From positions 1 to 39,468 of the IMG/VR virus record IMGVR_UViG_3300027714_000045: DNA of 39,468 nt; one strand, given 5' to 3'. This DNA comes from a virus. Below, one piece after another: positions 1 through 39,468 of the stretch. Below the pieces are notes generated by a model, which saw only the letters and a program-made list of their open reading frames with translations, did no database searches and had not been told where the DNA came from. A program made the position numbers and the translations under genes. Numbering within the stretch: position 1 is the stretch's first letter; each line of letters opens with the position of its first letter.

Positions 1-344
1 GTTCAGATACATTTAAAGAGTTAGCAACATGGGCTAAAACCAATCTACCAGTAGCAGACCGTCAAGAGATTAACGGTTTACTATCCCAAGGTGGTAAGGC
101 AGCAGAACTAGCTATTAACTCTTTAATACAAAGCTTTAAATCTTCCGACTCATTCATAGCACAACCAGCGAAACTTCTTTCAGCTGATGGTACTTCGGGC
201 GAGTATGGTGGCAAACCATTAGACAAAGCAGGTTATAGTCGTGAACTCCGTAAATTAATGGATAACGGACATAACTATGATACGAGTCCAGAAATTGCAT
301 CACTTAACTCACGACGTACTAAATCATTAGCACGTGGTTATTAA
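1..344 (+). CDS. Capsid assembly (scaffolding) protein, C-terminal part
   Basis: An open frame enters from the left edge (first whole codon at base 3) and stops with TAA at 342-344, leaving 113 residues. The fragment is hydrophilic, with Ala/Lys/Gln-rich stretches, and ends in a basic tail (NSRRTKSLARGY). In T7-like phages the gene directly upstream of the major capsid gene encodes the scaffold that templates procapsid assembly and then leaves. Its basic, helical C-terminus contacts the capsid protein. The assignment rests on position and this tail; no domain can be seen in the fragment. The gap to the capsid start is 23 bases and has no terminator, so the two genes are probably co-transcribed. 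Confidence 0.6.
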   Translation, partial: SDTFKELATWAKTNLPVADRQEINGLLSQGGKAAELAINSLIQSFKSSDSFIAQPAKLLSADGTSGEYGGKPLDKAGYSRELRKLMDNGHNYDTSPEIASLNSRRTKSLARGY

Positions 345-367
345 TCAATAAACAGGAATTTTAAATT

Positions 368-1435
368 ATGTCAGTAATTGGACAACAAGTAGCAACTTCA
401 CAGGTACGTACAGGTCATCAAGCAGGCGTCGATTCTGGTAACGTTAACCCGTTATATATCGAGCAATACGGTGGAGAAGTTGAACACCGTATCATCAAAG
501 AATCATTCATGCGTCAATTCTTCAAGTTTAAGACAGTACGTGGAACAGATACTATTACTAACGACCGTGTTGGTTCTAGCTCTTTGCAGAAAGTTGCACG
601 TGGTATTCGCCCGACAGATAGCTCACCTACTTTCGATAACATCTCAATCAAAGTTGATACCATTGTATTAGCTCGTTCAAACGAGTTCGTACTTGATTCA
701 TTCTTGTCACACATCGACGCTCGTAAAGAGATTGGTGTTGAGCATGGTAAAGAAATCGGTAAGTTCTTCGACGAGTCATTCTTAGTACAGGGCATCAAAG
801 CATGTCAGGTAACTAACGTTGACCCAGATGGCGTTACACTAGGTGGTTGGGAAGGTTCAACACCTACTAACATCGTGCGTACAGCACCAAAAGGTTTCCA
901 AGGTGGAACTGTTAATGTCTTAGCTGGTGTTGGTGATGAACTAGACCCAGACTTGCTAGAACTAGCAATCCAAGACTTGTGCCAAGGTATCGAAGAGAAG
1001 GATGTTGATATCTCAGAAGCAGTTCTATTAGTACGTCCTGCACAGTATTACGCTTTACTACGTAACTCAAAGCTTATCTCACGTGATTTCAGTTCTATGA
1101 ACGGTGATTATGCGAAAGGTGATGTACTTGAGTCATGTGGTGTTCGTATCCAGAAGACTAACCGTTTCCCTAAAGTATCAGATGTTGGTGTAACCCACTT
1201 CCTATCTAATGCTGGTAATGGTAACGCTTATGATGTTACAGCAAATGACGCGAAGTGTGTTGTATGTTTGTTAATGCCTAAAGCACTATTAGCTGGTGAG
1301 ACTATCCCTCTTACTTCTGACGTCTACTTCGATAAGAAAGAGATGCAGTGGTTCATTGATAGCTACTTGTCATTCGCAGTTACACCTAACCGCGCAGAAA
1401 TGGCTGGTGGTATCTTCTCAAGCGCAGTCGCTTAA
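368..1435 (+). CDS. Major capsid protein (T7 gp10-like)
   Basis: This 355-residue protein matches the T7 gp10 family in length and character (T7 gp10A is 345 residues). It has a Gln/Gly-rich N-terminal arm, then a segment with FMRQFFKFKTVRGTDTI, and the body expected of an HK97-fold shell protein. The C-terminal part (SDVYFDKKEMQWFIDSYLSF followed by TPNRAEMAGG) resembles the end of podoviral capsid proteins. The start is preceded by an AGGA ribosome site (ACAGGAATTTTAAATT-ATG). An intrinsic terminator follows 16 bases after the stop, as T7 has its main terminator after gene 10, which would make this the most abundant late transcript. I see no frameshift site that would make a minor capsid form. 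Confidence 0.9.
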   Translation: MSVIGQQVATSQVRTGHQAGVDSGNVNPLYIEQYGGEVEHRIIKESFMRQFFKFKTVRGTDTITNDRVGSSSLQKVARGIRPTDSSPTFDNISIKVDTIVLARSNEFVLDSFLSHIDARKEIGVEHGKEIGKFFDESFLVQGIKACQVTNVDPDGVTLGGWEGSTPTNIVRTAPKGFQGGTVNVLAGVGDELDPDLLELAIQDLCQGIEEKDVDISEAVLLVRPAQYYALLRNSKLISRDFSSMNGDYAKGDVLESCGVRIQKTNRFPKVSDVGVTHFLSNAGNGNAYDVTANDAKCVVCLLMPKALLAGETIPLTSDVYFDKKEMQWFIDSYLSFAVTPNRAEMAGGIFSSAVA

Positions 1436-1450
1436 TTAGTACAACTTTCA

Positions 1451-1474
1451 AAGCCCCTTTTAGGAGGGGTTTTT
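1451..1474 (+). terminator. Intrinsic terminator after the capsid gene
   Basis: The stem pairs CCCCT at 454-458 with AGGGG at 465-469 around the loop TTTAGG, and extends outward through G-U and two A-T pairs. It runs into TTTTT at 470-474. It corresponds in place to the T7 T-phi terminator after gene 10 and would lower expression of the tail genes relative to capsid. Confidence 0.8.
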
Positions 1475-1492
1475 ATAAGTGGTATTACACTT

Positions 1493-1522
1493 GGTATATG
1501 AGGCAATTATGCTTCATATATC
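1493..1522 (+). other. Long hairpin upstream of tail tubular A gene
   Basis: TATATGAGGC (495-504) pairs with GCTTCATATA (511-520), with one G-U pair and the loop AATTAT. Two more outer pairs (G493-C522 and a G-U) give 12 bp. It is followed by the U-rich TCTGTTTTCTTT. It lies 19 bases downstream of the capsid terminator and upstream of the ribosome site of the next gene. It could be a back-up terminator, but a ribonuclease III processing site like those between T7 genes fits better with the perfect stem. It is seen only as sequence pairing. Confidence 0.55.
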
Positions 1523-1548
1523 TGTTTTCTTTGCAAAGGAAATCCAAT

Positions 1549-2148
1549 ATGGAAGAGTTAGAAACAGTACAAATGATGCTGCGTGCCATTGGTTCTAGTC
1601 CCGTTAATAGTCTTAGCGTGGCACATCCAGACGTAGCCAATGCTGTAGCAACTGTCAATCGTCTACGTAAGAGCGTACAGAAACGTGGTTGGTGGTTTAA
1701 CACAGATTACAACGTAAACTATCAAGCAGATGTGAGTGGTGAGGTATTAATCCCGAAAGAGATTACTAAGTTCGTCGCACAAGATGCAGCATTAGTTAAA
1801 CGTGGTGGGAAAGTATATAACCAGTTCACACAGACCTTTAACATAGGTTATACAGTACTTGCTATAAAGACAATACGTGCTTTAGAGTGGGCTGATATGC
1901 CAGCTAGTATACAAGAGTATGCAGCATATTTGGCGTGTGCACAGTTCGTAGCAGATGAATTAGAAGACCCAGCTAAAGAGCAGAAGTTTACTCAGTTGGC
2001 CGGTATATCTAAGATTGATGTAGATGCAGAGGACTTAGATTCCTCACGTGTTAATGTATTCGATAATGCTAGAGTAGCCAGAGCAAGGTCAGGTCAAAGA
2101 CCGTATCAAGCTGGTGGTTTATTTCGACCAAATAACTATGGTGGTTAA
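1549..2148 (+). CDS. Tail tubular protein A (T7 gp11-like, gatekeeper)
   Basis: The product has 199 residues, close to T7 gp11 (196), in the gp11 position between capsid and tail tubular B. It contains the family features KRGWWFNTDYNV near residue 43 (all members have a W-x-F/W-N run here), then VIRAL-type text LAIKTIRALEWADMPASIQEYAAYLAC in the second half. The protein forms the ring that joins portal to nozzle and opens for DNA ejection. The frame is open up to 1498, but I chose ATG 1549 because AAGGA lies 8 bases upstream, whereas a start at 1498 falls inside a hairpin and adds 17 hydrophobic residues absent from the family. Confidence 0.85.
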   Translation: MEELETVQMMLRAIGSSPVNSLSVAHPDVANAVATVNRLRKSVQKRGWWFNTDYNVNYQADVSGEVLIPKEITKFVAQDAALVKRGGKVYNQFTQTFNIGYTVLAIKTIRALEWADMPASIQEYAAYLACAQFVADELEDPAKEQKFTQLAGISKIDVDAEDLDSSRVNVFDNARVARARSGQRPYQAGGLFRPNNYGG

Positions 2149-2150
2149 TC

Positions 2151-4559
2151 ATGAGAGTTGAAGGCACATACAAAACACCGATACATGGTGTAAGTACACT
2201 AGCACCTAGAAATAGGGCTGATGGTCATGCCGAGTTACAAGTTAACTTACGGTCGGACCCAGTACAGAAGTTGACACGTAGACCACCATTGGTGTTTGCA
2301 AATCATCTTATGCCAATAGAAGAAAGTCACTATCGGTATGTTCATCATGAGTATCGTAAAGACGGTGATACGTTTACCATAATGGTGAATTTAGATAACG
2401 GTCATGTGTCAAGTTTTAAGAACTACATACAGATTGGCGTAGCACAAACAGCAGCAGCACCTTATTGTGTTAGTGGTGATATTGTGATGCGTACTATCAA
2501 TGACACTACATACTTATTGAACAAGGACAAGATAATCTTACGTGGTAACTCAATAGATACCGAATTACCTGTAACACACATAAACGTATTGTCAGCATTG
2601 AATTATGGTGAGACTTTAACAGTAGGTATAGGTAGTATCGCTGATTCACCAGCAACAACAGTGTCTTATACAGTACCAGATTTAGGTACTACTACTACAC
2701 CGGATTATGATGCAGCAGACAAAGCAAGAGCTACTACAGCAGTGGCCAGAGGTATAGCAGACGCATTACTAGCACAAGCTTGGTTCACAGCTTCGTATGA
2801 TGTGTATGTGTTGGGTTCATCTTTAGCAGTTAAGCGGAAGGCTGGTACACTAATAGGCAACCAGTGGGTTACTATGTATATCATAACAGGTCAGGGTGAC
2901 AGGAGTGCGCGAGTATTCGGTCAACGTATATCTGAGACAGAAGGTTTACCTTTATACTCAGTAGACGGAACTATCATAACAGTTCGACCTAACCCAGCAA
3001 GCCCAGATGGTACATACTACCTAAAGGCTGAGCGAATTGCGGATGATGAAGTTACAACAGATATATACTTAGAAGAGTGTGTATGGGCTGAAACACGCTC
3101 ACCACATGAAACGTATGATATATGGCCAAACGCCATGCCACATACTGTGACTTACGATAACACAACTGAGCAGTTTACTGTAGCAGCAGGTGATTGGAAA
3201 GACCGCAGAACAGGTGATGATGAATCATGTCCCTTCCCAGAGTTTATCGGTGAGCGTTTAGTAGACATTGGCCAGTTCCAAAACCGGCTTGTGTTCTTAG
3301 CAAAAGGTTCAGTGTACATGTCAGAAACAGATGATTATGGTAATTGGTTTAAAGCATCAGCTATCAAGTTATTAGTTACTGACCCTGTAGGAATTACATC
3401 CAGTGCAGCAGATACAGAAGCGATTCAACATATCAGTTCTCACAACAGAGACATGTTACTAGTAGCAGCTAACGGTCAATTTAAGATTGATGGTAATGTT
3501 GCAGTTACACCACAGACAGTGAGTATGCCCAAGGTATCTTCATATGATTGTGATGTGACCGTAGCACCTGTACCTATGGGTGCTAATGTTATACTAGGTT
3601 TGAATCAGGGTGCATCAGCAGGCATTTTACAATATACAACTAAGAAAGCAACTGAGCAAGAGTTCGGCCAAAACGTATCAAAGCATGTAGTTGGACTTAT
3701 GAAAGGTCACATTACTCGAATGGTAGGTAGTGTAAACTCTGACATGATTGTAGTTACCACCAGTGAAAGTGCTGGTAATATATTGTATGTGTATGAAAAC
3801 TATGATGACAGTGGTAAGGTAATGCAAAACTCATGGAGTACATGGGAGTTACCGGACGATATTGATATCATTGGTTTGACGTTTACATCAGATACATTAA
3901 AGGTATTCACACGACACGATAATAATGTTTCTTTATATGAAGTAGATTTATACTCTCATGTAGAATCAGAAAGTGGCGAGGTCTTCTTAGATTACTTAGT
4001 AACATTAGATTCTCAGTACGGTCTATCCGTAGAGTTACCGGACAATTATCCGTGGTCAGATGATACGATTGTTGTGCAAGGTGAGGGTTCGTTATATCCT
4101 TTGTACAAATCAACGTATACCAAAGTAGGTAATGTATTAACATTTGATGAAGATTTGACATTCGCTGGTGGCTGTAAAGTACATGTAGGTGTACCAGTGT
4201 CAGCAAGATACATCCCGACACAACCATTCCGACGAGATGAAGCTGGTCTTATCTTAACACAAGATAGAATCAGGGTAGCACGTTGGAGATTGTATGTGGT
4301 AAACACTCACGAAGTAACAGGTAGGATTATATCGGACTACGTAGAACTAGACGACCAACCGTTTGAAGGTAGAGTGATGGGACAGACGAATAATCTGATA
4401 GGTAAGAAACATGCACATACAGGTGACTTGATTTTTAGTTACTCGCAAGATTCATCACAAGCTAAGATAGAGTTCTTCACAGAAGGTTATCTAGGTTTGA
4501 CTATCGGTGCAATATCGTGGAATGGTCAATTTTATAAATCAAGTGGGAGAATGAGATAA
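2151..4559 (+). CDS. Tail tubular protein B (T7 gp12-like, nozzle)
   Basis: This 802-residue protein matches T7 gp12 in length (794) and position. The start region (residues 1-45, GTYKTPIHGVSTLAPRNR then D-H-A-E-L-Q-V-N-L-R-SDPVQKLTRRPP) is the conserved N-terminus of podoviral nozzle proteins, which begin with a Q/H-G-V-S-Q/T segment and R-RPP. The middle contains the beta-rich FPEFIGERLVDIGQFQNRLVFLAKGSVYMSETDDYGNWF (residues about 363-401), typical of the beta-propeller part. It forms the tail nozzle below the gatekeeper and carries the fibres. It starts 2 bases after the preceding stop and its stop overlaps the next start by one base, so translation is coupled. Confidence 0.88.
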   Translation: MRVEGTYKTPIHGVSTLAPRNRADGHAELQVNLRSDPVQKLTRRPPLVFANHLMPIEESHYRYVHHEYRKDGDTFTIMVNLDNGHVSSFKNYIQIGVAQTAAAPYCVSGDIVMRTINDTTYLLNKDKIILRGNSIDTELPVTHINVLSALNYGETLTVGIGSIADSPATTVSYTVPDLGTTTTPDYDAADKARATTAVARGIADALLAQAWFTASYDVYVLGSSLAVKRKAGTLIGNQWVTMYIITGQGDRSARVFGQRISETEGLPLYSVDGTIITVRPNPASPDGTYYLKAERIADDEVTTDIYLEECVWAETRSPHETYDIWPNAMPHTVTYDNTTEQFTVAAGDWKDRRTGDDESCPFPEFIGERLVDIGQFQNRLVFLAKGSVYMSETDDYGNWFKASAIKLLVTDPVGITSSAADTEAIQHISSHNRDMLLVAANGQFKIDGNVAVTPQTVSMPKVSSYDCDVTVAPVPMGANVILGLNQGASAGILQYTTKKATEQEFGQNVSKHVVGLMKGHITRMVGSVNSDMIVVTTSESAGNILYVYENYDDSGKVMQNSWSTWELPDDIDIIGLTFTSDTLKVFTRHDNNVSLYEVDLYSHVESESGEVFLDYLVTLDSQYGLSVELPDNYPWSDDTIVVQGEGSLYPLYKSTYTKVGNVLTFDEDLTFAGGCKVHVGVPVSARYIPTQPFRRDEAGLILTQDRIRVARWRLYVVNTHEVTGRIISDYVELDDQPFEGRVMGQTNNLIGKKHAHTGDLIFSYSQDSSQAKIEFFTEGYLGLTIGAISWNGQFYKSSGRMR

Positions 4560-5101
4560 TGTCATTATATGCAGGAGCTATGCAGAGTAGCATGGGTTTC
4601 GCAACACTCGCGGCTGGTGTAGAATCAGCTGAGACAGTTGCCATGTACAACAGTACCTTTCAATCAGTATCCAGTAAGATAGCAGCATCTAATGCACGTT
4701 CAGCCGGAGAGCGGAATATCTCTGCGGTTAACCGTGATAGGATTATGACTAATACACGTATACGTCAAAAACAAGACGAAGCGGAAGCAGCAGCACGTGT
4801 ATCATCGGCATTGTCCGGTGCTAAAGGTGCTAGTGTAGAAGCTGGTATACAACAGTCACAAGTGAATGAACAGTGGGCTATGGCCGCAAGTGGTAAAGCA
4901 GCAGACCAACAGATAGAACAGCTTAAAGCTGGTATCTATGGTGCGAATATGCAACTACAGGCAAGAGTAGAGCAACCCAAATCATCACTAATAGGTAATT
5001 TATTAAATGCAGCATCATCATTTGAATTGGGTGACTTAGCTATATCGGAAGCTTTAGCAAGTAAACCAGCAAAGGCTGATGCAGGTACATTAAAAATCTA
5101 G
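4559..5101 (+). CDS. Internal virion protein, T7 gp14-like
   Basis: The 180-residue protein is Ala/Gln/Ser-rich with a long helical centre (residues 40-130) and a Gly-Ala-rich hydrophobic N-terminus (MGFATLAAGVESAETVAMYN). T7 gp14 (196 residues) has the same make-up and the same position after gp12 and before gp15. In T7, gp14 leaves the virion first and makes the pore in the host outer membrane during DNA entry. The assignment is by order, length and composition; residue-level similarity is weak. ATG overlaps the upstream TAA (TAATG), so it is translated by coupling. Confidence 0.7.
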   Translation: MSLYAGAMQSSMGFATLAAGVESAETVAMYNSTFQSVSSKIAASNARSAGERNISAVNRDRIMTNTRIRQKQDEAEAAARVSSALSGAKGASVEAGIQQSQVNEQWAMAASGKAADQQIEQLKAGIYGANMQLQARVEQPKSSLIGNLLNAASSFELGDLAISEALASKPAKADAGTLKI

Positions 5102-5111
5102 GAGAAGCACG

Positions 5112-7424
5112 ATGGCAGAGTTTGGCCAACCAGCAAGAACAGCAACCAGTGACGCCAATGCAGGGTTAGTTAATCCACCAGCAATGCGCGAAGCTAACAG
5201 GACGGCAACGACCCAGAGTGTTAAAGCAGTAAGTGATATTGATGGAGCAGCCAAGAACCTTGGTCGCTCTCTCGGTACAGCCTTTACCAAACTACTCGGT
5301 AATAAAGCCCAAAACATTAATGCTCAACGAGCGTTAGATGCAAGTATCAAACAAGGTGATTCTGAGGCAAGAGACTCAGTAGCAGAAGGCAACAAACGTA
5401 CTGGCTGGAAGAAAGCTATGTATGGCGAAAGCCCAGAGTATCAAGGCTACCGTGAGTCACAGCAACGTGGTGTAATGAATGGTGTTCAACAGGATTATAT
5501 TGAGGCTGCTAATACAGTGTCAGAATCCGCAGCTGATACACCAGAGCAATATGCTGAGAAACTAAGGGCACAATTAGACACAAAGCTAACAGGCTATGAG
5601 AGTGACCCTGAGACGCAGCAACTGATAACACAAGCTTGGGCTAAAGCGTCAGGTAACTTAGTACGGTCACAGTATAAAGAACATACAGCTTTTGCCTTAG
5701 AACAGAATCGTAAAGAGACTGAGCAAGGTATTCGTGGTACGTTCGATACATTCACAACTGATGCAAAGAATATAACGTCTGAGGCAGAGGCTACGGACTT
5801 TCACAATAAAGCTAAGGCATTCTTTAGCGGTGCAGCTAAACCGCCTACAGCTGACCCTGTGGCTTACTCAGGTATGATGAAAGCCCAGTTAGCCCAGTCT
5901 ATTGCTGGTGGTAATATTGGTATGCTTAATATGGCCAAAGAGTTTGGTTTTCTTAAGAACTATAATGCTAAAGAACAGCAGGTACTAGATACCGCTATCA
6001 ATAAGTATGATATTAAAGCAAGTAATGCTATTAGTTTATCTGTAGCAGAAGCTCGTACAGCCTTCAACAACGTGTCCGGTCCAGACGCGCACCAACAGTA
6101 TCTCGACTTAAAAGAAGAGGCTATGGCTGCGCTTGACGAACACGCTGAACGTGGGTCAGGTACTGCTAAGTATGACCTAAGTATTCAGAACGGTAAGAAT
6201 AGTATTGATGCTTTATTAAAGCCAGCTGAGAAAAAGGCAATTGAGGCAGAGGTAGCAGCAGCGCGATTCGAAGACGTTATAGATGCACAGGCGGCAGCTG
6301 GTGAAGGTGACGGTGGAAAGCTATACGATATTAGCCCTACAAAAGAAGAGTCTGTGGCAGCTGCTCAGGAGCGTACAAAGCGATTAGTAATGTCTATCAC
6401 AGGTGATGAAGAATTGACAAATCGTGAAGTTGCAAGTGCTATCTTCTCACAACCAGTAGAAGTTGGTTCACGTGTTGTAGATATGTGGGCAGATTCAACG
6501 AGTGATGGTGGTCTAGTTAAAACACTAGGTAAAGCATACATCGGTGGGTACGCTACAGAGGGCAGTATGGTTGATGAAAATGGTCAACCTACCGAAGCAG
6601 CACAAAACGCTATGCAAGTGTTCGCACAGTTTGAGTCAGCAGACAGAGCTAAGTTCTCCAATCAGTTAGGCCAAGATGCTTATAATGAATATCAGATAAT
6701 CTCAGAAGGTCAACAGCAGGGTAAAACCGCTGATATGATTGGCAGAGATGTGGCCGAGTATCATAAAAATATTGAGAACAATCAGTACTTCGCAGCAGAC
6801 TGGAATGACGTTGGTGTTGGTGGTAAAGACGGTTTGACTAAACGTGAGTACATGTCAAATTTAATAAGTGGCTTTACAAAACAGAACGCGGAAGCTGGTG
6901 ATATCGGTGACTACTTAGCAGTATATGGTAAAGCATTAACAGCTAGTCGTGGCGACCATGCAGCAGCTAAGCAAGCTGTCCATGATGCAACTAAGAATAA
7001 AGCAATAATGTATGACGGTGTACCTATACATGGTGCTGAAAGCATCAACAAGATACTACCTAACTATACAGTACCGGCATTGTTAGATGCAATACAACAG
7101 CCTGACCAGAACCTAATGACAGGTTTGATTGCAATAGGTATGGGTAAGACAGAGGACGAGAACGGTATACCTATACGAAACACAAAGACGTATGGTGAAC
7201 TCAAAGGTACAATGACATACAAGATGGCTCCGAATGGTGGCATGTGGATGGATAGTACTAAGTTCCAATCACCTGTATTAATAACACCAGAGCATTTCCA
7301 TGCTATGGATAACTTTATTAAACAGCGCAGTAATGCAAAACAATTAAAGGCAGAGATTGAGAAACAGAGTTTCCTTAATCGTGCACAACAATCAACGGAT
7401 GCACAAAATAGAACAGCAAGATAA
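5112..7424 (+). CDS. Internal virion protein, T7 gp15-like
   Basis: The 770-residue protein matches T7 gp15 (747) in length and in position between the gp14- and gp16-like genes. It is strongly helical, Ala/Lys/Glu/Gln-rich and without signal peptide or membrane span. The early part (QGYRESQQRGVMNGVQQDYIEAANTV, residues about 115-140) is of the kind seen in gp15, where an N-terminal Q/Y-x-G-Y segment is common. In T7 gp15 forms the periplasmic tube joined to gp14 and gp16. Start ATG 5112 has a good AGGAG ribosome site 7 bases upstream. Function is inferred from synteny more than from motifs. Confidence 0.75.
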   Translation: MAEFGQPARTATSDANAGLVNPPAMREANRTATTQSVKAVSDIDGAAKNLGRSLGTAFTKLLGNKAQNINAQRALDASIKQGDSEARDSVAEGNKRTGWKKAMYGESPEYQGYRESQQRGVMNGVQQDYIEAANTVSESAADTPEQYAEKLRAQLDTKLTGYESDPETQQLITQAWAKASGNLVRSQYKEHTAFALEQNRKETEQGIRGTFDTFTTDAKNITSEAEATDFHNKAKAFFSGAAKPPTADPVAYSGMMKAQLAQSIAGGNIGMLNMAKEFGFLKNYNAKEQQVLDTAINKYDIKASNAISLSVAEARTAFNNVSGPDAHQQYLDLKEEAMAALDEHAERGSGTAKYDLSIQNGKNSIDALLKPAEKKAIEAEVAAARFEDVIDAQAAAGEGDGGKLYDISPTKEESVAAAQERTKRLVMSITGDEELTNREVASAIFSQPVEVGSRVVDMWADSTSDGGLVKTLGKAYIGGYATEGSMVDENGQPTEAAQNAMQVFAQFESADRAKFSNQLGQDAYNEYQIISEGQQQGKTADMIGRDVAEYHKNIENNQYFAADWNDVGVGGKDGLTKREYMSNLISGFTKQNAEAGDIGDYLAVYGKALTASRGDHAAAKQAVHDATKNKAIMYDGVPIHGAESINKILPNYTVPALLDAIQQPDQNLMTGLIAIGMGKTEDENGIPIRNTKTYGELKGTMTYKMAPNGGMWMDSTKFQSPVLITPEHFHAMDNFIKQRSNAKQLKAEIEKQSFLNRAQQSTDAQNRTAR

Positions 7425-7435
7425 CAGGAAGAGAT

Positions 7436-10400
7436 ATGAGCATTGTAACACGTAGTAAAGATGGTGACACCTTAGATACAGCAGGAGGTCAGGCTGTACG
7501 ATTAGAAAATGTAAACACAGAAGAGAGCGTTCATCCTGACAGAAGCAAGAACACAGCCGAGGGTGCGGAAGCATCTAAGCTGAGTGCAGCTGTTGTAGCG
7601 GGTGGAGACGTCACAGCAGATATGAATAGCAAGGACCATTTTGGTCGTGCTGTTGGTACTGCTAAGAGGACTGTTAACGGTGTTGATATCGACATGGGTT
7701 TCGTACAAATGACCGCTGGTTATTCCCAGTACGAAACCCGCTTCGGTGAGCAGAAAGACCCTGCTTTGCATAATGACTACAAAGAGTTCTTTTCAGATTT
7801 GAGTCCTTACCAATATGGTGAGTTACGTCAACCTTTAGAGGAAGATGAATTTAGGGCTATTGAGTTAGCCCAAGTCAACTTAACAAAAGTAACTGAGCAA
7901 TACAACGACGGTGAAGCAACTCAAGAAGAGTTCGATGCTGCATTGTTCGAGTTACATAAGGACCAAAGTAAAGTAGCAAGGTTCCAACATCAGAAGGCTA
8001 ATTGGGGTCAGAAGATTGACCCAGCAACAATGGGTACTACTGATAAAGAGTCTATACTTTTTGCACTACAGTTCTCACCAGAAATGGCTGAACAATATAA
8101 CAAGGCTACCCGTAATGGTCATTTGAGTATTATGAGTAGACCTGAGCAGGAGAAGACTTTCTGGGAAGGGTTCAACGCCACTTATGAACAGATGGCAGGT
8201 TTGGCTAGTTTATCACAATCCGATGAATTGACGTCAGCGCGTATGAACAAGGAAGACTATGATATCCCTGTAGAGGAATTTACTAGAGGTGTTGAAGACC
8301 CTAAGTTTCATACAAAGATACTAGCAGAAGTAGATGAATATGGTGAGGCGGCTGGCCTTATGATACGTGACCAAATCATCGAAGATATAGCTAACAACAA
8401 AGTGACCGACAATATGCCATTATATGCACAGGTTGGTTATGGTGCGTTGGCTATGGTAGCTGACCCGTTTACTTATGCTACAGGTCTTGGTACAGGTACA
8501 TTACTGAAAACCGCTGGTAAGCATTTTGGTATGTTCCAAGTAGCTAATCAAATACAAGGTCGCTTATGGACGGGTAGTAAATACTTCACCAACTCTGCTA
8601 AGGTAGCATCATGGGCTGGTGCAGGTATGTTAGAAGAATCTATCTATGCCTTACCACAACTAGGTGCAGACCATACATTCACAGTTAGAGACTACGGTCT
8701 TACAGTTGCTATGGGTTCAGCATTCGGTGTTGGTTTAGGTAGCGTTGGTGCTGGTGTAATGAAAGGTGTTGGTAAGTATCGTAACCATCAAGGAGTATTA
8801 GAAGCTCGTAGAGAAGAGATACGTGAGTTGGACGAGAACATAAACAACCCTGATGCTATCAAGCATACCCCACAAGAACGAATAGATGCAGATGCAGCTA
8901 TGGCAGAAGTCATGGGTGAAAAGCCTACCTCGTCCACAAAAGGTGGTGTAAGTGTTAAAGAAGCTGGTATAGATACCGGACCCAAGAGAACAAAGTATAC
9001 TCCGTGGGAAAGTATTAATTCTATATCAACAAAAGGTTTTCAGAAGGCAGCACGTAAGGTACGTGACTTGTTTCCTAAAGACTCACCAATGGCTATACTA
9101 CTTAATCAACAGATTGGTTTCAATAACAATAAAGCTAATGTTAAACGTAGTCCCGAGCTTATGGAAATGTCTGAGAGTATTAACTCCGAGATACTACACC
9201 TAGCCTCTGCATACCCTGATGGTAATATACCAGCAGCACGTTTACAAGAGATTAGAGATGTTATGTTCACTCAAAAAGAGTGGACTGAGGTCGATGTATT
9301 TGACCAAGTGTTACAAGGCAAGACTAGTAACCAGACTGAATTACTAGGACAACACATTGACGAAATCCACTCACATTATGAAGATGGTACGATACCAGAA
9401 GCAATGACTGAGGCTGAGTTTATCACAGAGTTCTCTGACGTAATTAACAGAGACTTTAGTATAAGTGCAGAGGATGCGTTTGAGTTGACTGCTGGTAGGT
9501 CGCGGGAAGTATCATTAATCCACGACATGTTAGATATGAACAAACTAGCTAGAGAATCGGGAGACGCTGAGTTTACCGCGCTTGTACAAAAGCTTAATGC
9601 TTTAGCGAAGGAGAAGTTAACTGAGTTTGACTTAGCTTCGGAAAGGTTGAATGAGTTAGGATTAACAGACCCTACTACCAGAGTTAAAGTAGACCAACCA
9701 TACAAGACGACTCTACGTAAACGTACTGGACCAGAGGTTTTGGCCGAGGTAAGAAAAGACCCTGAGCTTGTTAAACTTATGGAGAAGATTGGTGGTTTAG
9801 ATAAAGTAACACCTGAGTCCTTAGCCAAGTTAAGAGAGAATACCGATGATGGAAAACTTATAGATAGGCTAGAAGCTATAACATCAGAGGAATTAGCTGA
9901 GTTTGAGTTAGACAATCCTAATATCACTATCCAAGTGACCAAGCCCTTTAAGAAGTCTATGCGTAAGCTATCTGGACCTGAGATTGTTGCTAAGTTACAG
10001 GAAGAGGGTGTAGTACAATACTCTGACAAGAAGAACAGTAAGGGTGGTCGCATAACTACTCCTGAGTGGAAGAAGCGTTTCTCTGAATTACGTAAAGAAG
10101 ACCACACGTTGTCACCAGAAGTTAGACAGGTTGGTGATTTACAGTCACGTGAAGTTGGTTCTACACAGAACATGCACGATGCTGCCATTGACCCCGATGC
10201 TACTCCGGTACACTTCTCTATTGATGATGCTGAGAAGCGTATGGTTATGTTACGACGTAAACCAGACCCAACGAAGGAAGAGATATTCGAAGCTAAGATG
10301 TTAGTCGAACAGATAGCACGTTCTAAACAAGAGCGTATTACCAAGTTAGACAAAGATGCAGAAGAAGGTCCGATACTCACTAGAAAACTCAAAACTAATT

Positions 10401-13400
10401 CTAGTAAGAACGCTTTCAAAGACCCTACAGTTGAGTCAATGGAAGGTTTAAAGAAGAAGTTACAAGCTATTAACAAACGTAATGGTAGTACTACTGTACC
10501 GGAAAAGTTAGATGATACAGCTAAACAGAGACGTTTAGATGCAATCACAAAACGTATGCAGAAGATTGGTCGTTCCAAGGTACATAAACAAGTACTAAGT
10601 AATGGTACGTTTAATGACTTGGTGGATGTGCTTAGAGCATCTGATACTTTAGCTGTGGCTAACAAAGCACACAAAGAACGTGTAGCAAAACAGAAAGCGG
10701 AGAAGCCTGAGACGAAAGCAGCCCCAGAGCAATCAGCAGAAGCTAAGGCTACAGCAAAAGAAGTTGAAGCTGACATAGCTGCACGTACTAAGAAAGTAAA
10801 AGAGTTAGAGACGGTTGTATCAAACTCAGAAGCTAAGATACAAAGTATCCACGATGCAGTGACTGACCCTAACGAAAAAGGTAACCCTGTATCAAATGAC
10901 CCTACGGCCATGCACCCTGAGAAAGTGTTAAATGACATAGATGTACTTATGACAAAGATATCTGGTAGAGTACACAAGGATGCAGCAATTGAACCAGACC
11001 AATACAAGAAGAGTTTATTTGAGCAATTGGATAGACAACTTGATGCGTATGGTGATATTGAAATACGGGCCGCAGTAACAAAAGCTTGGAAAAAGCGTGC
11101 AACTGCTTTGATAAATGAACACGCTGTCGCACGAACTAAGTTCCTAGAGAAGAAGGCAACCCACCAAAAACTGGTTAAGGTACTTGAATTAGAGAAAGCT
11201 AAGTTAGAAGAGGTTAAAGCCAAAGCTGACGAACCTACTCCAAAAGTGGAAGAAGAGTTACCAACCACAGCGTTAACCGAAGAAATGGTTGATACATTAG
11301 AACATGCACCTGAGACTATGACACCTGATGAAAAAGCCACAGCTGAGAAGTTATTAGCTGATGCTCAAAAGAAGGTTGTTGAGGATAAGCAACATAAAGT
11401 AACAGCTGGTTTGGCTAATTTTGAGGAAAGTGGCGAGAAGCGACGATTCATGTTAGCTATACAACCAACTGGTGCACTTGATTATGTTGGTCGCATGTTA
11501 GGTTCCATGACACGTGGTGTTGGTGAGTTATTCTTAGATAGCAAACTAACGAGTGCCATGTTCTTCGGTGCTAAAGTAACTGAGACTGGTAGAGGTTTTG
11601 GAGGTAACGCTAAACGCGCACCATCCTCAGCAATCATCACTGATGCAACATTCAAGAATAGTGCTAGTAAAATAGTTCCACAATACCGTAAGATTATTGA
11701 TGCTTATGCACAAAGCAAAGGCAAAGGTGCTTGGGGTAGAATGAAAGCTAGAGAACGTTCTGGTGAAACTAGTGAGGTGGTTCAACAGTTTAACGAAGAC
11801 TTGTTCTTAGTACAATCGTACAGACGTCAAGGAAAGCCAATACCCAAACACATCGACAAGTCCGTAACAGACTTTGCTGACCAATGGGATTACTACATGG
11901 ATGCTAACCACAACATGCTAGTGGATGCTGGTGCAGCTGGATTCAGAAAAGACCGTAAGGTTAAACACTATATCCCGCACATCTGGCAACAAGGTAAGTT
12001 TAGAGCCGCAGTAACCACGCATGGTAAAGCTAAGGTAATTAGTGCACTAGCGAGAGGTTACAGAAGTTTAGAAACTGACGCGAGTCCACTATCCAATGAC
12101 AAAGCCAGAGAACAAGCTGAGAAGTTGTTCGATGATGTTATGAGTGACGACTTTGCCAATATTGACCAGTTCGAACCTACTATGGATTCACGTGCTAAAC
12201 AGCGTAGAGACATAGATACAACTGCTGACTATGAGGGTCTTAAAGTAATGGACTTACTTGAGACAGATGTGATAGGTATGGGTATTAAGTATAGTAACCG
12301 CGTAGCTGGTTGGGTTGGTTTAGCCAAAGGAACTGATGGACTGTTATCGACCAAAGCAGATATCAATATATTCAGAAGTAACATGATTGAAGAAGCTACC
12401 GAAAAGGGTGTTGACCCTAAGAAGCTCTTAACCATGTTCGATGATACGATTGACCAACTGTTTGGAAGACCTACTGCAAACATGTACCAACGTGATAAGC
12501 AAGGTAACTTAACAAAAGGACTCGACCCAATACTACGTAACATGAAAGACTTAGCTGTATTAACAAGAATGGGTGGTTTAGGTTCTACTCAGTTGATAGA
12601 GACAGGCCAAGTAATTACACGTAGTGTTATGAACATGTTCAGTGATGAAAAAGTAGCCTCGAAGCTACTGGCAATGGGCCGTGGAGACAAGACGGACAGC
12701 CGCCTTATAGAAGAAATTCAATCAATTTCCAACATAACGGACGACCTTGAGTTCTTAGATAGGCAGACAGTTCACTTAGACCAAGCAACCTTACATGAAA
12801 TGAGTAAAGTACGTCAAATGTCGTTACAGATAGCTAACAAAGCTACAGGTGGTGACATAAAGGCAGAAGCATCTCGCGGATTAGGTAAAGTAACGGGCTA
12901 TAATGCAATACGTCGTGCACAATCAAGAGTAACACAAGGAAGCTTCATACTAGATATAGCCAACCACTTTACCAAAGGTACAGGTGTAATGGGTAATCTA
13001 CGTATGGCTGACGTCGGGCTGACAGATACATTAGGTAAGAACGCTGCCTTAGAGAAAGCTTTCAAAACACACGCACAGTTTGATAACAACGGTGTGTTAG
13101 AAAGACTCAACATAGGTGACTGGGATAAAGGATTACGCGAAGAGTTGCAGTACGCAATGATACGTGATGAAGCACAACAGATACAACGTACACACGTTGG
13201 AGAGTTGCCGCCATTTATGAATAAACCCATGATGGCTCTCATATTTCAATTCCGTTCTATGCCACTCGTTGCACAAAGTAAATCAATGGGTAGGGCTATG
13301 GCCTTCGGTGATGCCGAGGCTGTAACAGGTGTACTGTTAAATGCAGCACTAGCAGGTCTGGTTCGTTATGGTAAGTTCATAGCATTAGGTGGGGCAATCG

Positions 13401-14188
13401 GAGCAGTGGCAGGTGAGTTAGTGTTAGATGTACCCGACTCGCAACAAACACAAGTACCTAAGTATATCAACGCATTTGGTATATTTGCTGACATGTATGA
13501 CCTAGTTTTAGGTCAGGACGGTCTAAAGAACGCTGATGGTGTGGGGTCTGCTATTGAGAAAGTAGCCGGAGAAATCCCAGTATTAGGTTTGATGAATGAT
13601 TACCTAGAAGTAGGTAAGGCAGGTAGTCAAGGTGACGTACAAGGTATGGCTGAATCAGCCGGAAACCTATTACCATTAAGTAACACTGCAATAGGAGAAG
13701 TAATGGCAGAGATGCTATCCAAGATGCTTGAGATGTTTACATATCATGGCCAACAGGCTGTTGATAAAGTAGAGGCACAAGAGGGACCGTTAGATGCTAC
13801 TGAGAAACGTATTGTTGAAGTCGAAGGTTTAGTAGACGGAGAATACGAAGATGATAAAGGTGTTATTACCTCTGGCGTTGGTCAGACAGGTGAGAACATT
13901 GGCAAACCGTTTAAGGAAACTGTAGCCAAATACGTCAAACGAACCAAAGGTGTCTTTGAAGGGTTTGATGATTTCTCAGAAGAGTTACAAGCAGAACTAG
14001 TTCAACTAACTTACCGTGGTGATGTAAAGTCATCATACAAGTGGGTAAAGCACTTTAATAAAGGTGATTATCAATTAGCAGCAACCGAACTACTAGACAA
14101 CAAAGATTACCTTAAGCGTAAAGCAGATGGTGACGATGGTGTAACTAAACGTTTAGAGGAAGCCAGTGAGGTGATAGCTAAACAATAA
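7436..14188 (+). CDS. Giant ejection protein (T7 gp16-like) with N-terminal SNase-like domain
   Basis: At 2250 residues this is far longer than T7 gp16 (1318). Residues 1-100 look like a staphylococcal-nuclease fold. They contain D9-G-D11-T, R22-L-x-x-V-N27-T-E-E30, G43-A-E45-A and D67-x-F-G-R71, followed by a VNG...VQMTAGYS segment. Spacing agrees with nuclease residues Arg35, Asp40, Glu43 and Arg87, except that Asp40 is replaced by Asn27. Residues about 330-450 carry hydrophobic helices. Residues 720-1300 are Lys/Glu-rich coiled coil and hold an internal duplication (726-775 and 818-858). The last 900 residues resemble the helical gp16 tail, including the FQFRSMPLVAQSKSMGRAMA segment, and include a Gly/Ala-rich hydrophobic stretch near 1975. 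I find no lytic transglycosylase signature. By T7 analogy it spans the inner membrane and pulls DNA in. AGGAAGAG precedes ATG. Confidence 0.8.
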   Translation: MSIVTRSKDGDTLDTAGGQAVRLENVNTEESVHPDRSKNTAEGAEASKLSAAVVAGGDVTADMNSKDHFGRAVGTAKRTVNGVDIDMGFVQMTAGYSQYETRFGEQKDPALHNDYKEFFSDLSPYQYGELRQPLEEDEFRAIELAQVNLTKVTEQYNDGEATQEEFDAALFELHKDQSKVARFQHQKANWGQKIDPATMGTTDKESILFALQFSPEMAEQYNKATRNGHLSIMSRPEQEKTFWEGFNATYEQMAGLASLSQSDELTSARMNKEDYDIPVEEFTRGVEDPKFHTKILAEVDEYGEAAGLMIRDQIIEDIANNKVTDNMPLYAQVGYGALAMVADPFTYATGLGTGTLLKTAGKHFGMFQVANQIQGRLWTGSKYFTNSAKVASWAGAGMLEESIYALPQLGADHTFTVRDYGLTVAMGSAFGVGLGSVGAGVMKGVGKYRNHQGVLEARREEIRELDENINNPDAIKHTPQERIDADAAMAEVMGEKPTSSTKGGVSVKEAGIDTGPKRTKYTPWESINSISTKGFQKAARKVRDLFPKDSPMAILLNQQIGFNNNKANVKRSPELMEMSESINSEILHLASAYPDGNIPAARLQEIRDVMFTQKEWTEVDVFDQVLQGKTSNQTELLGQHIDEIHSHYEDGTIPEAMTEAEFITEFSDVINRDFSISAEDAFELTAGRSREVSLIHDMLDMNKLARESGDAEFTALVQKLNALAKEKLTEFDLASERLNELGLTDPTTRVKVDQPYKTTLRKRTGPEVLAEVRKDPELVKLMEKIGGLDKVTPESLAKLRENTDDGKLIDRLEAITSEELAEFELDNPNITIQVTKPFKKSMRKLSGPEIVAKLQEEGVVQYSDKKNSKGGRITTPEWKKRFSELRKEDHTLSPEVRQVGDLQSREVGSTQNMHDAAIDPDATPVHFSIDDAEKRMVMLRRKPDPTKEEIFEAKMLVEQIARSKQERITKLDKDAEEGPILTRKLKTNSSKNAFKDPTVESMEGLKKKLQAINKRNGSTTVPEKLDDTAKQRRLDAITKRMQKIGRSKVHKQVLSNGTFNDLVDVLRASDTLAVANKAHKERVAKQKAEKPETKAAPEQSAEAKATAKEVEADIAARTKKVKELETVVSNSEAKIQSIHDAVTDPNEKGNPVSNDPTAMHPEKVLNDIDVLMTKISGRVHKDAAIEPDQYKKSLFEQLDRQLDAYGDIEIRAAVTKAWKKRATALINEHAVARTKFLEKKATHQKLVKVLELEKAKLEEVKAKADEPTPKVEEELPTTALTEEMVDTLEHAPETMTPDEKATAEKLLADAQKKVVEDKQHKVTAGLANFEESGEKRRFMLAIQPTGALDYVGRMLGSMTRGVGELFLDSKLTSAMFFGAKVTETGRGFGGNAKRAPSSAIITDATFKNSASKIVPQYRKIIDAYAQSKGKGAWGRMKARERSGETSEVVQQFNEDLFLVQSYRRQGKPIPKHIDKSVTDFADQWDYYMDANHNMLVDAGAAGFRKDRKVKHYIPHIWQQGKFRAAVTTHGKAKVISALARGYRSLETDASPLSNDKAREQAEKLFDDVMSDDFANIDQFEPTMDSRAKQRRDIDTTADYEGLKVMDLLETDVIGMGIKYSNRVAGWVGLAKGTDGLLSTKADINIFRSNMIEEATEKGVDPKKLLTMFDDTIDQLFGRPTANMYQRDKQGNLTKGLDPILRNMKDLAVLTRMGGLGSTQLIETGQVITRSVMNMFSDEKVASKLLAMGRGDKTDSRLIEEIQSISNITDDLEFLDRQTVHLDQATLHEMSKVRQMSLQIANKATGGDIKAEASRGLGKVTGYNAIRRAQSRVTQGSFILDIANHFTKGTGVMGNLRMADVGLTDTLGKNAALEKAFKTHAQFDNNGVLERLNIGDWDKGLREELQYAMIRDEAQQIQRTHVGELPPFMNKPMMALIFQFRSMPLVAQSKSMGRAMAFGDAEAVTGVLLNAALAGLVRYGKFIALGGAIGAVAGELVLDVPDSQQTQVPKYINAFGIFADMYDLVLGQDGLKNADGVGSAIEKVAGEIPVLGLMNDYLEVGKAGSQGDVQGMAESAGNLLPLSNTAIGEVMAEMLSKMLEMFTYHGQQAVDKVEAQEGPLDATEKRIVEVEGLVDGEYEDDKGVITSGVGQTGENIGKPFKETVAKYVKRTKGVFEGFDDFSEELQAELVQLTYRGDVKSSYKWVKHFNKGDYQLAATELLDNKDYLKRKADGDDGVTKRLEEASEVIAKQ
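9611..10009 (+). repeat. Internal protein-level duplication in the giant ejection protein
   Basis: Codons 726-775 (9611-9760) and 818-858 (9887-10009) encode two diverged copies of one unit. Each runs EKLTEFDL or EELAEFEL, then T-R/I-V-K/T-VDQPYKTTLRK or VTKPFKKSMRK, then R-T/L-S-GPEVLAEV or GPEIVAKL. The shared core is L-x-E-F-x-L ... P-Y/F-K-x-x-x-R-K ... G-P-E-V/I. The DNA is diverged, so this is an old duplication. Function is unknown. Confidence 0.65.
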
Positions 14189-14199
14189 CAATAACAAAT

Positions 14200-14222
14200 A
14201 GCCCCTTCGTGGGGCTTATTTA
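14200..14222 (+). terminator. Intrinsic terminator before the tail fibre gene
   Basis: AGCCCC (200-205 in the 14,000s) pairs with GGGGCT (211-216) around loop TTCGT, followed by TATTTAA. It sits between the stop of the giant ejection protein and the tail fibre start, with the fibre's ribosome site (GAGG) directly after. The U-run is interrupted, so termination is likely partial. Confidence 0.7.
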
Positions 14223-14233
14223 ATGAGGTAAAA

Positions 14234-17200
14234 ATGGCTAACGCTTCCAGAACGTACATAGGTGACGGAGTACAAACGATATTTCCAGTAAGCTTTACGT
14301 TAGGCTACATAGACAAGAGTTACGTATTCGTTCACTTGGAATCCAACCCGTATAACTTCCAAGAGAATTATACGTGGGTTAACGACACACAGATAGAACT
14401 AGTCAACCCATTAGCAAATGCCGCTAGATTAGTGATTACACGTAGAATACCAAGAAACAGTTTAGTAAACGATTACGTAAATGGTGCGGTCCTTCGTGGT
14501 AAACACTTAGATGATTCTAATTTACAACATTTAATGTTAGAAGAAGAAGACGCAGACGCACTTGTATTACTAGATTATCGAATGGGTGTAGTCGAAGCCG
14601 CAAATGGTGGAGGTAATGGAGTAATCGGTGGTGGTGGTATCAACGTCGATGACATAAATGATTTACTAGATGCTGAACAAGTCGGGATGGTATCTGTATC
14701 AATGTATTACGCACCTACATCGTATCAGTATGAAGCAGCGTTATATTTAGTTGACCCTACACAAAGGCATGGTGGTGGAACTTTCATCTGGCGTGCTGAT
14801 ATAGAAAAGAAGTGGCATGATGGTGGATTGTTCATAGACCCAGAAGTACCGTTCAACGGTGCATGGAGTGGTCTTGAAGATTTCCTAAATGGTGTTGGTG
14901 CATCTGGTATACAGTATGCAAAAGGTGTATGGGTAAGACAGTTTGTAGGAAACCCTAACACAACAATGTGGGGCGCGGTAGGTAACAATGTTGCAGATGA
15001 ACATTTTGCTATCCAAACTGCTTTGAATACACTAAGAACATTGAACGATTCAGCAACAATAGGTGAAGGTAACTCAGGTGCGGTAAACAGATTACAACTT
15101 ATAGGTAATAATCGGTTAAAGAAATACATTCATATCCCAATCAATATATCATTGTACGGTGATAAGAATACAATATCTTACCCACAACGAGATTCAAGTT
15201 ATGCCAATGAATACAACTGGCAGAACACACCTGTTATATATGCAGACAGAGATATAGAACTGGCCAGTGATGGTAGTGTTGTCGAGATGGGTGAACAAGT
15301 ATTACTTGAACACATCGTAGTTGATGGTTACGACCTAGACCACGGCACTTGGTATCCAGCTGTGCGAGGCGTTTCTGATTTAGGCGGTGTAGCATCGTCA
15401 ACAGCAGAACTACGTGTAATCGACCCTGACGATACAAGACAGGACGGTGGACTATTCATCGAAAGTGATGGTATCTTAGGTATGGAACTTGGTGATGCTA
15501 GTTATGTCGGTTGGCAGTTAATCGTAAGAGGCGGTAATCGCACAGGTGTTGGTATTAGTACTGACCCAGCAATAACACCAGCTACACCTTATAAATGGGT
15601 AGTAGTCGGGACGTTAGCATCAGGGTTCGCTATATCATCAACTGGTTGGGTTACATGTGTCAATCCTACAACAGCTGAGACTAAGTACGTAACTATTTAC
15701 GTGTACGACGCTGATGGTACAGAGAAGCATAAAGATTTCTCGTTGTCTGTAAGTGATGTAATTATAATCCCACAATATCCAGACATGAGTACATGTACGG
15801 TTGGTAATGCTTACTACGAGAAAGTGGAAGTTAAGAACAAGGGTATACAAAATCTCTACTATTGGTTCCTAGATGGACCAGAGGGATTAGTAATGGATAA
15901 GTTAACCGGAATCATTTCTGGTACACCTGCACTCGGTTCACATGGTGATTACAAAGCTAGAGTAGCTGTAACGTATCAAGACCATACAGACTTTGCAAAA
16001 TGTGAGTTAGTCAATGAACTACCTTACTCAATGTCATGTACTAATACAGGTTATCCAAAGATATTTAGTAATACTTTATTGGAGACAGTTTTAAACGTAC
16101 CATACGAAGCTTACATAAGAGTCGTTGGTGGTGTTGGACCGTATACATGGGAGATTAACCTCGAAGGTGAAGTGGTAGACCGTTACCCGAATACACAGGC
16201 TGGTTACCCAACTGCTACACAAATGGCTTTAGGTATGTCAATTGCAGTAGCTCCGAATGGAGTCGATTGTATTGTATCAGGTACGCCCACAACAACCGGA
16301 GGATTTCATTTCCATATAAAGGGAACAGATGCCACAGGTTATACCGTTGGTTCCTTCATCTTATTCTCAGGTGGTAAAGCTGAGAAGGTATTAGAGTTAA
16401 ACATAGGTAAAGCTAACTATTGGCCAGTCGCAGTAAAAGGTCATCCGTACAATTATCAATTGTCTACAGACACAATTGGGTCAGCTATGACTTGGAGTTG
16501 TGGGAACTTACCAACTGGGTTAGTTCTTAATGACGTTACCGGCTTAGTAACAGGTACGCCTGTAGGTGCAAACCAAGCTCATGGTGTTAGTATGAGTTGG
16601 GGAGCTACAATTGACGGTTGTAATATACGACACTTTAAGAGTGGTGCTGGTGTACTGATGTATGGAGCAACTAACGTAAATAGAATATCTAACACATTCT
16701 TAAACCAGTGTGACCAAGGTCTTCAATGCACGAAAGTCTTCGATGGTAGATTCGAATCGTTATACATATACTCATGCCGAGAAGGTATAGTATTGAAGAG
16801 TGGCTCAAGTGCCAACACGTTCTCAAACAGTAGAGTCGAGTACATCTACGAAGCGGGGATGGTAGCAGAGTATTCTAACGAGAATATCTTATATGGTATG
16901 TATTTCGATACATGCGGTCATGAGGCATTAACGTTAAAGGATTGTTCTGATTGGACCATGACAAGTAACTTAGCTTATCGTTCAGCGAGACGCGCACCTT
17001 GGCGGGAGTCTTATATCCTACCAGTAGTTGCAGCAGAACACTCGAACCATGTTAAACTTATTGATTGCTACAACATAGCATTCACAGGTAACAACTTTAC
17101 AAGAGGAAGTGATACATCATCATCTAAGCACGTATTCAGATATAAGAACAACGGGGCGAACTTCGTTCATCCTAAAGTATCTATGTATATTGAAAACTGT

Positions 17201-18730
17201 ACAGGTGTAACCATATCAGGTAACTCATTAGCAGGTTGTACTCACGAATCTCTTGAGATTATAAATAGTGATGTAGATATTGGTGTTAACACCTATCAAG
17301 ATGTGAACATGTTTCAAACTGCCGTTACAGACGGTGATTTAGCATTTAAGAACTTGATAACTAACGCTAGTAAAGATGTATTCTACAGTGACACTACATT
17401 AGATACGTTCAATGATGAACGTTACCCACTAGCGGCAATATGTGTAGCAGGTACTGCGGTAACTGATACTAGTCCGTTTGCAACAGCTATGGCCTCGTTT
17501 GGAACACCAGCGTTTGTTGGTGGTATATTTGATACAGCGATAGAACTCGATGGGGTAGGTGATTTCCTACAAGTTCAAGTAGCCAACAATACAGACCAAG
17601 CAGCACCGACTTATTGGGGCAATGGCGCGTTTTCAATAGAGCTATGGGTAAGACCAAAGACATTGAAACAGTCAACTATAATTGATTTCGGTAGTACAAG
17701 TGAGATTAATACCGTAGCACTGACAATGGGACCGTTAGGTCATTTACGTGTTGCTAACAATAGAAGTACTGCGGGTGAGTCAATTGACTATGAGACTAGA
17801 GCGCCTCTACGGTTAAATACTTGGGTCCACATACGACTTTCACGATACCCAAATAAGATAGCACAGCTATTCATAGATGGAGTTTTGGAAACAACTTACA
17901 AGATGGACAAGTCTATCATTGCTGGTTGGTACAGACCCTTAATCGGGCGCGGTGGTTTCACCAGTGCAGTCGATTATTTCCATGGTGATGTAGAAGAACT
18001 TAGAGTTTATAAAGGTGAGGCTTACGCCAGAAGTGAAGATTACAAGTTGCAGGATAGAAAACGTACAGACGTCCAGTTAGTCGATGGAACTGCGCTATAC
18101 TTCTTACCCACAGCTACTCAAATCAATTCACCGATTGCTGACGGTTCATACTCTGTCAAAGTTGATGTTACGCCTACTACCTTACTCCCAACCATCATCG
18201 AGATGCGGGATTCTGGTGACGTAGATGCAGAACAAAAGCTAGGAGTTAATGGCCAATTATCACGTAATACAAACCCGTCAAACAGGTACTTCAATATAAC
18301 TAAGGCTATGGAAGTTACGCCACCTGCGGCATATCAAGTAAACCGCTTTGACGTAGCACTGGCTAAGAGTGGTGATTATAAGCTTTATAACCAGTTGAGA
18401 GGTAAACGATTAGCTATATCAGTATGGCTTAAATCTGCCAATAGTAACGTGTTACGTTCTACCTTGAGTATTTACTCAGGTTCATCTGACAACAACTATG
18501 CCTCAGAAGGAGGTTCAACAGGTACTATAACCTTAACACCATTATGGCAGAAGCTATATCTACCATTTGACTTTCCGAAGTTAGATTTGGTTGACACGGA
18601 CAGGGATGATTGTTCAGCAGCATGGAGATTAGAGTTTGATGACACCGGAATTGATTATGACTTCGATGTTGGTGGAGTAATGTTACACACAGTAGCACCA
18701 CTATTTGCATCAACACCATATCAGGACTAA
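14234..18730 (+). CDS. Tail fibre/spike with T7 gp17-like N-terminus, Ig-like insert and LamG-like domain
   Basis: This is the 1498-residue receptor-binding protein. Residues 1-120 match the T7 tail-fibre anchoring domain (Y-x-GDGVQTIFPVSF near the start, then VNPLANAARLVITRRIP and a DDSNLQHLMLEEEDAD run), so it hangs on the nozzle. Residues about 210-440 and 783-1010 look like a right-handed beta-helix of the pectate-lyase type, as in depolymerase spikes. Between them sit four Ig-like domains (about 435-505, 508-595, 610-715 and 728-783), three ending in the GTP signature (SGTPALG, SGTPTTTG, TGTPVGA). Residues about 1065-1268 resemble a LamG/concanavalin-like lectin domain (FSIELWVRP, WVHIRLSRY, RPLIGRGG). 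The last 200 residues are a beta-rich module of carbohydrate-binding appearance. GAGG precedes ATG by 5 bases. Enzyme activity is not certain. Confidence 0.85.
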   Translation: MANASRTYIGDGVQTIFPVSFTLGYIDKSYVFVHLESNPYNFQENYTWVNDTQIELVNPLANAARLVITRRIPRNSLVNDYVNGAVLRGKHLDDSNLQHLMLEEEDADALVLLDYRMGVVEAANGGGNGVIGGGGINVDDINDLLDAEQVGMVSVSMYYAPTSYQYEAALYLVDPTQRHGGGTFIWRADIEKKWHDGGLFIDPEVPFNGAWSGLEDFLNGVGASGIQYAKGVWVRQFVGNPNTTMWGAVGNNVADEHFAIQTALNTLRTLNDSATIGEGNSGAVNRLQLIGNNRLKKYIHIPINISLYGDKNTISYPQRDSSYANEYNWQNTPVIYADRDIELASDGSVVEMGEQVLLEHIVVDGYDLDHGTWYPAVRGVSDLGGVASSTAELRVIDPDDTRQDGGLFIESDGILGMELGDASYVGWQLIVRGGNRTGVGISTDPAITPATPYKWVVVGTLASGFAISSTGWVTCVNPTTAETKYVTIYVYDADGTEKHKDFSLSVSDVIIIPQYPDMSTCTVGNAYYEKVEVKNKGIQNLYYWFLDGPEGLVMDKLTGIISGTPALGSHGDYKARVAVTYQDHTDFAKCELVNELPYSMSCTNTGYPKIFSNTLLETVLNVPYEAYIRVVGGVGPYTWEINLEGEVVDRYPNTQAGYPTATQMALGMSIAVAPNGVDCIVSGTPTTTGGFHFHIKGTDATGYTVGSFILFSGGKAEKVLELNIGKANYWPVAVKGHPYNYQLSTDTIGSAMTWSCGNLPTGLVLNDVTGLVTGTPVGANQAHGVSMSWGATIDGCNIRHFKSGAGVLMYGATNVNRISNTFLNQCDQGLQCTKVFDGRFESLYIYSCREGIVLKSGSSANTFSNSRVEYIYEAGMVAEYSNENILYGMYFDTCGHEALTLKDCSDWTMTSNLAYRSARRAPWRESYILPVVAAEHSNHVKLIDCYNIAFTGNNFTRGSDTSSSKHVFRYKNNGANFVHPKVSMYIENCTGVTISGNSLAGCTHESLEIINSDVDIGVNTYQDVNMFQTAVTDGDLAFKNLITNASKDVFYSDTTLDTFNDERYPLAAICVAGTAVTDTSPFATAMASFGTPAFVGGIFDTAIELDGVGDFLQVQVANNTDQAAPTYWGNGAFSIELWVRPKTLKQSTIIDFGSTSEINTVALTMGPLGHLRVANNRSTAGESIDYETRAPLRLNTWVHIRLSRYPNKIAQLFIDGVLETTYKMDKSIIAGWYRPLIGRGGFTSAVDYFHGDVEELRVYKGEAYARSEDYKLQDRKRTDVQLVDGTALYFLPTATQINSPIADGSYSVKVDVTPTTLLPTIIEMRDSGDVDAEQKLGVNGQLSRNTNPSNRYFNITKAMEVTPPAAYQVNRFDVALAKSGDYKLYNQLRGKRLAISVWLKSANSNVLRSTLSIYSGSSDNNYASEGGSTGTITLTPLWQKLYLPFDFPKLDLVDTDRDDCSAAWRLEFDDTGIDYDFDVGGVMLHTVAPLFASTPYQD

Positions 18731-18744
18731 GTAGTAATAAACTA

Positions 18745-18769
18745 GTAGGCATTCAGTACGAGTGCCTAC
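18745..18769 (+). other. 10-bp junction hairpin after the tail fibre gene
   Basis: GTAGGCATTC (18745-18754) pairs fully with GAGTGCCTAC (18760-18769), with one G-U pair and the loop AGTAC. There is no U-tract after it. It shares its AGGCA...TGCCT core with the hairpin at 23621-23651, so it is probably a processing or mRNA-end structure rather than a plain terminator. Confidence 0.6.
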
Positions 18770-18798
18770 AATGATTATTATTCGACGAAGTAAACTAA

Positions 18799-18820
18799 TA
18801 CCACAACATAGTGGTACAAT
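18799..18820 (+). promoter_or_regulatory. Small hairpin with TACAAT upstream of the lysis-candidate gene
   Basis: TACCAC (18799-18804) pairs with GTGGTA (18811-18816) around AACATA and is followed by TACAAT at 18815-18820, then a ribosome site (AAGGAATCGCT-ATG). TACAAT could be a -10 element, but no -35 hexamer lies 17 bases upstream, so a promoter is not established. TAATAC at the left foot is also found upstream of the holin candidate at 34728. Confidence 0.3.
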
Positions 18821-18831
18821 AAGGAATCGCT

Positions 18832-19098
18832 ATGGAGTGGTTAAAAGAAGGTATCGTATTGAGCCTAATAGCATTAGTAAGTGCTTGGCACTGGTACGAC
18901 AAGACTGCGCGGGACACACGATTCATCAAATTAGAGAACCGTATGACGAAAGCAGAAACATTAACAAGTAAGCAGCAAACACAGCTAGAAGTAATGAACA
19001 CTGAGTTAAAAGCATTCAGCACATTAACTGATGTTCGTCTTGGATTCATACAATCTGGCATAGATAAAGTAATTGCTAGTTTGGAGAAGAATAGATGA
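18832..19098 (+). CDS. Small membrane-anchored coiled-coil protein, lysis candidate
   Basis: The 88-residue protein begins with a hydrophobic span (residues 5-20, EGIVLSLIALVSAWHW), followed by a charged, heptad-like coiled coil (about 30-85). It lies between tail fibre and small terminase, exactly where T7 has the holin gene 17.5, and many podoviruses put holin or spanin genes there. The single N-terminal span plus long periplasmic helix fits an inner-membrane spanin (Rz-like) better than a holin, which normally needs a more hydrophobic body. A second, better holin candidate lies at 34776. The stop overlaps the next start (ATGA). Confidence 0.5.
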   Translation: MEWLKEGIVLSLIALVSAWHWYDKTARDTRFIKLENRMTKAETLTSKQQTQLEVMNTELKAFSTLTDVRLGFIQSGIDKVIASLEKNR

Positions 19099-19400
19099 AA
19101 GCAAATGAGAAACGTTTAGCAGCGTTACATAATCATGTAACCGAAGTATTAATAGAACAAGTTCTTCATACAGAAGAAGAAACCACTTTCGACGGAGAGG
19201 GCGAAACGGTAATGACGGGGGTATTTGTGAAAACAGCTACCCCTGCGTTATTAGCTACAGCAGCACGATTCCTCAAAGACAATGACATAACATGTGATAT
19301 CGAACAAGATGAAAACATGGGTGGTCTACGCGAAGCACTAGGACGGAAGCAGAAGAAGTCACGATTGGCTGATGCTGCAAATGAGGCGAAATCACACTAA
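19095..19400 (+). CDS. Small terminase subunit (TerS, T7 gp18-like)
   Basis: The 101-residue protein is close to T7 gp18 (89) and sits just upstream of the large-terminase cluster. The signature is ATPALLATAARFLKDNDI at residues about 50-67, a helix-turn pattern widely seen in podoviral small terminases, where a T/S-P-A-x-L-x-x-A-R-x-F/L-L-K-D-N motif recurs. A GL-x-EALGRK segment and a basic tail that could bind DNA follow. TerS selects the phage DNA and stimulates the TerL motor. It overlaps the gene before (ATGA) and the gene after (TAATG). Unusually, two beta-rich genes separate it from TerL. Confidence 0.72.
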   Translation: MKANEKRLAALHNHVTEVLIEQVLHTEEETTFDGEGETVMTGVFVKTATPALLATAARFLKDNDITCDIEQDENMGGLREALGRKQKKSRLADAANEAKSH

Positions 19401-19636
19401 TGGCAACGAATAACGGAAATTTTAAATCAGTTGATTACATAGGTAATACTACATTACCCGCACGTAGAGGCAGAGAGTATCTAATGGTACTAGCGAAAGA
19501 TGCGGCACTAACTATTAGTATTGGTGGTGGTGCTGGTTCAGTACCAGTAAGTGTAGGTGGGTTTTACGAACCACTAATAGCACCGAGTGGTGAACTGGTA
19601 ATCGTAACAACAGGTACGTTTGTAGTAGTATCTTAA
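19400..19636 (+). CDS. Small beta-rich virion-type protein, unknown function
   Basis: I do not recognise the 78-residue product by name. It is Gly/Val/Thr-rich and has the look of a small beta-sandwich. It starts MATNNGNFKSVDYIGNTTLP and contains the glycine run SIGGGAGSVPVSVGG near residues 40-54. No membrane span or catalytic motif is visible. It is translation-coupled to TerS (TAATG) and lies 12 bases upstream of another beta-rich gene, so both may be minor tail or head proteins made late. A capsid decoration or tail-tip role is possible but unsupported. Confidence 0.6.
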   Translation: MATNNGNFKSVDYIGNTTLPARRGREYLMVLAKDAALTISIGGGAGSVPVSVGGFYEPLIAPSGELVIVTTGTFVVVS

Positions 19637-19648
19637 CGAGGATGTAAC

Positions 19649-20860
19649 ATGCCTTATGGTAGAGTAGGAAATAGGAACAAACAAGTAATAGTTACTCAAG
19701 CGAGTGACCTAGCAGGTGTCTTAGACAGTACAACAAGTTACTTCCTAGACGGTATTATAGATATGGGTAGTCAAGCGATTACAGTACCCGCAACAGGGTT
19801 AACCATATCAGGGTACACTTTTGATATATCAGGATTAACATCATCCGTAGATAACTACACGATGTTTGTGTCTGATGGCGGTGGTTCGGGTAACGTATTA
19901 TTCGACAACTTACACATAGAGGTTTCGGGCGTTAGTTCACAAGTATATAACATTGTTAGTAGCAACGGTTTTACTGCTATAGAAGTAGAGAAGGTAAACT
20001 ACAATAACTGTACGTCTCTTGGGACTATGGATAACTACAGGCAGGGACTTGAGACAGGTACGGGACGTTTTGGTGGTAGTCCATCATTGACACTAAAGGG
20101 AATCTGGTTAGGTGGTTTTAGAATAACCACATCAATTACACGTAACATGTCAGACACAACTACTGAGCCGCTGTTCAAAGCTGGTGTAGGGTTGGTCATG
20201 AACTCACGTTTCTTGACAGACATGAATGTTGACTTAGGTACATTACAACCATTTCTGGATTTTAGTCCGACTAACTTCGCTAACCCATCTTCGTTAGAGT
20301 TGGTGAACGTACTACTAACCCGTGATGGTGTTATTAATCCAGCGGATGCAAACATAACACCAAACATAAGTGAAGGAGACTTAGTTTCTGCTTGGTCAGG
20401 TAATCACGGTGTCCACAATACTCTTGTTGGTGGTCAGAGCGATGTAACAGTGGCAGTGGAGACAGGTATACCAGTATTTAATACAGCGGTAAGGTTACTG
20501 GGTACACAAGTCGCAACAGACCTACAACACTTTGATGCACCTGCAAACGGTGAGCTTAGGTTCTTGGGTACGTCGCAAACTGACTACTCAGTTAGCTGGG
20601 ACTTCCTTGTAGATGGTTCACACGGTGGAGAGTATCGACTGGAACTACATCGTAACAGAGGTGGTGTACATACAGTTATATACACACAAACTCATTATAT
20701 ATACAGTCTACAAGGTAGTAGAGACGTTGCGCACTTTTCAGGCGCACGTCACGCACGTATATTACAAGGTGATATAATTTACTGGAAGGTAGCTAACGTA
20801 ATAAATACTTACAACTGTACAGTAGAGGCCGGTTCTAGTTGGGCAATTGAAAACAGGTAA
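19649..20860 (+). CDS. Beta-helix-like structural protein between TerS and TerL
   Basis: The 403-residue protein opens with VIVTQASDLAGVLDSTTSYFLDGIIDMGSQ-type text (residues 13-42) and continues with repeated short beta strands (ITVPATGLTISGYTFDISGL). This looks like a right-handed beta-helix of a kind often seen in marine phage genomes beside packaging genes. The last 130 residues (from about 270) form a separate beta-rich section with LRFLGTSQTDYSVSWDF and a TYNCTVEAGSSWAIENR end, suggesting a jelly-roll or trimeric tip. No signal peptide or catalytic motif is visible. A virion role (secondary spike or decoration) is inferred from the fold impression and late position. A GAGG ribosome site lies 8 bases before the ATG. 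Confidence 0.6.
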   Translation: MPYGRVGNRNKQVIVTQASDLAGVLDSTTSYFLDGIIDMGSQAITVPATGLTISGYTFDISGLTSSVDNYTMFVSDGGGSGNVLFDNLHIEVSGVSSQVYNIVSSNGFTAIEVEKVNYNNCTSLGTMDNYRQGLETGTGRFGGSPSLTLKGIWLGGFRITTSITRNMSDTTTEPLFKAGVGLVMNSRFLTDMNVDLGTLQPFLDFSPTNFANPSSLELVNVLLTRDGVINPADANITPNISEGDLVSAWSGNHGVHNTLVGGQSDVTVAVETGIPVFNTAVRLLGTQVATDLQHFDAPANGELRFLGTSQTDYSVSWDFLVDGSHGGEYRLELHRNRGGVHTVIYTQTHYIYSLQGSRDVAHFSGARHARILQGDIIYWKVANVINTYNCTVEAGSSWAIENR

Positions 20861-20871
20861 GACGAGGTAAT

Positions 20872-22869
20872 ATGGATAAAACACAACTAACCCGCAAGGA
20901 GATGTTGGATGCGATATCAGACGAAGACTTAGACGCACTATTAAGAGCGCGTAGTTCAGAGTTATCCAAGTTATCCGAACCTTTACAGGAGCTAGATGAC
21001 GACGATGATGGCCAATTCGACGACGCAGAGTTTACACGTATATGTGAGGACCGCACACGGTTCTTACGTTTGTCTGATGTTGAGCAAGTAACGGCTCAAC
21101 GTTGGGCAGATGTAGAAGCACTACGTGAACACTACGCACTGTTCGAAGATTTCTTATACGACTGTATGACTGAACTAATGGGATTCCAATGTTCAGAGTT
21201 ACAGATAGATATAGGAAGATTCCTACAGTCAGACGTCAAGTACGGGATGATTCAGGCACAACGTTCTCAAGCAAAATCAACAATCGTGGCTATGTTCGCT
21301 GTATGGCAACTAATACATGATTGTAAGCATAGAGTTCTAATTGTATCAGCTGGTAGTGAAGTTGCTGCCGAGATTGCAAACTGGGTAATCCAGATAATTA
21401 TGAACTGGGATATACTTGAGTGTATACGCCCTGACAGGCAACATGGCGATAGAGCTTCATCCAAAGCATTCGACATTAACTGGCAACTAAAAGGGCCGGA
21501 GAAATCGCCCTCAGTGGCTTGTATCGGCATAACTGCAAACATGCAGGGTCGTCGTGCAGATTTACTAATACCCGATGATATCGAATCATCAAAGAATGGT
21601 ACGACTGAAATACAGCGTGCTGCCCTCGAACATCTGTCAAAGGATTTTACATCTATATGTCAGAAAGGTCGTATCATGTATCTTGGTACGCCTCAGACTG
21701 TGGATAGTATTTATAAGAACCTACCTGACCGTGGTTACACGATTAGAGTATGGACTGGCCGATATCCAACAGAGGATGAAGCTAAAACTTACGGAGAGAC
21801 ACTAGCACCGTACTTACTAGGAAAGATGGACAATGACCCTACTTTACGAGTTGGTGGCGGTCTGGATGGCTCACGGGGCAAACCTACTGACCCTGTACTC
21901 TTAGGAGAAGAAGCTCTATGTAAGAAAGAGTTAGACCAAGGCCCAGCATATTTCAACCTACAGCACATGCTGAACACTGAATTATCTGATGCCCTGAGAC
22001 ACCCACTTAAAACCAAGAACCTTATCGTGATGAATTTCCCTCTCGATAAATCATCTGGTGAAATTACATGGATGCCAAGCCCAGAGAATCAAATAGTAGT
22101 AACTGGCTTTAAGACCAAACCTCGCCTCTATAGGCCATTCACAGTGTCCAAACAAGTATATGAATACGAAGGTAAGCATATGTACGTGGATACCGCTGGT
22201 GGTGGTAAGAATGGCGATGAAACGGTAGCAGCCGTGACGTACTTCCTACATGGTTACGTATTCCTAGCCGAGATATTAAAACTCGCTGGTGGATATGGTG
22301 ACACACAGTATGAAGCACTATCACGATTAGCATTAAAGCATGGTGTTAACTCAATTGATGTTGAGAAGAACTTCGGCTTCGGAGCATTCGCTCACGCATG
22401 GCGACCAATCCTACAGCGCGAGTACAAATCGGCTGGTATGGAAATGTGTCCACGTGTAGAAGACGTATGGGAATCTGGACAGAAAGAGTTACGTATAATT
22501 GATGTATTAGAGCCAATCATGGCTAGGCACAAGTTAATCGTACATGAAGACATAATTCAGTATGACTTAGACAGTGTTAAGAAATATCCAATTGACCAAC
22601 AAGAAACATACAAGTTCTTCCACCAAGTAGCTAAGATAAGCCGCGAACGAGGTTCACTGATACATGATGACAGCATTGATGCTGTAGCAGGTAGTGTACG
22701 TCGCTGGGTAGATAGGATATCCGTAGATGAAAAAGTCCGTATGGACCAGAAAGACACAGACGAGAACCTAGACTTCTTTGCCGAATGGGGCGCAGACATA
22801 GGCTTTCAATCAAACCAGTTAGGTAACATGTCAAATAGACTGTCCAACCAAAATAAGAGAAAGAGATAA
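20872..22869 (+). CDS. Terminase large subunit (TerL, T7 gp19-like)
   Basis: This is the 665-residue packaging motor and nuclease (T7 gp19: 586). The ATPase part has a variant Walker A, AQRSQAKST, with Lys135, and a Walker B, DLLIPDD, with Asp235 and Asp236. A coupling-type segment, RIMYLGTPQ, follows near residue 270. The C-terminal RNase H-like nuclease has MYVDTAGGGKNGDE with Asp440, a SIDVEKNFGFGAF strand, and HDDSIDAVAGSV with Asp599/Asp600/Asp603. The first 80 residues are acidic, with a D-D-D-D-D-G run, and longer than in T7. The start has GAGG 6 bases upstream. TerL cuts concatemers and pumps DNA through the portal, which is outside the window. Confidence 0.92.
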   Translation: MDKTQLTRKEMLDAISDEDLDALLRARSSELSKLSEPLQELDDDDDGQFDDAEFTRICEDRTRFLRLSDVEQVTAQRWADVEALREHYALFEDFLYDCMTELMGFQCSELQIDIGRFLQSDVKYGMIQAQRSQAKSTIVAMFAVWQLIHDCKHRVLIVSAGSEVAAEIANWVIQIIMNWDILECIRPDRQHGDRASSKAFDINWQLKGPEKSPSVACIGITANMQGRRADLLIPDDIESSKNGTTEIQRAALEHLSKDFTSICQKGRIMYLGTPQTVDSIYKNLPDRGYTIRVWTGRYPTEDEAKTYGETLAPYLLGKMDNDPTLRVGGGLDGSRGKPTDPVLLGEEALCKKELDQGPAYFNLQHMLNTELSDALRHPLKTKNLIVMNFPLDKSSGEITWMPSPENQIVVTGFKTKPRLYRPFTVSKQVYEYEGKHMYVDTAGGGKNGDETVAAVTYFLHGYVFLAEILKLAGGYGDTQYEALSRLALKHGVNSIDVEKNFGFGAFAHAWRPILQREYKSAGMEMCPRVEDVWESGQKELRIIDVLEPIMARHKLIVHEDIIQYDLDSVKKYPIDQQETYKFFHQVAKISRERGSLIHDDSIDAVAGSVRRWVDRISVDEKVRMDQKDTDENLDFFAEWGADIGFQSNQLGNMSNRLSNQNKRKR

Positions 22870-23273
22870 TGAATAAAACAGTACGCTTAGATATACGTGA
22901 TTTACCGCGTGACCCTGACCATTGTCAAGGCCAACTACGAACCGAGCTAATCAAAATGGCTAATTACGTTCGTAAGTTTCCAAAGAAGGCTGACCCATTA
23001 GTTGATGTACTTGAGTTCGTAATGAACCACATCAACAAAAACATCGCTATTGAAGCAGGTATTGAAGACGCGATTGAAGATAAAGAACTTAGTGTAGCGG
23101 AACAACTGGAAGCATTAGCCGAAGGTATCCCCAAGTTAAGCAAGAAGTCTGACGTAGTAGAACAAGCAGCTAAGGTTGGTTTAGAGTTAGACGTAGAAAG
23201 TACACGTGATGAATTAAACGCATCATTAGAAGCAAAATACATCGAATTAATCAAAATACAGGAAGGTAAGTAA
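22869..23273 (+). CDS. Unknown helical protein downstream of TerL
   Basis: I do not recognise the 134-residue product. It is soluble and mostly helical, with a Lys/Arg-rich first third (RTELIKMANYVRKFPKKADP) and an acidic, leucine-rich remainder that may form a helical hairpin (residues 55-130). Its ATG overlaps the TerL stop (TAATG), and the next gene starts 2 bases after its stop, so it is expressed with the late packaging genes. A virion-assembly or accessory packaging role is only a positional guess. Confidence 0.6.
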   Translation: MNKTVRLDIRDLPRDPDHCQGQLRTELIKMANYVRKFPKKADPLVDVLEFVMNHINKNIAIEAGIEDAIEDKELSVAEQLEALAEGIPKLSKKSDVVEQAAKVGLELDVESTRDELNASLEAKYIELIKIQEGK

Positions 23274-23275
23274 TC

Positions 23276-23617
23276 ATGGCAAACACACTAGGTATCACAG
23301 AAGTAACAGTACTACAATTACCAAACGCACTTAACGCAGTTAACTTACGTGCAGCACGACCAGATGCAATGAGCCAAGGTGGTCCACTTGTCGTTCGAGT
23401 AACTGACCATGCAGACAATGATGCTGCTGAGACTGGTACAGATACAGACAAGATGGCTATCTTTGTATCTAGCCAATTTGGTCAGCCTTGGAAGAAGGAC
23501 ACAGGTCTAGTACATAAGGTACACAGTTCAGTCGCAGGTTCTAATGCGTCTGTACCAGTAGCTTGTGCAACCGACGCAACAGTAATCTTTCCAGACTACG
23601 ATTACTCAACGTTCTAA
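23276..23617 (+). CDS. Unknown small protein, possible virion decoration
   Basis: I do not recognise this 113-residue protein. It is Ala/Val/Thr/Asp-rich, without Trp apart from one, and contains GGPLVVRVTDHADND (residues about 38-52) and KMAIFVSSQFGQPW. It ends in VIFPDYDYSTF. The composition and the short strand pattern suggest a small beta protein such as a decoration or head-fibre protein, but no family match is visible by eye. It has an AGGAAGGTAAG-type ribosome site that overlaps the end of the gene before it. It is followed at once by a strong hairpin (23621-23651), so its message end may be stabilised, which would suit a protein made in quantity. Confidence 0.6.
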   Translation: MANTLGITEVTVLQLPNALNAVNLRAARPDAMSQGGPLVVRVTDHADNDAAETGTDTDKMAIFVSSQFGQPWKKDTGLVHKVHSSVAGSNASVPVACATDATVIFPDYDYSTF

Positions 23618-23620
23618 TAA

Positions 23621-23651
23621 GATAAGGCACTTTAGCAATAGAGTGCCTATC
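23621..23651 (+). other. Junction hairpin with GCAA tetraloop
   Basis: AGGCACTTTA (23625-23634) pairs with TAGAGTGCCT (23639-23648), including one G-U pair, and is closed by the GNRA tetraloop GCAA. GAT and ATC add three outer pairs across a bulged A624. No U-tract follows. It resembles the hairpin at 18745 in sequence as well as in form and lies 3 bases after a stop codon. Confidence 0.6.
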
Positions 23652-23669
23652 ACTAACTAGAAGAATAAC

Positions 23670-24191
23670 ATGACACCAGAACAATTTGCAGCATATATAG
23701 CACCAAGTGAAATAGTACAACCAAACAACCCACGTTTCGAGAGAGAGATGTTAATCAAGTATGGTAAGAACATTGTACCTAAGACATACAGTAAGGAAGT
23801 TAAAGATAAACGTGAAGCAACCAGAATGGCACGCGGCCACGGTAAGCTAGTTAATCAAGTAAACAACTTAGTGTTCGGTAAAGTACTAACTGCTGATTGT
23901 AATGATGTTATTAAAGGTGTTATCCGGTCAATGGAGACTGCATCCACACACAACGGCTCTAAGGTACTCAGTTCGGTTATAGTTCATATGCTGAATGCGT
24001 ATCCAATATTACATTCAAAGCTCTTAGAGTGGGACTACGCTTACTCTACCTCACAAGCTAAGGTTTATATGCAAGCTCTGGACTCATGTGTACTATTCCT
24101 TGGTCGTATGGACCTTGAAGATGTGGATACTGACGATGGTTGGGATGATGTTGAGGACTGGGATGATGAAACCTTAGCTCATATGGACTAA
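23670..24191 (+). CDS. Unknown protein with acidic C-terminus, last late gene
   Basis: I do not recognise this 173-residue product. The first half is basic (KTYSKEVKDKREATRMARGHGK, residues about 36-57). The middle is helical, and the last 25 residues are a very acidic tail rich in Asp and Trp (DLEDVDTDDGWDDVEDWDD). A basic domain with an acidic tail may suggest nucleic-acid contact or DNA mimicry, but this is inference. It is the last gene before the 426-base non-coding gap, so in a T7-like map it would lie at the right end of the chromosome. A GAAGAATAAC spacer with a weak AGAAG ribosome site precedes the ATG. Confidence 0.6.
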   Translation: MTPEQFAAYIAPSEIVQPNNPRFEREMLIKYGKNIVPKTYSKEVKDKREATRMARGHGKLVNQVNNLVFGKVLTADCNDVIKGVIRSMETASTHNGSKVLSSVIVHMLNAYPILHSKLLEWDYAYSTSQAKVYMQALDSCVLFLGRMDLEDVDTDDGWDDVEDWDDETLAHMD

Positions 24192-24364
24192 AGTACCCTA
24201 AATAAACTCTATATAAATCAACTACATAAAAAGCTCCCTATAATATAGGAGTGTGTGTATCCTTACGGTACAAAAACATAAAGTAGTCCTAAAGACGTAC
24301 GTTAGATGCACTCAACTGTGGTGAACATTGACAACTATCAATGATGCTATCAACTAATCATCAA

Positions 24365-24393
24365 TTCACTATTTTGTAAAATCAAATTATTAT
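24365..24393 (+). promoter_or_regulatory. Candidate host sigma-70 promoter for the early region
   Basis: TTCACT at 24365-24370 (4 of 6 to TTGACA) and TATTAT at 24388-24393 (5 of 6 to TATAAT) are separated by 17 bases. It lies upstream of the first early gene, but a terminator follows 35-57 bases downstream, so either that terminator is leaky or the main early promoter lies elsewhere. TTGACA at 24328 has no good -10 at the right distance. Confidence 0.35.
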
Positions 24394-24427
24394 ACGAGGT
24401 GGTACTCCGTCATGGTGTCGTTTAGGA

Positions 24428-24450
24428 GATTCCCCCTTCGGGGTCTTTTT
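24428..24450 (+). terminator. Intrinsic terminator in the late/early gap
   Basis: CCCC (24432-24435) pairs with GGGG (24440-24443) around CTTC, with outer GA/TC pairing across a mismatch, followed by TTTTT at 24446-24450. The stem is short but GC-only. It would stop late transcription reading through the joined ends, or attenuate early transcription. Confidence 0.6.
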
Positions 24451-24575
24451 AAAAGCATAGGCTCACTTCGTTCGCGTTTTTGTCTTATTTGTGTAAGTTG
24501 TGAACATCATATATAGCTTACATACAGTACACGTGGGTAAGCGGGGAGATATGTCTCTTTTGCATCCACATGTAC

Positions 24576-24599
24576 ATCAATCAATTCATCAATCAACTC
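24576..24599 (+). repeat. 12-base tandem repeat, two copies
   Basis: ATCAATCAATTC is followed directly by ATCAATCAACTC, with one mismatch, 19 bases before the first early start codon. The related word ATCAAT occurs again near 24337 and 24359. It could be a terminal-repeat element or a protein site; two copies are not enough to call an iteron. Confidence 0.5.
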
Positions 24600-24617
24600 A
24601 CATCATAGGTATACATC

Positions 24618-25169
24618 ATGGCTTACATCAACATCGACAACATCACTCCTTCTACTCCTGTTACATTCAATCAGTACTATACATTGCTATGTAATGCTGA
24701 CTGGTTCTACAGCTTTAGTGATTCATCCAGTGCCTATTGGTTAGGTACGAGTCGTGAAGGCATACTTAACGGTATAGCATCACGTACTGATTTCGCAGCG
24801 TATATGTTCTCACACTTTTGTGGGTTACGTAGCGATGCGATTGATTGCTTACCAACTACACAGCTTACTCTTGTTGAACTCAAGGCTAAGTGGGATGCAA
24901 TGGCTGTTGTATCACCAACACTATCTAGTAAGCAACCTGCTCATGATGTTGAGCATTATGAGTCTATCAAGGTTGTTGTTGGTAGTAAGGTTCGTTACAA
25001 TGGCGTACCAATGTTTGTAGGTGCTGAGTTTACTGTTGAGTCTATCAATGGTACTGAGGCTGTCATAACAGTTCCGTACACAACATCAAGTCGTAACAGT
25101 AACGCACACACCGTCACAAAGCGGTACACAGCGTTAGTATCTTCATTAACTTTAGTTCAAGGAGTATAG
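24618..25169 (+). CDS. First early protein, unknown
   Basis: I do not recognise this 183-residue protein. The first half is aromatic-rich (FNQYYTLLCNADWFYSFSDSSSAYWLG, residues about 17-43), giving a small globular helical domain. The second half, from about residue 112, is beta-rich with SIKVVVGSKVRYNGVPMFVGAEFTVESI and looks like an SH3-like or KOW-type barrel. As the first gene after the presumed left end, it is a candidate host-takeover or anti-restriction factor, like T7 gene 0.3, but this is only positional. AGG lies 9 bases before ATG. It is 1 base apart from the next gene. Confidence 0.7.
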   Translation: MAYINIDNITPSTPVTFNQYYTLLCNADWFYSFSDSSSAYWLGTSREGILNGIASRTDFAAYMFSHFCGLRSDAIDCLPTTQLTLVELKAKWDAMAVVSPTLSSKQPAHDVEHYESIKVVVGSKVRYNGVPMFVGAEFTVESINGTEAVITVPYTTSSRNSNAHTVTKRYTALVSSLTLVQGV

Positions 25170-25170
25170 T

Positions 25171-25368
25171 ATGAAAGTTGTTAGAACGTGCCCGTATTTG
25201 GGCACAGTAAATAGTATGGAGATAGCTGTAACAAACATGGCTATCACCGAGTGGTATCTAAGTGGTACTGATATACATCATCACTTTCCTCACCTAACAG
25301 AAGGTGAGTGTGAGTTTATTAGGTCAGGTGACCGCCAAGTAGCGGATGGTGAGGCAATGTATGAGTAA
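25171..25368 (+). CDS. Small early protein with conserved LTEGECEFIRSG motif
   Basis: This 65-residue protein contains the arrangement ITEWYLSGTDIHHHFPHLTEGECEFIRSG (residues about 26-54). It is the same pattern as many small phage proteins, where a hydrophobic helix, a P-H-L, and an E-x-E/R-F-I/L-x-S/T-G end occur together. The function of that family is unknown to me. Its last 12 residues (D-R-Q-V-A-D-G-E-A-M-Y-E) recur within the next protein. A strong AAGGAGT ribosome site precedes ATG. The end overlaps the next start by 8 bases (ATGAGTAA). Confidence 0.75.
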   Translation: MKVVRTCPYLGTVNSMEIAVTNMAITEWYLSGTDIHHHFPHLTEGECEFIRSGDRQVADGEAMYE

Positions 25369-25843
25369 GTTTCTAATGAATGGTGTTATAATGACACCAC
25401 TACAACAAATGTTCGTAACACGTTGTTACGCAGCTAATATGGTCAACACTGGTATCACTGACCAAACCAAAGAATACACTCAGCACTTAGTTGATATATG
25501 TTCTGAGTTAATCAGAGATGGTTTGATTGACTTCTCTATGTCATGTGAAAAGGACAGCTTCTTCGCCAACATGGACTTAGAATACATGGATGATGCTGCT
25601 TGTGAAGATGCTTATATTGATAGTGTCTTAACAATCAAGGAGTTCTTAGCAGTACGCGCCTTTGACCATCAAGCAGCAGATGGACAGGCAATGTATGACT
25701 TGTCCATTAACGAGTCACCAAATGATGTGTGGGCTGAGGAAATGGAGCAAGATGCTCTACTCAACCAGTACTGCCACGAACAACAAGAACCGGACAGTGT
25801 ACGTGCTGTCTGTCGTCCATTCAATGTAGGGTATAAGTCATGA
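25361..25843 (+). CDS. Early acidic protein, unknown
   Basis: The product is 160 residues from ATG 25361. The frame is open from ATG 25346, but I prefer 25361 because GAGG lies 7 bases before it. It is helical, acidic and Met/Cys-rich, with no membrane span. Residues about 102-113 (D-H-Q-A-A-D-G-Q-A-M-Y-D) repeat the C-terminal motif of the preceding 65-residue protein, so part of the two genes probably arose by duplication or both bind the same target. I do not recognise a function. It overlaps both neighbours (8 bases upstream, ATGA downstream). Confidence 0.7.
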   Translation: MSKFLMNGVIMTPLQQMFVTRCYAANMVNTGITDQTKEYTQHLVDICSELIRDGLIDFSMSCEKDSFFANMDLEYMDDAACEDAYIDSVLTIKEFLAVRAFDHQAADGQAMYDLSINESPNDVWAEEMEQDALLNQYCHEQQEPDSVRAVCRPFNVGYKS

Positions 25844-25941
25844 AGAGTTTAATCAAGTGGTTAGTTAAGTGTTATAATGATTCAGCAGTTGGTACTGTTG
25901 AGGGTTATAACTCAATAACCGAACGTAATACAGACCTGTAA
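25840..25941 (+). CDS. 33-residue early peptide
   Basis: ATG at 25840 overlaps the upstream stop (ATGA) and the frame stops at 25939-25941. The peptide begins MKSLIKWLVKCYND, a short amphipathic helix, and ends polar. No function is recognisable. Coupled start and a proper start codon support expression, but at this length a chance frame is possible. It is followed after 15 bases by the long hairpin in front of the RNA polymerase gene. Confidence 0.45.
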   Translation: MKSLIKWLVKCYNDSAVGTVEGYNSITERNTDL

Positions 25942-25956
25942 CAATTGCACTGTTTA

Positions 25957-25987
25957 AGGGTCGTGACTTCTAAGCAGTCGCGGCTCT
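25957..25987 (+). other. 12-bp hairpin upstream of the RNA polymerase gene
   Basis: Bases 25957-25968 pair with 25976-25987 without a mismatch (12 pairs, of which G959-U985, U961-G983 and U964-G980 are wobble) around the 7-base loop TCTAAGC. No U-tract follows. Placement just before gene 1 is the same as the T7 RNase III site before its RNA polymerase gene, so a cleavage site that matures the polymerase mRNA is the simplest reading. Confidence 0.65.
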
Positions 25988-26003
25988 CGCCTTACATAAT
26001 TTA

Positions 26004-28073
26004 ATGATTTCTAAGGGCATCAAGCCCAACAACAACGGATACAATCAAATGACTACTTTATCTTCTACAATCTCTAATGCTTTAAACACACAGTCTTCAA
26101 TTAACCTAGAGGTTGCTAGACAACTTGAAATCGCACGTGAAGCTATTGGTACTTACCAAGCTGCACAAACTTTAACTAACCGTTTAATATCATTAGTGCC
26201 ACGTTTGGTACTAGAGAAGGATGTGAAGGTAACATTCAAAGACAACCGTGAAGAGATGGTCACTGTTGAGAAAGACCTTAACGATGTAATGTGGCTTATC
26301 ACGTTACAATCAACCTTACAATCCGGTTATACCAACGCAACTGGTTTAACCTCACTCTTTCAAGCTTGGGCCAAGACCGAGATGAAAGCAGAATGGACGT
26401 ATGCAGCAGTTAACCCAATTGCTAAACGTTTCATCAAAGAGCTTATTAACTTGAGTGTTATTAAGTCTACCAAGTCTGCTATGGAGCATGACGGACGTTT
26501 CAGCCAAATACACAAATTGACTGATATGCAATCTCTTGAAGTTAATGAAGTTGTTGATGAACTTCGTGCCAAGATTCCAATGAAGTGTAAGCCGTTAACA
26601 AATAAACCAACTGATTGGTCTGATGCTAATACGGGTGTTGGTGACAACGCTGGCTTACGTTTAATAACTGGTGGACAACAGTCTACTATAGCACCAGCTG
26701 TATTATCAGCTGTTAACAAGTTACAGGCTGTTGAGTTTGTTATATCACCTGCCATGTTGGTAGCATCACGTTTGATGTTAGACAACATAGCCGAGTATGA
26801 TGTAACTACCGAGGATAAGCGCGTTATGGAAGAGATGCGTAAATGCACACGTGCAGGTATGTTCTTCCCAATTACAATGGACAAGCGTGGCAGAATGTAT
26901 TACCGAGGTGGTGTGTTATCTCCACAAGGTTCTGACTTCTGTAAAGCTGCTTTCCAATTCGCTGAGTTCAAAGTACTTGGTGAAGATGGTTTCAAAGCAA
27001 TTTGTGTCCACACTGCAAATGTATGTGGTATGGATAAGATATCATTAAATGACCGCATCGAGTGGGTCAACAACCAAGACTTCGGAATGATTAATGACTT
27101 CGAAGATGTAATCCAACACTTTCCGAAAGCGGACACCTTTCAAGCTACTGTAGCAATACTAGAAATCAAGCGCATCCTCGCGTTAGATATAGACCCAGCT
27201 ACAGCAACTTCAAACTTAGTGTGTCACCAAGATGGTACGTGTAACGGTTTACAACACATGGCCGCAATTACTGGTTCACGTGTTACAGCTGAGTCTGTTA
27301 ACTGTACTGCTTCAACATGGGCTGACTTACCACAGGATATCTATGGTATCATCTCAAAGGATGCAGCTGATAACAGCACAGCCGAAGTACATGCTTTAAT
27401 AGCAAAGTATGGTCGTGACATGGCTAAAAACCCTGTAATGATAGTCGGATATGGGGCAGGTAAAACAACTGTTCAACGCAACACAGCTAAGTTTCTAATC
27501 AAGCATGGTGAGTCTACCGAGTTTGCAGATGAAATTGGTGAGATGTATATGCAAGCTCTTGAAAGTAAGGCCGCAGCAGTGAAATCGTTCACTAGCGCGA
27601 TAACAAGCCGTATGGAAGAGAGTATGCTAGAAGGTTTAACATCAGTCCAATGGGTATCAGCAGATGGGTTTGTTTGTGATATTGAATACACAGACATTGA
27701 AGAACATCGTGTACGTGCCGGTAACTTTAACTGCATAAAGCCACACACAGACGTCAAGCTTGATGAAATCAAGACACGTGGTGCAATGGCTCCAAACCTA
27801 ATACATAGTGTTGATTCAACTCACCTACGTATGGTAGTTAACGCTTGTGACCACAGTCTTGTAACAGTACATGATTCAGTTGGTTCACATCCAAGTACTT
27901 ACTTCGCAACTGCACAGGTTATTCGTGAACAGTTCGTTGCAGTACATGAGTATGATATAATGACTGAGTTCACCACAGCAATTGGTGCAGACCCAATCAA
28001 CTTTATCAACAACCGTAGAGCAGATGGCTACAAAGCATCAGAAGCACTACAGTCTTCTTACATCTTTTCGTAA
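26004..28073 (+). CDS. Single-subunit DNA-dependent RNA polymerase (T7 gp1-like), compact
   Basis: This 689-residue enzyme transcribes the middle and late genes. Diagnostic motifs are MDKRGRMYYRGGVLSPQGSD (residues about 292-311, T7 has DWRGRVY...NPQGND), motif A HQDGTCNGLQH with catalytic Asp410 (T7 Asp537), motif B RDMAKNPVMIVGYG with Lys475 and Tyr483 (T7 Lys631, Tyr639), APNLIHSVDSTHLR, and motif C VHDSVG with Asp624 (T7 Asp812). It is about 190 residues shorter than T7 enzyme. Missing are part of the N-terminal promoter domain, most of the thumb and part of the specificity-loop region. ATG 26004 lacks a ribosome site; ATG 26049 is an alternative (674 residues). A GGGC-ATCAA-GCCC hairpin lies between the two starts. 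Confidence 0.95.
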   Translation: MISKGIKPNNNGYNQMTTLSSTISNALNTQSSINLEVARQLEIAREAIGTYQAAQTLTNRLISLVPRLVLEKDVKVTFKDNREEMVTVEKDLNDVMWLITLQSTLQSGYTNATGLTSLFQAWAKTEMKAEWTYAAVNPIAKRFIKELINLSVIKSTKSAMEHDGRFSQIHKLTDMQSLEVNEVVDELRAKIPMKCKPLTNKPTDWSDANTGVGDNAGLRLITGGQQSTIAPAVLSAVNKLQAVEFVISPAMLVASRLMLDNIAEYDVTTEDKRVMEEMRKCTRAGMFFPITMDKRGRMYYRGGVLSPQGSDFCKAAFQFAEFKVLGEDGFKAICVHTANVCGMDKISLNDRIEWVNNQDFGMINDFEDVIQHFPKADTFQATVAILEIKRILALDIDPATATSNLVCHQDGTCNGLQHMAAITGSRVTAESVNCTASTWADLPQDIYGIISKDAADNSTAEVHALIAKYGRDMAKNPVMIVGYGAGKTTVQRNTAKFLIKHGESTEFADEIGEMYMQALESKAAAVKSFTSAITSRMEESMLEGLTSVQWVSADGFVCDIEYTDIEEHRVRAGNFNCIKPHTDVKLDEIKTRGAMAPNLIHSVDSTHLRMVVNACDHSLVTVHDSVGSHPSTYFATAQVIREQFVAVHEYDIMTEFTTAIGADPINFINNRRADGYKASEALQSSYIFS

Positions 28074-28086
28074 GACACATTCAGTA

Positions 28087-28110
28087 ACCACACATCATCC
28101 GGTGTGTGGT
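28087..28110 (+). other. 10-bp hairpin just after the RNA polymerase gene
   Basis: ACCACACATC (28087-28096) pairs completely with GGTGTGTGGT (28101-28110), with one G-U pair, around the loop ATCC. No U-tract follows. Together with the hairpin at 25957 it brackets the polymerase gene, as RNase III sites do in T7. Confidence 0.6.
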
Positions 28111-28132
28111 AATCAATTATATCGAGTATATT

Positions 28133-28297
28133 ATGAAAGCAACCAAGCAGAGTATACAACATTTCGAAGCGTTCACACCAACCAAGCAAGTAGAATCAAC
28201 GCCATCACGTACATCAGTAATAATAGGTACGTATGTAATAAACACGCTTTGTTTCGTGTTTGGTTTTATATTAATCAGAGTAATGTTCTATGTATAA
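28133..28297 (+). CDS. 54-residue single-span membrane protein
   Basis: The product has a polar N-terminus of about 28 residues and one C-terminal hydrophobic span (residues about 29-52, TSVIIGTYVINTLCFVFGFI and onward). A GTG further upstream (28106) would lie in the hairpin, so ATG 28133 is preferred. Its leader TATATCGAGTA is repeated before the gene at 28435. The stop overlaps the next start by 8 bases. It is a tail-anchored type inner-membrane peptide of unknown role; position after the polymerase suggests host takeover or superinfection control. Confidence 0.55.
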   Translation: MKATKQSIQHFEAFTPTKQVESTPSRTSVIIGTYVINTLCFVFGFILIRVMFYV

Positions 28298-28403
28298 CAA
28301 TCAGCATGAGAACGTTGGTGAAACAGCATCACGCTACTTCATAAATACATTATGGGTAGTGTACATTATCGTAGTAATAGCAATAACAATTACATGGGCA
28401 TAA
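28290..28403 (+). CDS. 37-residue single-span membrane peptide
   Basis: The peptide has a polar start (MYNNQHENVGETASRY) and then an uninterrupted hydrophobic span (WVVYIIVVIAITITW, residues about 22-36) to the stop. It starts inside the end of the previous gene (ATGTATAA overlap) and so is translated by coupling. No family is recognisable. It belongs to a run of tiny membrane peptides in this stretch. Confidence 0.5.
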   Translation: MYNNQHENVGETASRYFINTLWVVYIIVVIAITITWA

Positions 28404-28434
28404 GCCTCAATTCATTTATATATCGAGTACCATT

Positions 28435-28608
28435 ATGAAAAACGTCACAGCAGCAGTATCAGTTAAAGCACCAGTAATGCAAGCATCTTTCGAAGAGACA
28501 CACCACAGAGAATGTGATGGTGTTTCTAAAACAATCAAAGATAACTGGCGCACACGCGCTAATGCAAAGCCAGTCACAGTAGTACGGAGTGTACGTCATG
28601 CCGTGTAA
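28435..28608 (+). CDS. 57-residue basic protein, unknown
   Basis: The product is soluble and basic, with a hydrophilic C-terminal half (KDNWRTRANAKP then VRSVRHAV). It has no membrane span, unlike its neighbours. The leader carries the TATATCGAGTA word 14 bases before the ATG, shared with the gene at 28133. The stop overlaps the next gene by 11 bases. Function is unknown; a basic peptide of this size could bind nucleic acid or a host enzyme. Confidence 0.5.
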   Translation: MKNVTAAVSVKAPVMQASFEETHHRECDGVSKTIKDNWRTRANAKPVTVVRSVRHAV

Positions 28609-28720
28609 TGACAATTTGTATACACAAGCAGCTGTTACATGTATATGGGTAACAGCTGTTACATGTATATGGTTAATAGCAGTAGTATTAACAGTAACAG
28701 TAGTGTCGTACATGAGTTAA
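28598..28720 (+). CDS. 40-residue membrane peptide built on a tandem repeat
   Basis: The peptide is almost entirely hydrophobic from residue 11 (AAVTCIWVTAVTCIWLIAVV). Its first part is two copies of the octad AVTCIWVT/AVTCIWLI, encoded by an exact-length 24-base tandem repeat. It begins inside the end of the gene before. One membrane span with two cysteines in register is expected. No function is recognisable. Confidence 0.5.
   Translation: MPCNDNLYTQAAVTCIWVTAVTCIWLIAVVLTVTVVSYMS
28629..28676 (+). repeat. 24-base tandem repeat, two copies
   Basis: The unit beginning CAGCTGTTACATG at 28629 is followed directly by a second copy at 28653, with a single mismatch (G to T at the 21st base). The length is a multiple of three and the frame is kept, so the repeat lengthens a membrane span by eight residues. 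The near identity points to a recent duplication. Confidence 0.85.
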
Positions 28721-28732
28721 CATAGGTGACCC

Positions 28733-28948
28733 ATGCAATTAATTAAAACAAAGGCAGGTTGGAAGGTGAAGTTAGAGGACTTCCCAACACCTGCACAAGT
28801 GGATACTTTAAACAGTAAACGCATAGGCTATTATTGGTTAGACACAGAACGTGGTTACAAACGGTTGCTAGTGACAACCAATCCACACGGACCAATATGG
28901 CAACAATGTACAATGGAAGCACCTATTAAAGAGTGGTTCAAGATGTAA
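28733..28948 (+). CDS. 71-residue unknown protein
   Basis: The product is soluble, basic in its first half (MQLIKTKAGWKVKLEDFPTP) and aromatic in the second (RIGYYWLDTERGYKRLLVTT, residues about 30-49). It suggests a small beta-strand protein. It ends in EWFKM. There is a weak AGGTGA ribosome site 5 bases before ATG. It lies between the membrane-peptide run and a structured leader. I do not recognise it. Confidence 0.65.
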   Translation: MQLIKTKAGWKVKLEDFPTPAQVDTLNSKRIGYYWLDTERGYKRLLVTTNPHGPIWQQCTMEAPIKEWFKM

Positions 28949-28950
28949 TA

Positions 28951-29007
28951 GGTTTAACCGCAAGCATTTCCCTGAGTGCTTGTCATTAAACCAACGGCAA
29001 TAATGCC
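28951..29007 (+). other. Structured leader: nested hairpin plus short hairpin
   Basis: GGTTTAA (28951-28957) pairs with TTAAACC (28986-28992). Inside it, CAAGCATTT (28961-28969) pairs with GAGTGCTTG (28974-28982) around CCCT, with two G-U pairs. A second small hairpin, GGCA-ATAA-TGCC, follows at 28996-29007. This fills nearly all of the leader of the next gene, which lacks a clear ribosome site. It could be a processing site or a translational control element. Confidence 0.55.
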
Positions 29008-29033
29008 ACAACCCTAACCAGAGTAATTATTAA

Positions 29034-29474
29034 ATGAATTTATCAGACTTAGCAGTATTCGCAGCAAAGCCAGCATCTCGCAAGAGCGCAACACCTTTGC
29101 ACCTTTTAGACATTACTGCTGCACGTGCTGTAGTTAAAGTTAGTAATGGTGACAAGATTAAATCCGAAGTTACCCAAGGACTTAAACTGTCTTTTGGTCG
29201 TCGTTCAGTATCACTTGATGCTGTACAAACAGGCGCAGCTAAATTAGTTATCTGTAATGAGCAAGTTGGTGAAGTCACTGAGTTGTTATTAGCCGAAGTA
29301 AACAAAGGTACATTTGATGCCGCTATCGTAGCAACACAGGCAGAAATGCTTGCTGCTTTAGATAAGCCTGCACCGTCTGTACCAGCTGATTCAGCGACGG
29401 TCGAAGTACCTGATGAAGCAGTAGGTAATACAAGCGTACCATCAGTAGATGGTTTAGACCTTTCATCTATTTAA
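29034..29474 (+). CDS. 146-residue unknown protein with proline/acidic tail
   Basis: I do not recognise this product. Residues 1-95 form a mixed domain (LHLLDITAARAVVKVSNGDKIKSEV, KLSFGRRSVSLDAVQTGAAKLVICNEQVG). From about residue 105 there is a flexible Pro/Ala/Val/Asp tail (KPAPSVPADSATVEVPDEAV) ending in DGLDLSSI. A small ordered domain plus acidic tail is the layout of several phage DNA-metabolism accessory proteins, but no motif supports that here. Its leader is heavily structured and poor in ribosome-site bases, so its translation may be controlled. Confidence 0.65.
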   Translation: MNLSDLAVFAAKPASRKSATPLHLLDITAARAVVKVSNGDKIKSEVTQGLKLSFGRRSVSLDAVQTGAAKLVICNEQVGEVTELLLAEVNKGTFDAAIVATQAEMLAALDKPAPSVPADSATVEVPDEAVGNTSVPSVDGLDLSSI

Positions 29475-29483
29475 GGAATAGAT

Positions 29484-29600
29484 ATGCACCAGTTAAAGCA
29501 AGCCGGTAAAGTAATCTTTGAATCGGCAAAGAAGATTGATGTTATCTTTGAACATCAGAAATATGCTCGTTATGAGCGTGTTACATACGTTAAGGTGTAA
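29484..29600 (+). CDS. 38-residue peptide
   Basis: ATG 29484 has a good AAGGA ribosome site 7 bases upstream. The peptide is basic and mixed (MHQLKQAGKVIFESAKKIDV and then a KYARYERV section), with no membrane span. It lies 9 bases after the preceding gene, so it is probably co-translated. No function is recognisable. It is the last frame before a 334-base non-coding stretch. Confidence 0.5.
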   Translation: MHQLKQAGKVIFESAKKIDVIFEHQKYARYERVTYVKV

Positions 29601-29934
29601 CACTTTTCGCGGGTGCAGTAAAATGCACCACCTCCCATAGCCTGTAGCTCGTTAAACGAGGGCTACCTAGCAACTGAGGATAAGGTCATGTGACAGAGTT
29701 ACGGCAGAACCTGCTGACGTCGGTAACAGGATTATAGAACCTAACAAGACCCTCTTAATTGAGGGCGCAAGCAAAAGGGCTGTACGTCCCACACCTCTGA
29801 AAACAATTGGGCGACAAAGCAAAAATACCGTGGAAGGTTTATTCCCGTCACTGATAAGACGTTAAAATGCGCCAGCATATGAGTTTGCCGTTAGAGCGCC
29901 AACGTTAAACCACCTAATTCATTGGAGTGTTATC
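29601..29934 (+). ncRNA. 334-base non-coding stretch, candidate structured RNA
   Basis: No frame longer than about ten codons with a start is open on the + strand. Hairpins are dense: GGTGCA/TGCACC (29612-29629), GTAGCTCG with CGAG-GG-CTAC (29644-29666, GG bulge), CCTG...CAGG enclosing the self-complementary CTGACGTCGG (about 29710-29730), CCCTC/GAGGG (29750-29765), and a GC-GCAA-GC tetraloop at once after it (29765-29772). Direct repeats ACGTTAAA and GCGCCA each occur twice in 29858-29908. It does not match tRNA, tmRNA, RNase P or group I intron cores that I can recall. It might instead be a replication origin or a long processed leader for the gene at 29935. Confidence 0.4.
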
Positions 29935-30132
29935 ATGGATAGCATATTAAATAGCACCACTTGGCAAGCCCTTGTGGAAAGTACTAAATCAACCTCAACC
30001 CAGACTAAGTGTATTACTGAGAAAGACCTTATAGCCATTATGATTGCTAATGAGGAACTACAAAGAGTACACAATACTCTGGACACACTCAGGAATATAT
30101 TATCATGTTCGGAAGAGAACAACCTAGCGTAA
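29935..30132 (+). CDS. 65-residue helical protein, unknown
   Basis: The product is soluble and helical, with Ser/Thr-rich first third (TKSTSTQTK) and a heptad-like second half (KDLIAIMIANEELQRVHNTL, residues about 30-49) that may form a coiled coil. A GGAG ribosome site lies 8 bases before ATG. It directly follows the structured non-coding block and precedes the primase, so it could be an accessory replication factor, but no motif shows this. Confidence 0.6.
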   Translation: MDSILNSTTWQALVESTKSTSTQTKCITEKDLIAIMIANEELQRVHNTLDTLRNILSCSEENNLA

Positions 30133-30266
30133 TCACAGAAGAAGAAGTCGGTGACTTCATAGCGGAGTTAAACAACCAGCAGCAACCATTGGAGGAAATA
30201 CTTCATGACTTACATGAACAAGGACCAGTGGTTATTGGACGCAAAGCGGCTACCACTCGGTCATAG
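30105..30266 (+). CDS. Possible 53-residue overlapping protein
   Basis: A frame from ATG 30105 overlaps the gene before by 28 bases and the primase by 62 bases. The peptide has an acidic, helical core (ITEEEVGDFIAELNNQQQPL, residues 10-29) and a basic end. AGGA lies about 10 bases before the start, and the acidic core is compositionally protein-like. Overlaps of this size on both sides are unusual, so the call is tentative. Confidence 0.35.
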   Translation: MFGREQPSVITEEEVGDFIAELNNQQQPLEEILHDLHEQGPVVIGRKAATTRS

Positions 30267-31047
30267 TACCAGAGTTGATTGTCCCAAGTGTGGCGGTGGA
30301 ACAAACACACGCGCCATGAAGATTAGTCATGACTTAAAAGCATATTCAGGTTTCTGTTTTGCTTGTGATAACCAACCATTCGAGATGAAAGGTAAACAAA
30401 CACTTGAGTCAATAGCAGAATTAAAGAGGTTAAACCATGAGTCATTACAGCATGGAACGGGAGAAGCACTCATTCTTCCAGAAGATTTCACGAGAGATAT
30501 CCCTTTGGAGGGTAGACTCTGGCTTTACTCAAATGGCATCACCAACAAACTCCGTGAGAGATATGGTATTGGATATTCAGCGCGTTTGCACAGGGTTGTA
30601 TTACCTGTCTACAATGAAGCGGGTACACTTATCTGGTATCAATGTCGAGCATTACGGGAAGGGCAGACCCCAAAGTATTTACAACCTAGTCGGGATAAGA
30701 CAGGTATATACTTCGCATCCCAACATATCAAGCATACAGGAGTTAGAACGTCAGTTACAGTCGTTGAAGATATCATGTCAGCGATTCGAGTTGGGGAGTC
30801 TGACTTACCAAACACCTGCACAATTTCCTTACTCGGAACTAAAGCAGATACAAGACAAGTTATCACATTGTCAGACTTTAGCGTATGCACTCTATGGTAT
30901 GACAATGACAAAGCGGGGATACGAGGCAGCCAAACCATTAGAACGGCTGTATCAATGCTTACAGAAACTCGCAACATACGCACAGAGCTTGACCCCAAAG
31001 CTTACTCTAATCAACAAATAAGGGCAACATTATGCCAGAAGAAATAG
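30205..31047 (+). CDS. DNA primase (T7 gp4 N-terminal half, separate protein)
   Basis: The 280-residue primase makes the RNA primers for lagging-strand synthesis. A zinc ribbon is formed by Cys26-x2-Cys29 and Cys51-x2-Cys54 (CPKCGGG and CFAC). A TOPRIM domain follows, with VVEDIMSAIRV carrying Glu188 and LWYDNDKAGIRG carrying Asp233 and Asp235. RVVLPVYNEAG and YLQPS are typical of the basic subdomain before TOPRIM. The start has GGAGG 9 bases upstream. In T7 primase and helicase are one polypeptide; here they are separate genes with two small genes between them. The stop overlaps the next start by 16 bases. Confidence 0.9.
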   Translation: MTYMNKDQWLLDAKRLPLGHSTRVDCPKCGGGTNTRAMKISHDLKAYSGFCFACDNQPFEMKGKQTLESIAELKRLNHESLQHGTGEALILPEDFTRDIPLEGRLWLYSNGITNKLRERYGIGYSARLHRVVLPVYNEAGTLIWYQCRALREGQTPKYLQPSRDKTGIYFASQHIKHTGVRTSVTVVEDIMSAIRVGESDLPNTCTISLLGTKADTRQVITLSDFSVCTLWYDNDKAGIRGSQTIRTAVSMLTETRNIRTELDPKAYSNQQIRATLCQKK

Positions 31048-31379
31048 CACCACATGAAGGTCGTGAGCTTGAGCTTGTTCTTAACGGAACAAAGCCGCTT
31101 GGGAGCTTCCCAGTAACACACAGTGACGCCCCGAAGGTATTACGTAGTGTTGGTATGTATTCATTCTTACGTCATGGTAACGTGTACTTTGCGTTGACGC
31201 AGGAGCCTATTAATTGCTATCAGTTCTTAGAATCTAATAATGCTAAGATAATAGTTAAATCACAACCAGAACACAATCGTTTGATGGGACGTCTATTTGG
31301 TTACACAGAAGACCAGATTGATGTATTCATCGAGAACAAACTAGATTGTGATTGTCGTGACTGCAAAGGCGGTTTCTAA
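31032..31379 (+). CDS. 115-residue unknown protein with Cys-rich end, between primase and helicase
   Basis: I do not recognise this product. It ends with C-D-C-R-D-C-K-G-G-F, a cysteine cluster that could bind one metal or form part of an interaction tail. The body is mixed alpha/beta (SVGMYSFLRHGNVYFALTQ, residues about 39-57). It overlaps the primase by 16 bases and the next gene by one base (TAATG), so it is made together with primase and helicase and may join them physically. This is inference from position. Confidence 0.65.
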   Translation: MPEEIAPHEGRELELVLNGTKPLGSFPVTHSDAPKVLRSVGMYSFLRHGNVYFALTQEPINCYQFLESNNAKIIVKSQPEHNRLMGRLFGYTEDQIDVFIENKLDCDCRDCKGGF

Positions 31380-31468
31380 TGGACATAACACCAATCGTCA
31401 TGTCGTTTATATTTATAGCAACTATGTACCTAATCTTTAAAGGAGACGACGACTCATGGCCTCGATAG
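31379..31468 (+). CDS. 29-residue single-span membrane peptide
   Basis: The peptide has a hydrophobic span (residues 4-20, TPIVMSFIFIATMYLIF) and a short acidic end (KGDDDSWPR). ATG overlaps the upstream stop (TAATG) and its end overlaps the helicase start by 13 bases. It contains the helicase ribosome site (AGGAG). It may be expressed or may simply keep ribosomes moving into the helicase gene. Confidence 0.45.
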   Translation: MDITPIVMSFIFIATMYLIFKGDDDSWPR

Positions 31469-32712
31469 ATATAGCCCTGTTACGTGTAATCAAATACCGT
31501 GACCAGTACGATAAAGTATCGCGCTTTATACCAAAAGACGCACTTAACAAGCGTACGTTGTTAGTGGCTAAGGACATTGGCCGCTATTTTGAAGACCATG
31601 CAGAAGAAGCTAGTATTAACTTCGACTCCTTCCGCTCACTATTCTTCACGTCGTATCACCGAAAGTTGTCAGACGACGACACTCAGTTTTATAACAGAGT
31701 CTTAGTAAATATGGTAGAGGATGTACCAGATAGTATTAAGAGTAACATAGTAAACCAACTATTAGAGCTAGAGTTTGTGACAGATGTTGCTAACTTTATT
31801 GAAGAGTTCCATGCAGGTGAAGAGATTGACATAGTACAGGAAATCACCTTTAAACTTAAAGTACTTAACGAGCAGTTAACACGTGGCAGTGCTTACGAGT
31901 ATGCAGATATGGACGATTGTGATGCAGAGGTAGACGACAACGTTGGACTACGTTGGTGCTTACCAGAACTTAACGAACGATACAGACGACTACAAGGTGG
32001 TGACCAAACCATTGTATGTGCAAGGCCGGGACTAGGTAAGACCACGTTCCTTACATGTAACAACGTAGCAATGGCTCAAGATATGAAAGACACTGATATT
32101 ATAGTGTGGTTCAACAACGAGTCCAAACGTCAACGTATCATGAAACGTCAGATGCAGTCAGCACTTCAAGCAACTGTAGCTGAGTTATCCAAGAAACAAA
32201 CAGCAGGTACATTACAAGATGAATACCTAGCAGTTATGGGACGCAAAGATAGACTACGTGTATATGATATACATGGTAAGAATAACTTGTTCCTAGCTGA
32301 CATACTTGAATCCATACGCGAAGAAGGTTTAACCGTTGGTGCTATCATCATTGATATGCTCGACAATGTTAAGTTCCCGACCCGTCGTGAGTTACGTGAG
32401 GACCAACGTCTTGAAGAGATGTATAAATGGTTCCGTGAACTAGGTGTAGAGTACGACTGTCCGACATTCCCGACAAGCCAAGTATCTAATGAGGGAGCAG
32501 GTTTACTGTACCCATTAGAACATATGCTCAAGGATTCGAAGACAGGTAAACAGGGTGCTTGTGACAACATCTTAATGATTGGTCATGATGGTGATGAATT
32601 GAATCCCAATAGCCGTGGCATTAGTATGCCTAAGAAGAAATCATTACGAGCCGGTAAACTAGACATTATGGAAACCTTCATAATGGATGCAGATAGGGCG
32701 ATTTACAAATGA
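31456..32712 (+). CDS. Replicative DNA helicase (T7 gp4 C-terminal half, DnaB/RecA-like)
   Basis: The 418-residue helicase has Walker A ARPGLGKTT (residues 189-197, Lys195), preceded by the L-Q-GGDQTIVC strand that begins the RecA core. Walker B is GAIIIDMLDN with Asp300. Catalytic-Glu region WFNNESKRQ lies near 216, and a TSQVSNEG sensor strand lies near 338. A loosely conserved helical N-terminal section (1-140) takes the place of the T7 primase-linker part. It should form a hexamer that unwinds the fork with the T7-type polymerase. AGGAG lies 11 bases before ATG. The stop overlaps the next start (ATGA). Confidence 0.9.
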   Translation: MASIDIALLRVIKYRDQYDKVSRFIPKDALNKRTLLVAKDIGRYFEDHAEEASINFDSFRSLFFTSYHRKLSDDDTQFYNRVLVNMVEDVPDSIKSNIVNQLLELEFVTDVANFIEEFHAGEEIDIVQEITFKLKVLNEQLTRGSAYEYADMDDCDAEVDDNVGLRWCLPELNERYRRLQGGDQTIVCARPGLGKTTFLTCNNVAMAQDMKDTDIIVWFNNESKRQRIMKRQMQSALQATVAELSKKQTAGTLQDEYLAVMGRKDRLRVYDIHGKNNLFLADILESIREEGLTVGAIIIDMLDNVKFPTRRELREDQRLEEMYKWFRELGVEYDCPTFPTSQVSNEGAGLLYPLEHMLKDSKTGKQGACDNILMIGHDGDELNPNSRGISMPKKKSLRAGKLDIMETFIMDADRAIYK

Positions 32713-32990
32713 GTAAAGCATTAGAAACACAGGTTGGTGGTACACATTACACTGACCTTAAAATCCAACCATTCGAATTGACCTTTGCTAACTTCGGTTA
32801 CAAGGGTCTTAAAGCAGCGGTCTATACTAAGATAAATAAGTATATGACACGTAGTAAAGACAACGAGGTACAGCAGTTGCAGAAAGCAGCACACTGTCTT
32901 GCCATACTGATTGAGAAAGCGCAGGAAGCGGAAGATGCTCTTGATAAAGACAGGAACAGGAACATCGACCTCACAATGCAGACACGCTAA
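32709..32990 (+). CDS. DUF3310 family protein
   Basis: The 93-residue protein has the family's QVGGTHYTDLKIQPFEL opening (residues 8-24), followed by the aromatic helix and Y-x-x-INKYMTRSKDNE, then a helix with KAAHCLAILIE. DUF3310 proteins are common in phages and sometimes called nucleotide-kinase-like on weak grounds; their role is not established. Overlaps on both sides (ATGA, TAATG) put it in the replication operon. A charged C-terminal tail (residues 75-93) is extra. Confidence 0.85.
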   Translation: MSKALETQVGGTHYTDLKIQPFELTFANFGYKGLKAAVYTKINKYMTRSKDNEVQQLQKAAHCLAILIEKAQEAEDALDKDRNRNIDLTMQTR

Positions 32991-33514
32991 TGAGTCTTAC
33001 AATCGAACTACTACTACAGCAGTTAGAAGCCAGTAACATTAAGCTACCTGCACTGCTAAAGCTTTTAGACGACCTTGGTGTTAATTACATCATTGCAGGT
33101 GGCCATCCACGTGACCTATTCTTTGGTAAAGAATCACGTGATGTTGACATATTTGTGGATGATTTAGACCGCATCACGAACCAATTGGACATGATGGGTA
33201 TTGATAATCATTGGTTCGAATCCTACCTTTCAGAAGATGACGTTACACCTATCAACCGGATAAACGGTGTAACCAAGTTAGCTAATGATATCGACCTTAT
33301 TGGTATGTCAGAACAAGCAACAAGTCCACGCGACCAAGTCATTAACTATTTTGATTACAACTTTAATCAATTTATCATGATAAACGAGTCACCTACATTT
33401 ATTGGAGACAATTTTGGGACATTAACTAGAACTAGTAATGAACCGTTAACAGAACAACGTGCAGCCCATATAACAGGCAAAGCACTATTGGAGAAGTGGA
33501 AGTGTCCAGACTAA
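32990..33514 (+). CDS. Pol-beta-type nucleotidyltransferase
   Basis: The 174-residue protein has the head signature of CCA-adding/poly(A) polymerase-type nucleotidyltransferases: IIAGGHPRDLFFGKESRDVD (residues 34-53), with Gly37-Gly38, Arg41-Asp42 and metal-binding Asp51-x-Asp53. A third acidic strand, NDIDLIGM, comes at about 103-110. It has no neck/body domain, being about half the length of a cellular CCA enzyme. It could add nucleotides to RNA ends or nucleotidylate a protein. The substrate is not evident. The following phosphoesterase gene overlaps its end, suggesting joint use. Confidence 0.8.
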   Translation: MSLTIELLLQQLEASNIKLPALLKLLDDLGVNYIIAGGHPRDLFFGKESRDVDIFVDDLDRITNQLDMMGIDNHWFESYLSEDDVTPINRINGVTKLANDIDLIGMSEQATSPRDQVINYFDYNFNQFIMINESPTFIGDNFGTLTRTSNEPLTEQRAAHITGKALLEKWKCPD

Positions 33515-34497
33515 GAAAGCTATTTACCAACGACGAGGTACTGGCAGCTATTGATAGTACTAAGACAGATAAGGCAGCAGCAGCAGTTATATCTGAACTT
33601 GGTCGTGGTGATATATCAAAACAGTTGATGCGCTATTGGCGACGTCAACTACGTGAAGTAACAAAGCGGGATGGTACACCCTATCAAGGGACAACTGTAC
33701 TGGACCGTAAGATTAGAAATGACGTTGTATTACGTACTCCGGCAAAGACGGATGATGATAGAGACGAGGTGGTTAAGGTTAACAATAGACGCATTCTATG
33801 TATACCCGACCAACACGCACCGTATCACCACCCTGACGCTTTAGACTTCTTGGCAGCAGTAGCAGCTAAGATTAAGCCAACACGTGTTATCAACCTTGGT
33901 GACGAGACTGATGGACATGCTTTGTCTATGCACGACTCTGACCCCAGCTTAGATAGTGCTGGTGTTGAGTTATCTAAAGCACGTACATGGTTACAGGCAC
34001 TTGAGCGAATGTTTCCGGTGATGGATATCTGTCACAGTAACCACGGTAGCTTAATCTACCGTAGAGCTTTCAAGTCCGGTATACCTACCGAGTACATCAA
34101 GTCATATCGTGAAATCCTTTTCCCTGATGGGCAAGGGCTAGGTTGGGAATGGAAGGGTAGGCATGTTGTCACGTTACCCAACGGTGAGAAGTGCATCTTC
34201 CAGCATCAATCAGCAGGCGATACATTGAATAACGCAGCACATGAACGTTGTAGTATTGTAGAAGGCCATGAGCATGGTAAATTCGAGATACAGTACCGTT
34301 CATCAACTACTGCCTTATATTGGTCAATGATATCAGGATGCTTGATAGACCCCAAAGCCTTGGCCTTTGCCTACGGTCGGTTGTTTCCGAAGAAGCCACT
34401 ACTAGGTTGTTCAGTCATACTAGATTCGATACCACGGTTAATACCAATGGAATTGAATACTGTTGGCAGATGGACAGGTAAGTTGAATGGCTTCTAG
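33502..34497 (+). CDS. Calcineurin-like metallophosphoesterase with N-terminal helical domain
   Basis: The product is 331 residues from GTG 33502. I chose this start because GGAG lies 8 bases upstream; GTG 33496 is too close and no ATG lies nearby. Metal-ligand motifs are IPDQH (Asp103, His105), GDETDGH (Asp134), SNHG (Asn180, His181) and GHEHG (His256, His258), the order of the calcineurin/Mre11 superfamily. Residues 1-60 form a helix-turn-helix-like part (NDEVLAAIDSTKTDKAAAAV then SKQLMRYWRRQLRE) that could bind DNA. It may be a nuclease/phosphatase for DNA or RNA ends; the target is unknown. It overlaps genes on both sides. Confidence 0.85.
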   Translation: MSRLRKLFTNDEVLAAIDSTKTDKAAAAVISELGRGDISKQLMRYWRRQLREVTKRDGTPYQGTTVLDRKIRNDVVLRTPAKTDDDRDEVVKVNNRRILCIPDQHAPYHHPDALDFLAAVAAKIKPTRVINLGDETDGHALSMHDSDPSLDSAGVELSKARTWLQALERMFPVMDICHSNHGSLIYRRAFKSGIPTEYIKSYREILFPDGQGLGWEWKGRHVVTLPNGEKCIFQHQSAGDTLNNAAHERCSIVEGHEHGKFEIQYRSSTTALYWSMISGCLIDPKALAFAYGRLFPKKPLLGCSVILDSIPRLIPMELNTVGRWTGKLNGF

Positions 34498-34723
34498 TGA
34501 ATTAACCATGACACCCGATGGACTCACCGTATCACGCAATGGCATCACAATATCGAAGCCTGAGTGTATGGACGAGAACCACTGGTTCAAGTACGTAGCA
34601 CCCAGAGTGGGTAAGCTGTACTCAAGTAAAGGTGACCATGTATTCGGTGCAGACGAATTACAACCAACTCACGGTGTTGAAGAACGCGGTGAAGGTTGTG
34701 ATGGAGGCGCGTGCGCTATATAA
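34487..34723 (+). CDS. 78-residue unknown protein with Cys-containing end
   Basis: The product starts with a short beta section (MTPDGLTVSRNGITISKPE, residues about 7-25) and then WFKYVAPRVGKLYSS. It finishes in CDGGACAI. No family is recognised. It overlaps the end of the phosphoesterase gene by 11 bases, and a promoter-like sequence follows it directly, so it may be the last gene of this transcription unit. Confidence 0.6.
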   Translation: MASSELTMTPDGLTVSRNGITISKPECMDENHWFKYVAPRVGKLYSSKGDHVFGADELQPTHGVEERGEGCDGGACAI

Positions 34724-34725
34724 TT

Positions 34726-34754
34726 TTAATACGTCTTCTATGAGGGCGTATAAT
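34726..34754 (+). promoter_or_regulatory. Candidate promoter before the holin candidate
   Basis: TTAATA (34726-34731) and a perfect TATAAT (34749-34754) are 17 bases apart, fitting a sigma-70 promoter. The spacer also contains TAATACG and GAGGG in the order of a T7-class promoter, but with poor match in between, and TACGTC can pair with GGCGTA. Which polymerase would use it is open. Confidence 0.4.
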
Positions 34755-34775
34755 AAATTACATAGGAGAAGTACC

Positions 34776-35126
34776 ATGAACCCAATAGCATCATTTTTTT
34801 CAGCCATTGTGTCACCCATAACGGGTTTCCTTGGTAAGAGAAACGACAACAAAACAAGGCTCCGTACCCAACAAACACAACGTATCATGAATGCAGAAGA
34901 TAAGAACGGTGAATTAGAAACCATTCTGTCGGAAGGTATGCGATACAGTTGGAAAGACGAGTACTGGACATTCATTTTATCAATAGCCTTAATAGGCTGT
35001 TTCATACCACCAATGGCCCCACACATAGCAAACGGTTTCATAGTATTAGCGACTATGCCGGACTTCTACCAATATTGGTTAGGTGTGAGTGTATTAACAT
35101 CATTTGGATTAAGGATTAAGAAGTAG
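34776..35126 (+). CDS. Holin candidate
   Basis: The product is 116 residues from ATG 34776, with a TAGGAG ribosome site. It has an N-terminal amphipathic part, a basic linker (KRNDNKTRLRTQQTQR) and two or three hydrophobic segments (about 66-83, 88-100 and 102-113) with YSWKDEYWTF just before the first. This fits the group of phage holins with a W-K-D-E/x-Y/F segment before a pair of spans, like the gene-transfer-agent type. Holins time lysis by opening the inner membrane. No endolysin is in the window, so the pair cannot be confirmed. The basic C-terminus (RIKK) suits a cytoplasmic end. Confidence 0.6.
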   Translation: MNPIASFFSAIVSPITGFLGKRNDNKTRLRTQQTQRIMNAEDKNGELETILSEGMRYSWKDEYWTFILSIALIGCFIPPMAPHIANGFIVLATMPDFYQYWLGVSVLTSFGLRIKK

Positions 35127-35127
35127 C

Positions 35128-37461
35128 ATGAAGATATTTACGTTTGACTTAGAGACGGAGAATTACCGTTACAACAAAAGATTAGCTGGACCCTTCGACA
35201 AGCGTAACTACGTAGTGCAACTTGGATACAAATTCAATAACGGACCATGTATTGAACGTTATTGGGGAGAGTACCACAGAGACATAGTGTTACCTATTGA
35301 TATCATTAACAGCCTTGAGAAAGGTGATGTAATAAATGGGTTCAATATTAAGTTCGATTTACTATGGGTATGGCGTGAGCCTGCTTTAGTAGCAGCATTT
35401 AAACGTGGTGTCACCATATATTGTGGACAATACGCAGAGTTCTTGCTTGGCGGCATGGCTCAAGACGTACAGATGTGTTCAATGAACAACACCGCTGAAC
35501 AGTATGGTGGTGGTTGTAAGATAGATGCAGTTAAGGAAATGTGGGAGAACGGTGCTTTAACTAGTGAGATTCCACGTGGTCTATTGACTGAGTATCTAAT
35601 CGGTGATGGTGCTGAGATAGTTGGTGATGTGCAAAACACATGGCTAATAATGTTAGGCCAAATCAAACGTATGCGTGAAGATTGTCCACCAGAGTTCCGT
35701 AAGATGTTAGCCTTTCGTTTCGACGGGTTACTAGCTACGACGGAGATGGAATACAATGGCATGTATATCAACCAACAAGTTGCAGAAGATGAACGCACTA
35801 AGTTGGTCCAAGTTGTTGCTGATAGTTCAGCGGCACTTGATAACTTCATACCACTACTACCACCCGAGCTAGAATTTAGCTGGGGCAGTACACAAAAGAA
35901 ATCATGTCTAATCTTCGGTGGCTCAGTGAGCTACGGTAAGTGGACATTAACTCCCGACGAAAATGGTAATACTGTATATGTGCAGAAAGATGAAGCACAA
36001 CCAATATTCAACATATTCGGAGTAACAAACCCAATCGCACCATCAGATTGTATCTTGGCCGGTACTATATATATTGTAGAAGTATCAGAGTCATGTAATG
36101 GATTCGAACATAATGGTAAGTTCTATATTACACAAGAGATATACAAGTCTGGTAAAAACAAAGGTCTAGGGAAATTTAAGAATGTCAAAGTCAACGACTG
36201 TACCAAGCCGAAAGGTAGTATTAAGCCTCATATCTTTACTTTTGATGGTTACACTAAGCCTAACCCAAAGTGGGTGGGCAAGTCCACCGACGCAAAAGGT
36301 GGCCCTCTCTACTCAACTGACGCGGAGACAATATCACAACTCGCAAAACGAGGCGTCCCGTTTACTGACGCGCTTACTCAGTACACAAAAAGTGCTAAAG
36401 ACCTAAGTACATACTACTGGGTTGAAGATAATAAAGGTGCACGTAAGGGTATGTTAACGTTGCTTGGTGAAGATTCAATCATACACCACCAGCTTAACCA
36501 CACCAGTACGGTCACTGCTCGAATGAGTAGTAGCAATCCCAACTTACAGAACATACCACGTGGTGATACATCTAATGTAAAGAAGATGTTTACATCACGA
36601 TTCGGTGAAGAAGGTAAGCTTGCTGAGATTGATTACTCTCAACTTGAGGTTGTGATACAAGGTATGCTTACGGGCGACCCACAACTATGTGAAGATTTAA
36701 GAAACCGTGTAGACTTTCATTGTAAACGTCTATCCAAGAAACTAGACGAGCCATATGAGTATGTGCTTCGTAAATGTAAGGTAGAACATGATGCAACATA
36801 TATGGCAGGTAGGACAGGAGCAAAGGAGTTTAGCTTTCAACGTGCCTATGGCGCAGGAGTACCAGCTATTGTTGAATCTACAGGAATGTCAAAGAATGAT
36901 GTTGAGTTACTCATTCAAGCAGAGGAAACTCTCTATCCGACAGTCAAAACGTTTGACGAGTTACTCGCAGTCCATATCAATGATAATGCAAGACGTACTG
37001 ACCAAAAACTGTTCCATAACGGAATTGCGTTTACTCAGAAAATGTCTACTTGGAATAGTCCTACTGGTACTATATACAAGTGGAAAGAATCAATCACCCC
37101 AGATTTCTTGCATAAGAAAGGTAAGTACACAGGTTTCTCACCTACTGAAAGAAAGAACTACCCAATGCAGGGAGAAGGCGGCTTTGTGATGCAGACCATG
37201 TTAGGTCTTGTATGGAGATACTTTGTAGCCAACGATGGTTTCGATGGATTAGTATTATTAATAAACACAGTACATGACTGTTTGTTACTAGACGGTAAGA
37301 ACGACGAGTTACTAGCACCTGTACGCAAAGCAGTACACGCTATACTTGAGACAGTACCAGAAGTATTCAATGCAGCATACCCAAATTTAAACGTAACAGT
37401 ACCATTCCCAGCAGAGACTGAGGTTGGTTCTGATTTATTCACTATGACAGTACAACATTAG
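35128..37461 (+). CDS. DNA polymerase I-type replicase (T7 gp5-like)
   Basis: The 777-residue enzyme replicates the phage DNA. The 3'-5' proofreading domain is intact, with FDLETE (Asp7, Glu9) and GFNIKFDLLW. Polymerase motifs are LAEIDYSQLE with Asp502 (motif A), RTGAKEFSFQRAYGAG with Arg562, Lys566 and Tyr574-Gly575 (motif B) and VHDCLLL with Asp717 (motif C). RMSSSNPNLQNIPRG near 470 is the usual template-binding region. It is longer than T7 gp5 (704), mainly by residues 280-400 in the region before motif A. The residue before the NLQNIPRG is normal. It follows the holin candidate by one base. Confidence 0.95.
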   Translation: MKIFTFDLETENYRYNKRLAGPFDKRNYVVQLGYKFNNGPCIERYWGEYHRDIVLPIDIINSLEKGDVINGFNIKFDLLWVWREPALVAAFKRGVTIYCGQYAEFLLGGMAQDVQMCSMNNTAEQYGGGCKIDAVKEMWENGALTSEIPRGLLTEYLIGDGAEIVGDVQNTWLIMLGQIKRMREDCPPEFRKMLAFRFDGLLATTEMEYNGMYINQQVAEDERTKLVQVVADSSAALDNFIPLLPPELEFSWGSTQKKSCLIFGGSVSYGKWTLTPDENGNTVYVQKDEAQPIFNIFGVTNPIAPSDCILAGTIYIVEVSESCNGFEHNGKFYITQEIYKSGKNKGLGKFKNVKVNDCTKPKGSIKPHIFTFDGYTKPNPKWVGKSTDAKGGPLYSTDAETISQLAKRGVPFTDALTQYTKSAKDLSTYYWVEDNKGARKGMLTLLGEDSIIHHQLNHTSTVTARMSSSNPNLQNIPRGDTSNVKKMFTSRFGEEGKLAEIDYSQLEVVIQGMLTGDPQLCEDLRNRVDFHCKRLSKKLDEPYEYVLRKCKVEHDATYMAGRTGAKEFSFQRAYGAGVPAIVESTGMSKNDVELLIQAEETLYPTVKTFDELLAVHINDNARRTDQKLFHNGIAFTQKMSTWNSPTGTIYKWKESITPDFLHKKGKYTGFSPTERKNYPMQGEGGFVMQTMLGLVWRYFVANDGFDGLVLLINTVHDCLLLDGKNDELLAPVRKAVHAILETVPEVFNAAYPNLNVTVPFPAETEVGSDLFTMTVQH

Positions 37462-37471
37462 GAACAAAGTA

Positions 37472-38338
37472 ATGGAAGAAGAAATTAAAGTACCAGTATT
37501 AGATTTCGCTGCAATATCAGCAGCAGCCGTAGAATCAGATAACACATCAGTTGATTCCTCGGGTGATTTCAAACGCCCTGTACCAGTTGCAGGTGCTACA
37601 CTTGGCCGTGTACGAGAGTATCTTGAGCTAGGTAAATTTAACCCAGATGCAACAGGTATTGCTAAAGGTTACAGTGCGTCACAGAAGGGCTACTTAGTTA
37701 TTGAGCTACTTCATAAGCGTCACATGTACGAAATGGGAGATAAGCTTGTACCACATGAAGTTAAGATTTACTTCAATAAGGGTATTAAAGCCACATCCAA
37801 CTATAAGAAGTTATTCAAGCAACTTAATGCAGCTACAGGTGGTTCAGCTAAGACGTTCGTTGATTTACTCAACAAGCCATTCAAAGCACGTGTGACATTG
37901 AATGTTGTAGGGGCTGGCACACCAGCAGAAAAGACTTATGCTAACCTTGACAACTATGAAGCACCTTGTCGTGAAAATGATGATGGTGACATGGTTGATG
38001 TTAATGTTCCAGAGCTAGTCGGTAAGCAGCGTTTATTCCTTTGGGAAAACAAAACTGTTTCTGACGACATGATTCGTGCTATGTGGGCATCTATCCAAAA
38101 CGATGGTACATACACCAAGAATGCTGGTAAAGATAATGAGACTACAGAGTCACTTAACTTTGACCAAATGCGTATCATGGAGAACACACAGTGGGAAGGT
38201 TCACACACACAGTCACTCTTCCATGTTGAAGATATTGACTTGGGTGATGCACCAGCAGTTCCACTTGACACCACAGAACGTGATGCAGAGGCTAACGATG
38301 GTATGCCAAGTATCACTGATGGTGAACCTAACTTTTAG
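37472..38338 (+). CDS. Single-stranded DNA-binding protein candidate (T7 gp2.5-like role)
   Basis: The 288-residue protein lies 10 bases after the DNA polymerase gene. It has a mixed beta core (residues 65-185, with SQKGYLVIELLHKRHMYEMG, HEVKIYFNKG and FKARVTLNVVGAG) and an acidic, flexible C-terminal end (about 250-288) finishing in DGEPNF. An OB-like core with an acidic tail ending in phenylalanine is the layout of T7 gp2.5, whose tail contacts polymerase and helicase. I do not see the family signature directly, so the call is by layout, size and position. A terminator follows, which fits strong expression. Confidence 0.6.
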   Translation: MEEEIKVPVLDFAAISAAAVESDNTSVDSSGDFKRPVPVAGATLGRVREYLELGKFNPDATGIAKGYSASQKGYLVIELLHKRHMYEMGDKLVPHEVKIYFNKGIKATSNYKKLFKQLNAATGGSAKTFVDLLNKPFKARVTLNVVGAGTPAEKTYANLDNYEAPCRENDDGDMVDVNVPELVGKQRLFLWENKTVSDDMIRAMWASIQNDGTYTKNAGKDNETTESLNFDQMRIMENTQWEGSHTQSLFHVEDIDLGDAPAVPLDTTERDAEANDGMPSITDGEPNF

Positions 38339-38345
38339 TAATGAT

Positions 38346-38369
38346 GGTGGTCTTCGGACCACCTTTAAT
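38346..38369 (+). terminator. Intrinsic terminator after the ssDNA-binding protein candidate
   Basis: GGTGGTC (38346-38352) pairs perfectly with GACCACC (38357-38363) around a TTCG tetraloop, followed by TTTAATTT. C(UUCG)G loops are very stable. The U-run is broken by AA, so some read-through into the exonuclease gene is likely. Confidence 0.85.
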
Positions 38370-38380
38370 TTGAGGGTAGT

Positions 38381-39400
38381 ATGTTAGACGTAAAAGCAAT
38401 AGCAGCACAAGTAGCAACAGGTGCGGAAGAAGTAATCATTAACAAAGTAGTACCTAACCGTGTCTTACAGTACGACGCTGATTTTGCGTGTTATGAATGT
38501 GCTTGGTTAGATAAAACAATTGGGGAGAATATTCAATCTCTCAAGAGCCATATTAGAGTCAAGAGACTTCTAGTTGGAGCCAAATTCGTCAACAACCATA
38601 TCACAGTCGGTATGAAGGGTGGTCGCACACAGATGGCGACAGTTAAACCGTACCAAGAGAAACGGTCAGAAGGAAATTTAGAACGCAGAGAACGTGCGGG
38701 GATATTACGTAATTTCCTAGCAAGTTACAAAACAGATATAGTTAGTCCGGTAGTTAATATGCTACAAGAGGCTGATGATTCATTGACACAGATGCAAGAA
38801 GCTCGTATAGCTGAATTTGGTTTAGAAAGCTCAGTAATTATGTCAGGTGATAAAGATTTATGGATGGCAATGGGTTGGCACGCAGACCCCAAAGATGGAC
38901 GTATGTACCTCGTAGACGGGTATGGTCACACAGAGTATAGAGATGTAGGCAATGTAACACCAAAGCTCGTAGGCGAAGGTACAAGCTGGTTTTGGCATCA
39001 AATGCTTATGGGTGATGGAGTCGATACGATAGCTGGATTACCTACTTTATCCGGTGCATTGATGAACCGGTATTTACCAACCAAGAAACTTAACCCTAAA
39101 CGCAAACCTGCGCCATGTGGTGAGGCTAAAGCAGTTGCGATACTCGATGGTGTCACTAATGATATCGAAGCCGGTAAACGTGTACTAGAGGCTTATACAG
39201 CACTGTACTCATTTAATGCAAAAGAGATGATGGTTGAACAAGCATTCCTACTATGGATGCGTAGAACATCTGACGTTGCTGACTGTGTTATATTCTTGAA
39301 CTCAGTAGGTATCAAGTGCCAATTTAGCCCAACACAAAAGAAAGCCTTAGCTAAGTTCAAAGAACTAGCTATTATTCAATTACAACAAAGTGACTTATGA
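38381..39400 (+). CDS. 5'-3' exonuclease (T7 gp6-like, FEN family)
   Basis: The 339-residue exonuclease removes primers and degrades host DNA. It has the acidic motifs of the 5'-nuclease family in order: LQYDADFACY with Asp32 and Asp34, the arch-like YQEKRS region near 88, QEADDSLTQMQ with Glu130, Asp132 and Asp133, SGDKDLWM with Asp157 and Asp159, and LMGDGVDTIAGLP with Asp212 and Asp215 at the helix-hairpin-helix entry. T7 gp6 is about 300 residues. GAGG precedes ATG by 6 bases. The end overlaps the next start (ATGA). Confidence 0.9.
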   Translation: MLDVKAIAAQVATGAEEVIINKVVPNRVLQYDADFACYECAWLDKTIGENIQSLKSHIRVKRLLVGAKFVNNHITVGMKGGRTQMATVKPYQEKRSEGNLERRERAGILRNFLASYKTDIVSPVVNMLQEADDSLTQMQEARIAEFGLESSVIMSGDKDLWMAMGWHADPKDGRMYLVDGYGHTEYRDVGNVTPKLVGEGTSWFWHQMLMGDGVDTIAGLPTLSGALMNRYLPTKKLNPKRKPAPCGEAKAVAILDGVTNDIEAGKRVLEAYTALYSFNAKEMMVEQAFLLWMRRTSDVADCVIFLNSVGIKCQFSPTQKKALAKFKELAIIQLQQSDL

Positions 39401-39468
39401 CCAACACAGTAGAAGATTTAGAACGATATAGAGGGGTAGGAGCAGCAGCACTACTCACTCTACTTATC
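39397..39468 (+). CDS. Start of a gene cut by the window edge
   Basis: ATG overlaps the exonuclease stop (ATGA) and the frame is open for 24 codons to the right edge, beginning MTNTVEDLERYRGVGAAALL. In T7-like replication blocks the gene after the exonuclease often encodes an endonuclease or small replication protein, but the fragment is too short to tell. Confidence 0.6.
   Translation, partial: MTNTVEDLERYRGVGAAALLTLLI

Follow-up and report, generated by a model that had tools for sequence, protein, structure and literature searches.

A staphylococcal-nuclease-family domain at the N-terminus of a T7 gp16-like ejection protein

Among the closest known counterparts of the protein analysed here is gp16 of phage T7, which likewise carries an N-terminal enzyme domain and a peptidoglycan hydrolase in one polypeptide (PMC8954989). 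Residues 1-156 of T7 gp16 hold a lytic transglycosylase and form periplasmic wings, and the protein refolds upon ejection (PMC8954989). The transglycosylase is not universal among gp16-type proteins, being absent from P22-like homologues, and exchanges of peptidoglycan hydrolases between such proteins are already known (PMC8954989).

Nucleases on other virion proteins are also known or predicted already. MuF polymorphic toxins carry nuclease domains on phage head proteins that are proposed to be delivered (PMC5576092), and the main text of that paper makes no mention of a staphylococcal-nuclease-like (SNase) domain on MuF proteins. The baseplate hub ME3_37 of Acinetobacter phage ME3 (L084 1695-8684), a 2329-aa protein that probably belongs to family phrog_8809, has a SNase (53 bits) adjoining an M23 peptidase. 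A SNase or other nuclease on an ejection or internal virion protein was not found in the literature searched, outside which most subscription journals lie.

The protein described below differs from these systems. MuF toxins sit at the C-terminus of MuF proteins in temperate phages and come with immunity genes (PMC5576092). Like our protein, ME3_37 is a large virion protein that combines a SNase with an adjacent peptidoglycan hydrolase, but the pairing is independent: ME3_37 is a myovirus baseplate protein with an M23 peptidase, an unrelated core and Asp kept at position 40.

A gp16-like gene in a T7-like late region

The window, by which we mean the whole 39,468-nucleotide stretch analysed (IMG/VR record IMGVR_UViG_3300027714_000045), is a virus record with a T7-like late gene order. 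Genes for the major head protein, a tubular protein (PF17212), the nozzle (PF25675) and a small protein are followed by a gp15-like ORF, a gp16-like ORF, a tail fibre gene, and packaging and terminase genes; a T7-type RNA polymerase is also encoded. The features that concern us are:

2151..4559, + strand: tail nozzle protein, T7 gp12-like (PF25675, E=4e-112)
5112..7424, + strand: large ORF at the position of T7 gp15 (periplasmic tunnel protein), in a gene order common with H4/4 gp38, a “putative internal virion protein”
7436-14188, + strand: gp16-like ejection-protein ORF, 2250 aa
7436..7735, + strand: SNase domain, residues 1-100 (Pfam, free-standing-SNase profile, AF2, Foldseek), with putative metal or catalytic residues D9, D11, R22, N27 (Asp40 position), E30 (Glu43) and R71 (Arg87)
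7736..8155, + strand: clade-specific tail (YxxxFGxxKDPxxHxxYKE) and helical linker, residues 101-240, conserved in alignments
8156..13720, + strand: gp16-like core, residues 241-2095 (phrog_342, “internal virion protein with endolysin domain”, E=3e-74; phrog_37474)
13730..14185, + strand: GH24-type lysozyme domain, residues 2099-2250, triad E2130-D2139-T2145 (homology, AF2, Foldseek)

The ORF at 5112..7424 had no match in a Pfam search. We assign the following ORF to the gp16 type because its core matches phrog_342 and because 305 phage records show similarity to the 2250-aa protein by tblastn; it also lies after the gp15-like gene and before the tail fibre gene. The ejection-protein setting proposed in an initial annotation of this DNA is thus borne out by core family and gene position alike. 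T7 shares both the order of nozzle, small protein, gp15-like, gp16-like and tail fibre genes and the phrog_342 core, but its gp16 has about 1320 aa and begins with a lytic transglycosylase, whereas the window protein begins with a SNase and ends with a GH24-type lysozyme. The initial annotation saw no transglycosylase, which is correct for the front of the protein (Pfam gave no SLT family match, and the SNase is there instead); as regards peptidoglycan hydrolases it went astray, since it overlooked the C-terminal lysozyme.

Similarity between Tawavirus gp16 and the window protein begins only at residue 204-244. Matches of the core to the Pfam families T4SS, Ferritin and H-NS were weak, all under their cut-offs, and we rejected them as helical or coiled-coil noise. 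Elsewhere in the window, the 1498-aa tail fibre (14234-18730) combines a T7 tail-fibre N-terminus with putative Ig domains, a beta-helix and a concanavalin-like (Laminin_G_3) domain, a 403-aa ORF of the unknown family phrog_16509 (19649-20860) has the packaging genes on one side and the large terminase gene on the other, and a metallo-phosphoesterase (phrog_221; 33496-34497) is encoded within the replication genes.

Identity of the N-terminal domain

The N-terminus of the gp16-like protein is a true SNase-family domain. In Pfam the window copy alone is borderline, with PF00565 scoring 15.7 bits (E=0.02, below cut-off) for the whole ORF and 20.0 bits (E=0.001) against a cut-off of 21 for the domain alone. 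Homologous domains from related phages exceed the cut-off (L028, 40.3 bits, E=5e-10; L027, 37.8; R8W, 26.9; H4/4, 24.3; L010, 21.8), and four further copies fall just under it (L002, L012, L029 and L030; 18.4-19.3 bits). Membership by the curated cut-off therefore holds for the domain family through its homologues, which settles the assignment.

A profile built from free-standing SNases only, with no ejection-protein sequences, recovered the window domain at E=9.7e-13 among the 191 frames of a six-frame translation; residues 1-130 scored 49.3 bits, compared with 8.7 for the best of 2000 shuffles. The hhalign probability of the SNase match is 99.6. A phmmer search of the PDB with the 125-residue domain gave no match, and a profile of four phage copies found staphylococcal nuclease there (E=3e-5). 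The AF2 model, of moderate confidence (mean pLDDT 69; 57-83 in ten-residue blocks of residues 1-90), has strands at residues 2-9, 12-15 and 20-23, a helix at 41-54, strands at 59-66, 72-80 and 83-86 and a helix at 87-93, which is the SNase order and includes the OB-barrel succession beta1-beta2-beta3-alpha1-beta4-beta5-alpha2. When the model was compared with the PDB by Foldseek, the best 18 matches were all staphylococcal nuclease (probability 1.00; best E 9e-4). Both checks that the initial annotation had proposed, a profile search and a structure prediction, thus agree with its reading of residues 1 to ~100 as a SNase, even though PF00565 itself falls just short for the window copy.

The residues it had listed (D9-G-D11-T12, R22, N27-T-E-E30 and D67-H-F-G-R71) are in place, and so is their spacing, with five residues from R to N and three from N to E as in Arg35-Asp40-Glu43. 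Asp21, Arg35, Glu43 and Arg87 of the SNase active site correspond to D11, R22, E30 and R71, which are invariant in all ten copies known from this ejection-protein lineage. The invariant set in the alignment comprises D9, G10, D11, T12, R22, E30, S31-V32-H33 and R71, so named in the window copy, and the equivalents of D19, D21, R35, E43 and R87 are unchanged at about 40% identity. The domain ends at about residue 93-100, and the tail specific to the clade reaches about residue 128. Fold and active-site residues are those of staphylococcal nuclease (thermonuclease, PF00565) except at Asp40; the window domain also differs in sitting in a phage virion protein and in being acidic, and the net charge of the phage domains (-5 to -10) is unlike that of a typical nucleic-acid binder.

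At the position of the calcium ligand Asp40 the window copy has Asn, and all ten copies have Asn or Gln. The Gln occurs in L002, followed by V-G where others have T-P, and this one copy has thus lost more of the metal site. We compared this position with free-standing SNases from 143 genomes of Gammaproteobacteria, the class to which Marinobacter lutaoensis belongs. A regular expression read residue 40 in 32 sequences, but 5 belong to genomes that had initially been found by a pattern requiring Asn or Gln there, and therefore only the 27 readable sequences of the class search (L051-L080), chosen regardless of residue 40, were counted. Among these 27, which pass the cut-off and are best-scoring matches with at most one per genome rather than a random sample, residue 40 is Asn in 12 sequences and Asp in the other 15. 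Asn at this place is thus nothing unusual for the family, and residue 40 does not define membership. To judge from these sequences, Asn in place of Asp40 need not imply a dead enzyme. The replacement reported by the initial annotation is thus real, while its suggestion that the fold might be kept only for binding is weakened by the 12 free-standing proteins that share it.

The nearest free-standing relatives are bacterial SNases with the motif VNTPESVHxD (for example L033, L034 and L039), which share with the phage copies the Asn at the Asp40 position, NTPESVH, a G..AS helix and an S-x-Y-x-TKYG-like tail. Relatives with NTPESVH and the TKYG-like tail were fetched with the pattern demanding Asn or Gln and so show that the subfamily exists, not how frequent it is. 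Unlike the phage copies they stand alone, unfused to any virion protein, and they seem to carry a signal peptide or a membrane anchor.

A single SNase lineage and a mobile lysozyme

The same fusion of SNase and gp16 homologue, which the initial annotation had proposed to seek in related podoviruses, is present in Alteromonas phages vB_AspP-H4/4 and vB_AmeP_R8W and in IMG/VR contigs L002, L010, L028, L029 and L030. Contigs L027, which extends no further than the beginning of the core, and L012, which stops before it, match the pattern and bring the number of SNase copies in the ejection-protein lineage to ten. A chance resemblance to the SNase motif or a false contig join might be entertained because the window sequence alone lies just below the Pfam cut-off. 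However, the independent profile match (E=1e-12, with shuffles at 8.7 against 49.3 bits) and the recurrence of the fusion in separately sequenced isolates and several contigs refute this explanation, to which we attach almost no probability.

The architecture is as rare as had been supposed: of the 305 annotated phage records in which a matching protein occurs, just 3 include the SNase, so that the domain marks one lineage. In a tree of 53 SNases the ten copies cluster together (1 change, with 0 of 500 shuffles as low; group present in 75% of bootstraps), and within this cluster the window copy lies on a long branch (0.82) and has NTEE where others have NTPE. The SNases of the Foturvirus phages H4/4 (gp39/gp40) and R8W (gp43/gp44), likewise on a gp16 homologue, are 39-41% identical to it. 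Between H4/4 and R8W, dN/dS is 0.09 for the SNase domain and 0.08-0.14 for the rest of the protein, with dS near saturation, and on these sequence comparisons the domain is under purifying selection. As the front domain is common to related marine phages, it is a real, conserved part of the protein. It was probably acquired once, by the ancestor of a marine Autographiviridae lineage comprising Foturvirus and its relatives.

The lysozyme varies in its position. In the window it is 53-55% identical to H4/4 gp39 and R8W gp43, both annotated as endolysins, and its AF2 model (pLDDT 92) has phage endolysins as top Foldseek matches. It scores 19.3 bits (E=0.0015) against PF00959, under the 22.3 cut-off (R8W, 21.6), and is hence classed as GH24-type and not as a curated member. 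The lysozyme fold is accompanied by the triad E-(8)-D-(5)-T, whose three residues do not vary across ten homologues, and the spacing (E, +9 D, +15 T) is the same as in T4 lysozyme, with its triad E11-D20-T26. A free lysozyme made from an internal start at ATG 13733 was considered and rejected, as a convincing ribosome-binding site is absent there.

Whereas the window lysozyme is C-terminal and in frame, that of Foturvirus lies N-terminal to the SNase in another frame. In H4/4 and R8W a slippery A_AAA_AAG directly precedes the lysozyme TAG (L004 6476-6489 and L005 6473-6486, respectively), where a -1 shift would fuse the lysozyme to the SNase-gp16 protein. The H4/4 record joins gp39 to the SNase-core frame by an annotated -1 frameshift, and the R8W record has separate genes. 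The sequence downstream of the two slippery sites was examined for a stable RNA structure that could stimulate the shift, and none was found (z -1.4 and +0.7). The SNase-core ORF of R8W has its own start, AGGAG-ATACT-ATG, and frameshifting is therefore not required in that phage. In L010 the lysozyme, SNase and core occupy a single uninterrupted frame of 1976 codons, and in L002 and L028 the ejection protein is without a lysozyme. R8W gp43 has been treated as a host-lysis endolysin (PMC8228385); its fusion to gp16, seen both in L010 and in the window, suggests that the lysozyme also has a role in the virion. By sequence comparison the GH24-type lysozyme thus appears to be a mobile module, C-terminal here, N-terminal in Foturvirus and missing from the protein in others.

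A small ORF resembling an M15 peptidase, a weak match under the Pfam cut-off, overlaps or abuts the end of gp16 in L002 (16053-16421) and L028 (8894-9235). The same lysozyme module occurs at the N-terminus of a giant N4-like Schitoviridae virion protein in Vibrio phage PJN101 (L082 3001-3366), whose relatives are named virion RNA polymerase, and at the C-terminus of a giant virion protein of Zobellviridae (L083 5001-5438).

Possible roles of the SNase domain

The reading that we prefer, with a probability slightly better than even (about 0.52), is that the SNase acts as a Ca-dependent nuclease at the periplasmic wing, outside the tunnel, in the place held by the transglycosylase domain in T7 gp16, while the GH24-type lysozyme would cut the peptidoglycan. 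By analogy with T7, the protein would be expelled after adsorption and its N-terminal part would become an outer wing of the gp15 tunnel. Since the N-terminus of T7 gp16 is periplasmic, the SNase would also lie in the periplasm, where marine Ca2+ would be available and the phage's own DNA would be shielded within the tunnel. There it could cut DNA or RNA unspecifically, possible targets being DNA that rival phages are bringing in, or nucleic acid of the host where entry takes place. We count in favour of an active nuclease the ten copies with invariant active-site residues, the purifying selection, the commonness of Asn40, the T7 wing position and the example of ME3_37; the metal site of L002, the long branch and NTEE of the window copy and the acidic charge count against it. 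The main difficulty is storage, because the capsid of a marine phage is permeable to Ca, and a Ca-dependent nuclease stored there with the packaged DNA would threaten the genome of the phage itself if it were not masked before ejection. Refolding on ejection, as in T7 gp16, could unmask it.

An inert domain would avoid this danger, and the SNase fold may instead persist without catalysis, as a structural or binding part that packs on the gp15 tunnel or grips the DNA end that enters first. Binding rather than cutting is the supposed function of the SN repeats in Tudor-SN, and SND1/Tudor-SN structures come next in Foldseek after staphylococcal nuclease, although these matches are weak (E 0.08 and above). 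Asn or Gln at the Asp40 position in all ten copies and the degraded metal site of L002 point the same way. However, a role in binding alone would not call for the equivalents of D19, D21, R35, E43 and R87 to stay unchanged while overall identity is about 40%, Asn40 is commonplace in free-standing SNases, and the domain is acidic; we therefore consider a binding-only role possible but doubtful. It is distinctly improbable that an active nuclease is carried into the host cytoplasm for an early attack on host DNA or RNA. Free Ca2+ is very low in the cytoplasm and SNases require it, and a nuclease there would meet the phage's own incoming DNA. The SNase also adjoins the lysozyme, whose substrate is periplasmic, in Foturvirus and L010. 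Although phages do join nucleases to virion proteins whose delivery is presumed, as MuF proteins show (PMC5576092, PMC5512222), the N-terminus of T7 gp16 stays periplasmic (PMC8954989).

The domain offers a defined, mutable handle on the role of the gp16 N-terminal wing. That the lysozyme can sit at either terminus is relevant to which of the two gp16 ends reaches the cell wall, a point that competing models of T7 ejection do not decide. If the SNase is active, the question becomes how a virion keeps a nuclease beside its own genome in calcium-rich seawater. The fullest form of the periplasmic reading, which we put forward as speculative and, taken as a whole, rather unlikely, is a marine podovirus lineage with an active calcium-gated nuclease as its periplasmic wing, masked in the capsid, switched on by refolding during ejection and destroying competing DNA at the point of entry. 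Were that action against rivals true, the ejection protein would double as a built-in weapon against other phages.
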